From positions 23,923 through 87,922 of the forward strand of contig MU616601.1 of NCBI GenBank assembly GCA_025201705.1: a DNA stretch of 64,000 nucleotides, in the 5' to 3' direction. The notes under the pieces were generated by a model. That model searched no databases. It had not been told where the DNA came from and was given only the letters and a program-made list of their open reading frames with translations. This document shows positions 1 through 64,000 of the stretch, in pieces. The translations under genes were made by a program, and so were the position numbers. Every line of letters begins with the position of its first letter. The first letter of the stretch is position 1. This DNA is from Dissophora ornata (Eukaryota; Mortierellomycota; Mortierellomycetes; Mortierellales; Mortierellaceae).

Positions 1-43
1 TTCCTGAAAAGTCCCATTCCTCGAAAATATTGCCGATATCCAT
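1..43 (-). CDS. 5' end of a gene running off the left edge
   Basis: Read on the minus strand, an ATG at 43 opens a frame that begins MDIGNIFEEWDFSG and is still open at the window edge. A CT-rich stretch (about 130-250) and a TATA-like CTATATCA lie just upstream, as expected for a fungal leader. Only 14 residues are visible, so neither the family nor the reality of the gene can be established. If real, it diverges from URA2 and shares the intergenic region with it. Kept as a partial, low-confidence call. Confidence 0.3.
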   Translation of the reverse strand, partial: MDIGNIFEEWDFSG

Positions 44-1329
44 TACTGCTTTGGCTTATGATATAGAGGTGTCCTCTCGGCAAACGGGGTATGACGTTTT
101 GGTCCTCGGGTATGTGAGTAGAAAGGTAACAAGTGAGATAGTGGTGGTGAGAGGAGAGAGGGGGAGTATTTTGCAAGGTTGATGAAGGTTGAAAATAGAA
201 TGCAATTGAGAGAAGGGACAGATGGGTGACTATGATGAGGACAAGGCGGCAGCACTGGATGGCGCTGATGCCGAGAAGCAAGATTAGCAAAGAATAAAGT
301 CGAGATGAGAAAAGAAACTGGAGATGGACCTGCAACATCAAAAATGTCGCTCTTTCTCGTTCCTGCACGCTCTCAAAAGCCACCCTAGGTAAAAGGGTCT
401 GTCTGTCGTTCCACAAGCACACGGTTGACATCTATTCCTGGCTCTGTTTGTGTCTCCTCACTACAGCACACAGCGTTCGTGCAATCGCTCTCCGTAGGTT
501 CACCCCCACCCGTTCTGCGTTGTGCTGAGAGCATCTTCCGTCAACTGCATCAGCCACGGCTTTATATGTCGATAAGTGGATGAGTAGAAGCATTGCTCAA
601 TTCTAGACAGTGCCTACATAGTTGATTTATTTTCCATGTTTTTCAATTGTAGGAACGGGCTCTTTGCGTACCCGTCATCATTCCACAAAAACTCTGCTTA
701 GTAAATCTCCAGTAATTGTCGCTGCAACCTTTTTCAAAAAAGAATGCCACTAAAACTAACATGGGGACATTGCCGCTGTGTCAGATCGTGTGTGCGTGTG
801 TGTTCAGTTGAAAGCTGGCGTGGGTTTCAACAGGTCTCACAACAACAAACGCGGCGAAGAACAAAATAATGCGAGACAAGGTTGCCCAAAAGTTGCCAGA
901 GTCAGATGAGAATGTTCGTGTGTGCTCGCAGCGCAAAATGCAACAGCATCCAAGCGTGTGTGGTCTATGCGCGACAATCCACACCGTGTGGCTTGTCCGG
1001 CGAAGCATTTTTTTTTCTTCTCTTCTGGCGTTCACTTTCAATTAGAGATCGCGTCCTTTCTTCTGTCTGTTTTGTTTGTTTTGCTTTTCTGTCTCTGTGC
1101 CCTTTCACTTGACAGGTTCCCAACATTTGAAAAGAGTGATTCAGTAGCATCCTTCATTGGTTAATTTCTCGATTCATTCATTACTTCACTTGCCATTCAT
1201 TAAGTTATATTTGTGTTTGTCTTTTGCATTTTTCTGGCATTTTATATTTTTTTTCTATTTTTTTTTCCTACCACGTAAATATCACTTATTCATCTATCCA
1301 TTACATTTCCTCAAGTATAACAAGTGACA
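44..1329. promoter_or_regulatory. Intergenic/5' flank between left-edge gene and URA2
   Basis: No convincing coding region is visible; the short open frames here lack homology and splice logic. The final 300 bases before the URA2 start are T/C-rich, typical of fungal promoters and leaders. I see no clear TATA box close to the URA2 start. Confidence 0.4.
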
Positions 1330-4300
1330 ATGCCCTCTCAAGTTCGTCCTTCTGCTCAAGCCCCGATCATCAATCTCCTTCCTCATCCTCCGGTCACCGC
1401 TCCTCCTTGTGATCAGACGGATGCCTCTACAGTGGCGACTCTGGTCCTCCAGGATGGGACTTCTTACCACGGTATCTCCTTCGGTGCGGAGACCAGGAGC
1501 ATCGCCGGAGAGTGTGTCTTTCAGACAGGTAATGAAAGATCTATCTAGTCAATGGTGTCTGCCTTCCTGATTGCAGTTTTCTACATTGGAATGCAAGTAT
1601 CAAAAGCTTGAAATCTCCGTGGTATGCGCTCATTATTCTCATTATTCACATTATTTTCTATGCAAAACTGCTTGGGCAGGCATGGTTGGATACCCCGAGT
1701 CCTTGACCGATCCTTCATACAGGGGCCAGATCTTGGTGCTCACCTTCCCCTTGATCGGAAACTATGGTGTACCATCACGCGAGACCATGGATCCTCTCCT
1801 CAAAGATTTGCCCAAGTACTTCGAATCAAACGAGATCCACATTGCTGGCTTGATCGTCGGGCAGTACTCTCAAGACTTTTCGCACTACCTCGCCACATCC
1901 TCGCTCGGTGATTGGCTCAAAGAGTACAACATCCCCGCGATCTACGGAATCGATACTCGCGCCATGACCAAAAAAATTCGCTCCCAAGGAGTTATGCTCG
2001 GAAAGATCCTCTTTCCCACTTCCATTGTTGGGCCTACTGTCGTCCCCGCTGACGCGGAGTGGATGATCCAGTACCAAAACGTTGAATGGGTTGATCCCAA
2101 CGCACGCAATCTCGTTGCTGAAGGTATTTTACCCGCCCATGATCTGAATCAGCTTCTCAATAGCTCTGAACATTATGACACTGCGCATGGTCAGATATCC
2201 TGACACCGGTATATTTACCTTCCCGCTGACAGTTTCTTTGAAGACTCCCAAGATCTACACCCCTGAGCCCTCTATCGCTTTGTTGGCACCCAGCGGAAAG
2301 CCACTTCGCGTCATTGCTGTTGACGTGGGAATGGTACGATAACTCTATATTCGTCGATCGTGACATAACCATTGCGTGTGAATTAGAGTTTAACTTACGC
2401 TTAATTCTTTCATTTCAGAAATACAACCAGATCCGCTGCTTCGTTGCTCGTGGGGTCGAAGTCAAGGTCGTTCCCTGGGATTATGACTTCAACGCTGATA
2501 CCGAGTACGACGGTCTCTTCATCTCCAACGGCCCCGGCGATCCTATTATGAACACCATCACTATCGCGAACTTGACCAAGGCTCTTAAGACTGCTCGTAC
2601 ACCAATCTTTGGTATTTGCTTGGGTCATCAACTCTTGGCCCTCGCCTCGGGTGCCACCACCAAGAAGATGAAGTTCGGTAACCGTGGACACAACATCCCT
2701 TGTACTGACATGATCTCTGGGCGCTGCTACATCTCCTCCCAGGTAACCCACATACCACTTCAATACCGATTGCATTTTGAAGTGAACTGCAGCTGTTGGG
2801 AACCTGAAACTAATCGAGAAATGGCAACACTGAATAGAATCACGGATATGCTGTCGATGTCAAATCACTTCCCGATACCTTCATGGAGCTATTTGTGAAC
2901 GCCAACGACGGATCCAACGAGGGCATTATGCACAAGACTCTGCCCATTTTCTCTGTTCAGTTCCATCCAGAGTCCACCCCTGGCCCCCGCGACACTGAGT
3001 TTTTGTTCGATATCTTTATCAATTCCGTCAGTGACTTCAAGAAGACAGGTGTCTTGAAGCCTATCACTATGCCTGGAGGCACCAAAGAGGAGGCTGCTGC
3101 TCTTAATCCTCGTGTTTCCGTCCGCAAGGTTCTCGTCCTCGGATCTGGCGGTCTCTCCATTGGTCAAGCGGGCGAATTCGACTACTCTGGTTCGCAGGCC
3201 ATTAAAGCCTTGAAAGAGGAAGGCATTTACACTGTCTTGATCAATCCAAACATCGCCACCATCCAGACTTCCAAGGGTCTTGCCGACAAAGTCTACTTCT
3301 TGCCTGTGACCCCAGAGTTTGTTCGGAAGGTTATTCTCCGCGAGAAGCCTGATGGTATCTATGTCACCTTTGGTGGCCAGACTGCCCTCAGTGTTGGCAT
3401 CAAGATGAAGGACGAGTTTTCAGAGCTCGGTGTTCGTGTGCTTGGTACCCCTATCGACACCATCATTGCCACCGAAGATCGTGAGGAGTTTGCCCAGCGT
3501 ATGTTGTCAATCGGCGAGAAAATTGCCCAAGCCCAGACTGCCGTCAACGTTCCGGAAGCTCTTGCTGCTGCCCACAAAATCGGTTACCCCGTCATTTGTC
3601 GTGCTGCCTACGCTCTCGGAGGTCTTGGATCTGGCTTCGCCAATAATGACGAAGAGTTGGCAGAACTCACGGCCAGAGCTTTTGCTACTTCGCCCCAGGT
3701 ATTGATTGAGCGCTCGATGAAGGGGTGGAAGGAGATTGAATACGAGGTTGTCCGTGACTGCCGCGATAACTGCATCACTGTCTGTAACATGGAAAACTTT
3801 GATCCTCTTGGAATCCACACTGGAGACTCGATTGTCGTCGCCCCCTCGCAGACTTTGTCCGACGAGGACTACAATATGCTCCGTACCACTGCTGTCAATG
3901 TCATCCGCCATCTGGGGGTTATCGGAGAGTGCAACATCCAGTATGCGCTCAACCCATTCTCCAAAGAGTACTGCATTATTGAGGTCAATGCTCGTCTGTC
4001 GCGCTCGTCTGCCCTTGCGAGTAAGGCCACCGGTTACCCCTTGGCCTTTGTTGCTGCCAAGCTGGGCCTCAACATCCCCTTGAACGAGATCTCCAACTCG
4101 GTCACCAAAGTCACCTGCGCATGTTTCGAGCCTTCACTTGACTATGTTGTCGTCAAGATGCCACGCTGGGACTTGAACAAGTTTGACCGCGTCTCCAAGG
4201 CCCTCTCGTCCTCCATGAAGTCTGTGGGCGAAGTCATGGCGATTGGCCGTACTTTTGAGGAGACAATCCAGAAAGCTATCTGCGCTATTGATCCTTCCTT

Positions 4301-7300
4301 AGTTGGATTTGCTGCTAAGGAGTCGTACGATGTCATAGAAGATGAGCTCGCCAACCCCAGCGACCAGCGTGTCTTCGCCATTGCTAACGCCTTGAACCAA
4401 GGATACTCAGTTGATCGTATTTGGGAGCTGACGAAGATCGACAAGTGGTTCTTGAACAAACTGCAGAATATTATCCACCTCGAGAAGGCCCTTGGCAAAT
4501 ATGGCGCCCATGATTTGCCAGTTGACTTGATCCGTTCTGCCAAGCAGCTCGGTTTCTCTGATCGCCAGATTGCTTCGGCCATCTCGAGCAACGAGCTCTC
4601 AGTCCGCCGCCTAAGAACAGATGCCGGGGTCACTCCATTCGTCAAGCAGATTGATACTGTCGCTGCTGAGTTCCCTGCCTTCACTAACTACCTGTACATG
4701 ACCTACAACGCTGTTGAGCACGACATCACGTTCGATGACAAAGGCGTGATGGTCCTTGGTTCTGGTGTTTACCGTATCGGTTCCTCGGTCGAGTTCGACT
4801 GGTGCGCTGTTCGTGCCATCCGTACTCTCCGTAGCCGTGGCATCAAGACTGTGATGGTCAACTACAACCCTGAGACCGTCTCGACTGACTACGACGAGGC
4901 CGATCGTCTCTACTTTGAGAATATTAACTTGGAGCGCATCCTCGATATCTACGAGGTCGAGTCTTCATCCGGCGTGGTCATTGCTATGGGTGGTCAGACT
5001 CCCAACAATATTGCTCTGCCCCTGCACCGCCAGAACGTCAAGATCCTTGGTACCTCGCCCGAGATGATCGACACTGCTGAGAACCGCTACAAGTTCTCTC
5101 GCATGTTGGATCAGATCGACGTTGATCAGCCCCTGTGGAAGGAGCTAACCTCGTTTGCTGAGGCCGGCGAGTTCTGCGACAAGGTTGGCTATCCCGTCTT
5201 GGTCCGTCCCTCGTATGTGCTCTCTGGTGCTGCCATGAACGTGGTCTACTCTCCCGACGATCTCTCCAACTACCTCGGACAGGCCACTGCTGTTTCGCGC
5301 GATCACCCTGTCGTTATCTCCAAGTACATCGAGGACGCCAAGGAGATTGAGATGGATGCCATCGCTGTCGACGGAAAGATGGTTATGCACGTCATCTCTG
5401 AGCACGTTGAGAATGCTGGTGTCCACTCTGGAGATGCAACCTTGATTCTCCCTCCCCAAGATTTGGACCCCGAGACTATCCGCAAGATTGAGGTTGCAAC
5501 CGCCAAGATTGGACAGGCTTTGGATGTTACTGGATGCTACAACATTCAGTTCATTGCCAAGGACAACGAAATCAAGGTCATTGAGTGCAATTTGCGTGCC
5601 TCTCGTTCGATGCCTTTCGTCTCCAAGGTCATGGAGATCGACTTGATTGAAATGGCTACCAACGCCATGTTGGGCTTCCCTGTTGACGCTTACCCCGAGT
5701 CGCCCATCCCTAAGACTGGCTATGTCGGTATCAAGGTTCCCCAGTTCTCATTCTCCCGTCTGTCTGGAGCTGATCCTATTCTCGGTGTCGAGATGGCTTC
5801 AACCGGAGAGGTTGCCTGCTTTGGTAAGGACAAGTACGATGCCTACATCAAAGCCCTGGTCTCGACAGGCTTCACCCTCCCCAAGAAGAACGTGTTGTTG
5901 TCGATTGGTTCGTTCAAGGAAAAGCAGGAGATGCTCCCTGCTGTCAAGCGACTTCGCTCGCTTGGATACAGCTTGTTTGCCACTGCTGGTACCGCCGACT
6001 TCATGACTGAGCACGGTGTCCCTGTCAAGTACCTCGAAGCTCTTGAGGACGACAACGACAGCCAAAAGTCTGAGTACTCGTTGAACCAGCACTTGGCTAA
6101 CAACCTGATCGATTTGTACATTAACTTGCCCTCGAAGAACCGTTACCGTCGCCCTGCCAGCTACGTTTCGAGAGGTTACCGTACTCGTCGCATGGCTGTC
6201 GACTTTTCGATTCCGCTGATTACAAACGTCAAATGCGCCAAGCTCTTTGTCGAGGCTCTTGCACGCCACAAGGAGTTCGAAATCGGATCAGTCGACTATA
6301 AGACTAGCGGCCGCACTGTGACCCTGCCTGGCCTCATCAACATCCAAGCTCTGGTTCCCGGAATCTCAACTGCTGCTAATAAGGACTTTGAGGACGTCTC
6401 CAAGGCGTCGATCGCCTCTGGATTCACGGTCGTTGGAGCTATGGCTACAGGTTTGGCAAAGGGCGTTGAAGACAATACTAGCTTGGCCACTGCCCTCACC
6501 AACGCTCGCAACCATGCGCACTGCGATTTCTTCCTGTCCATGAACGCCAACGTTGAGAACGCGAACAGGCTCCTAAAGGAGACTGCTGCGCTATTCATCT
6601 CCTTCTCTCCTACCGCTGGTCACGGACTCTCCAATGTGTCTGAGGCTGCCAAGTACTTTAGCTCGTGGCCCACCAACAGCCCCATTGTGACAGATGCCAA
6701 GGGTACGGATCTTGCCTCGATCCTTCTCCTTGCAAGCCTTCACAATCGATCGGTCCATGTGACGGGCGTTTCGAGCCGCGACGACATGGCGCTGATCATG
6801 ATGAGCAAAGACAAGGGGCTACAAGTCACCTGCGACATTGAGGTTTATACGCTTTTCCTGACTCGCGAAGAGACTGATTCGATGCTTCTGCCTACCAAGG
6901 TGGAGCAGGATGCCTTCTGGAGCAGTCTCCATGTCTTTGACTGCCTCACAGTCGGATCGCTGCCTTACCGCCTTGCTGCCGAGAAGGAGTTCCCCGTTGC
7001 CCATGCTGGTATCCAAGAAACTCTTCCCCTCTTGATTGATGCCGTCAACAAGGGTCGCTTGACCTTGGAGGACATCGTCGCTAAGTTTTACACCAACCCT
7101 CGCAGGATCTTCTCTCTCCCCGAGCAGAAGAGCTCATATGTCGAAGTTGAAACTGACCGCACCTGCGTTCTTTCGAGTGCGCCTGGACCATTTTCTGGAA
7201 AGATTCTGTCTGGCACTGTTCATCGAGTTGTTCTCCATGGCGAGACCGCCTACCTAGACGGTGCTTGGTACACGACTGGCTCCGAAGGCGAAGATCTGTC

Positions 7301-8590
7301 AAGCGTAGCGCAGGCGATTACGAAGGCGATTGAGAAAGTGTCCATCACCACCACGGCCGTATCTACTCAACCTTCGATCCGCTCACCCCGTCTTGGACCC
7401 TCTGTCGACGTCCCTATTCCAAGTACTCCCTTGATTCGTCCCAGCGATGACCATCGCCGCAGCATCCAAATCGACACTGCCTCGTCTATTCCTACCCCAA
7501 TCCAAGCTGCCAAGGAGACGCTGCCCTCGTCGATCTCACGCATCCTCAACAACTCGCCGTTCTCGCACCGCCACATCCTGTCGTCAAAGCAATTTGACCG
7601 CAATGAACTCCACACACTGTTCAGCCTCGCTCATGAGATGCGCACACAAGTTGAACGCAACGGATCAATCGACTTGCTCCATGGAAAGGTCATGAGCTCG
7701 ATGTTCTACGAACCCTCGACCCGTACCTCATGCTCGTTTGCTGCAGCCATGTACCGTCTTGGTGGAACGGTTGTGAGCGTCGATGGCTCCTCTTCTTCGG
7801 TCGTCAAGGGCGAGACATTGGCTGATACTGTCCGCACATTGGCCTGCTATGGAGACTTGATCGTTCTTCGCCACCCAGACCCTGGTAGTGCCGCTACTGC
7901 CGCCAAGTTCTCGAAGGTGCCAATCATCAATGCTGGTGACGGTACTGGCGAGCACCCTACTCAGGCGTTCTTGGATGTGTACACCATCCGCGAAGAGCTA
8001 GGAACTGTCAATGGTCTGACTATTACTCTTGTTGGAGATCTCAAGAACGGTCGCACAGTCCATTCGCTTGTCAAGGTGTTGTCTTACTACCATGTCACTC
8101 TGATCTTTGTCTCGCCCCCCTCACTCCGTATGCCTGAAGAAGTCAGGGCTGAATTGACAAAGACCGGTATTGCTTTCAGCGAATACACGGACCTGAACGA
8201 GGTTATTGCAGTCTCGGATGTGGTGTATGTGACCCGTGTTCAAAAGGAGCGGTTTACAAATTTGGATGAGTATGAGCGCGTGAAGAGCGCGTACGTGATC
8301 AACAATAAGATGATGAGCAAGGCAAAGACGCAGATGGTGGTGATGCATCCCTTACCCCGTGTTACTGAGATTGAACCCGAAGTCGACTTTGATCAGCGCG
8401 CGGCTTATTTCAGACAGATGCGGTATGGTCTCTATGTCCGAATGGCTCTATTGGCATTGGTAAGTTTTCTTGCTGGACATGGATGCATGGAGAAAGCAGT
8501 GAGGCAACACTAGATACTCTCGTCTAACAAACCGACTCGTTTCTACTTTTCACCTTGTAATATCACCAGGTCCTTGGTAAATCATCTTAA
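1330..8590 (+). CDS. URA2: Multifunctional pyrimidine synthesis protein (GATase-CPSase-DHOase-like-ATCase)
   Basis: Catalyses the first two steps of de novo UMP synthesis in the cytosol: carbamoyl phosphate from glutamine, bicarbonate and ATP, then carbamoyl aspartate. Exons: 1330-1528, 1680-2123, 2233-2333, 2419-2742, 2838-8459, 8570-8590; all phases close, giving 2236 residues, close to the usual size of CAD/Ura2 proteins. Domains in order: glutaminase with Cys315, His399 and Glu401 (ICLGHQ, FHPES); CPSase halves starting near residues 450 ([13 protein letters not shown]) and 990 ([13 protein letters not shown]); a dihydroorotase-like domain around 1480-1855; and ATCase from about 1930 with FYEPSTRTS. 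In the dihydroorotase-like domain the metal-binding HxH position reads [13 protein letters not shown], so it should be inactive. That is known for fungal Ura2, where a separate enzyme (Ura4) does this step. All introns but the last lie in the glutaminase region. Confidence 0.97.
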
Positions 8591-10664
8591 ATCTATTGTA
8601 GACTGCGCGCATGGACATGCGTTCATTTTGCCACAAATAAAGAATTTCACGAGAGGCGACTATTCTCATCCACTAGGAGAATATTCCATTTCACCCCACA
8701 CATCGTTGCGCCAACCATCCTTTTCTTTCAACTTGTGGGCCCTTCCTTCTGCGTCCCATTGTCGTTCTCCCTTCGCATCTGCATCACAGACGACGCAGTT
8801 GAAACCCCAGTGGGCGTTCACTGTTGTCAGATTTGTTGCCACACTTATGCCAACTGTACACCCCCGGTTTGGACATTTGGAGATACCTGACGTTGTTCTC
8901 CTCACCCTTGACAAGGACTGGACACTTGATCCGCAGAAGCTGGCTCAGTACTTTGCGGGGGCCATCTTGTTGAATACAAGTGACGATGAAACCTGATCCT
9001 GAACACGGTCGTGGCCTACGCTAGGACTCATTGACTGGATATTCGAACCGACAAGGGGATGACTGCAGAAACTTCATTGCCGAGAGTCAAGGTCAAGGAC
9101 CGGAAGGGGCTTCCGATTGAAGATCACTGATGGTTTCCGACTTGTGATCGGGACTGCATTTGCAAGCAGCCTCCTGACGTCCTCCCTATGCTTGGATCAC
9201 AATACCGGAGGAAGTCTTTGTTCTATGGGTAGGACAACTCTGCCTTTTATGATTGACAGCCTCAAGGACCCCAAGGCAATCAGGATCTGAGATGTTTTAT
9301 GGATTATTGAACTGGGAAGTCAAGGAGACAAAAGAGTTGGCTGGTTTATTACGCGCCAGGTTAGACCTTCCAACAGTCCCGACTACTAGTGAGTTTTCCA
9401 TATCTACTCGTCTTACGAGTAAAAAGGGAAGTGGTCCCTACCTGATGATACACTCCCGTTTCCCCAGGATCTATCTGGATGAGGAGAGCGTGAGAGATGC
9501 CAAGGTTGTGGCATCGAAATTCGACACCTGGTACATCAATGAGCGCGCTATAGTTTGTCAATTTCATCAGTTGAGGACCAAGTTCCATGAAGAATCCTCA
9601 TTTATGTTGTGTAGAGCGTCAGGTCCGCTCACGAAGCTGCATGTGTTCGTGCCGTGCACAGTCTTCACCACCTTCGACAAGATGGAAAGTCCATGTGGGT
9701 GTGCGTATGCAGGGGCTGGCGTATTCCGGTATATTGGCAACGCAGTGCTTTTGTTTAAATCGAAGCATTCACTCGCCCCAGTTCCTCCACTGAATCTATT
9801 TTGAGGCTGCTGCAAGAACAACAGTGGCATGTCATCTGGCCAAGATATTTTTTGCAGACCGTTACAACAAGGCTACTCTACCGCATACAATACCCGTTCA
9901 ATAAAGTCGTCTATTATGGATTGATCTCTTCCATTATTTGAAGTCATCATTAGCAAGAGCCTCATATGGCTTTTCCACTCTACAAGACCACCCCTAGTTA
10001 TATGATAATGTGATACAGGACCCGAAGGTCTATTCGTATTGTATTCAACGAAAAATCGGATTCTGACTCAGAGGCGTTCAGCCTTAATCCAACGGATGAT
10101 AACTTCGAGCCATTGCCTGTACAGGCAGACCCAAATACCAATTATTCGAATGAACGGTTCCTCTATTAGCTGGTGAGGAATCTAACGCTTACTGGCTTCA
10201 GTATGATAGTAGGAGCTGACATCGAAGGATCAAAAAGCAACGTCGCAACGAACACCTGGCACCTTTTCTAAAAATATGGCAAATACCCCTGTTGCTCACT
10301 GAAAGATCCAGGGGCATAGAATTTTGAGGGAAGTATCTCGTCAGCATTATTCTTGTAAGTGAGCTTGCATGTTGCTGTATTGGTCCACCGTTGGTTAGCG
10401 TTGGGCCTTTCAGAAAAGGAGGGAAATGGCCCCAAACTGATGAGTCTACTGTACACAAACTGGACTATAGTAGTAGGCACCGCGTTACTTTGCTGTTCCC
10501 GGGTATAGGGGATGCCAGAAACTGAGATTTTTGTATTATATATACGATTTTTTCTCTAAAATCAATGAGATGGAAAACCTCTCTCGTGCTTCTGGCTAAG
10601 AACGGAAGGGAAAAGACATGCTGTACTAGAGTGTTGGTAATGGTGGTGATGGTGGAAAGCTAAC
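8591..10664. other. Gene-poor region with degenerate coding-like fragments
   Basis: Plus-strand open frames at 8574-8996 and 9253-9804 (about 140 and 183 residues) read like protein in places (for example LTLDKDWTLDPQKLAQYF near 8905) but have no recognised domain, and stops interrupt them between 8996 and 9253. I could not join them with good splice sites. They may be a decayed gene or chance frames. Nothing else is visible from 9830 to 10560. Confidence 0.3.
8636..8641 (+). terminator. Possible polyadenylation signal of URA2
   Basis: An AATAAA hexamer lies 46 bp after the URA2 stop codon, a normal place for a poly(A) signal. Sequence match only. Confidence 0.4.
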
Positions 10665-11559
10665 TTAGAAGGCCGCAGCGATACCCATGGCCGCAGCGGC
10701 GACAAGTCCAGCGAACTCCAACGACATCGAGATGCGGGCACCGGCACTCTTACTTGACGACGTAGAGCTACCAGCGGTGGTTGTAGCAGCGCTGCTACCA
10801 GAGGCTGTGCTGGTAGCACCAGTGCCAGTAGCGGCGGCAGTCGAGGAGACAACGGTGGTGGTAGTTGTCGAATTAGCAGGGAGTGGGCAGGAAGTCGAGT
10901 TGTCTGACAAGGTGTACAGACCAGGGATGAGGTTCCAGCAGCCCGAGGTTGAGTGGCCTAAAAAAAGTCGAGTGGATGAGGTTTTAGTGTGCGTTCTTTC
11001 ATTCTCTTATTCTTTTACCAACCGCTAGATATGCAATGGCGGGAAGAAACTTACTGGTATCGCAGTCAACATCGACGTCGGTACCGTTGCAGCAGCGGAT
11101 GCAGTAGGTGTTTGTTGCTGGCTCGACCAAAGAGAGGAACTTCTTGTAGCCATGGCACTTATATTGCCATCCATGTGAGTCCATCTGACCACCCTCGTCC
11201 GATGCGTTCAATTTCAGTACAGAGGAATCCATGCATCCTGTGATCTGGACGAAGTTGTTGGTGTCGTTCTGGACGAAGTGAGCTGATTTGATGAACCCAG
11301 TGGGCATTGGCAGGGTACCGATGGGGAAATCCGCTGTGCCCTTCAAAGCGTCGAAGTCGCTGCCCATACAGTAGGACAACGCGCATGCCTCATAAGTGGC
11401 CACATCCTGAACACCGCTCGCGGGAAGCATGGTGCAGAAATTGCTCGCATCAACAATGGCAGTAGTGTTGTAACGCACGGCGGGGACCGGGCAAGTGGCA
11501 GGCTCCTCGGCATTTACCAAAGCGATGGCCGCGATAAGGAGAATGGATTTAAAGATCAT
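10665..11559 (-). CDS. Secreted cysteine-containing GPI-anchored protein
   Basis: Predicted extracellular, membrane- or wall-anchored protein of unknown function. Exons on the minus strand: 11559-11055 and 10957-10665, joined by a 97-bp GTAAGT...TAG intron; 265 residues. The start at 11559 was chosen because it opens directly with a signal peptide (MIFKSILLIAAIALVNA); an upstream in-frame ATG at 11697 would bury it. The mature part has about a dozen cysteines, several Asn-X-Ser/Thr sites, then a Thr/Ser/Ala-rich stalk and a C-terminal hydrophobic tail after small residues, the pattern of a GPI-attachment signal. No enzyme motif is recognised. A TATA box lies upstream at 11687-11694. Confidence 0.85.
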
Positions 11560-11686
11560 TGTGATATATGCTGGGAATGTCGGTAGGGTATGAGAGTGTG
11601 CTAGAGAGAATATGCGATGGAGAGTGTGATGAGAGAGGAAGGAGACAGATGAAGTTGGAGACCGAGAAAGAGGACTATCTTCTCTG

Positions 11687-11694
11687 TATTTATA
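11687..11694 (-). promoter_or_regulatory. TATA box of the GPI-anchored protein gene
   Basis: TATAAATA on the minus strand, about 130 bp upstream of the chosen ATG at 11559. Its position supports that start over the in-frame ATG at 11697, which would begin upstream of or at this element. Confidence 0.5.
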
Positions 11695-11826
11695 CAAAAG
11701 GCACGAAGGTGCCCGTTATTCAAGCAAAAGGCGGCAGAATTGTTGACTACAGTAACCATTCCCTATTTGTTGTATGTACAAAGTACGAAAATTAAATTTA
11801 GAAATTACATATCCAGTGGGTACTTT

Positions 11827-11850
11827 TGTTGTTTGTTTGTTTGTTTGTTT
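11827..11850. repeat. GTTT microsatellite
   Basis: About five tandem GTTT units in the intergenic stretch upstream of the GPI-protein gene. Confidence 0.8.
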
Positions 11851-12316
11851 ACATTGGGTACGTTTGGCCTTCACGGCTGTGATGGTATGATATGACATGA
11901 TAGCTTTGAACCAACTGAAGGCGTCGCTTGTGCTTACCCATTTCAATAATGTGAGTTAATCAAGGGCTGTATTGTAATATCCCAGACGGAACAACTTAGA
12001 GTTGCTGTTTTGGACCAAATGACAAGCGGAGGCGAAGAACGGGGTCTTCATGCCGCTGAAACGGCACAGGAACGAACACCGACTGAATGATTTGCCGCTG
12101 ATACATTTATTCAGTCTCACTCTCGATCAATTTTAGCCTCCCCCTCCCTCGACACTCGCGCACAAAATACACAAACACAGGGCAATGAGTGTCCTGGGCC
12201 ACTTCACAGCTGTAACTTCTTTGAGACTCTCCTCCCCTCGTTTCGACAACTATCCGACAAAAATACACGAGAAAGGATACGGCCGAGGCGTGGCAGGGCG
12301 GTGTTTACTGCATCTC

Positions 12317-12349
<33 letters not shown>

Positions 12350-14374
12350 AGAAAGCGATTTATTTGGACACCAATGGTTTTCTCTACCGCGGAAATAGGG
12401 ATACAGCCGCAAAACCTCGCTTTTCTCCCCCCGGTTCTCTTTCACTGTCCGTGAACATTTTCAACGATGAGTACAGCGCAAAGAAGTGGAAACTATGTTC
12501 TACCCCGGTTTCTTTTCAAGTAGAGTCGTTGTGTTTAGCCAAACAGCATCCTTGAGAATTTTCCCATCGGCTTCGAAACTTTGATTTTGTATCAGCAACG
12601 CCAGGAGCAAGCGAAGATTGGTACACAAAGGGAGCACAATTCTGGATTGCTCTCTCGCTCGCTGGTCTTCTCGTCCCAATCTCTTTGACAGCATCTCTCG
12701 CGTTTATTTTTCTCCGTTCTACAGTGTAATGACTTGTATAGTGGTGCTCATGAGGGCTTTCTCTCGAGGTCAAAATGAGAAATAGTATGGCATGTGCTCC
12801 TCGAAAATAGCACCTGTGATGTTTTGAAGTACAGTATAACCTGAATTGGTGAGATCAACATAAAGACATAAGACACATAGGAAGATATACCGCATGATGG
12901 AGATATGCATGCGTACCATCCACATCGGTATGGCCGCATAGCGGCGCAAGACGTAGAACCAAGTAGCCCCAAGGTGATAATATACTCAAAGAAACATGGC
13001 AATGACCCGGTAGGGAGGGGGAAAAGGAGGCGGGATGGAAAAACAAGGAGCGCATCACAGTTGGGTCGGCGTTGAATACTCACGAAAACTAAAAATATAT
13101 TCTTGATTTGCACAGTAATCCTGCAAAGAGTGCACGCTATGTATAGTGTGCCGTCATATGGTCAACGAGGCGCAAGGCGGACATAACTTTAACCAAACAT
13201 CTAGAAAAGGTCCAGATGGTCGTCCACTGTGGCGCACAGTACACCAAAATCATACGAATAGCTCCTGAGGCACTGTTTGTAGATACGGTGTGTGTAGGAG
13301 AGCCGGAGCACAGCCTAGAAATGTTGCTCGGATCTAGGCTCTCGTATGTCTAGAATGTGCGAAGAGAGGAGCAATTGACCTTGTTCTCGTCCACAGGGAG
13401 CCAATATACCACTTTAGGGAAGTCGAGCTCTCATGTCCTGCTCTCTTTCTTTTCTCGATTGATGCATCTCACACATATAACTATGGCTTGACTTCCATTC
13501 GGATTAAACTTGACATGCAAAAATAAGAATAAAGACCATGGCTTGACGCCGTTGACTGATCACCTTCCAGCGATCGGTTCACTCAGCAAACAGTGGGGCG
13601 AAGACGTACTGTACCTGAAAATTGCCATACTAGGATAAGTGATTTTCTATTACGGCGTTCATGTGTACCTGTACACATGTATGCTTAGCATGTAAAAATG
13701 CAAAAGACCCTCCAAAACTTTGATCACATCAACAGATACAACAAGACCCTGAAAGCCCTCATCGCCTCAGAATCTACTTTTGTGCATTCTTGTCCTGCTG
13801 ACCCAAACGCGGAGCAAGGGGGAAGCTTGGCCCAGAATCGAAACAAACAAACACAGATGTGACATGCAGCTTTGACAACGAGGCAGTGCCACCCACACTC
13901 TAGTTTTTCCAGGGCAGAGAAGAAAACCAACTCCATCCGAGATCATCCACCCTACATTCTCTTCTCTACGGTTTAGTCATATTCGTCATTCGTGCTGAAC
14001 TTGCCCATAGCAAGAGATCTTTCAGTACGACATTTCATTCCGCTATTGTATATTGCATAAATGTTGTACATTCACCTGGGCATTTGATTGCCAATACATG
14101 TAGAATGTGTGTTGCTGCCGCACTGTTCGCGCACATTGTACAGTTTGACAAAACGGGTGATTTACCTTCGATCAGACGCAACTTGAGAAATTAATCAACA
14201 TGAAACGTAATCAAAAAGAGGGAGTTGGCCCATGCTGAGACTATATTTCCATTCCCGAACTCCTTGCTTGAGTTTGATGCTACGTATGCCCGGTGCAATA
14301 TACATTTCAAACTGGGGCACTGAGGTTTAAGTTTATTGCCGTTATAAAATAATACAATAATACACCTGATAGGT
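11851..14374. other. Intergenic stretch without a supported gene
   Basis: I find no open frame with a recognisable domain or a consistent splice pattern here. It includes a 30-base poly-T run at 12319-12348. The short frames between 12500 and 13900 overlap on both strands and look like chance. Confidence 0.4.
12319..12348. repeat. Poly-T tract (30 T)
   Basis: An uninterrupted run of thymidines in intergenic DNA. It could be a simple repeat or the mark of a minus-strand poly(A)-tailed insertion; no adjacent retroelement sequence is recognisable. Confidence 0.8.
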
Positions 14375-16611
14375 CTACCATTTGACAGCCAATGGATTTA
14401 CAAGGTTCTGTTCTACCGCATGGTACCCGGTCCGAAGTTGCTGTCTAGCCTTAGGTGTATCTACGCCCCCAAGCCATTCCACATACAACTGCTCCAACAC
14501 CGGGTTTTCTTCAGGTTTTCTTGCGAGAGCGCCATTTCGATACTGCTGATCAACCTGTGCAATCCAATCTTTCAATGGCACCGTCGCATAGTTATCGCCC
14601 ACAGGTTTTAACTGTCCACCCCCGTTAATACAACCAGAGGGACACGCCATGACCTCCACGAAGTGATAAGGGGATTTGCCAGTCTTAACCTTACGAACTA
14701 AATTTTGGATGTTCCTGAACCCATAAGCTGCTGCAAACTTGAGCAAGACCTCTCCAGATCCTGGCACCTCCAGAATCACTTCTCTGAAATCTGCGTTTCT
14801 TACAGTCCTAACTTCGACGCCAACTGCTTTGTCAACATCGATGCCATTCACACCAAATAGCTCCTTGGCGGCGTACTGCATCACGTACTCCAAGAATCCA
14901 CCGGAGGCATTCCCACTAGTGCCGAGCAGAGCCTTATCTGCGCCTGTGGTGGGGTCTTTGATTACAGAGTTGTAGCCAAGATCGAGATTGAGCTCTCCGA
15001 ACATATTCATGTCGGTCTGTCCTTGCTCCGCAAACATCTTTTCGACTTCAGTGGAGGTGATCACACAGTCAACGTCTCGCGTCTTGTAGATATCGGAGTA
15101 AAAGTCTGAGCGAGAGGCCTCCAGCTTCTTATCATAGCAGGGCATCACACAGACGTGGTATATTTGATCCGGTCTAGTAAGTGACATGACAAAACAAACA
15201 AAGGGTTAGTAACATAGCTACCGAATGGCTACATACTCCATAGCACATTCATGTATTTGCTCATACGTTAGTCCGAGCTGCGATCCGAAATGGTTCTTCA
15301 CCATGGAGCCCATGATTTGCTGAGGCGACTTGGTTTCGCTGACGTATGGAAGCATGTATCCGTGTGTCTTCTCCGCGTAGCAAATCCACCCTATAAAATA
15401 GCGGTAACAGCACATGAAAAACGGATGTCAATTCGTTATCTCAAAAAATAACTGCTACATATGTCTGCCAGCGAAAGGGCGTGTACCTGGACAAGCAGAT
15501 GCAAGCATGGGCATCGCACTCTCAGTCTCCACAGCCACAGCAGGCTCGTCCTCTGCACCTGCAGCCCCGCGTCGGATTATCCTCTTTCTCGGCGCCTTTG
15601 TCGTTTGTACATCTACATCCATATCGCCTCCTGTTGATTTTGCCGGTGCAGTTCCGTTCATATCTGGAACTTTGATGACGCCCTTCTCAACAGCCTTCTT
15701 GTACCTCGCCACAAACTCGCGCCCTGTCTCCAACAGTGACAGATCTCTTGAGAAAGAAGTATCAAATACGTAATGAACACCCAGGTTCTTGAAGAACCAA
15801 GTCAGTTTGCGGGCAACCTGCAAAGGGGTTTGGTTATATTTCGCCGCGAATGAGGCGCGCGTCTGGGGCGAGATTGATACAACCACAGTGCGATGTGTGC
15901 TTGGGTCATTTGACTAGAGTGGGAAATAAAATACGGTTATTTTTGCGCTGATTGGAGTTGCGTCGCACAAAAGGGCAAATGTGACGAATATGATAACGGT
16001 GGAACTCGGGGCGTAGTCATTTCTCGATCTGCTCCGGGCAATCTGTACACATGATTTATACCTCGATAGCGATCTGGTTCTGCTTCAAAATGCTGTACAG
16101 CTCTTCCTGGGACTGCAGATTCACCAACACGCTTTCTGCAGAAGTAATGCACCCACTATAAAAATACACAACGCAATTGATTAGCCCAAAATGATTCCGC
16201 ATACCAAAATCTTTTTCGCCAGTAACGAGAAGAAACAAAAAAAAAGATGGTATACCTGCAAGCAAGACAGTCGTTCAAGCTGATCGTCGCCGTTTCTAGC
16301 TTCGTCTCTGAGCCGTCTTGTGAGACTTCATAATAAGATCCGCTGTTATCAACCTTGATCGAGCCCTGTGGTGCGATTTGTGTTGATTAGTCATAACAGG
16401 ATGGTTTTGGTGGCAAAAAAAAAAAAAAAAAAACTGAGACGGAGACGGAGAGAGAGAAGCTGCGCTGCGCATACTGAGAGCATAAAAAGAAACATGAGAG
16501 ACGAACCTGCGTGTCAGACGTCTTTGCGACCTCAACGGGCTTGATGCATGCCTGCGAGGGTGAGATGAAATCGTTGAGGTCGGACAAAGTCAATGCTCCA
16601 GAGAATGCCAT
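14375..16611 (-). CDS. NAR1: Cytosolic Fe-S cluster assembly factor Nar1 (iron-only hydrogenase-like)
   Basis: Component of the cytosolic iron-sulfur assembly pathway that passes [4Fe-4S] clusters to the targeting complex; it has the hydrogenase fold but is not a hydrogenase. Minus-strand exons: 16611-16507, 16365-16256, 16155-16062, 15913-15487, 15390-15237, 15173-14375; 562 residues with all phases closing. N-terminal cluster ligands are Cys22, Cys68, Cys71 and Cys74 (CLACSGC). The buried cluster is marked by [22 protein letters not shown] and [13 protein letters not shown]. An acidic/basic low-complexity insertion lies around residues 190-235. The protein ends in Trp, as Nar1 proteins do; that residue is used for docking to the targeting complex in the family. 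The splice at 15237/15173 was chosen because it restores the [14 protein letters not shown] motif. Confidence 0.95.
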
Positions 16612-16944
16612 GGCTTTTAATTGCGTTCTCGAAATTCGGATTCAAAGTCGAAGCGTGAGGGAAGAGTAATGGGTGTAGTGGCCTGGGCTGGCAATGTGAA
16701 GAGCGAGGTGTGAGGTACAAACTGTGAGGTGTGAACGTGTGGGGCGTGAAGTGTGAAGCGCAGGGTATGATGCAAGTTTTGGTTTGCCTGTCCGGTCAAG
16801 CATATCAGCATATCTCGGAGAGTGGCTTGTGGGCGGAATGATTTCGGCAAAAAAAAGTGGATAATCGCTCACTCGAGTCATTGCGAGATTGCGAAAGATC
16901 ACACGTATCGCGCGGTTGTTCCTAATTGCTATTTTATTGTATTT

Positions 16945-17818
16945 CTATGTTGATGTTGGTGCCGATGATGTTGTTGATGATTGCTGTGATACTAACGTTT
17001 CTTCCTCAGCTTCTAACCGCCGCAATTCCTGCTCAATACGACCAAGAATATTTCTATCCTCCTCATGATCCAGATCTTTCTCCTCTAATGCTTTCCCTAG
17101 AGCTACTAATGGTTCACTAGATGAGCCCGATACAGAGCCTCCAAAGACTGAGCGATCCGTGCTAACGACTGCATCGACAAACTTGGTCTTCTGTTTCGGA
17201 AACAACTCTCGCATCTTTGCCGAGAATTCGGGTATCTATAGTTACGCCCATCAGTGACAAAATAAATCAGTTCCTTATATTCCGTATATCATAATCGAAT
17301 TCCGTCCCCTTTGGAAATGTCACAATTCTAACCGTTTCGACCTCCAACGCCCATCGTGTGCCTCCAACAACCAAGACTGCACCCGAAAGACACAATGTTG
17401 TAGCGACTGCAAAGGCTTTCGCTCCCAGCATCCTGCCTTCTTTCAAGAGAGATTCTGCCTTCTTGAGATCATTGAGGGACTGGAGACTAGGACCCACTGA
17501 TGATCCTGCTACCGCCCGGTCTAATAGTGTTTGACAAAAAATATGAGCTTCCTTACGATTGCTATGTTGTGTTCAATGCATTTGGACAGAGCATGTGAAC
17601 ATACTGACACCCATGCGCTTCTCCTGGCGACTCTGGTTCCAGAGCGAGCCAAAGATACCAGCTAAAAAGGCGGTTCCTGAGGCCACAAGGAGACCATTAG
17701 TAAATTGGGCGCTAGGTGGATTGGATGCAACTGGCTTTGGTACCCCTGCTCCTGAGGTTGGTGTTACTCCATGTCCTTGCGCTGATGTGTCTGTACTTGA
17801 CGATGTAGTCGAAGACAT
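16945..17818 (-). CDS. TMEM242-like mitochondrial inner-membrane protein
   Basis: Resembles the TMEM242 family, which in mammals helps assemble the ATP synthase c-ring and contacts complex I assembly factors. Minus-strand exons: 17818-17605, 17520-17333, 17235-16945; 230 residues. Two membrane segments are visible: around 40-60 (GLLVASGTAFLAGIFGSLW) and around 100-125. Then comes WALEVETIPEFSAKMRELFP, which aligns without gaps to the conserved TMEM242 end (WKALGV....FRSKM..IFP). The 17333 donor (GTTAGA) was chosen because it gives this alignment. A charged, coiled-coil-like tail follows (about 165-220). The start at 17818 is the first ATG; a Ser/Thr-rich N-terminus precedes the first helix. 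It lies 141 bp downstream of NDUFAF2 on the same strand. Confidence 0.75.
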
Positions 17819-17959
17819 TGCTGGAGTGGTGTAAATCAGATGCACGATTCGATCGGCACTCCCGGCTCAAACTACGGTAATCAATTTGATCATGTGACTT
17901 TGATCTTTTACCCTTTGCCCAGCAAAAGATCTCTTTTTTTTTTATTCGAAGTAGTATGC

Positions 17960-18879
17960 TTAATTACGACGAGCAGCAGTTGGAGACCAAGCCTGAGGTT
18001 GGAAGGAGTCTCCCTGCTGTACTTGTGGTTTAAATCCAGCTAGTAGACGTCAAAAAAAACCATAAAGCATGGTCAATAAAGCAGCTCTGCGTCAAGATAT
18101 GTGATTGGCAAGTGTCAGTATCAAAGATCTCCTACCTTTACGCGCCGCCTCTCTTTCCTCGATTTGCTTCCTAGCCGCACTCTTTGATTCGCTGTCCTCG
18201 GGTATTGATGGTGATGGAGAAGATGATGTTGGTGTTGACTCTGAGGGTGTTGCTGCATTTTTTGAGGCGCTCGCAGAGGTTGCCAAGGTCAAAATCGTGT
18301 GGCGGTCCTGAGCCTGCTCTAGTGCCAACTCTGCTTTCCTGTCCTGCCACGCTTGATCCAGAACTTTTGCGCGTGCAACAGTCAACTGCTTCCGGGCTTC
18401 GTCTCTTTGAATCTCGGCTTCAGTTGGCGGGTTCTTACGCGTGTTCCTGAGCCACGACTGCCATTGCACTGATTAAAAATTAATACAAAAATGAGTGACT
18501 AGGAATATACCAGGTAGGATATGCGAGAGGATAAAGAAGTTTCTGAAGTGGAGCTATGTACCTCCAATATTTGCATCATCGTAGTTGGCCTCAGATAGCT
18601 TTGGGTCGGCAAGCTCAACGGTCCTGCGAGGATATCTGCCGCCTAGAATACCATTGAATCAATTGAAGAAAACTGGTCAGGACAATTAAATCCTCAAGGA
18701 GGCTCGTTGGTAAATAAAGCGGTTGGTGGCGCTAATCTTCAATCCATTTTACCATTAGGATCTGGCTTCTCGAAGTACAGATTTCCGCCGAAGTCCTTGC
18801 CAGCCAACTGACGGCCTCCCCCTGGAGCCGCTGCCTTGAGGGACAAGGCGAGTCTTCGCATGAATGTGAGGTTGGACAT
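17960..18879 (-). CDS. NDUFAF2: NADH:ubiquinone oxidoreductase assembly factor 2 (mimitin/N7BM family)
   Basis: Late-stage assembly factor of mitochondrial complex I, related to the B17.2 subunit. Minus-strand exons: 18879-18753, 18642-18562, 18468-18136, 18039-17960; 206 residues, phases closing. Family signatures are GKDFGGNLYFEKP (about 27-40), GGRYPRRTVE, and WQSWLRNTRKNPPTEAEI (about 71-90), followed by a charged helix, a Ser/Pro-rich linker and a C-terminus GDSFQPQAWSPTAARR. The short last exon was added because reading through the 18136 donor gives an unrelated tail, while splicing restores this FQP.AW.P ending, which I recall as typical of fungal family members. It diverges from NTA1 across 244 bp. 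Confidence 0.9.
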
Positions 18880-18988
18880 GTTGCTGTTGTGTGTGAGTGA
18901 GAATGTGGGATCTCAGAGTTGCTGTGAAGTGACGGCTGGAACCGGCGGAAGTATCAAAAGCCACTGCACAGGGGAATGACCAATGGTT

Positions 18989-18991
<3 letters not shown>

Positions 18992-19046
<55 letters not shown>
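18992..19046. repeat. CA dinucleotide microsatellite in a divergent promoter
   Basis: Perfect (CA)n tract of 55 bp, lying in the 244 bp between the divergent NDUFAF2 and NTA1 start codons. Such tracts vary in length between strains and can adopt Z-DNA. Confidence 0.98.
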
Positions 19047-19051
<5 letters not shown>

Positions 19052-19123
19052 AGCGCACTGCGACCTTCCTGACTACCATCTCATTTTACCATTACCAAAC
19101 ACACAAACACAAGTTAGACCACG

Positions 19124-20744
19124 ATGAAGATTGGTACAGGACTCATTCAGCTATGGTGGACCCCGTTAGCTTTGAGCGATAATAGAGCTCTAGTCGCCCG
19201 AAACCATACTTATCCGAACGTATTCAATATCCGCGTTCTCCTTTCCATTCAAATTAGTTTGCTTACAGCTTGACCCTATCCTTTGCGAGGTCCAGCGGAA
19301 TATCGACCATGCCACCAAGATGATTGAAGGGTAGAGTATCTGGGGATTTCCTTTTAATAGTATTTTAACAATAGGTCTATCCTGACAACCCTCATCTAAT
19401 ACTGCTTAGGTTGAAGCCAGAAGATGTCGACATTTTGGTCCTTCCAGAGATGGCATTCACGGGTAAAGGGAACGTCGCGGGAATTTCATACGTAAATCTG
19501 TGGGAGTGGCCTCATCTACACCTGTCACTAATTGCCGGCACGACTTTTTTTACTGCACGCCAGGCTACGTCTTTAAGGACAAGGGTCATATTAGGCCATA
19601 TCTGGAAGACGCTGAGACTGGACCTAGTGTTCGATGGGCTAAAACTCAAGGTATGTCTAATACCTCATACCATACTTCAGTGTAATGCGATGGCAGAGCG
19701 AATGGGTTGTTTACGCGTGATTGCTTGCTTCTCATCCGTCCTGATAGCGGTTCGCTTGAATGCACGTGTGCAAGTCGGATATCCAGAGAGAAGGGTCATC
19801 CACAAGGATGGGCAAGTCCATGAGGAGTTTTACAATTCTGTCTGTTTCGTTTCGCCTCAGGGCGATCTTCTCGCAACCTATGCGAAGCACTTCTTGTATT
19901 ATACGGACGAAAGCTGGGCCGAGGAGGGACCAGGGTTCCAATCGATTCCAGTTGAAGGACTTGGCCAGGTAGATATCTACTTATACATACACCGTTTTTT
20001 CGTTCGAGACAAGGAGAGAAGATCTGTTCCGAAGAAAGAGAAAGACCCTTGCGATAGACAGCATGGAAGGATCTTATATTCATCATTTGTGTCGTTGTTA
20101 CTTTGTCCTAGGTTGGATTTGGTATCTGCATGGATGTGAATCCATACCAGTTCAAGACCCCATTCACGGATTTTGAATTTGCGAATTTCCATCTCAAGCA
20201 GGGATCGAATCTGGTGTTATGTTCCATGGCGTGGAACAAAGGAGAGGAAGAGGAAAAAATTCAGCCAAAGCAAAAGTCTATAAATCCTTTGTTTGAAAAT
20301 GAAGATTCTGCAAACAACGGTGGCTATAGTCATGATGACGATGACGAGGACTGGGAGGATGAAGAGGACGAGGAGCAGTTGGCGTTGGAGCTGCAGCACA
20401 AAACAGTCCAGTACTGGGCCTTGAGAATGAGTCCATTTTATGGTAGCCACAAACCTAGTAAGGGTGCTTACATTGTCGTTGCGAACAGGGTCGGCTTGGA
20501 GTCTGGTAAGTTTTCTGGTTCTCGATTAACCCTTCCTGAGACTCACATAAGGAAGACAAGGAAGTAAGCAAACTTATTCGCTAATCCCCGTTCTCTTCTC
20601 ATGAATATATAATATGGTTGGGCAATTTGTTTAGGCGCTCTGTTTGTGGGGAGCTCCTGTGTACTCAAATTGTCGGCATCTGGGCCCGAACTAGTAGGTG
20701 TTCTACCCTCCCATGGAGAGGGCGTCCTTCAAGTAGAGATCTGA
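19124..20744 (+). CDS. NTA1: Protein N-terminal asparagine/glutamine amidase (nitrilase superfamily)
   Basis: Deamidates N-terminal Asn and Gln so that the protein enters the Arg/N-degron pathway. Exons: 19124-19133, 19258-19330, 19410-19462, 19564-19650, 19748-19968, 20112-20505, 20635-20744; 315 residues. The nitrilase triad is visible: Glu41 (LPEMAF), Lys121 (YAKHFLY) and Cys154 (GFGICMDVNPYQF). The first exon is only 10 nt; joining it gives MKIVCLQLDPILCEVQRNID, the expected family start. The intron ending at 19747 was extended over an open stretch because this gives KTQAVRLNARVQVGYPE, matching the family, instead of an unrelated insertion. An acidic stretch of Asp/Glu around residues 220-240 interrupts the C-terminal half. 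No signal peptide. Confidence 0.93.
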
Positions 20745-21366
20745 GCCATTGCTAATAAACCAACATTATATCAAAAATATATATTGGCATATTAAACAAT
20801 GACCTCTTCGCATCAAAATACTGCAGTTTATAATGCCGGCGTGTCAGGCATACGCAATGTTTATGGGGCTTACAAATGAAGATCGAAGATTGGAAAAGAC
20901 CATCGGATCACTAAAGTCAATGTTCCCACGATGCCAGTGGGGTTTGAATGAATCATAAAGTACAGTAGACCATTCTTAAGCATGTAATATGAGCCGCTTC
21001 ATTAATGCGCGATTATGCGGCGCCGTCATTTTCCTACTAATGAGCATCACTCATACGCCAGCAGGGCAGGGGTACTTCCGTATGGCAACGCAGAAGCGGG
21101 TGGTCCGATGCGGGCATCAAGGGGCTAGTCTGATTGAGTGGAGGAGAGCCAGAAATGCCTCACGAGAATATTCCAGGACTAGTCTCCGCTTGATGGCATT
21201 CGGCGGTCGTGGTGAAAGGCCGCAGAGAAACCTGATCTCGCGCTGGCAGGGAGATGAGATGAAAGCAGGTCAGATCTAAAAGGTTTGTTCATGTTCCCAT
21301 GAGTAAACAGGGCACACTGATTTTGATGGAGGAATAGGATCGCGAGCCGAAATTTCCAGGACCTTG

Positions 21367-21389
21367 AATTCGGCGCGCTACGCCGAATT
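21367..21389. repeat. Perfect inverted repeat (9-bp arms)
   Basis: AATTCGGCG, 5-base spacer CGCTA, then CGCCGAATT. It lies in gene-free DNA, could fold as a hairpin in RNA or extruded DNA, and has no assigned role. Confidence 0.7.
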
Positions 21390-23116
21390 TACTCCAAAGA
21401 GAGAAATATGGCGCTTGCTCAAGACACAGGAGAACAAAAAGAATAATACATTCATGATCCATTCAACGAACCTTGTTTAATCAAACGATCACACCGGAAG
21501 GCGATCCGAGATATAGCCGAAGGTCTGTCACACAAACAATCAACATCAAACCAGAATAGGTGGAGAGCGCAACGGCACCAACCACTTTGTCACTTTCCCG
21601 GGGAAACACTTTTCTCAGGCTTTCAGTCGTCAGATGTAAACGACTGATAAGTCTTCTACCATTTTTTTGTTTTTAACGAAAGACACTTCTCTTATTATTT
21701 GCTCATCTTCGATGATAAGTTATCCCTTCTCTCCAAAAGAGAGGAATTTCAACGGAAAGACGACGTGGTTGGATATTGTACTCCGCCAAAGGGTCCCGCG
21801 CCTTTTCAAGGTTGGCGCCCACTCGCACGCGTGCAGAGAGGAGCACCAACGAATAGGCGCTGTTCCGAGCGAGGGGGTTGACCTGAAAAGGAGTCACGGG
21901 AACATTTTGCGGGCACAGTGTCAAAGGGACTCTCTTCTGAGTCGGCTCAGGTACCGGGTGGACATGAGTAAGCCGGACCTGACAGAGTCATTACCAATCA
22001 CGCGGAATAAAGGTTAAGGACGTGTAGTGCGAATCCCAGGATTAATAATCTCCCAGTCTTGCGAGGAATTATAGTTCCCTATTTGACCGAGCATCTGTTT
22101 TTCAACTGTGCCAGAAATCAAGCGAACATCAAAAGTCCTATTCACTACCTCTTCCATTTGTCAGCGCGTAGAAACTATGAGTGATGGAGAGATTCGCGTC
22201 TATCCTCTCTTTCCGACCGATTCTAATGGTTCCATTTTTCAATGTTGACATGAACAAGGCAACTGCGGCAGGAGAATGGCAGGATTTACTCTTTTGCTCG
22301 ATCCTGTCTCCATATCTGGCATAGCATAAAAAAGAAGAACACCTCGTGTCCACCTGCTGATGGCACATCCTGTCCCATGCCTTATGCCAAAATAAATTTT
22401 CAATCCCAGTAAGGGTTTCTAAACTTTCCAAAAGCGCCTCTCTGTGTCCAGGAATGCGTCCGATTCGCTCTCGTTTTGGGTTTGCCTTGGTCCGTTGCGT
22501 AAATGAACATGGACAACCTATTTCTTTACGGCTGTTATTTTCTTTTTGATTTGGGACTAGCCATTCACAGCACTCACTGTCCTTATTTTGGCAGGATTGG
22601 ACATGGCTGAGATGTTGCGATGGGAGTCTTTTTTTATTTTTTCAAATAGAAACTGCAGAAATTTCTTTTCGCATACATGTATGATAGTAAAAACACCTCA
22701 CCTCTTTTCAACCTCCGGCCGGCATCTAATTTCAAAGAAGAATCTAATGCGTAACGTGCGCAAGAGAACAAGCGCCAGCGAATAACATGGTCGTCTGCTT
22801 TCCCATTTGCAGGCGTGTGATATTTTCCAAGGCTGTTGAAACACGCTTGCGACAGTGATCATTTGCTCTCCGTCTTTCCTATGTTTGTTCCTGGGACTGA
22901 GAGCTTCGCCGTACCTCATCGGCGCTATTCTCGTTCTCCGAGTTGTATAACTCGTTGTCATCGCACACCGTCCATGTGCCTCCTAGCAGAGGAAACTAAA
23001 TCAACCATCGACAGTGCTACAGTGTGCGCCAATTACCCGTAGACCGCTAAGAAGCAGTGCTACAAGGAACACAACCGAACACAAACGCGGCGACGATGGT
23101 ATAAGCGCATTGAAAA

Positions 23117-23147
23117 CAAACAAACAAACAAACAAACAAACAAAACA
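23117..23147. repeat. AAAC microsatellite
   Basis: About seven tandem AAAC units in intergenic DNA. Confidence 0.85.
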
Positions 23148-23812
23148 AAAAAATGGCGGACTTGGGAGTAAACTAAAGGACAAGGTGATTAATAGTTACT
23201 GCAACTGACAACTTGCCTAGCAAGCATAGAAGCGACCCGTTGCTGCTGTTAGTCACTATTCTCGAGAGGAGAAGACGGCATGGCGGTGACGCGGTTAGCC
23301 ATTCCACTCCGCAAGCCAAGAGGTTAGACAGTTATATCGCAGAGCGAGAACCATCCGACGTCAATAAACCCCTTCAGTGGGCTGACGAAACCAGACAGGC
23401 GGCCAAGATATCAAGCAATAAAGGAGAGCGGATGGCGAGCTATTAGGGCTGAGGCATGGGGTTGTGTCCTCGAACATACCGATCTTCCGTTGGCAGCAAT
23501 GACGGCCAGGCAGTATATACTGCAAGAATCCCGGGGAGAGAAGGTCTATCCACGATCAACCGATCTGCTTCCTGGGTAATGGAGGCTGTCATTGTTTTTT
23601 TTTTTGAAGTACAATCACGTTGTATTCAAACGCTAATTCCACATCCATATGCAATAATCATATTGCAATTCAGTCTGCGATACACAAATGTGAGCTTCCT
23701 GCGGCTGGTGAGCTGTCCAACCAACCAGAGGCAATGCCCACTTTTGGCCGAACCTTCTCATGAGCTCCCATCACACTTTAACTTCCCTCCTATCTCAGGA
23801 GGATAGGAGGCC

Positions 23813-23820
23813 TATAAAAG
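23813..23820 (+). promoter_or_regulatory. TATA box of the oligopeptide transporter gene
   Basis: TATAAAAG lies 142 bp upstream of the transporter ATG, followed by a C/T-rich leader, a conventional fungal promoter arrangement. Confidence 0.55.
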
Positions 23821-23961
23821 TGGCCACCTTCCCCGGAATCCCTTTTCTCTTTGTCCCAGTACCATCTCTCATCCACGCACCCTACCTTCCTTCCTCTTCT
23901 ACACCAAGAGAACAAAGGTCTCACCTCCATTCCCCTACGCCCATCCTCCTCGTTCCACAAC

Positions 23962-26246
23962 ATGTCCGAGCAGAAGGAAGAATACGTCAACGAGAAGGCG
24001 TATGCCGACGAGAAGCTCGATATCGAGCGCTCGTCTGTCATTCTCGAGGAAGAAGAGAACTCCCCCATTCCTGAGGTCGCTGCCATCGTCTCCAACAAGG
24101 ATGACCCCAGCACCCCAGTCCTTACCTTCCGTTTCTGGGTCATGGCCGTCATCTTCTCCATCATCCTTTCCTTCTTCAACCAGTTCTTGTAAGTCCTGTC
24201 GCTCTTACTCTGACTCCCGCACATCATCATGGCGTAGTTCCGTGCCTGTGTTTATTGACCCCATGGCAATGATTACTTACCGTCACGACGATTTTCTCAT
24301 CCGATAGTTGGTTCCGTACTACTCCAATGACCATCTCCACCCTGGTCATTCAGCTGTTGTCCTACCCCTTCGGTAAATTCATGGCTAAGATCCTCCCTGC
24401 CGGTCGCCTCAACCCCGGCCCCTTCAACATCAAGGAGCATGTCTTGGTTGCCTTGACTGCCAACTGCGCTGGTGGTACCGCCTATGCCGTTGATATTATC
24501 GTTATCCAAAAGGTCTTCTACCATCAAGATTTCGGCTTCGGAGCCAACTTCCTTCTCATCCTGTGCACCCAGATGTTGGGTTATGGTATGGCTGGTGTCC
24601 TCCGTCGCTACCTTGTTTACCCCGCTGCCATGATCTGGCCCGCCAACTTGGTGCAGGTTGCCCTTTTCAACACCCTTCACCAGGATGAGGACCTTGCCCC
24701 CGGTCAGTGGACCCGATTCAGGTTCTTCTTGGTCGCCACCTTTGCCATGTTCTTGTACCAGTGGATTCCTGGTTTCCTCTTCCCTGTCGTCAGCTCCATT
24801 GCTTGGATCTGCTGGATCAAGCCCGACAACCTGGTTCTGTCCCAGCTTACCGGCGCTGGTGGTCTTGGATTTGGTGCCATCTCCTTGGACTGGAACAACA
24901 TTGTTGCCTTCTTGGGTTCCCCTTTGATCGTTCCCTGGTGGGCTCAGGTCAACATTGCCCTTGGTTTCTTCCTCATGGCTTGGGTCTTGGTCCCCATCGC
25001 CTACTACACCAACTTGTGGGAGGCTAAGAAGTTCCCCATTCTTACCTCGGGTCTATTCCGCGATAACGGCATGAAGTACGTCACTACTCAGATTCTTACT
25101 GACAACGTCTTGGATGAGGCCAAGTATGAGGCCTATGGCCCTCTCCGCATCTCGACTTTCTTCGCTTTGACCTATGGTATCGGTTTCGCTGGTCTCTCGT
25201 CCATGATCACTCACACCTGGTTGTACCACCGCCACAAGTTGGTTGCCCAGTGGAAGCAGTCTCGTGACCACGCCGAGGATATCCACCACAAGCTCATGCA
25301 GGCCTACCCCGAGGTTCCTGACTGGTGGTATGCAAGTCTCTTCGTTATCATGGCCATCGTTGCCATCATTACTTGTGAGATTTGGGACTACAAGCTCCCT
25401 TGGTGGGGCGTCATCTTGGCCATTGCTTTGGCTGCTGTCTTCTCACTCCCCGTGGGTCTCATTCAGGCTATCACCAACCAGCAGCCCGGTCTTAACATTA
25501 TTACCGAGTACGTTATTGGTTACATCCTCCCTGGTCACCCCATTGCCAACGTTACTTTCAAGACCCTCGGTTACATTTCCATGGCCCAAGCTATGACTTT
25601 CACCTCCGATCTTAAGCTCGGTCACTACATGAAGGTTCCTCCACGCGCCATGTTCTGGGCCCAGCTCCTCGGAACCATCATTGCCGGTCTTGTTAACTTG
25701 TTGACTGCCAACTGGCTCTTGTCTTCCCAGAAAGACGTCTGCACGTCCGAAAACAAGCTCTTCAGCTGCCCCTCCGCTACGACTTTCTATTCCGCCTCAG
25801 TCATCTGGGGAGTCATCTCGCCCAACCGTATGTTCGGTTCTTCATCCATGTACAACGCGATCAACTATTTCTTCTTGATTGGTTTCGTCCTCCCCATTCC
25901 ATTCTACTACCTCAAGAAGGCCTTCCCCAATGGTTGGTTGGAGTATGTCCACATCCCTGTGTTGTTGTCTGCCACCGGTATGATGCCTCCCGCCCAGGCT
26001 TACCACTACACCAACTGGTTGGCTCTTGGTTTTGCCTTCCAGTACTTTGCCCGCCGTTACCACCCCGAGTGGCATTTGCGTTTCACTTACGTCTTGTCAG
26101 CTGCCTTTGACTCTGGCGTTGCCTTCATGGTCCTGTTGTCGTTCTTCATCTTCACCATTCGCGACGCCAACATGCCCGATTGGTGGGGTACCCGCGGCGA
26201 CCTGTGCCCTCTGGAGAAGCATCCATACTACGCTCCCACTCCTTAA
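23962..26246 (+). CDS. Oligopeptide transporter (OPT family)
   Basis: Plasma-membrane, proton-coupled uptake of small peptides (tetra/pentapeptides or glutathione-like substrates in the family); the substrate cannot be told from sequence. Exons: 23962-24188 and 24308-26246; 721 residues, within the usual OPT size. After an acidic cytosolic N-terminus of about 55 residues, hydrophobic segments run to the end. Family markers include FFNQFFWFRT, NPGPFNIKEHVL (about 105-120), PANLVQVALFNTLH, and WWGVILAIALAAVFSLPVGLIQAITNQQPGLN split over the later half, with NVTFKTLGYISMAQAMTF. One intron only. Codon use is strongly C-ending, suggesting high expression. Confidence 0.95.
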
Positions 26247-27884
26247 AAAAATAATGATCGCAGTGTGTGCGAGAGTGAAGGAAAATCACCCAATATGTAG
26301 TATTTTTTTGTCATTCCCATTAAAAATATACCTGTAATAATTATCATCTTATATTTGAACGAATGCTGTGCTTGAAGGTGATTATGGATGTGCTGTGCGG
26401 ACTTCAAATTTGCAAGCAAATTTCGATAATGCTGGAGAAATGTGTGATACGGTGGCGAGGGAGAGGATAAGGCGTCTTGAATCGATGCTGCTGTGCTGGG
26501 GAGTGATCTGTGGGGCAACGACCCAAGGTTTGGAAGGCGACCGGTTGCTTGCTGTGTGTAAAGATGATTAGAATGACTAGAGAGAGCGTATGGGGTTGAA
26601 ACCATAAAGATAGGCAAGTGCTAAGTAGATGTGGTTGATATATTCTTGGCAAATGATGAATAAAGGTGTTCGTTGTTTGAATAAGATATGTGCATAGCGA
26701 GGAATGGAAGATGGGTGTAGAGTATCAGTCCTTAGATTGTGCGTTGGCTGAGTCCCTTTTATAAAGAAAAAAGACGGTGTTAGCGTTACAGTCGCGGCAC
26801 TGAGATCCGTGGTGTCTTGACTAAAAAGTTATCAATCCATAGACGGTGGAGTAGATCGGTAGCACATCCGAATATTCCGGATCGTCAGAAGAAATTGAGA
26901 GCACAAATCCCCGGTTATACCATCCATAAATATCCAAACATCCATTTCACGCTAACGATAACACCATTTTGAGTCAGGACTTCGGCATTTACTTTCATAA
27001 CAGATCACAAAAGGAAAAGACCTACACATCATGTACAGCAATACGCTTGGAAGAAGTTTTATTTAAAGTCAAAGGACAAGCATGGGTAAAAATGACCTAA
27101 ACCTAATTAGTGAATCGGACAGAAACATCCATGTTTGGCGCGGATATTGGTCACCGTGGCATTTTATCCGGATGCAAGAACATTTTCATAATTCCGTTCC
27201 AAAAAGGATATGTTCAACATGGCTAAACACATCTTTAATGCTTTAGAATACCACACCTCGGGGGGCGAAGTGTTCCCACTTCATTCTTCTCTTTCTTTCA
27301 CAAAAAAAAAAAAAAAAAACAAAGGCGAAGGCGAAAGAAAGAAAGAAAGAAAGAAATAACGCCTGAAGTCACGTAGCCGACAGAGTATGCGTTTGAAATA
27401 CGTCGCAGGTTGTTTTAAAGCCCAGATACGCGGATACATAGTCAATTACATGAAGCAACGTTCGAAAGCGACCTTACCTCATTTGAACATGACCATAGTT
27501 TTGAAGGAAGTAGCACACTTGAAGATCGGGAGAATCACGCTGCACATAAAATTTCAGCGCTCATTATCCGTATTGCAAATCCGCGCTGCAATGTATCCTG
27601 TAGTCCTGTGCGTCTACTTTTTACACTCTGCGAGCTCTGGACGTCCCTCTGCCACTATTGTTGGTGGCGCGGAAACTCAGTAGGAAATAGCGCACGTGAC
27701 CATGAAGCGCGAAACTTAAAGAAAACACGACAAAACGTTGAGCATCGCATTGCCTCTCACATTTCAGGAACATCGACAGTACAAAGGAACTACACAGAAT
27801 CAGTAGACGAGGCCAAGTACCTTGGTTACTTATGCCCTCAATAGTTCATCCATTTTAACGCACATAAGCTCTGCGGTCAACAGG
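26247..27884. other. Intergenic region between OPT gene and NUF2
   Basis: No supported gene. It contains a poly-A run (about 27301-27319) followed by GAAA repeats (27335-27357). Minus-strand frames overlapping the end of the OPT gene are shadows. Confidence 0.4.
27301..27357. repeat. Poly-A run plus GAAA microsatellite
   Basis: About 18 adenines, a short GC-containing spacer, then six or so GAAA units. Confidence 0.8.
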
Positions 27885-29782
27885 ATGAATAACTTTCGCC
27901 AATCATTAATGGGCCGCCCATCCTTGGCGGGTCGTCAGTCATTTGCTGGTCGGCAATCTTTAATGGGCAGGTCAGGATCCAGCATCCCTAGACCCACCGG
28001 CAGTACCAATTCCAATTCGAAACTCAACGCGAGCGACCTCCACCTTCCGCGTTCTGCCAAGGAAGTCTATCATTTTCCATTACTCAAACTTGAGGCGATC
28101 GTCTCGTGTTTGAAGGACGTGGAGGTCTCGTCGACAGAGGATGAACTGGCGAGACCGACTCCACAAAAGATGCTGCTCGTCTATGAGACCTTTCTGGATA
28201 TTGTCACTGGAAAATTGAGGGATGATTGCATACTGGACGATATTCAGAGCATGGATATCACAGCATATCCGGTACTGCGAAAAATTTTAACGCTTTGTTG
28301 GTTCTTCATTTTCGTTTGCATTTACTGAAGCTAACCTTGTCTGCCTTTTATTATCATCTGTAGGAATTCTTGATTGATGGTGTCCGGTTCTATGTATTCT
28401 TGTACCAACTGTAAGAACCCCAGGGAACAAATTATGGAAATGTTAAAACTTGTGTGTCTCCATTGCGATCGTGTTCCGGAGACATAACACTAGTATTGAC
28501 TTCGTCTTACGATTTTGTTCTCTCCTCAAAGGGCAGGCATGATGCACGAAGTCGGCGTATCGGACTTCACTTCAAGGGACATGACAAAGCCCGAGGCAGA
28601 GCGTGTCCGCCGGGTACTCAGTGCGGTGATCAACTTTGCAAAGTTCAAAGAGGATCGACAAGGATTCTTCCTGGATGAGTTAAAGGCGACTGAGGACATA
28701 GTGATGGCCATCGAAAATAGCGACAGAGAGCATGAGTACCTAACAATGGAGCTCGAGACACTCAAGTACGTATAATACAACAGGAGTGAGGACGAAATCA
28801 AGCACTCCTATGCTGAATACTTTGCTTTCCATTTCTGAATTTGTTTTTATTAGGCAAAGGAAACTTGCACAGGAGCCAAAGGTGGAGGAGCAAAAAGCTA
28901 TCAATCAGCATTTGGATGCAGAGCTAGAGGTGTACAAGAAGCGGGAATTTGAAACGAAGAAGCAAAAGGATGAAGTTATCAAAGAGAGAATGGCCTTGAG
29001 TGAACGACACGTAAGAAGCCTGTTTCTTTGTTTCTCGTAATGCTTTTTGCGAATTATGGAGAGTATCAGCACATTTCCACGACCAGCCAACTGACTTGCT
29101 AATTACGTCCGCGTGTGCTCTCTTTTCCATTCTACAGAAAGAGCTTACTACTGCTCTGGAAAAAGCAACAAAAGATCTCACCGCGCTCCAGGCGCAACGG
29201 GTGGATGTTCCTGAGACCCTTGAACAGGATCTTGTTCAAATCCCGCAATCTATCTTCTCGGTTCAGACACAAATCGACCAACATCGAAAACAGTCTCAAG
29301 GCCGGTATGCGGATGTTGAGCGTATGGAATCCGTGCCGAGGGATCTGGCGATGGTCCTGGAGGTGATGCACGATACAATGGCCCTACTAGATAACTCACA
29401 AAGGGATGCATCGGGGGTGGATTCAGTCAAGTCGCAGATCGAAAGAGAGAGTCTGACGGTGTCGACATGCAAGACAAGGCTGGATCAAAATGAGAGACAA
29501 ACCAAAAATTTGGAAGAAAAATCGGCGAGTTTGATGAGGACTCAACAGTCCAGACGCACGCAACAGGAGATGGAGAGTATGGAACAGGAGAAGAGTCGCC
29601 AAGAGGCTGAAGAGAAGCTGATGGAGAGTCGGCGGGCACTAGAGGAGGCACGGCGGAGGCAGGTAGAGATCATACAAAGAGAAGAAAAGTGGGCGCAGGA
29701 AGTGGCGGCGGCGATGGAGAACCTGAAGCATCAGTTTGAGTGCTATGGGACAGAGGTTCTGCAGGCACTGCGAACGAACTGA
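27885..29782 (+). CDS. NUF2: Kinetochore protein Nuf2
   Basis: Subunit of the Ndc80 complex, which links kinetochores to spindle microtubules. Exons: 27885-28271, 28364-28410, 28532-28765, 28854-29010, 29138-29782; 489 residues, phases closing. The N-terminus is a short basic repeat-like leader (GRPSLAGRQS..GRQS), then the CH-like head with FPLLKLEAIVSCLKDVEV (about 65-85), RPTPQKMLLVYETFLDI, FLIDGVRFYVFLYQLAGMMH and FTSRDMTKPEAERVRRVLSA. From about residue 200 to the end it is coiled coil. The first in-frame ATG (27885) was taken as the start. It converges with the repeat-protein gene, whose stop is 137 bp away. Confidence 0.93.
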
Positions 29783-29919
29783 GTTATCTCATATTTCATT
29801 ATCCTGAATATTGTATTTTAATTAATTAAAAGAGAATTTATTACTATTATCATTATCATTATCATGTTGAATATTCTGTAATAACAACCAGTCCCAACAA
29901 GGAGAAGACCAAGTTTTGA

Positions 29920-32900
29920 TTACAAGCGCTGCTTGCCCTTGTTGCTAGAGCTGCGGCGACCCATCAAACGGCGAAAGAATCCACCGCTGCTGTGGTGGCG
30001 CTGAGCGCTAGCATGGGTTTGGCCGTTTTGCGTTTGTGCATTGGGAGCCGGGGTCGTCTGCTGCTGGATAGTGACGTCCTCATTGACATCACCACTGTAG
30101 AAAGTGGTAGTTGTAGTGGTCTTCATCCAGACAACATCCTCGCCGGGCTTGACCTGAGGAACGGGGCCGCTGTAAGAGACGGGGATGGCGGAAGCGACGC
30201 GGTTAGCAGAATCGATGTGGCGATTCGTGATCCCACCAGAAGAGTCAGTGGCGCTGATAGGAGTGATATTGTTGCTGTTATGGGAGTTCATAGCAGCAAC
30301 ACCAACCACCGCAGCGCCAGTGGCAGTAGCAGCAGCAGCAGGCATGGCGGAGCTAGGCTTCATCGTGGCCGTGGCCGTGGGTGTGTTGCTCACCGTAGTA
30401 GTCGTAGTGGGCTTGCTGATGTTGGCAGCTGGAGCTGAAGCTGTGTTGACCACAGGAGTAGTAGTCGTTGGCTTGCTGATGTTAGTAGCTGGTGTTGAAG
30501 GTGTGTTAATAGCAGGGGTGGTAGTCGTGGGCTTGCTCACGTTCGTAGCTGTATTGGTCTTTGTCGCTTCCTTGACACCGATAGCGGCGGCGGTCGTCGC
30601 GGCAGCTGCAGCAGCGGGGGCAGCGATCTTCTCGCCCATAGGAAGAATTGTCTTCGGGTCAGTCAACTTCAAATCCCTGGGATCCGCAGGGCCATATTCG
30701 GATGGAAGATGTGCCACCTCCTTGACGTTCTCCGTTTGAGTGCGCCTCTGGGTCTCAGCAGTAATTGGAATTGTTTGATTGTCGGTTAAGGGACGAAGAG
30801 TCTTAGGGTCAGTGAAGTTCAAAGCCGTGGGATTGGCAGTTTCAGTTGCCATAGCGGTGGTGTTGGTAGTCTTAGGAGCCTGAACATCGGCACTATGGGA
30901 AGGCTTAACTGCCGTGGCAGCACCTGCAGCAGCGCCAGCGGCAATCTTCTCACCCATGGGACGAAGAGTCCTTGGGTCAGTCAAGTTTAAGTCCTTGGGA
31001 TCAGCGGGACCGTATTCCGATGGGAGATGCAAAATATCCTTGATTTTCTCGGTCAAAGGACGCTTGTAAGTCTTGGCAGGGACAGGAATAGTTCGAACAT
31101 CGGTTACGGGCCGGAGAGTCTTGGGGTCTGTGAAGTTCAACGTCGCGGGACTGGCAGTTCCAGTTGCCATAGCGGTGGTGTTGGCAGCCTCAGGAGCCTG
31201 AGCGTCGGCGCGATGGGAAGACTTGGCTGCGGTGGCAGCACCTGCAATGGTGGCACCTGCTACAGCGCCAGCGGCAATCTTCTCACCCATGGGACGGAGA
31301 GTCCTCGGGTCAGTCAAGTTTAAGTCCTTGGGATCAGCGGGACCGTATTCCGATGGGAGATGCAAAACATCCTTGACTTTCTCGGTCAAAGGACGCTTGT
31401 AAGTCTCGGCAGGGACAGGGATGGTTCGAACGTCGGTCACAGGCCGGAGAGTCTTGGGGTCTGTGAAAGTCAACGAGTTGGTGTCATGCATGCCCAAAGC
31501 ATCCTTGATTTTCTCACCCAAGGTGCGATGAGTCTCTGTTGTGTTCTGAGCAGAGCTGGCCAGAGCACCAGCTGCGGTAGCAGCAGCAACAGCGGCAGGG
31601 GCAGCTGTACTGCGTTCGTTTCCCATGTATCTTGTGTCAAATTTGGGCGCGGATGCGGCAGTAGTGGTCTTCTGGCGCGTATCGTCGACAGGCTTGACAA
31701 CGAGGCGACGAATGTCACCAGTAGGAGTAGAGTCAGAAGAGGTAGTGCCAGTAGGCACAGAGGTAGCGCGCTCTCCAGCTGATGAAAGCATAGTCGTGTC
31801 AACGACTCCCTTGTTGTGAGGCATCGTCATCTTAGATCCCATATAGGCGCCTGCGCCTGCAGCTGCAGCCACAGGGGCTCCAGTCTTGAAGGCGTCTTCG
31901 TAGGGGTGATGTGGGAAATGCTCAAGGTACTCCTCAGGAACGTACTCCTGGACTTCATAGATTTGTGGAGGAGCAGAATACGTGGCAATGGTCGTGGTGT
32001 TGTGTCTAATCGGTAGCAAGTGCTCATGTCCAACCTTCATACCGGCAGCCTTGGTAGCATATTCTTGCTGGTTCAACAAGACCTTGGCGTTCGTCATGGC
32101 GTACTGGTGAGAGCTATCCTTGGGGATCGCGTGATGTTTGATGTGGAAAATCTCCTCAACTCGATCCACTATAGATGCCGTATGAGGAGTGGGAGATCTG
32201 TATGTGGCAGCTGATTTACCAGCAGCAGTAGTGCCGATCGTAGCGGCAACAGCTTTGGGATCCATACTGCTGTCGCTCAAGATATCCGAGGGTGGCTGTG
32301 CAATCGGGATGCGCTTCACCTCAGAGGTGTCCGACGTGGGTTGGTAATGATTTCCAAGAGCGGTAGCACCTAGACCAGTAGCAGCCGCCCCGGCGGCCGC
32401 ACCAGTACCAAAGCGACCAGCGCGGCTATCAGATGGAGTGGAAACATTACCCTATGAAGCGCCAGATGTACACGTGCTCATTAGACGACATGAACACAAC
32501 CAGCAGTGTGTCTCTGTAGTTACATTTTTCAAAGACTGGTTCAAAACTTACACTCATATTATATTGTGTCAAAGGTTTCTTCATCGGAATCTGGGTTGCA
32601 TCTTCATCAGGAAGGCGATCCATGGGGCCAATAGGCTTAATTGCGCTCGTCTGTTCGGAGAATTCGTGATTTTCCCTGGCTCCACCGCTCCCGATCGCAG
32701 ACTGGTTCGAGATTGGAAGGAATTTGTCTTTGACATCATAGTGACCATAGTCATCGTTTCCGTCATTATGATTGATCAACTTCTTGGCCGCAGCAATTAC
32801 CGTGGCTCCGGCAGCAGCAGCACCTGTAGTCGCAGTCGTGGCTTTAGCCTTGACCGTATTAGACAAGCAGGGTTGCTCGATATTTTGGCTGTCATTGGAC

Positions 32901-33112
32901 ATGGCGGCTCCTCCCACGGTGGGACCGGCCACCTCGAAGGAAGATCCGAAGGGATTAGTTACATTGGTCGCCCTCATGGATGCGGCTGCGGGGGTCCCAC
33001 GAGTAACAGAGGTATTCTGGCCACTGTCGATCAAGTTGCTGTAAGTAGAGGCGTGGGCTGTGTTGGTTTTGAACCCGCCGGGCATGCTGAGTTTATCCTC
33101 GTCTCGTTGCAT
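29920..33112 (-). CDS. Large Ala/Thr-rich protein with internal ~110-residue tandem repeats
   Basis: Function unknown. Minus-strand exons: 33112-32552 and 32451-29920, joined by a GTAAGT...TAG intron; 1030 residues, largely low-complexity and probably disordered. The centre holds three long repeats, each built from blocks such as FTDPKTLRPVTD, RTIPVP.TYKRPLTEK, HLPSEYGPADPKDLNLTDPR and TLRPMGEKIAAGA, with the third copy diverged. Further on are three shorter copies of a roughly 20-residue unit (SKPTTTTP..NT). The C-terminus contains KPGEDVVWMKTTTTT and a basic end (RRLMGRRSSSNKGKQRL). No signal peptide or membrane segment is clear. It may be a cytoskeletal, septal or membrane-associated scaffold, but nothing in the sequence decides this. 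Repeats one and two are nearly identical in DNA. Confidence 0.85.
30370..30550 (-). repeat. Short in-frame minisatellite (about 60-bp units)
   Basis: Three copies of a unit coding SKPTTTTP plus an Asn-Thr/Ala-rich spacer, within the same repeat-protein gene. Confidence 0.75.
30600..31476 (-). repeat. Intragenic tandem repeats of the Ala/Thr-rich protein
   Basis: Three in-frame units: about 31141-31476, 30826-31140 and 30600-30825. The first two differ by few substitutions; the third is more diverged. A preceding partial copy (EKIKDALGMH) lies just outside. Confidence 0.85.
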
Positions 33113-33957
33113 GTTGATCGGGCTGTTGCGCTTTTGAGAGATTTACAAGTTAGGATTAAGGAGGTTTGGGGTTAATGGTAAAGTATTACAAAGGTTATTT
33201 GCAAGGGAGATTATGGCGCTGAAAGCGATGGGAGGGAGAGGAAGTTGGTGGTGAAAAAAAAAGAAGAATAAAAACTGAGCAGCTGGGACTCCTTGGCTCA
33301 TTGAAATACGCTTTCGACACTGGCAGATGTCCCGCCTCCTATGCATTTGATAAAGACGCCAGTGTCTCAGACACTTTTTTTTTTCTTCTTTTTACACGAC
33401 CTTATTCCCATTGCATCTGAACATCTGAACAACTGAACGCGGTCAGGTAAGACACCGAGGTGTTTCATTAAAAGATTAAAAGATTTCATTGGCTGTACAG
33501 AACGCGCCTTTTCTGGCTGGAGCCATTAAGAAGCACTGGAGAGCATGTGTGCGCTTTGCACAACACAGGGGAGCAACGCTGTTGGTGGCAAACCAATTAT
33601 GCGGCGAGCAGAGCTCATCAGTACTGTTTATGACATCTTTTTGAACCACATCGTAGACAGGTAAGCTCTATACACGCGCTTGTCCATTTATCTATGCATG
33701 AATGTCTCGCTGCTCCCAGAGCGGATATGTCTATGATGAAGCCCAACCGACACCCGCTCTCTGCATGCTAACGGATATTCATCATGTGCGCATGGTGCCA
33801 AAAAAAAAAAAAACGATGTGCGAGATCACATGACCTTGCAGTCTGTGGAGACTCGCAGTCTGCGCTTCTCATGGTCATGTCTGCAACTGGTCAACTTTTC
33901 GGCATTAGATCCTCTTTTATTAACAATCTACATCACCAACACTCAAAGTTCACTAAA
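33113..33957. promoter_or_regulatory. Divergent promoter region: repeat protein / cytochrome b5 protein
   Basis: No gene seen. It holds A/T runs (33255-33270, 33376-33384, 33801-33813) and the leaders of the two flanking divergent genes. Confidence 0.4.
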
Positions 33958-34818
33958 ATGGACGAACAACAAAGAATCAAGCATCGCAAGCAGCAAAAGG
34001 AGAACAGAGCTGACCTGAATGAGGAGCATTCGCATGTGAAGAAATCGAAAGTATCCACCAGTCAAAAGCAAGCAAGCTGGAAGCAATCCCTTCTTCAGGG
34101 ATTCTTGCTCTCTGTCGTGTTCCTCTTCCTGTCATCCTATCTGATCACTGACACGTGGCTCTGGGGCTACAATGGCAAATACGCAAACTGGCGTCAATGG
34201 GTTCCGGTAACGGCTCTTTGTTGTTACTGTTCGCGACTTGCGCAACACGCGATAGTGCTCGAACCCTGACACGCTACTCTTTCCTTCTCGCATTTCATGA
34301 TGTATGTCAGAGAAAGCAAATTGTGCTCACGCAAGAAGAACTGACTCAGTATGACGGCTCAGACCCTACCAAGCCGATCTATCTGGCTGTCAAGGGCGAA
34401 GTCTTTGACGTGTCTGCTGGCCGCCCCTATTATGCCAAAGGCGGGGGATACGGGTTCTTTTCCGGAAAGGATGCCTCGCGCGCCTACACGACGGGATGTT
34501 TCCAGACACATCTCACGCATGATCTCCGAGGACTTTCGCCTCAGCAACTTGCGGTATGTGCTTCTCGGGATTTCAATAGCCTCTGTGCTCTGACACTCAG
34601 GCGGTAGAGATGGCAGAGGCTTCATGTATGAGTACTTATCACTTTCTTCTCATCTGATCCCTGGAACCAAACAGGATGTAGATGGCTGGGCCACTTTTTA
34701 TCGCGACCATCCGAAGTACTTCAAGATTGGCACAGTGATTTTGGATCCGATCGATCCAAACTCGCCGCTACCTGAAGACTGTCACAAGCCTGTAGCACCC
34801 AAACCCGAATCTTCGTGA
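33958..34818 (+). CDS. Membrane-anchored cytochrome b5-like heme-binding protein (MAPR/neuferricin type)
   Basis: Likely heme-binding regulator or electron-transfer partner in the endomembrane system, as for MAPR proteins (PGRMC, neuferricin). Exons: 33958-34206, 34311-34553, 34675-34818; 211 residues. A Lys-rich N-terminus precedes one membrane helix (about 47-63, LLQGFLLSVVFLFLSSYLI). The heme domain follows: LTQEELTQYDGSDPTKPIYL, KGEVFDVSAGRPYY, GGGYGFFSGKDASRAYTTGC and DGWATFYRDHPKYFKIGTV. MAPR domains use Tyr near this region to bind heme in place of the His pair of true cytochrome b5. The second intron (34554-34674) was set so that QQLA joins DVDGWATFY as in the family. Confidence 0.88.
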
Positions 34819-36958
34819 GTTGATGAAAAGACATGGCAACGTTGGGCTAGGCTACTACTAGGACATTCAAATAAACAATGTGTCGTAAGACAGGTAAAGG
34901 TGGCTTTAGAAGGGGGAGCGTCATTTCCGAAATGCAAAAGCCATGCCTATCACACTGTCATCAATATAAGCCGATGCGTGTCGGCTCATCTCACCTCCGT
35001 TCCATGTCCCTCTGCTACGCACGCCACTCTCAGCGTCTCCTCACCCCCCTACCGTCCTCCACGTAATTCCATTCAGGGTGTTGCGATAGGTGTCGTCACT
35101 GTTCTCCAAGGATTCCGGCGCGATCCTCGCTTTCTGATCCAAGATACCGAAATGCAAAGCTATCCATCTCTTGTCGCTCCTGTTTATTCATAATTATCGA
35201 TTGTGGTCCGCGGTCCATCTCGTTTCGATACACAGAGCTTGTTTATTGCGCTTTCATTTACGCCACCATTCAAGCTGGAAGCTTCTTTGACTCGGAAGAG
35301 TGTAAAAGCGAGCCTCTTTCTTCTCTTCCCTTCTCTTCGCTTTTTCTTCTCTTTTCTCCATTCGCCACCACAGGAACTTCAAGTAAGTCCAAAATGCCTT
35401 TTTCTTCGCTCTCTCCACAGCCGGTACACTCTCTCGACGTTTCTTTCCCTCTCTCTCATTTTCTCCTCACTTCTTGGACCACGTCTAGTGTTTGCTTGAC
35501 TTCTCTGTCTTTCCTTGTTTCCACGAGTTTCTTTATTGTTGTTGTCGTTTTGCGGCTATCCACAAAAGGACAGCGAGAAATGGGGTGAGGGCGATAGTTC
35601 GAGGATTAACCAAGCTCTCCTCTTCTGAATACCGTAGCGCGTACCTGGAGCTCGCCCCGCGCGTTGAAGCGATACGTGGTCGCGAATCCGGTCCTATGGC
35701 TCTTTTAGCCTGTAAGTCTCTGCGACCCTCTTTAACAACCTGTTCAGAACACGAAGTTCAGATTCAATGCATAGGACACATGTCTAAAAAATAAGAAGCG
35801 AAAGGAGAAATGTTAAGAGTCGCACTCGTTGCTCCGCTGTGGCCATCACAAGTATTATCTTCCCGAGAAAGTCCTATCCGTCACAGGAGTCTCTGCTGGA
35901 CGATCGTCACAAGTGCAGGCGTTACTATTGACTTCAGGGGCGGCTACATCTGTCTTTGCGGATTAGACTCACTATCGTCTGATGTCAAGGCGCTTGGGTC
36001 ATATCGGTATATTGCTAGGACCCATCGCGGATCACATAGTCCACACCCTGCCACAGCCATTCCAAGAATTGGTTCGGTTCTGAGCTGACAAGGTTGTTGG
36101 CGATGGCAGCGGAATATGGCTTTATCAGAAAGTGGCTTTATCGGAAGGATATATGAGCATAGGATTCAAGACGCTTAAGTCTAGAAACTTGAGTTGCGAG
36201 AGGCGCAAAAGGAGACGACGTGCGGTAATAAAATACCTTCTTTCAAAATGACAATAGCCTCTGAAGATATCTTTAACAATACTCCGTGATGTGATGTGCA
36301 CGCCTCATTACCATTACTCCTGCCGCTTGAGTGCTCCTGCCGCTTTCCCATGCACGTGCCGCTGACATTTATGCCATGCTGTCGAGTTTTAGGAGGTGAT
36401 CGCAGAGGGAACGATGTAAAATAGCAAGCGCTTGCTGGCGTCGTTTTTCTTGGAAACACACAATGCCTCTCTCCGCCTTGCTTGTCCATCTCTCCTTGAA
36501 GGCTTGGAGGTTCAGGTTCTTTACGGCTGCGCAGCTCTTTGCTGCCGGTCCCTTGTCTCTCCTTGATATAGGTTATATACGATTGCAACTCTGCAAGGAT
36601 TATGCGCGAAAGGAGATGATATTTTAATGAGCTCCTCTCTCCCTCGCTTTCTTTGAATAGCTGAGAATGAGTTTTCGTAGGACGATGCTCCGTATTCACA
36701 GCGCCGTCACCACAGGTATTGACCCATGCTCAATTGCATGCAAGCTATATCCTTGGCTATGGGCTTTGTGGGGATTCCAGCCACGGTCTCTTAAGATCCT
36801 ACCATGACTTTATTCATATTTTGCTTTGTTTTCTTCTTCACCATCACCTCTACCTTCACCAGAGCAGATATTACTACGCGCACGTAAAGCTCTTGTTCGG
36901 CCTTGACTTCCAATATACCTCTCGCAATACGCTCAAAATATCGACTAAGATAATCAAC
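34819..36958. other. 2.1-kb region with only weak coding signals
   Basis: A very CT-rich stretch (35300-35560) looks like a fungal leader. After it, a plus-strand segment (35600-35713, reading LTKLSSSEYRSAYLELAPRV) could join, through a GTAAGT donor at about 35713 and an acceptor near 35880, to a short open frame ending at 35966. I found no start codon to anchor it. A 172-residue minus-strand frame at 36181-36699 has no recognisable feature. Neither is supported enough to call. Confidence 0.25.
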
Positions 36959-37570
36959 ATGATCAAGTCACCTCTCACTCTGGCTGCTATCGTTGCTGCC
37001 GCAGTTTCTGCACAGACGACCGGAACTACCCTCCACCACATTTCGTTCACACAGCCCGTGGGCGATGGTATCACCTATGCTGCGGGCACGAACCAAACCT
37101 TTTCCTGGACGATGGCTTGCACAACTCCCTCGACTCTGTCCTCTGCAACGCCAAACGCGACTGAAGTTGACTTTATGGACTCGAACAATATCAACAACGC
37201 GTTCTATATCAAGAAAGTGGGCACGATTGACTGCACAAAATCTGTCGGCAACTTGGTTTGGACGGTCCCTGCGGATACCAAGCCAGGTGTCTACGCCCTA
37301 CAGCTGCTCCTGACCCCCAACAATGCCTACTCTGGCCGATTTAATGTCACGGCCCCAGGTGGATCGACCGCTGGAGCTGGCGGAGCTTCTCCACCCGTTA
37401 CAGCTGGCAGTAGCGGCAGCAGCAATGGCAACAGTAGCAATGCCTCCCCTGGGGCCATCGGTTCCCCCGTAGTTCCTAAGCAGAGTGTGGCGATGCCGTC
37501 GATTTCTGTGGGCAAGACTTTGGCGGCGGCTGTTGCCGGTGCCTCTGTGGTCCTTGGCATGGTGGTTTAG
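36959..37570 (+). CDS. GPI-anchored Ser/Thr-rich wall protein (Kre9/Knh1-type N-terminal domain)
   Basis: Predicted cell-surface protein of the Ser-Thr-rich GPI-anchored membrane family, found in fungal wall biogenesis. Single exon, 203 residues. Signal peptide about 1-18 (MIKSPLTLAAIVAAAVSAQ). The Ig-like Kre9/Knh1 domain shows TYAAGTNQTFSWTMAC, IDCTKSVGNLVWTVP and PGVYALQLLLTPNNAYSGRF. Two cysteines may pair. A Gly/Ser/Asn linker follows (about 135-170), then a hydrophobic C-terminal tail (TLAAAVAGASVVLGMVV) typical of GPI signals. The start is the first ATG followed by a good signal peptide. Confidence 0.88.
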   Translation: MIKSPLTLAAIVAAAVSAQTTGTTLHHISFTQPVGDGITYAAGTNQTFSWTMACTTPSTLSSATPNATEVDFMDSNNINNAFYIKKVGTIDCTKSVGNLVWTVPADTKPGVYALQLLLTPNNAYSGRFNVTAPGGSTAGAGGASPPVTAGSSGSSNGNSSNASPGAIGSPVVPKQSVAMPSISVGKTLAAAVAGASVVLGMVV

Positions 37571-38386
37571 CGAAAATACCCATGTCCTCTTTGTCGATCA
37601 AGACAAGTTATATCGGGAAGAAGAACTGTCCCTTCTTGGAGAGGCTTCGTTTAGTATCTCATATATTTTCGCATAGAACCCTAGCTTTCTGTCTTATTGC
37701 ACAATCGATTGTTCACGTAGATCCGTAGTCTTGCATCCCCGTTTGTTTGATCAATTGTATATGTTTGACTTCGACTTACCAAACTGCTGTGCCTTGTTTG
37801 TCAACGCCTTGTCCAGGACCCGTTTGCTCTGTGTCAGAGGAAAGATTGGTCCACAGAGGACCACGTATGCTGGTGGCACAAGACTAGGCTGTGTATCGGA
37901 GGAGACGATCACATGACGTATTGTGTGCTGCGACGAACCTGCCTTTCTCTCCTATTGCGAGTGTCGGAGGAGATATAACGATGCCGATATTCCATTCAAG
38001 GTTCGTTTAGGTATTTGAGGAGAGAGACAGCGGGTGTGTGTGTGTGGGGGGGAGGATGGCCACCGGAAGGTGCCAGAGAGGGTCGCCGCCATGGGCGCCG
38101 CAGTTGTTGCGAAGGAATATTCCATAATTTCGAACCAGTTGCTCTGGAATGCCAAGAGTCGCGCCCAAAATAGGCCACTGGCCAGACAACGGCCACGTTG
38201 CAAAACAAAAAATGATCCTTTTTAATCAGGTACCCTTAAGCGTATCTCCATAAAAGAGGGACGCCCTCCTCTGGCTTTTCTCTTTTTTTGTTCATCACCT
38301 CTCTGCTTTTGCCACGAATCCTTCTTACTGCCTCGCCCAGACGCTTGACACGTTTCAGCCTATCTTCTTACTCAACCCTCTTTCTG
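37571..38386. other. Intergenic region upstream of the HAC1-like gene
   Basis: No gene seen. A G-rich GTGTGTG/GGGG stretch lies at 38033-38055. The last 150 bases are C/T-rich and end in the TATA box. Confidence 0.4.
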
Positions 38387-38394
38387 TATATAAA
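38387..38394 (+). promoter_or_regulatory. TATA box of the HAC1-like gene
   Basis: TATATAAA ends 34 bp before the ATG. If it is used, the leader would be very short. Confidence 0.5.
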
Positions 38395-38428
38395 CCCTCT
38401 TTGAATTCGAACTTCTGTCCGGGCCATC

Positions 38429-39963
38429 ATGTTATCGACAACGCTTTCCTCATTGCCAGACATGATGGCCCATGCCTCTTCAGCTGGCGCTCCCTTTGAC
38501 AGCGAAGTGTCCACCGCAGACCTGGACAGCGAGGCATTCGCGACAACCCCCTCTGCAACCTCCCACACAGCCACCTCCCCCTCAACGAGCACTCAAACTC
38601 TGTCGACAGACATGCAGCTTGATATGCTCACCCAGTTGTTGGACTCCGCATCCTCAACTTCCTCCACCCCCACTATGAACTGTGCCGCCAACATTTCCGC
38701 TCTCCACTCTGACCCCAGTGTCATTGCTATCAGTCCTTTGGTCCTCAAACTCGAGTCGCCCCTGCTGAGCAGCCTCCCAGAGCCGTCCTCCCAGGCCCCA
38801 ACCAAATCCAAGGGCAGGACTAAGGCTACCTCTTCCCCAGCTGCCACCAGCAGCCGTAAGAGATCAGCCGACCCCCTCGACAAGGAAGCCAAGGCCCGCG
38901 AGCGCGTGTTGCGAAACCGTGCCGCCGCTCAGGAATCAAGGGACAAGAAGCGGAAGTACATGTCCGATATCGAGACCTCGAACGAGCACCTTCAGCAGGA
39001 GAACACCCAACTGCTGAAACGACTTAAGACGGTCGAGAGTGACAACCAGGCTCTCTCGCAACGGCTCGAGGCTCTCACAGCACAGTTTGCACAGATGCAG
39101 CAATTGCTATCCCAGTCCGTAAAGCACAACCAACCCGGAGCCGACTTTTGCCAGGTAGGAACTTCCTTTCATGTTGTTGTTATTGTCTAGCTATCCATCC
39201 ATTCACTCAACCCCTGAGGATAACGATATATAACCAGAATCCTACTTACTATGAATAGTCTGCAGCACTGGCAAAGAAGGACAAGAACTTGTCCAACTCT
39301 CGGCAGCAGAAGCTGGCTCCACCCAAGGAAACCCTTTACACCACAACCTCCAAGGAGCAAACGCTCAACAAACACCGACAAGTCTATTCAATGACGATGA
39401 AGACCATGATGAGCAAGAGGGGTCTGAACAGGGAAGCCCGTTCGTCGGATCAGAGTGCAGCTCAGAACAGGATGGAGACCAGCTGTCGGTCTTTTTGCAA
39501 CAACAGTCGCAAGAAGACCTTGACGCTCTCCTCCTCTGCAGCAGCCTCTTTTCCGGCAGCGCGACCACCGACTCGGCAGCTGACCACAACGGTCTTGATG
39601 ATGGTTTTTCTGACCTCCATCCTGCCACAGTTGATGCTGAACTTTTCGACTCTTTTCTTGATCTCGACTGGAATGCGATCGAGCAATCCGCAGGAGCTGC
39701 AGTTGCAGCAGGCAATGCTATCTTTTATCCGACAACTCTCCTCGAGTCGTCCGTCTAATCAGGAGCATGCCTTTTTCCGTTCGAGAACCATCAAGGACAA
39801 CATCACCAGTTTAAACCCGTCAGTGATTGAAGAGATTGTGACAGAATTCCGGCGTGGTCACAAAGATGTGGCCCGCGGACTTTTGGTAAAGGCGTTATTG
39901 TTCAGTCGATTAACACTGGATAATGACAACATCAAGGGATCATTCCTTCTTCGCAAGAAGTAG
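38429..39963 (+). CDS. HAC1: Hac1/XBP1-like bZIP transcription factor of the unfolded protein response, two overlapping frames
   Basis: Master activator of ER-stress genes in the nucleus. Exon 1 (38429-39154) codes 242 residues: an Asp/Ser/Thr-rich N-terminus, then the bZIP at about 152-225 (ERVLRNRAAAQESRDKKRK, the Hac1/HacA-type basic region, then a leucine zipper). A spliceosomal intron (39155-39258, GTAGGA...TAG) leads to exon 2. In that frame exon 2 stays open to 39963 (476 residues, basic, with a hydrophobic stretch at 354-378). Another frame, open from before 39306 to the stop at 39758, codes an acidic Asp/Glu/Leu-rich domain (FNDDEDHDEQEGSEQ, LFDSFLDLDWNAIEQ) that looks like the activation domain. 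Removing the 41-nt segment 39263-39303 by Ire1 would join bZIP to it (394 residues). No nearby AG acceptor reaches this frame without a stop. Confidence 0.88.
39263..39303 (+). other. Putative Ire1 (non-spliceosomal) intron of HAC1
   Basis: Bounded by two loops of the HAC1/XBP1 consensus CNG|CNGN: CTG|CAGC (39260-39266) and CGG|CAGC (39301-39307). The length of 41 nt is 2 modulo 3, like the 20-nt HacA and 26-nt XBP1 introns, and gives the shift to the acidic frame. In mature mRNA the 5' loop sits on a 9-bp stem (TTTGCCAGT / ACTGGCAAA). The 3' loop sits on TCT/AGA, extended by CCA/TGG and one C-G pair with a bulge and a mismatch. Inferred, not demonstrated. Confidence 0.75.
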
Positions 39964-40463
39964 CGCTTTGTTTTCCTGTATGTTTTTTCTCAAGTTATTC
40001 ATTCTATTCACCGCTTTACCGACATATGGGGACACATAGTAATCTATGTTGCTCTTAGTCATGACCTTTTTTCTTTCTCGCTTTTGTAGTCATTTTGCTC
40101 TTTGTTTTTTGTGCACTTTAGCCATTTGTAAATTACTTTGTTTCCATTAATCACATCCATCCTCAAATACATCATCCGGAAGCTGTTGCTTTTCATTCCT
40201 GTCAATCGATTGAATATGAAATATGTGTTCTGATGAAGGCGGAGGTCGTGCGCTAAATTTAATTAGGCAATTGCTATTGTGAATGTTTCTTCGCTGCCAT
40301 CTCGCGTCACACAGCTGCGCGTCTTATTTAACATCGACGGGCCATTAAATGCTTGCCAATGTCACTGCATTTCGTGGAGGTCGTTTGTGATGTATGCGTT
40401 GCAGCCAAACGTGATATTCAGCGTAAAGTGTCGCCATTCGCGTTCAGAGTTATGCTGTTGCTG
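39964..40463. other. Short region between convergent genes
   Basis: T-rich 3' flank of HAC1. No gene is visible; plus-strand frames around 40280-40470 are antisense to, or upstream of, the next gene's 3' end. Confidence 0.4.
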
Positions 40464-41104
40464 TTATTGAGCAGTAAACTCTGGCAGGCTAATACGACCC
40501 TCTTCATCAACCAGTATCTTATGGGATTCCACGCCATTCTTGACTCCCAGAATCGCAGGACCGCCATCTTTGACATCGTTTGCAGGCAATTTCTTAGTCA
40601 AAGGTAGTAGTACTGACCAACACCGAACGCCGTGTGAGCAAACAATTGACAGAGAGTCCTCGCCAGTGACAATGGATGAATCTCATAAATGGTCTGATTA
40701 CTCTTGTTCATACGCCCGATGCCAATGGCCGAGGCAGAATAGCATGCATCGATATATGGGGACAGATAGATTGTGGGAGTGATATTGACGGCGTCCAAAA
40801 GGTTGGCCAACCTCAGTCTGTCTCCAGGGCTTACAAATCCAGGAGGAGTCGATAGGAAATGCTGCGGACTTGACAAGGCAAGTTAGCCGCGGCGTTGTTG
40901 TTCCTATGAGAATTGTGTCGGTCGAGACGGCATTGATTATAAAACAGAAAGATTGGCTGCTGGATTCTACACATGTTGGAAATAACTGACCTTTTGGTGG
41001 ACGATGACTGTCGGATGATAGCAAGGGGTTTCGTGCTTGAAACTTTCGCAGGAGATGAAGTAGGAGGTGCGAAGGGAGCTTTGCTCGTGTTTATTGTCGG
41101 TCAT
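40464..41104 (-). CDS. Small protein of unknown function
   Basis: Minus-strand exons: 41104-40991, 40861-40618, 40567-40464; 153 residues. I do not recognise the family. Support comes from three exons whose phases close with GT-AG junctions (GTCAGT donors, an ACTAA-like branch in the 50-bp second intron) and from protein-like content: FVSPGDRLRLANLLDAVNI, TIYEIHPLSLARTLCQLFAH and HKILVDEEGRISLPEF. No signal peptide or clear membrane segment; probably a compact alpha/beta protein. It converges with HAC1 and diverges from the acyl-CoA oxidase gene, 531 bp away. Confidence 0.55.
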
Positions 41105-41635
41105 GCTTGAATCCAGACATCACCTCTGCACGACACTGGCACCCATATAAATATTTACCACCTTGCAAAAGGACGAAAGGTTGTTGAAGGGTGATGGGCA
41201 TTGGTTGTTTATTTCCAGCTGGAGCAAAATAGCAGAGGTGTTTCCAGCCGAAACAGTGAGCATGCATGCGTTCACAAACGATGGCGCAACATTGCCGTTT
41301 ACATGATTGTTATCTTTTGATACATCTCTTGATGTACAGTACATACTCTACGTTTTCATTGGGCGTTCCCAGATCACCCCTGGATTTTTTTCCCTCAAGA
41401 ATCCCCACGCGTCCAAACCGGCCTGGCACAGTCTGTGTCGCGTCAAGACTGGCATTTCACTCTCGGCTGAGATATCTACGACTAAGAAAGTCAACCCACT
41501 GTCGATTATCTCTCCTCCCTATCCCATCCCTTCTCTACTTCTTTTCGTCTTTGCTTTTACCTTTCTTCTCTCATTTATCCCCTTGACACCGTCTATTGCA
41601 CTGAAGCCCTTTTTTTTAAAAAAAAAAAATATACC
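41105..41635. promoter_or_regulatory. Divergent promoter: unknown gene / acyl-CoA oxidase
   Basis: No gene seen. The oxidase side is CT-rich (41500-41610), ending in a T/A run just before the ATG. Confidence 0.4.
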
Positions 41636-44252
41636 ATGCAGCACCCACAGTTAACGGTCACTCCCAAGGACACCGCAGCCCTGGCCCACTGTCTAACACA
41701 CGACAATCACGACCTCCGTCGTCAGATGCAAGATTTCGCCGCGAATGACCCTATCTACATCCCCCGCTATGACATTTCTCTTGCTGCCACACGCGAGCTA
41801 GCCTTTCAACGACTGGACCGTCTTGCACAGCAAGGGTTTATTTCGGTCTTTGACTTTGAAAAGGACCCACTTCGAATCTTTGCAGCACACGAGATGGCTG
41901 GCATCATCGACCAGAGCATGGCGACGAAGATGACAGTCCAATGGAACCTGTTTGGAGGAACGGTCATCAAGCTAGGAACGGAGAGACATCGAGAGTTGCT
42001 GAAGGAGGTTGACAGGTTGAGCTCAGTCGGCTGCTTTGCATTGACGGAACTGGGGTTCGGAAACAACGCCATCGAAATGGAAACAACGGCTCACTACGTA
42101 AGGGGAAAGGGGGAAATTAAGGGAAAGAGGGAGAACGGGAGGGTCATTGCGGCCACAACGGGGCATTCATGCAAAAAAAAAACTGGGAAAAAATGAGAGA
42201 AGGAAAGAGCCCTAACATTGAGTTTTTTTGTGTAAATTATGCTGAACCCGCCGCATAGATCCCGGAGACGCATGAGTGGGATATTCATACGCCAACTATC
42301 AACGGACAAAAGTACTGGATCAGCAATGTATGGGGCGCACTTGTTTCTTTTCTTTTCCCCCCCAGAACTCGTCCAGTCACTGCAATACCTGTTTATACCG
42401 TCGTCCTGTGCAACAATGTTTATCCTGGACCATGCCGAAGATCTCAATGTTAATTTTTTCCACGCGCACTCACGATAGGCCGCGGTCGATGCGAAGTGGG
42501 CCGTGGTTTTTGCCCAGACATTTGTTCAAGGCAAGAACGAGGGTGTTCATGCGATTCTTGTTCGTATCCGTGAGAATGACATGAGTTCGGCCAAGGGTGT
42601 AGTTATCCAGGATATGGGTGTCAAGATTGGATGCCAGGGTGTTGATAACGGAAAGTTGTTCTTTGATCACGTCCACGTCCCTGCCGACAACCTATTGAAC
42701 CGGTACTCCGATGTCTCGCGGCAGACTGGGGAGTTCTCATCCTCCATCCCGAGCCGACGCGGGTAAGTGCATAGTGACGACAATTGGAACACTTTTCTTT
42801 GTAGAAAAAAAAAAAAAAAAAAAAAGGCTTGCCTTTCTCATCCAACTCTATTGCTGTGCTTGATTTGTCAATGTAGCCGCTTCCTAAAGGTCGCGGATCA
42901 ACTCCTCTCCGGCCGTCTTGCCATTTCGTCGCTCTGCATTGGCGGTACGAAAGTATGCCTCACCATCGCGTTCCGTTACGCCCACAGTCGTCTCTGTGTC
43001 GGCCCCAATGGCAAGAGCGACACGCCGATTATGGCCTATCAGTTGCAACAACGCGCACTTTTGCCCCTCTTTGCCCAAACAGTCTGTCTCAACGTCGGTC
43101 TCAACTATTGCAAAAAGCGTTGGTCCGCCTCTTCTCTCAAGGCGTTCCAACAACAGCGGCCCGCCGATGATGCGGAAGAGGTGATCCGACTGTGTTGCGT
43201 GATCAAGCCGCTGGTCACCTGGAACGCGGAACGTGTTGCGACAACATGCCGAGAGCGATGTGGTGGACAAGGCTATCTGTCCGTGAACAGGTTCGGAGAG
43301 ATGATTGGATATGCGCATGCGGGTATGACTGCCGAGGGCGATAACAGTGTGCTTATGCAGAAGGTCGCAAAGGAGCGGTTGGCATTGCTGCAACAATTGC
43401 AGAAGAACGGGAGTGTTAAGGGAGGCGATGTTGATTTTGTTGCGTTGGCGCAAAAAAAGAAGAATGCCCTGGCATTGGATGTCTTGGCTCTGGAGGATTT
43501 GTTGACACTCTTCCAGTTGCGTGAGGCGGGTCTCTTCCAGGAGGTAAAATTGCCGAATGCTAGACATCGCCTTAAGGTCTCTGGTTGCCACTCCATATGA
43601 GACTAAACGCCGTGGATGGTGTTTCTATTTATCAATGTCCATATAGCTCGGCACGTCGATGCAGACGAAGATGAGCAATGGCAAGGTGCTGTTTGACGTG
43701 TGGATGGGTGAAGAGTCCGATACGATCCAAGCTGCCGCAAAGTCCTTTGGCGAGCGCATGTCCTTTGAGCAGACACTGAACCTCATCCGAAGTCAGTCAG
43801 GCGGGCACAGGTAGGTTCTGTGATAAAAAAGCAAGTATGTTTGAAAAGGGAAGCACCGTTTCTCAAATGAGTATTTGTACTCTCTCTCTTTCTCTCTCTT
43901 TCTCTCTCTTTCTTATAGGACAATCCTTGAAACTCTACTCCGTCTTTGGGGACTGACCCTCGTTGAGTCCTACTCGACCTGGTATCTGACACGAGGGCTT
44001 ATTTCCACTAAAACAGCAGTCCAGATTCCACAGCACGTCCGTGATGTCGTCGCGTCTGTCGGTCTGAATGGTCTGGCACTTTGCGATATTCTAGGCGTCG
44101 ATGAGCGCCTGCTGTTTGCGCCCATTGCTGGAAACGCTGGCGGATGGGAGATCTACAATAAGAGCGACAATCAAGGAGAGCTTATGGACATGGATCAACT
44201 CGAATCGAAGGGGTTCAATCCCCATCGAGGTTTCGGGATCTCCAAGTTGTAA
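41636..44252 (+). CDS. Peroxisomal acyl-CoA oxidase
   Basis: FAD enzyme for the first step of peroxisomal beta-oxidation: acyl-CoA to trans-2-enoyl-CoA with H2O2. Exons: 41636-42097, 42259-42327, 42479-42762, 42877-43543, 43647-43810, 43919-44252; 659 residues, the usual size. Features: [20 protein letters not shown] (substrate/flavin region, about 133-152), [47 protein letters not shown] and the catalytic Glu425 in [12 protein letters not shown]. The chain ends in Ser-Lys-Leu, the canonical peroxisome-targeting PTS1. Intron 5 ends in a long CT repeat. Its stop lies 162 bp from that of the convergent VTT gene. Confidence 0.94.
43881..43913 (+). repeat. CT-rich simple repeat in intron 5 of the acyl-CoA oxidase gene
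   Basis: Repeated CTCTCTTT units forming the pyrimidine tract directly before the TATAG acceptor at 43918. Confidence 0.8.
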
Positions 44253-44414
44253 AACGGAATACTGTCGCCGTGATTCTTTTCAAGAGTGGATGGTGGGGTA
44301 TATTTATATGATTGCCGATTTTCGGATGGTAATAGATTCTAGAAGTACAAAATGGTTGCGCATGAATGACTGTCTATCAAAAAATATAAAACAAAAGAAG
44401 CTGTCTATAGAGCT

Positions 44415-46773
44415 CTAGTAACGGTAGCCGGTCATGTCGATGATCTCTGAGCCGCGTTTGTTGTGTCCATTTTCGGAGTGTTGCCCATCCAGGGTTGCCA
44501 TGACTATGCTGTCCTGCTGTTCCTCCTCTCTTTCCTGTTGTAACAGACGGTGAGTCGTTTCATCATCGTCCCTCACGTCCTCACTCGACCTGCTCTTTCG
44601 CTCCTTCTCCAGCTGCTTCTTCTTGGTGCGCTTGCTCACAAAGACCGCAGCTCCTGACAGCACCAACACCAAAACAACCTGGATCAGAATCCAGGGTTGC
44701 TGATAAATGTCCCTCAGCTCATGGATCTCACTCAGAATGGCTCCAGCCTGTGCGCAGATATAGTTGTAGGGCATGCATCCAAGGAACATCGAAGTCATGA
44801 ACGGGATCACAGGTACACCGACCAGTGGACTGGCCAAGTTGATAAACCAGTAAGGCGTCAATGGGAAGAGACGGATCAACAACAACTGCATAAACAAACT
44901 GGTCCCCTCAGAATCGTCCTGATCCTCCTCTTCTATCTCAGGATCTTTACTGCTCGTGGCGATATCATCCTGCTGATCGATGAACAACATCGGACTCTCA
45001 ACATTATTTTCCTCGTTAAGCAAGCCCTCGCTTTCCTGGATTTCAGCTTCGACATGATAATGTGCTCCTGCTGGATTTCCTGCTGGGGAGGGTGCATTAG
45101 AGTTGCTAGCGGGGTAAGAATAGATGGATGACGATATTTCCTGATGCTCCGCCACATCTGTCCTGCGATGCGTAAATGAAGGCCGGAGCGATCCTCGCTG
45201 GGCTGGGGTGGAGATAAACGGCCCACTACCCGACATCGTCGCGCCAGAGGATGGGAACGAAGAAGTCGGGGCATTCATGGATGTTTCAATGGCTGTCGAA
45301 GCTCCAGTAAAACTCGTCCTTGGCGATTTCTTCCCAGCGGCACGCATGGTCTTTTTCTGAACTTGAAGACGCATCTGATCTAGACGACTAGAGGCATACC
45401 GATTCAGGATCGGCTCCATCAAGAAAAATGACATGAAGTAGGCCAGGACTGAGCCAAGGGTCGTCAACAGCGAGGTCAACACGGTCCCGAACCAGGGTCC
45501 ATAAAGCGCGCCGGCCAGGATGTTCTGAATTATAAACATGTATAAAAAATAGGGTGCAGAGTCAGCACTGCAGTATGTGTTGTTCTCAAGTGCAAGAACC
45601 TGAGCAGCAAAAGATCATTACCAGAAAGGCGCTGCCTGGGATTCCAAAGCACTGCTTCCACATGTAAACCACGCTAAAGACCCAAAATGTTCTCATCCAC
45701 CCCTCATACGTCGCTGTCGCAAACTCTTGCAAAATAGCGGCATCCACCTTGACATCGTCAATCGATTTTGGTAAGGACAGCGGAGGAAGAACCTGAGCCA
45801 GGAGGTACAGGCCACCCAGGGTCATTACAAAGAGACCAATCAAGATAATGATCCGAGGGAGAAAGCCGAGTTGAACGTTAGCCCATGGTGAGGAAGAAGA
45901 CGCCTTGATACTGCTGATGTTACTGCTCTTGCTCTCTTCCGCCTCGTGATACTGAGGCAGATGAGCCTCTGGTGGATATTGCGAGTGGGCCGAGGCTGTA
46001 TGGTTTGTTGATGGCACAGAGTTAGGGACTACGACGCTTGGAACTGTTGGGATGGAATGGCTGATGGGTCCTGAAGGGCGAGCCACCAAGGAGGATCGGC
46101 GGGGTCGCATAATATGATCAAACTGGTCTGAGAAGGACGCAGCGGCGATGTCCACTGCACCGGTGCTTGTGGTTGTGATGGTTGTGATGGTCGTGAGGGT
46201 GTTGCTCCTGCTACGGCCCGTGCAGATCGTCGGTGCACTATCTCCATGTGCCTGGATGGATGAAATATCGCCATTCTGGTCCGTGGGCGAGGATAGCGAG
46301 GACAGCCACGCTTGGTTGTGGCTGTTGCCAAAACTATGGTCCGTTGCCACAGATGTTGTAGGGACAAGATTTATCCGATCAAGGCCTTCTCCCAGATATT
46401 GATGAGCCCTATTCGAAGACACTGTGGTTGGGTTGGTGCTCTCTATGACAGAATGACTAGAATAGCCCGGAGTCGACAGTGGCGCTGGCAGAGACAGCCC
46501 ACGGTGAACAGTCGTATTCTCGTGTTGGTGCAAGCCCTTGTTGAGAGTGTCGGTGTTCATGGTGAGTCGTTTGGAAGGTGCCAAGGGTGAGGAAGGAGCA
46601 ATTGAGTGTGAGGGGCTGGCACTACCACCTTTGACTGTGAAGCTGGAGGAGCGCTGACGCCCGGTCGAGCGTGTTGCCTGACTGCTCGTGGTGGTGCCGT
46701 TGCTGTGAAAACGACCGAGCGCTGCGGCTGTTGCAGTGCTGGCTGTACTTGCCGTTGCAACGAATGCCGACAT
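44415..46773 (-). CDS. VTT-domain (SNARE-associated/TMEM41-DedA) membrane protein
   Basis: Member of the VTT/DedA superfamily; TMEM41B and relatives are ER lipid scramblases, and Tvp38 is the Golgi member. Minus-strand exons: 46773-45622 and 45524-44415; 753 residues. The first 285 or so residues are Ser/Thr-rich and low-complexity. Then come a helix (LPRIIILIGLFVMTLGGLYL, about 295-315) and the VTT core. The core has FGIPGSAFL joined to NILAGALYGPWFG exactly at the splice junction, then RLFPLTPYWFINLASPL and MFLGCMPYNYICAQAG, a further helix near 650 and a charged tail. A loop of about 130 residues splits the core, longer than usual. The start at 46773 was preferred over an in-frame ATG at 47283, which would add a Ser/Leu-rich run resembling leader sequence. 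Confidence 0.88.
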
Positions 46774-47538
46774 TGCGGGAAGGGGAGGATGTTTAGGTAT
46801 GAGGGATGTTGTAGGGCTGTGGAATGAAAGAGCAATGCAACTTGACGTGAGCAGAGATGAGAATGAGCGAGAGCGAGTGTGCAAGCAATGAATGGAATAA
46901 CGGGTAAAGGTGTAAAAAAAAAGGATGAGAAAGCGAGAAAAAGATAAGTCTTGTTGATGCGCTTGTTGCAGGCGGAATGCCAACCCTAAAAAGAAAACCG
47001 CTGAAATGACTTCATATTTGAAAGGCACGTAAAATATCCGACCCTCCTCGGGCCGTTCCCTTCCTGTGCATGCACATCCACACACCCTCCAGTCGTCATC
47101 CCAGCGCCGAGCAGACACTAAAAGTGCAGCACTTCCCCCTCCCCTGGGGCGTGAATCAGAGGCATTGCTCACACACGCATGGCCGCTGCTCGGCGACATG
47201 CGACAGACATTCAAAGAGAGCGCAGAGGGTAGAGTGCACGTAGGCAAGCGTGGAAGGGCCCAGATCGGTCGGAAAGCATCCACCCATTGTTAGTGAGCAA
47301 CGAAGCGTGTGAGGGCAGACTCCACGAACGCATCCCTGACATCCCATGACACTGTCTGTCTTTCGATCGCTGTTGCGCAGACCAAGAGATTCCAGCTTAT
47401 AATCCCGCGAATCTTTCTTCTCTCCTTTTCCCTCGCTGCGTAAATGAACATCCTAACCCGCTTTGTTGTTGCGTCTTTTTGAGTTTGCGTAATCTTGTGG
47501 ATTTTTTCTATTGTCGAATTCCATTTGACAAGCGTGAA
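46774..47538. promoter_or_regulatory. 5' flank of the VTT gene
   Basis: CT-rich on the minus strand just upstream of the start, as for other leaders here. The open frame that continues to 47283 shows no domain. Nothing else seen. Confidence 0.35.
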
Positions 47539-48187
47539 CTAAAAATGGTTCGTTGCGAAAACTGCTAATAATACCTGTAGATCCTCTTTGATCATCAATG
47601 GACAATGAATGACTATCCACTCAGCCCGAGATGTCCCCGAGAATTGGTATCCATGTGTCGCTTCCTGTTGTGGCTCGTGTGCTTGCTTTTCTCGTGGCCA
47701 ATGTACTAATCGGTCTGCATGGGGCCAGATATGGGTGAAAGATTCTCCGAATGCTAGAAAATTGGACCTAATCTCGGTAATCAACGGTTTTTTGATGCTT
47801 TTGTGGCTTTGATCTGTCACAGATTGGGTCTCCTCTACCAGCCCTTCTACGTCGTCGATGATCAATATAACAGTAAGGAGGCTCAGTACATGGATATGGG
47901 TCTCGCCGCCAGAAACGTGACAATTCTTTGAATGAAAACATGGCCATATCCTCAAGACGACGAGAACGACGTTGAGATTGGATTGGATTACAGGGGGGTG
48001 GAAGGCATCGAGCCTCTTCGAGCACACAATCGCGATGCAGCATCCTATAGCGGATATGCCCAGTGCTGCAGGAATAAAGGCAAAATAATGGCATCTCAAT
48101 GTCGACATATTGAATCTTTTGAGAGAGGATCGCCTGGAACCATGGCAGGGTGAGATTGTCAGTGAGAGTTTGCATGGGATCGAACAT
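47539..48187 (-). CDS. Possible split gene of unknown function, frames unresolved
   Basis: Two overlapping minus-strand frames both look partly coding. One (48187-47768) begins MFDPMQTLTDNLTLPWFQAI. The other (48108-47539) has a membrane-like stretch (FIPAALGISAIGCCIAIV) and ends at a possible donor after KEDLQ (about 47583). Upstream, 48400-48310 could supply an exon reading EFRLYEELVETKAARNAQLL, joining at a GTAAGG donor to the first frame. I could not build one consistent model, so there may be several small exons or a frameshift. It would diverge from the ICT1 gene. Confidence 0.3.
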
Positions 48188-48687
48188 GCGGCCGAATCTG
48201 TATACGCGAAATCAGAGTTTCACATTCTATCGAAATGACGGCGCACAGTTCAACTGAGCAAGGGCTATTTCCATCGCATGGTTGTCCAGCATTCCTCCTT
48301 ACATCCCAGTCTCAATATCTGAGCACAAGAGTTGAGCATTTCTAGCAGCTTTTGTTTCCACGAGTTCCTCATATAGACGAAACTCTGTCTAGATGTGCCC
48401 TGTTTATCAATGTCCTATTCTCTTTAGACAAGCAGGTGTTGGTCCCCAAAAGAGTCCTCGCGTGCTCCCCTCAAAGCGCCTCATTGAAGGTTGCAGCTCC
48501 TTAGTACGAGCCGTAGGAAGACATTTGCCTGCGCTCTTTACCCATACTTATTTGTGCCTCAAAAATAATTTCGGACAGAAGTTCGCCGAATTAAGGGTTA
48601 CTAGGCAGTGGTTGCTCCCGAGTTTTGGGCGATTCCAATCAACGAAACGTTGGATCAGGACACCACATCAGGATCGCAGACAAAACC
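48188..48687. promoter_or_regulatory. 5' flank of the ICT1/PTH4 gene
   Basis: No separate gene is established; possible minus-strand exon at 48310-48400 as described for the neighbouring split gene. Confidence 0.3.
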
Positions 48688-50076
48688 ATGTCAGCCTCAT
48701 TACTGCGCGCAGTTGCTCGTTCAAGCGTGGCCAGGAGAACTGGACTAGTGTCCTCCAGGCCATGCAGCGTTTCAAGCGTAATCAAGCCTGATCAGCTCCG
48801 CACACTGTCAACAGAGCAACCTGGTCAACCCACCACAGGACGTTTGTGCACCAATTTCCAACCAACATTGACCCAGGAACGCTGCCCTTATCGCCAACTG
48901 CACTTCTTATCAAGCGGTAATGCTACGCGCACCTTCGCAGCAACATGGATGTCTACATTCCGAGAGCAGCAGCAAAGAGGGTTTGCATCTCGGCGAGAGA
49001 GCAGTGTCGATGCGGGCGCCTCCGACTCGGACGATGAGGAGTTCACGGATGACAATGGTATGACGATTAAGGACCGTGAAAAAATCGAAAAGTGGGCACA
49101 GAACTTCACAAAGGACTCGATTCCCAAGGGACTCTTGACCTTGAACTTTGTCCGCTCCAGTGGACCTGGTGGACAAAATGTCAACAAAGGTAAACTGGAT
49201 CTTCTTTTTTGTTGTTGTTGTTGTTGATGTTGTCGTGATGTAGAAAATTGGGCGCAGGAATATTCAACGTTGTTGAGGGGGGTTTTTTATTGTGACTACG
49301 GCATCTTAGTAAACACCAAGGTTGATATGAGATTCGTTGTGGACGAGGCTGTCTGGCTCCCGGAATACGTCCGCGATCGCTTGAACTCAGAGGTAATAGG
49401 AGCAAAAACAGGACGACTGAAAAGGAATATGATCATTTACGGGCTTTGGTGCTAAATCTGATCGCAATTATCCACTCATGACATCAACAAAACATGATAG
49501 GAGTCAAACAAGATCAATAAGAATGGCGAATATGTGCTGTCCTCTGATCGGAAACGGACGCAGATGGCCAATTTGGACGACTGCATGGAGAAACTGCACG
49601 AGATCTTGCTCAAGATGGCCGAATTGCCCAAGCTACCCGATGCAGAGACGTTGGAGAGACTTGAGAGAATGTATGTATAGAATGCTCTGACGGCAAAGCC
49701 GACGCGTGATATGTTTGAAAGAATGTAGAGCAAATGTCGTGAAGCAAGAATGTCGCTTCTTTATCTTTTCCTTCATTTGACGAATGGCGATGGAGCGGGA
49801 TGGATGAATGGATGCGAGCTCTGCGGAAGAAATTTACGATAACTCGTACATGAAGTTCTGCATAGCTGGATACAAAAATTCAGACCACAATGGAAAACAG
49901 AGGATTCGGTTGCATGAATGAGCCAACACCGGGGAGAATCACTGACCAACATTGTATTCCGCAATACATCGCATGTCATTTTATGTAGTAAAAAAGCAGG
50001 GGACAACAGGCGAAAGCTCAACAAGCAGTTCCAGTCCAAGAAGAAATCCAGTCGGCGCATCGGCCGAGACGACTAG
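48688..50076 (+). CDS. Mitochondrial peptidyl-tRNA hydrolase/ribosome rescue factor (ICT1/PTH4 type)
   Basis: Codon-independent release factor that frees stalled mitochondrial ribosomes. Exons: 48688-49189, 49310-49392, 49501-49670, 49989-50076; 280 residues. The Arg-rich N-terminus (MSASLLRAVARSSVARRTGL) is a typical mitochondrial presequence, followed by a long variable region to about 115. The catalytic loop SSGPGGQNVNKVNTKVDMRF has the GGQ at 161-163. The distal part (YVLSSDRKRTQMANLDDC) and basic C-terminus (KLNKQFQSKKKSSRRIGR) match the family, where the tail enters the ribosomal mRNA channel. The last intron is 318 bp, long for this window; without it the frame stops at 49680 and the basic tail is lost. 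Confidence 0.9.
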
Positions 50077-53000
50077 AAAATGAGAAACGGATAGAGTAGA
50101 AGAATGGAATACATGGAAACGAACGACATTCAGGGAATCATTGAACGTCGTGACCTATAGATAGACATTACATTCATTAAGAGTAAATGAAAGAAAAACG
50201 TAAGCAAGGTCATGAACACTACTGAACCAAATCCTACTCCCGCAGTTCTCACATTTATCCCTTGGAGGTATGACTTCGGTGTTTGCTGATGTCCCCAGGT
50301 GATAGTAATAGTAGAGAGACGACGATGGGGACCAATCGATCACGAAATTCTTATTATACCTGTGCTGCATATTTTCCCTTGAACATCAGCAAGCAAAACG
50401 CCCCCCTCCCCTCCCCCTGCATCCACTAACGAGCTTAAGCGAAACATGAGCCAAAAGGCAGATGGCAATCACAAACAAAACAATAATGATACAGTCCATC
50501 CCTGCGTCAAATGGATGATGTTTTCTAGAAGCATAGGCTTGCCATGAACAAGTGGGATAGAATAACTCTCTACATACCCCTCTGCTCATAATTAGGAAGG
50601 GGGTGCTGCATCTTGTAAAAATGGTGACAAAAATAAATAAGCGGCCAATGCTGAAGGATAGTATTGACGCGATAGGAATACGTTGATCGAGGCATGGAAA
50701 AGGGCGGCGACTTGTTTTTCCCTTGACTGTTTAGAAACTAAGTCTTGTTGTTGTGGCGTCAGGTGTGTTCCTGTAACGAATAGTATAAACCTATTCACAC
50801 TAGGGCTGTACTAATGTCTATATATTTCTTGGAGCACTTTGGAGATATCTCGGTGAGCACTTGATGCAGCACTTGATGCATCCATAGCTATGAGGGGGTT
50901 CGCTTTAATCTCTTGTCCTACGTTTTTACCACACGCAATGCACTACCATATGTAGTCCGGCATCGATCGAATGCATTTTTTAGTCTACAAGTTGACATCC
51001 GTGTCATTGGGCTAATGCATAAATCCGCCGAATTGCTACTGCCGCCACCGTGTCTGTTTGTCCCCTCCGCCCTCTCCCTTCTTATCTCTCCTTTGTGTGA
51101 TCGCTTCCTGCTCGACTCGTCACTCCCCCTTTTTTTATTGATCGTATTGTGGGCTCCAAAGGTTGGACTATTTTCCTCACGCGCTTCTGCTCTCAAAAAA
51201 TAACACGTCGTATTCCATCAGATGACAACTAGAGCGGGTACGTTGAAATTATTGAAGAACCTTCTTATTGAATGAGCAATTGTCATGGTTCTAGGTACCC
51301 ACGTTGCTAAATGTGTCAATGACTGTAAAGAATAATGAACGACCATTAAAAAAAACGGACTGAGTTATCGCGGATTTGCTAAGAAAAAAGAAAAGAAAAG
51401 AAAAAAGAAAACTGACAACAGTCCAGTCCAGTAAGAAGTTCCTGGCGATCTACGTGCAGTTTGCATCAATGGTTTGATGGCTTTATTGTTTTATTGTTCT
51501 AGATGGCTTTTCTGGGAGGCTAGCAGGTAGACAGAGAGACTGTTTGAGTAGATGACAGCGTTTGCATTTTGCTCAACCCGGACAAAGAGCACCAGAAAAT
51601 AAAATGAGGGTGTAGACACGTTGTCGATAGCTTTCTGTTCTAGAAGTCTAATGTTCAAATGGAGGGGATATGATGCATGTGGTCTCCTCACTTGAACATC
51701 ACATCGCCTCAAAAGAGCCGCATTATTTTCTTTCCAAAAAAAAAGGGCACAAACTGAGCCTAAAGATTGTCGTCTGTCAATCTCTTTGTTTTCTGGGAAA
51801 CAAATAGAAAGCGGATGGGAGCGATGTCGTAGAAACCATATCCTTTAATTTAATCCCATTTTAATATCATATACATGTCGTGCTTTTGAAGAAAGGGGTG
51901 ATGGAGGGTGAGCAAGGGTGCGTCGAGCTGCGAGATGATGAGCAAGGGAAAGTGTTCATATGATATTAACGATGATAGATGACCCAATCTCGACAGTAGC
52001 ATTAGCATTGATGTTTTGGCGTTGCGCCTGTATTGGAGGTGGACAGATAAACGGGCATTACCACTGCCATCACCGTCATCATCACCCCCATGGTCATTTG
52101 CACCGACCCTGCTCAGCAATATTACTATTACCGCGCCCCCCACAATCCCGAGACCGAAGTGTCACCAGATATCAGGATGGCAGCGGGCACAACATGTCAA
52201 ACAGACAAAGAAGGTTTGTGTTGGGACGGAAAACATACACCCCGAGTATTGAGCAAGTGTGTACGAAGAGGAATGAGCACTAATGCGAACAAATCAGAGG
52301 GACAGGTGGATGTGCACAACGCGCAGGATGGGGCCGGGACAAAACGATACCAGAATGTGTAGGCGATGGAGAGGACGAGGACTCTCAATGGGTCTTAGAC
52401 CATCGATAACAATAATTAATCGAAGACGTCCTTGGAGAAAGCGCGTTGTTATTTTTGGATGTTGTGTGAAAAACGGCAGTTGTGGACATGAAAGCGCAGT
52501 GTTTGTGTGCGACTAACTTGCAGGATATCAAGGCAATAAGGACACATGAATGCATGTAGCTTTGGAATTTTAAGAGGCCAGAACGAGTGTACAGAGGGAC
52601 TCGGGGTCAAAGAGAGTGGAATAGAACCGGCATGTGCATGCTAGTCCACGCACATGTAGTCTCGCAGGTTGTGCATAATTAGTCAGTCCAATTTAGTCGC
52701 AGAGGCTGCACGGCCGTGCTCAGACGAGTGTGCACGCATGGCCACCTAGACTGCTGACAGCGATTCAACGGTGATGCCGATGTTGATGTTGATTATGATG
52801 TCGATGATGGCGATTGAATAAAATGAAAAAATGAATAGGCGAGTAGAGAGGTAGAGGACGAGAGGAAGGGTGGGAGCCGTTGCCGGACCCATGGACTACC
52901 TTGACCGTTGCATCGCTGCCTTATCCTCTCTCTTCTCTCCCCTTTTCAACTCGCATCTCGCCATCCTCGACTCTCTCTCCTCCTTCATCTACCCTCGCCA

Positions 53001-53372
53001 TCTCCATTACTCAACGGCCACTCATCCCTAACTCATTCTGAATCTCGTTCATTCGTTCATACAGACCCTTCCTGCTCCCTACACGCACTCTCTTCAGCTC
53101 GAAATATACCCTATTCCTGGAAGAATTATACATACGCAGACAGCGACCTTCCCCCCCTTTGACATATAGTAGTTTCCCTGTACGACACCTGTTTATCTTT
53201 TTCTTATGCGATTGCACCCTATTACTGTCTTTCCATCCTGTTATTCTGCCCCCTGGTTCGCACCCTCTCCGCTCTGTGTCGTATTTTTTACCCTGGATCA
53301 AATCCTTTTCCTAGTCTACACAGGCAGCATCCTATCGTGTCCCTGAAAGAACAAAGAAAAAAAAACAACACA
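50077..53372. other. 3.3-kb intergenic region
   Basis: No secure gene. A possible small minus-strand gene lies at 50592-50885 (listed separately). The last 450 bases are CT-rich and probably form the leader of the G-alpha gene. Frames at 51960-52362 have no recognisable domain. Confidence 0.35.
50592..50885 (-). CDS. Possible small two-exon gene
   Basis: An ATG at 50885 opens a frame MDASSAASSAHRDISKVLQE. After an acceptor at about 50772 (TTACAG) another frame reads LTPQQQDLVSKQSREKQVAA and FLSRQYYPSALAAYLFLSPF, ending at 50592. Both look protein-like, but I found no donor that joins them in phase. Unrecognised; low confidence. Confidence 0.22.
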
Positions 53373-55903
53373 ATGGCAAGTACTTTATCTCTCTCTTTTT
53401 TTCTCAGCATGCTTTTCAGCTCTTACTGCCCTTTCTTTACAAGAACACTTGGTCTTATCGAGAGGGGTGGTGGATAGAAAAAGAGGAGAGTGAATCACGG
53501 TGCATCGAAACGCTGCCATGGCTTGCAAGGAAGGCGGCTCATCGTCATTATTGCAGGCTTTGCCTGTATCTTAATCGCAACCGTGATGATGGCGGCAGAT
53601 GTCCTTGTATTATTTTAAAGTCGCGTGTTAAAAAAATCATTCAACAGCGAGTTGTGGGTGGTGCGCTCCATGTGCGTGCAAATGATGGAATCACATTGCA
53701 TTTTGCCGGACCGGATTGACAACGTGGTGCCGAGATGCGCGTGGGTGCGAAATGTCCACTTGTCTTTTGAAGTTGGCACACCGATAACTCTAATTAAGAT
53801 ACGTGATCGCGTGAAAGAAGGGCGCATTCTCATTTGTTCAACAACTGGCGGAGATACTCTTCTCCATCATATCAAAGTTTTTTTGGCTGCACTCAATTCA
53901 TCCAAATGTGAGCGTGCTACTTCTGACAGTCCCTTATTTCATTTTAATTGTCGTCACAGGGTGCATGTGTATCAACTCCTGCAGATTCACAAAGTAAAAA
54001 GATCGACATTGCTCTAAAGGCCGATGGAAAGCTACGAAAGCTCGAGGTCAAGCTGCTTCTTCTCGGTAAAGACAATCAAAAACGCGCGCCATTCTCTGTC
54101 TCTCTGCAATTTCTCGCCTAGGACTGTGCGCATTTCAATCTTGATTGGATTATCCTTGACCCTGATGATGATCAATCATCCGTGCTCTTGTGATATGTTT
54201 TTACGCGATGGGTGCTTTGATGCCTTTGCGTATTTTTTCACAGTCCATGCATCTCAAAAAGAGGGAGCGAGAAGAGAGCAGGATTACACAAACACCCCCT
54301 TGACTGTGAACAACTGAGCAACATCGACGTTGCAAAACATTAACCTCCGATCCAAAATGAACACATTTTCATTCCTTGCTAATCTTCCAACAGGCGCTGG
54401 AGAGGCAGGCAAGACGACGATTATCAAGCAGATGAAACTGATGCACGCCTCAGGGTTCTCAGGGTCGGAGCGCGAGACGTTCCGTGGGTTTGTGTTCGCA
54501 AACATGATCGGCGCCATGCAGTCGATCCTCCATGTCATGGGGAGCCATCGTGTCTCCCTCACTATCCGCGAGAATGAGGTGAGACGATTAGGTCATTTTA
54601 AAACTCATTTTTGAGCGGCAGTTTAAACGAGAAAATGCTAACCACCAAAGTGAATTGTCAACATTATCAACATTACGCGTGGTCGTCTCACTAGAGATAC
54701 ATCATGATCTTCAGAGATACACCGAGGATTGCTAATAAAGATCCATTCCCACCACAGTTCCGGGAAGCAATCAAAGCGCTTTGGAAGGATCCATCTGTAC
54801 AGAAAATCTACGAACTAGGACACACTTATGCGCTAGCGGACAACGTGAAGTAGTAAGTACCTCTTTCGGGCCTGCGCACATATCAAGAGGGGAGTCTACG
54901 TAGCTTCTTCCAGTTTCTTGTTGTACTGATAACGCATCGCGTATGTTCTTTTTTTTTGTTTTGCTCGTCCATTCTGTAATTGATGAACATAGCTTTTTCG
55001 ATGCCGTAGACCGGATTTACGATCCTAACTATGTACCCGACGACGCAGACATTCTGAGATGCCGCGTAAAATCGACGGGTATCACAGAGACGGCGTTTCA
55101 TCTTGGCCACCTCACCTATAGGCAAGCTTGAAGTGATCGGATATAAGCATATGACACGCACGGTCGGTCTATACTCTATATTAATACTTAAGAAACTCTC
55201 TACCCCTCGCTATGTTAGGATGTTTGATGTGGGTGGACAGCGCTCAGAACGCAAGAAATGGATGCATTGCTTTGAAGGAGTAACAGCAGTTCTGTTCTTG
55301 GTCGCTATCAGCGGATACGATCAATGCCTTGTCGAAGACAAGGATGCTGTATGGGAGGCTTTCTTCTCTGTTAATATCCTTTGTCTGAATTGCGATATGA
55401 GTACAAACGCGAGACTAACATATAATGTCGTTGACAATCGCTTCGATATATAGAATCAAATGGAGGAGGCGTTGATGCTGTTTGACCAGATTTGCAACTC
55501 GCAGTGGTTCATCGACACGGCGATGATCATGTTCATGAACAAGACAGACATCTTTCGGCAGAAGATCAAGCATTCGAGCATTAGAACCTACTTCCCGGAC
55601 TTTGATGGTAACGAGCACATGTATACACATATATTTATCGCTCTGCTTCGAAACACGCGTCCTGACCTACTATAAATACTCCTTTATTTCCTTCAATGTT
55701 GTTTCAAATGAATAGGTGTCGAAGGCAACTACGACGATGCCACCGAATTCTTCCGAGCAAGATTCATGCGGCTAAACCGGAGTGAGAACAAGGAGGTGTA
55801 TGTGCATTACACAGATGCGACAGACACGAATCTGTTGAGGAACATTATGTCGTCAGTCAACGATATTATTTTGCAGCGGAACGTGAGGGTACTTGCGCTT
55901 TGA
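53373..55903 (+). CDS. Heterotrimeric G-protein alpha subunit
   Basis: GTP-binding signal transducer at the plasma membrane, coupled to 7-TM receptors. Coding exons: 53373-53375, 53960-54065, 54394-54578, 54695-54852, 54993-55121, 55219-55348, 55454-55607, 55716-55903; 350 residues (family about 350-355), phases closing. It starts M-GACVS, with myristoylatable Gly2 and palmitoylatable Cys4. GTPase motifs: GAGEAGKT (37-44), [11 protein letters not shown] (switch I Arg), [12 protein letters not shown] (197-208), NKTD (266-269) and TDATDT near the end. The C-terminus VRVLAL lacks the Cys four from the end that pertussis toxin modifies. The first coding exon is only the ATG, and two introns (53376-53959 and 55122-55218) have GC donors (GCAAGT, GCAAGC). 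Confidence 0.95.
53376..53959 (+). other. GC-AG intron splitting the start codon from the rest of the G-alpha gene
   Basis: ATG is followed at once by GCAAGT, the strong consensus for GC-AG introns. The acceptor CACAG precedes GGT GCA TGT, giving the expected M-GAC lipidation motif. 584 bp. Confidence 0.75.
55122..55218 (+). other. Second GC-AG intron of the G-alpha gene
   Basis: Donor AG|GCAAGC and acceptor GTTAG|G; splicing restores [11 protein letters not shown], a near-invariant G-alpha sequence, so the boundary is well fixed. Confidence 0.9.
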
Positions 55904-56599
55904 AAGACGGAAATAAAATAAAAGGCTGGAAATTAAGCCATAAATGTCGGGTCGCTGACTTGAGGAGCTTTTTTTCTTTCCCCTTTGTGGTTTGATTCTG
56001 TAGAATGTTTCCGGCGTTTCTTTTCCTCTTCTTTTCTCCACATTTCCTCTATTTCTTGTCAAACTCGGTAAACAATTTTTTTTTTTGTTCGATGCATAAC
56101 ATTCCGTGCGTGCAGCCGAGCGTCGTCTTTTTCCTGGAAATTATTCTCTACTGTTGCCTTTGTTACATTTTCCGCCAACCGCTCATCTCGCACGGAAGAA
56201 AAGAGACACGCGGCTGCCTAACAGAACTTTCCGAGCTAATTTGTTTTGTGTTGTGCTGTCTGTGGGCGTTTGCTGTTTGTTGGTCAGAAAATAAGCGGCG
56301 CCCCCCAAACATATCCGGCTTTGCGCCTTCTTCTCCAGTGTCTATTCCCTTCTACTCTCTCTGTCTCTCTCATACTCTTCCTGCTCTCTTCTCTGCCGCG
56401 TAGTAAAAATAAGCTCACAGCATGTGTGTGTATGCGCGCGGTTTTTTTTTAAAATTTTTGGCACGCGTCAAGGCGCGATTTCACAGTTCTTTTTTCATGG
56501 CTCGTTTTACGCCCATCATGTTGCACAAAGTAATAAATCGAACAGGGTTGTTATTTCTTCAATTGCTAATCCTATTCTTGGAATACAGGCACGCACACA

Positions 56600-56647
<48 letters not shown>

Positions 56648-57071
56648 AAGAAAGAGAGGGATGTAAATCGAACTTCTTGCTTTTCTGAACGCGCATTTCA
56701 ATGTATGCGGACTAAAACTGCAAACGACCAAAGACAATTCTCAATAGAAGGAAAAGAACAGGGTCCTGGAGTGCGTCGTCTCCATCTTTGCCTTGCCCAA
56801 AAGTAGGATCCCGTCGCGATAATTCGCATTGAAAGGGATGTTTAAAGGTGTTCGTTTGTCGAGAGAGAAAAGCTGTTACAGCAGTTAGGTCGGAGATTAG
56901 TATCAGCCGAAATCCACAGAAGATAAACCTGTTATGTGCTGTAGATGTTATTATGTTTATTTTCCTGGCGTGCTTATTTTGTCTAAGTTAGAGGATTAGT
57001 TTTATGCGTGAGGGGTCGAAATATACAATGGGGGGAGGGGGAGTGGGGTTTGTTGGAACAGGAACATGTGT
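55904..57071. other. Region between convergent G-alpha and O-fucosyltransferase genes
   Basis: No gene seen. T/C-rich after the G-alpha stop; contains the CA/GA microsatellite at 56591-56659 and a G-rich stretch near 57030-57050. Confidence 0.4.
56591..56659. repeat. Compound CA/GA microsatellite
   Basis: About a dozen CA units, then about twelve GA units and a few GAAA units, in the shared 3' region of two convergent genes. Confidence 0.95.
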
Positions 57072-58954
57072 CTACATGAGCATGGTCTTGTGTCCGTGCC
57101 AGGCAGACCCACGCTGGGTTGCAAGCTGACTCATTCTGGAGTTGGACATGCCAATCAAGTAATTTCCTCTTGTCAACAGGACTGCATCCAACATGGGTGG
57201 GTAGAAAGGTCCCAAGGAAGTCATGGTGCCCAACTTCTTGTTCTTGGAAGGAATCTCATTACCCTTAGCATCTAGCTCGGGATCACTGTGGTCCAACATG
57301 ATCCAACCCAACTTCTCGAGCTTCTCGAGTTCTTCAGGTCGTTTCTCGTTGGTCGTAACCAGAACTGGGAGACGCTCCAGCACAACGTCTGCATTCTTGT
57401 CAATCGTAGACTCGAGGGCCTTGATGCGACGCTGCTTCTCAATATCATCAACCTTCTCGGCAATCTCCTCAATCTGGACCAGACATTCCTTTTCGTCCTG
57501 ACCGGGCTTGCATTTGTTGACAATGTCGCCACGGCGGAGGTGGACAATGATGAATTCTGGATGGCGGCGAGCTGGCTCCTGGCCCTCGACAGTCTTTACA
57601 GCCGGGAGGAGCATATCCAAGATGTTGTCCGCCATGTCTTCAATCTTGGTGTTGAACCGCAAATGCAGTCCGATCTCCTTCCAAGCCCGGCCAGCCATAT
57701 CAGCGCCGCCCAAGAAGTAAGGACAAGACAGGCACTTCCACATCTCGGGCTTGTCCTTATTCGCATCCCTCAGGAGGACATCGCGAGCATAAGAATAGTC
57801 TGCAGTCTTGCCCATGGTCGAATCAATGACACCAGGTTCTGGAGTTGCGGTCTTGAAGTTCAACAAGAACTGTGTCCGGAAATGATCGTAGAGGTTCTTG
57901 TCTTTGGCACCGATACCGCCGTTGGGGATACAGGGGAAATCTTCGCCGAAGTCGCCCCAGTGGGCTGTGAGCTTTCTGGGAGGGGTTTCGGGCGTTTGTT
58001 TGATATCGTGCCACTCCAGGACTGGGATTCCAGACTGAGCCGAAAACGACTCCAGGTCGTAGAATTCGGAGTACCGAGGGCCGGACCAGACCTAATGACA
58101 CCACAACAATTGCAGTCAGTTTAAAATGTTCGATAACAGTGTCATCCACTGCTCCTGTGTTTCGTTTCGTTCATTTTTACCTTGATGTGCGAATTGGGAC
58201 TGATAGGAGGGATCAGCAACGTGCGCTTCAGATCCTTGGCCAACAAGGCTGCCTTCTGGAGCGATGTAAACTGGTTGTTTCCACCGCCCATAGGCAAATA
58301 TGCAAAGAAGACATCTGTTGGAGGAGTACCATGCTCGATTGTAGTTGTCTCTCCTTCAATACTGTCGGGGTTGTGGGTCCACCACGCCCGCTTGGCGAGC
58401 GTGTCCAAGAACGACCCCATCTCCTTCTGTGCAGCCTTGGCGTCCGTGTAGAACTCGGGTTTGAACACTTTTTTCATCGTTCCATTGCTGTATCGGGTTG
58501 TTGTCGTCAGCTGTGTCTCTGTCACGGTGAATTTTGGCTCCATTGGTGGTGGTGCTGGGGCCTCGGTTTCGGGTTTCGTTTCTGGTACTGCTGGTGAGTA
58601 GGGTTCATAAGGAGGAAGGAACTCATGCTCTGGTTGCTTTGTTTGAGTGTTGTCGCTGAAAAATGGGTCGTTATCGTTATTGATGTTGCTGCCGTCATGC
58701 GTTACTGTCTCTCCACGAGCCTGGCGGTAGACCTTTGTGTAGTGAATATGGACAAGGACCATCAGAACAGAGGAGATGCAGATTACCAGGACAATCCTGG
58801 CTAGTGCAAGGTGGCTCTTTTTCATGGTCGAGGTTGAGGAAGGAGCGTTGGAGGTGTCAGAGGATGTGCTAAGGGAGCGGTGGTGGCGATGTTGACTGAA
58901 TTGTGGTAGGATTTGGGAGTGAGACTTTTGTTGCAATAAAGGAGCTGTGGACAT
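57072..58954 (-). CDS. GDP-fucose protein O-fucosyltransferase-like type II membrane protein
   Basis: Golgi/ER-type glycosyltransferase of the O-FucT superfamily; donor presumed GDP-fucose, acceptor unknown. Minus-strand exons: 58954-58181 and 58091-57072; 597 residues. A cytosolic Ser/His-rich N-terminus precedes one signal anchor (about 50-68, LARIVLVICISSVLMVLVHI), then a Pro/Thr-rich stem to about 150. Catalytic-domain signatures are FFAYLPMGGGNNQFTSLQKA (N-terminal nucleotide-sugar half), RTLLIPPISPNSHIK, EFIIVHLRRGDIVNKC (the HxRxGD-like motif) and the C-terminal NYLIGMSNSRMSQLATQRG. The start at 58954 was chosen because the anchor then lies where type II proteins carry it; an in-frame ATG at 59071 would add a second hydrophobic run. 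Confidence 0.9.
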
Positions 58955-61700
58955 CGTCTGTTTTAAAAAGATGGCAGCAAAGAGGCAAAGAAATGCCCTT
59001 TTATAACAGGTGCCGTGAAATACAGGCTGGAAATAAATAATAAGACAACGGGTGGGTAGGCCGAAAGGCACGTTTTTTTTACACGCAGGATGGAGCTTTT
59101 GCTTGGTCTAACAAACAGGAGCGTGAAAAAGGAGTGACGGGGCGTAATCGAGGAAGGATGGGAATGCTGGCCGAAGGAAGGTTGCTGGAGGGTGAAAACG
59201 AGGTCGGACACTGTCCTCAAAGGCGGTTCGATAATTAGTCGTTTTGATGTGTTGAGGAGCTCGATACTCGAGCAGTAATCTCCAGAGCTTTGTGACTAGT
59301 GGTATAGCTCGTGGTGCTGGCCGATTGGTGATAGTTCTATTGGCGTTTGGGTGGTGGTACGGTGCGAGAGCAATGATGGAAATAATAGCAGTGTAAGGTA
59401 TAGGTAATGTGTGCTTCCCAAGCGGTGGTTGTGAGTGGAGTTGATACGGCAAAGGAGCGAAGGGAGAAGCGGATGGAGTTGTTCGTTTCAAACGAGAGGA
59501 GAAAGAAAGAAGTAAATAAAAAAAAGGGCCTTGAGTCGTTTATATATGCCCGGTGAGGTGCGAGTCGTTTATTCATGCCCGGTGAGGGGCAAGTCCATGA
59601 CAGGGTTTTTGTCTGTTCGTGGGCTGTTGCCAAAAAAATTGGCACTTGGACACACTTTTAAGTTTGAACAACGATAAAAGAGCGTATTCATTCGCTGCAA
59701 TTCAATATGTACACGGTACCACTCTATTGCTATTTATTGCTTCTTATTATGGACACAGTCGCAACACATCAGCACAAAAGGAGAAGGAAGGGGTGAATGA
59801 TAACAGAAAAAGCCGTTGTATCACAAGAACAAGACCATCATACATACAGCACAATGTACCATCCCTTCTTGTGCAGAAGAGATATAAAATTAGATACAGG
59901 TGCAGCTTGACAAACTGGGCCTAATCTCGTTTTCTTCTTCATCCTCGTCCTCACCTCCAGGTATAGACCATAGATCCATAAACTACAGGACCTAGAGGAA
60001 TTGTCTAGTTGTCTAGACAGCAGGGCTGTTTCCTTGTAATCAGCAGCTTCACTAGATCGAATGAACAAACGCCCCTGAGCAAGTTGCATAACTCTCTCGC
60101 TCACGGCCAGGAAAGACACATTAGACTTATTGCGGAAAACAAGTCATTCTTTTGGCCTAATTACACAATCCATCAAGTTTCCGATTAATATTTAATTTAC
60201 GTACAGCCCTGTACTCTTTGTACTCTTGACAAACTAGACAAACTAGACGTGATAACAAGAAGAATGAACCGGTTACCCGTGTATGTGAGCCGGGGCTGTA
60301 TCAGTAGTATTGGCTCCTAGCTAGTGCCATGTGTCCATCCCCGGGACAAGCCAATTGATCTTCCCACATCCACATTCCGTCGCCTTCTCGTAACTTTCGT
60401 GTAGTTCGTAACTCTCTGGTTTTTTTTCCTCATCCCCGATCTTGACGCGGAAACGATGTGCTTAGTTCGCGACGAGCAAAGAGATAAAGATAGAGAGAGA
60501 GGAGAGACAAAACGAGAGCTGTTAGAAGAAAAGCGTTGAGAGCTTTCGAGCAACTACAAGGGTGTCCTCGGTGTCCAGCTGTTCTGTAAGACCAAATTTA
60601 GTCTTTGGTGTTTCTCCATTGGTTCAAAACGGGTCTTGAAAAAAGATAATAAAACGTTTACTGGGGAGAGGGGTACGCCCTTCGTCTAGTGGCACAATGC
60701 TCATCCACTCCTTGATCCACGATGCAGGTGGACCAGTGTCCCAAGGACTCTAAATCTTTAGTTCGTGCAAGCGGAGTGGGCAAATAAGAGTTGGCATGGC
60801 AATTTTGTGGCTTGCTGACGCTTGTGCCGTGCTGTTTTGTTGGCGCCAGCTCTCACAAATCAGAGCCAGCATGTCCGTATTTAATTGTATGCAGAAATTG
60901 CAATTTCGGTTGTCAAACATGGCGTCACTCTGAACGTGTGTTTCCCGAACGGCAACGCCCACAAGACAGGAGGACAGCAAAGAGAGAGGAATGCACTAAT
61001 AATAAGTACACACACGCTATTTTCTCTCATACCCACAATTTTTCTCATCACGTCTTTTTCTATTTTTCTTTCAGGTGTCAGCATAAATGCTCTCAACAAA
61101 ACTTATCCCAGGATCAGAAATTAAAGACGACAAAAAGGGGGATCTCGAACAAAACAGACTCCTTTCTCGGAGTGTACAGTACATGTATACCGAGCGTTTC
61201 AACGTCTTTACCTAGACTTTTCGTTCATTTTCTTCCGATCCCCTGCAATCCCTTCCCCTGTTCCCTTCTCCCATGATAGCCTAATCTTGTAAATTTAAAA
61301 AAAAGTATGAGGGTAAGCAGACACTTTTATCGATCAAGAATCTGCATGCAGAGTCCTTTCGAGCACGCTGGATCATAGTGTACTGTGTATACACATGAAC
61401 GTGAACACAAGGCTATTGAATCACTGCCCTATTCTAAAAATATATGCACAACTGCCTGGGTAGAACTCTAATTTTGTAATATCAATCTTGACCAAAAAAG
61501 GGAGCACTTTGGCCTGTGACCCAATTCTGAGTGATACGGATCTCGCTGATATCATCACACTGCCAAAAAATATATGATGCTGTAAGCACGAAAGAGTGTG
61601 GGGTTTTATTCCCTTTTGAGGTTGTGGTAATCGAAGATGCCATGTTTCAACAGGGGCTATGTCATTCGCCATGACGCTTCTCTCTTGGCCGCGCTGATGG
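58955..61700. other. 5' flank of the O-fucosyltransferase gene and gene-free DNA
   Basis: The first 500 bases are leader/promoter. It includes a 29-bp tandem duplication (59533-59590). From 59600 to 61700 no open frame has a recognisable domain or consistent splice pattern. Confidence 0.4.
59533..59590. repeat. 29-bp direct tandem repeat (two copies)
   Basis: Two adjacent copies of GAGTCGTTTATN(2)ATGCCCGGTGAGGNGC differing at three or so positions, about 580 bp upstream of the O-fucosyltransferase start. Confidence 0.85.
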
Positions 61701-62920
61701 GCACTGGTAGCGAGTGGACGAAGAGAAGGCTAGAAGACCATGAGCCACAACCGTTCAAAGTTGTATGAAGTTTAAAAAAAGATGGTGAACGCTCAAGATT
61801 TGGCATTCGTCTGTGCCCAGCCTCTGGGACTCATGCAAATAAAATTTAGTGCTTGGTTCTGTGTCAAGGAAGACTCCAATAACGGTTTTGGATATCGGAC
61901 CTTCATCTAATACGTTCGATTTCTTTGTTGCTTACAATATTGTGGGCCAGAATGCTGCGACATGGCTCTGCTATACCTGCAGTAGCCTTCATTTGGACGC
62001 TGAAGGTACTCCTAGTCAAGGCTCTGAGGTTTTCTTCGCCTTCAGAAGGAGCCTGTCCGTATTGCTTTTAATAGCTTGTGGAGCCAACTCTGTTTCTTCG
62101 TTCAGCTCGGAGTACGACCCCACTGCAACGAGGAAGGACGAATTTGTGGTCATTATACGATCCCGGATGTTGGTAAGGCCCTTTCCACCATACCAAACAA
62201 TGCATGCAATTTTACCAGCGGCAAAGTCACAAAGCTGTGAACGTATTTGCTTAAGGCCTCGCAAGTCCTGTCGCCCTACCAATAATGATGTATTAATTGC
62301 AATGTCCTCTTAATTTTGCGTCGACTCTTTGCCTCCATTTCCTCCGTTTCCTCCCTTTTGGTCCTGTCGGGACCACTCTATTATATTTCCGAAATCCTAT
62401 TGCGCGCTTGAGTATATATGCTACAGGAGATAATTCGGATTGATTCCTATTTGCAATGGGAATGGACCCTGAAACTGATAGTTCTAGCGGCAGCCCTTCG
62501 CTGCTAACTACCTTAGGATCACACAACGTTATGGAATAAGGATAGGTTGATTGGTGTGTTCGTTTAAAGGACATTTTTTTTAATGACCCTGTAGTAGAAA
62601 CCGAACACGCAATAACACTGTCGGTAAGACAAAAAGTTACTCTGGAAGAGGCAAGCCGCGACGCATAACTGGATATCCTCTTTGCTGGCCATAGAAACGT
62701 GCCTGAGGACGAAGAGAATTCCTATAACGACTTTTTGCAGGCACCAATCCAATCCATGGGACAGAGATTGCTCAAAAAAGCTTGATGGATTTCATAGACT
62801 TTGGAGGATTCTAGGTCCGAACTTTTGAGTTTGGTCGTGACGAGTGTATTCTCGGGTTTGAGGGATGAGGACAGAGCAGGATGGCAACCTGCTCTTGATC
62901 TTGCAGTCAATTTGCAATAA
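61701..62920 (-). pseudogene. Possible decayed minus-strand gene
   Basis: Consecutive minus-strand frames (62910-62722, 62752-62564, 62574-62293, 62282-62016) contain protein-like stretches such as SSLKPENTLVTTKLKSSDLE, YILKRAIGFRKYNRVVPTG and SYSELNEETELAPQAIKSN, but are broken by stops and frame changes without convincing introns. No family recognised; could be a relic or chance. Confidence 0.2.
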
Positions 62921-63479
62921 GGTAGCGATCTGTGCTGAAAATTCTCATCAGTTTATGCCTTGCCGTTTTTGCTGGAACTCAAGCATCGCATCAAACAACA
63001 CGAAACCTATCCCACACAGACGTGTCCTAGACCCGCGAGCATTTTTGGCGGTAGCAGAAAGCGAATGGTAGTCATCAACGCCCGTCTAATTTCTTCTCCC
63101 CTGGATCCCAATACGTCTTCCCCTTTCTCCTTCCTCTCTCTCCCCCCCTCCCCCTCCAACATCTATCCTCGGCCCGTTTCTCCCCTCCTCTATATCTTTC
63201 TCCTTCCTATCCCTCTCTTCCCACCATGACATCTTACTCGTTTCCTCCCTCTCCCTCTCCCTAGAACCTCTAACCTGACCTTGTCACGCATTGTTAGGGC
63301 CTTATGTCTTTATGCGCAAAGTCAGGGCAGTTGTCCGTGAACGCAAGCTCTCGCCCCTTGTACGGCGTACTTCTGCAGCTATGCTCAAAAGTCCAAGGGG
63401 GGGACGCCCAGCGACTCGTTTCTTGAAATGGTACTTCCTTGTCTCGTGAATCCACAAAATCTGGAGTAGCTCCCGTTTA

Positions 63480-63510
63480 TTTGCTACGCCCTCTGTGAGG
63501 GCGTAGCAAA
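63480..63510. repeat. Perfect inverted repeat (14-bp arms, 3-base loop)
   Basis: TTTGCTACGCCCTC, loop TGT, then GAGGGCGTAGCAAA. Strong hairpin in either strand; no gene end nearby explains it as a terminator. Confidence 0.9.
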
Positions 63511-63858
63511 AGTATAGATCAGTCAGCTGTATCGCACATCAAGTACAATAATGAAAATGAAACAGGATCCTTAATATATTCTTTGACAACTCATTTTCCT
63601 TTTCGCACCAATTATGGGGGGATGATTAACCAGTCAAAGGGGATAGGAAATGAATTCCAATACTGGTCACTGTGATGAGATCCTTGCTGATGTGGAGTTC
63701 CTGTAGTTGTAGGGGAGTCTCATTCATACATATTATTAATAGATGATTCAACTAGCTTCTTGGCTTTGAGGGCCGTGAGCGCAGCGAAATAACACACATA
63801 TTTTTGAAGACCCTTTGAAATGTGCACTGCGCCTCTTTCGCGCTGCCAAGATATCATT

Positions 63859-63891
63859 ATGGCGTGCGTCTGTAATGCAGCATTACGCCAT
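63859..63891. repeat. Nested palindrome
   Basis: Outer arms ATGGCGT/ACGCCAT, with an inner inverted repeat GTAATGC-A-GCATTAC partly overlapping them. Confidence 0.7.
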
Positions 63892-64000
63892 TTGCGCCGT
63901 TGTCTTCGGGCTTTTTTTCCCCCGCAAATCCCGTCTATTTTCACAAGTCCTTCTTTCATGCATTCGTAACCATGCTTCCGCCACAAGAATAGATTCTTTT

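Follow-up and report, generated by a model that had tools for sequence, protein, structure and literature searches.

A very probable Ire1-type intron of 41 nt in the HAC1/XBP1 counterpart of Dissophora ornata

In Dissophora ornata the gene that corresponds to HAC1/XBP1 very probably carries a HAC1/XBP1-type Ire1 intron of 41 nt, a reading that draws on the sequence, the arrangement of its frames, predicted pairing, conservation among relatives, the presence of machinery genes and the protein of a relative that contains the predicted joint. From these we infer Ire1 cleavage, its dependence on stress, the ligase and the activation function of the product; judged by sequence, the locus appears to have each of the HAC1/XBP1 traits that were looked for, except a firm 3' hairpin. 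The window, i.e., the whole stretch of DNA that was analysed, comprises 64,000 nt (C40:23923-87922) of an assembly of 31.4 Mb in 968 contigs, in which a search with P0002, the D. ornata GenBank protein BGZ58_006292, matched this gene only. P0002 is identical to the unspliced translation of the window from residue 12 to the end. The gene is built as follows:

38429..39154, + strand: exon 1 of the hac1-like gene, with the ATG at 38429 and containing the bZIP
about 38882-39064, + strand: bZIP, matched by Pfam on P0002 (PF07716, E 7e-10; PF00170, E 4.6e-8)
39155..39258, + strand: conventional GT-AG intron of 104 nt, phase 0 (CAG|GTAGGA ... AATAG|T; GT at 39155, AG at 39258)
39259..39963, + strand: coding exon of the unspliced form with the Hac1-U tail of 234 aa, overlapping the acidic frame and conserved in 34 aligned relatives
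39263-39303, + strand: putative Ire1-type intron of 41 nt, bracketed by CTG|CAGC and CGG|CAGC, with a joint matched in the protein P0003
39304..39758, + strand: acidic coding exon of the spliced form, in frame only with 39263-39303 removed

Exon 2 begins at 39259, and both introns are located downstream of the bZIP. The conventional junction of the window is also present in P0002 and in P0033, P0047, P0049, and P0058, proteins from short contigs, while P0027, P0029, and P0036 have FCQ|V and read on into the conventional intron. The unspliced product comprises 476 aa with a stop at 39963, and the product with the 41 nt excised comprises 394 aa with a stop at 39758; the excision swaps a basic tail of 234 aa (15 D/E, 37 K/R) for an acidic tail of 152 aa (28 D/E, no K/R). 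In the first-pass annotation of this DNA the loops CTG|CAGC (39260-39266) and CGG|CAGC (39301-39307) were described as flanking 41 nt, and it was proposed that conventional splicing enters a non-acidic frame and that the 41-nt excision leads into the acidic frame ending at 39758; the coordinates are exact and the frames are as described.

Both expected cut sites lie in 7-nt loops, CTGCAGC and CGGCAGC, that fit the Ire1 heptaloop consensus CNGNNGN (PMC3149027, in excerpt). The loops and their predicted stems are listed below:

39137..39142, + strand: possible outer stem, 5' arm GGAGCC, in folds of 105-245 nt, its place being taken by different pairs when 345 or 445 nt are folded
39146..39154, + strand: 5' arm of the 5' hairpin, TTTTGCCAG, to which conventional splicing adds T39259 as the last base
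39260..39266, + strand: 5' Ire1 loop CTG|CAGC, fitting the consensus, cut expected after 39262
39267..39276, + strand: 3' arm of the 5' hairpin, ACTGGCAAAG, with identical letters in Podila DNA as back-translated from both frames
39279..39294, + strand: hairpin of 6 bp inside the 41-nt intron, GGACAA-GAAC-TTGTCC, predicted in RNA folds
39298..39310, + strand: 3' Ire1 loop with a short stem of 3 bp, TCT[CGG|CAGC]AGA, the loop (39301-39307) fitting the consensus, cut expected after 39303
39315..39320, + strand: possible outer stem, 3' arm GGCTCC, pairing with 39137..39142 in the shorter folds

In the conventionally spliced mRNA, TTTTGCCAG^T and ACTGGCAAAG (^ marks the exon junction) can pair around CTGCAGC over 10 bp, nine Watson-Crick and one G-U, and the same loop in the unspliced DNA has 4 bp, so that conventional splicing lengthens the possible stem of the 5' loop from 4 to 10 bp. 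The notion that this stem exists solely after conventional splicing was discarded, because 4 bp are already possible before that step. With a splice junction located inside this stem, nuclear and cytoplasmic splicing may be linked. All 568 CNGCNGN heptamers in the genomic window (both strands, both loops included) have an ungapped stem of at most 5 bp, and none of 5000 mononucleotide shuffles of the conventionally spliced mRNA gave 9 or more bp. Under a stricter null, in which the local protein was kept and codons were sampled by usage, the 5' loop with at least 9 bp appeared in 6.0% and the 3' loop with at least 3 bp in 1.7% of cases; part of the loop and stem signal therefore comes with the protein.

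Thermodynamic support for the hairpins in the predicted folds is mixed. For a stem of about 5 bp under the 5' loop, 10 bp are possible and the fifth pair has a probability (P) of 0.41-1.0, depending on context; the full stem is a minority in short contexts, with P for the ninth pair rising from 0.28 in 107 nt to 0.78 in 445 nt. The 3-bp stem of the 3' loop, a single-strand prediction, leaves the 3' hairpin poorly supported in these models, and the fold with both hairpins (-33.1 kcal/mol) lies 3.7 kcal/mol above the minimum free energy of -36.8 kcal/mol. The innermost pair of the 5' loop has P of 0.93-0.95; for the closing of the 3' loop, P is 0.09 in the 107-nt context and 0.0 in those of 345 and 445 nt. 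A search of 39000-39500 against Rfam gave no true match; the two that came up lie far under their gathering scores and were put down to chance.

A search with the spliced protein, in which the 8000 candidates sharing most words were scored, found 57 proteins, the named ones mostly from the Mortierellaceae. Most models of these relatives are in the unspliced frame, and because most of the GenBank models found carry the unspliced form, the active regulator is absent from those annotations. Both sites were parsed in 40 of the 57 proteins, or in 41 of 58 with P0058, counts that include P0002 and are not independent, some species being represented several times. The unparsed proteins were P0003, which is spliced, P0018, P0020, P0027, P0029, P0036, P0037, P0040, and P0042, with other junctions or intron read-through, and P0050-P0057, which are not named Mortierellaceae or are distant. 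Two alignments were made, A1 (35 rows) with 34 of the 57 proteins, picked by eye as models in the unspliced frame, and A2 with 33 of the 58.

In the 35 rows of A1 the residues S-A, L-A-K, N-S, and Q-Q flanking the loops are invariant, and the middle part varies in length. In 40 of the 41 parsed proteins the 3' loop position is occupied by P, R, Q, or L, which are the amino acids that CNG codons specify; the background frequency of these four is 0.29. The variation among relatives follows the loop and not the protein, which supports an Ire1-type intron. The lone exception of the 41 is P0017 of Lunasporangiospora selenospora, with Met at the 3' loop, i.e., ATG rather than CNG. The intron lengths implied by 40 proteins are 41 nt (one, D. 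ornata), 44 nt (one), 47 nt (three), 53 nt (five), 59 nt (27), and 62 nt (three), the last being the length implied for M. alpina; that the lengths in relatives are 2 modulo 3 was rejected as evidence, this argument being circular, as it is built into the way in which the lengths were computed. The relatives are known as proteins, and comparison at the DNA level was made by two-frame back-translation. For Podila the DNA where exon 2 begins could be fixed from the two frames together; there the loop and the 3' arm are as in the window except for loop position 7. A CCG obtained for M. alpina by back-translation was not counted, since it rests on an assumption that the Ire1 joint does not imply. 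A pattern search of genome contigs for the DNA of relatives gave 152 stretches, none of them from a relative.

The protein P0003, M. alpina-like and derived from a 1697-nt contig with the source tag lgn, reads GAGFCQSAAEAGSTGEPSHY, the predicted joint being FCQSAAEAGST. It retains the residues right after the Ire1 intron, without the intron-encoded ones, and PF07716 and PF00170 were matched on it by Pfam as well. The FCQ|SA junction is retained in P0003, P0033, P0047, P0049, and P0058. A single DNA can encode both the acidic tail of P0003 and, in its unspliced frame, P0019 of M. alpina along all 166 residues without a conflict; in the same test against P0003, conflicts arise after 70 residues with P0022, also of M. 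alpina, and after 19 with P0047. The lgn tag is taken to denote assembled public reads, and the lgn proteins are probably not intron-spliced predictions, because three of them, P0027, P0029, and P0036, run into the conventional intron. P0003 is thus probably a cDNA from which both introns are gone. As P0003 is known as a protein, a GT-AG junction could give the same protein if the M. alpina Ser codon before the 3' loop is AGT; in the window this codon is TCT. When the acidic tail was made the target of another search, five matches resulted, P0003 and four gene models, and no further spliced relative.

Conventional splicing alone, with another GT-AG or GC-AG intron reaching the acidic frame and the loops being incidental, seems very unlikely. 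Its case rests on the number of routes, as among conventional ALTERNATIVES 133 GT/GC-AG combinations keep the frame open to 39758, of which 36 use an acceptor that precedes 39413, and on donor 39119 (TCC|GTAAAG), which resembles a real one, though it needs acceptor 39413 or later. Those 36 combinations, however, require either GT donors at 39039, 39085, and 39115, all inside exon 1 (15 combinations), or GC donors (21 combinations). From the conserved donor 39155 the first AG leading into the acidic frame is at 39413, 110 nt beyond the 3' cut, so the earlier claim that nearby AG acceptors miss the acidic frame holds for the donor that is really used. Acceptor 39413 is surrounded by purine-rich sequence, and its use would remove acidic residues common to P0003. 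The preservation of FCQ|SA in five proteins, and of the post-intron residues in P0003 without those encoded by the intron, also argues against such a route. The gene models P0037, P0040, and P0042 of Actinomortierella ambigua, which may be cited in its favour, enter the acidic frame by differing junctions, as expected if no GT-AG junction properly reaches it.

It is scarcely credible that the unspliced 476-aa frame, as annotated (BGZ58_006292), is the sole product and the acidic frame a chance overlap. P0002 and most of the relatives' models are of the unspliced form and its tail is conserved, but when synonymous codons were permuted so as to leave the unspliced protein unchanged, only 38 of 20000 permutations kept the acidic frame open, and 5 of 20000 were equally acidic; the third frame contains 13 stops. 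A tail with 28 D/E and no K/R, carried by P0003 too, is likewise hard to reconcile with chance. Programmed ribosomal frameshifting in place of RNA excision, to which the two long overlapping frames within one exon might point, can be regarded as extremely improbable, since frameshifting would leave in the intron-encoded residues that P0003 lacks, and would leave the paired loops unexplained.

With excision of an Ire1-type intron as the preferred reading, the spliceosome would remove 39155-39258, uniting the arms of a 10-bp hairpin with CUG|CAGC. Under ER stress Ire1 would cut after 39262 and 39303, releasing the 41-nt intron; because G-CAG recurs, the joint could be shifted by up to 4 nt. The exons would most likely be joined by Trl1, and the frame would move from the basic Hac1-U tail to the acidic activation tail, giving active Hac1. 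Several lines support the central proposal of the first-pass annotation, a 41-nt Ire1-type intron in a gene for a Hac1-type bZIP protein: the 5' loop and its stem, the permutation test for the acidic frame, the joint of P0003, the variation that tracks the loop, and the genes for Ire1 and Trl1.

The exons for the kinase and RNase (PF06479) of Ire1 are located on contig C837. All 16 solved chains matched by the joined RNase region are IRE1 (best E 2e-35), and its stretch YDGNSVRDLLRALRNKKHHY keeps Y/R/N/H, spaced as in yeast, where the residues are Y1043, R1056, N1057, and H1061 (PMC3149027, in excerpt), with RNKKHHY intact. A hydrophobic stretch, VVGWLVIMLGIVTVIVY, was noted by eye ahead of the kinase, and no luminal domain was recognised by Pfam. 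Trl1 is encoded on contig C190, with the ligase domain PF09511 split over two frames and the kinase and CPD domains PF08303 and PF08302. The assembly also encodes RtcB of a bacterial-type family (L008, G000:C167:21370-22392, minus strand; TIGR03073, 304.9 bits), which may be a host gene, a transferred gene or a contaminant.

According to the excerpts available of PMC6222058 and PMC3154848, Ire1 introns range from 19 to 848 nt (the former source), with 20 nt in A. fumigatus, 19 nt in C. albicans, and 252 nt in yeast (both sources), and 56 nt in Cryptococcus (the latter), so the earlier statement that the known introns of this class measure 20 and 26 nt does not stand. The suggestion that a 41-nt size is new is weak: 41 nt lies within this published range, though none of the 39 other parsed proteins implies 41 nt. 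The size is only modestly new, relatives implying 44-62 nt. With ascomycete HAC1/hacA and yeast HAC1 the D. ornata gene shares the upstream bZIP, the CNG|CNGN loops, the change of frame to an activation tail, and Trl1 in the genome, while its intron differs in length from those of 20, 19, and 252 nt; the spliceosomal junction inside the 5' stem and the long conserved unspliced tail may be further differences. HXL1 of Cryptococcus neoformans is likewise a fungal bZIP gene with one conventional and one Ire1 intron, but, as given in the excerpt of PMC3154848, the former is located upstream and the latter downstream of the bZIP, whereas in D. ornata both follow it. Metazoan XBP1/XBP1u is similar in its frameshifting Ire1 intron and overlapping frames; a difference from it is the presence of Trl1 in the D. 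ornata assembly. Among the titles and abstract openings of the literature matches listed, none dealt with a Hac1 intron of Mortierella or Mucor, or with an Ire1-Hac1 switch in the Mortierellaceae; the sequence evidence places such a switch in this family.

The unspliced frame, whose conservation had no place in the earlier account, is conserved in the 34 aligned relatives, also beyond the acidic stop, the mean frequency of the top residue being 0.70 where the two frames overlap, 0.65 for residues 167-234, and 0.79 for 176-214. Within the overlap its openness is weak evidence in D. ornata, because in the reverse test, with the acidic frame permuted, it stays open in 8839 of 20000 permutations. 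Two segments were distinguished in the tail:

39571..39666, + strand: hydrophobic segment of Hac1-U at residues 105-136 of the tail, predicted by AlphaFold2 as a helix with block pLDDT of 48-67
39790..39918, + strand: conserved tail in the unspliced frame only, tail residues 178-220, beyond the acidic stop, with three predicted helices

The AlphaFold2 model of the Hac1-U tail is of low overall confidence (57.5, pTM 0.29), with block pLDDT of up to 94 in the helices of residues 178-220; folded alone, the 68-residue tail reached a best block pLDDT of 97 and a mean of 71.2. The Hac1-U tail has no relative in Pfam, NCBIfam or Foldseek (threshold for a fold match, E 0.001), and in a PDB profile search the bZIP part alone was matched. 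A search with the tail itself matched 42 proteins, and every named one belongs to this family. The median maximum KD of the hydrophobic segment is 1.65 over 35 rows. Equal hydrophobicity is reached by 40 of 755, 7 of 118, 74 of 711, and 10 of 70 open random recodings of four acidic tails (5-14%), the observed values for P0003, P0001, and P0037 having been supplied by unspliced models, either from the same species or from a related one. The segment, not significant with the acidic tail fixed, was for this reason rejected as independent evidence.

By analogy, an XBP1u-like regulatory role for the unspliced product is possible. In XBP1u a mildly hydrophobic HR2 is followed about 52 residues on by a C-terminal arrest peptide (PMC6624018, in excerpt), and in Hac1-U the hydrophobic segment is followed 42 residues on by the conserved C-terminal core, a likeness seen in position. 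In contrast to XBP1u, the tail of Hac1-U is predicted to form three helices, not a short arrest peptide, and its hydrophobicity is largely a by-product of the acidic frame. It is conceivable, though rather doubtful, that Hac1-U of the Mortierellaceae is a dedicated regulator that matches XBP1u independently in fungi, with a basic tail, made up of a dual-coding stretch of about 150 codons and the three-helix tail without a detected relative, that keeps the mRNA and the nascent chain close to the ER or else restrains or destabilises Hac1, and with the 5' Ire1 stem, extended from 4 to 10 bp via the spliceosomal junction, favouring correctly spliced mRNA as the substrate of Ire1. The conserved tail makes use of the unspliced product, as in animals, a testable question, and its combination with a junction inside the 5' stem is a variant worth following.

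Five Mucorales-like proteins, P0051, P0052, and P0054-P0056, have FCDSA at the same place, where a short insert distinguishes P0051 from P0054 (SA-AEVAKH versus SARIAKKESEVAKH). This insert is perhaps a shorter Ire1 intron, although the heptaloop consensus fails to fit in this register. It is also worth adding that the upstream neighbour of the gene (36959-37570, + strand) encodes a small protein with a signal-like start, MIKSPLTLAAIVAAAVSAQ..., as read by eye, and that in the models P0001 of E. chlamydospora and P0005 of E. lignicola Hac1 is fused to a protein similar to this neighbour; because both contain such a fusion, the order of the neighbour and Hac1 looks conserved and the two models look wrong.
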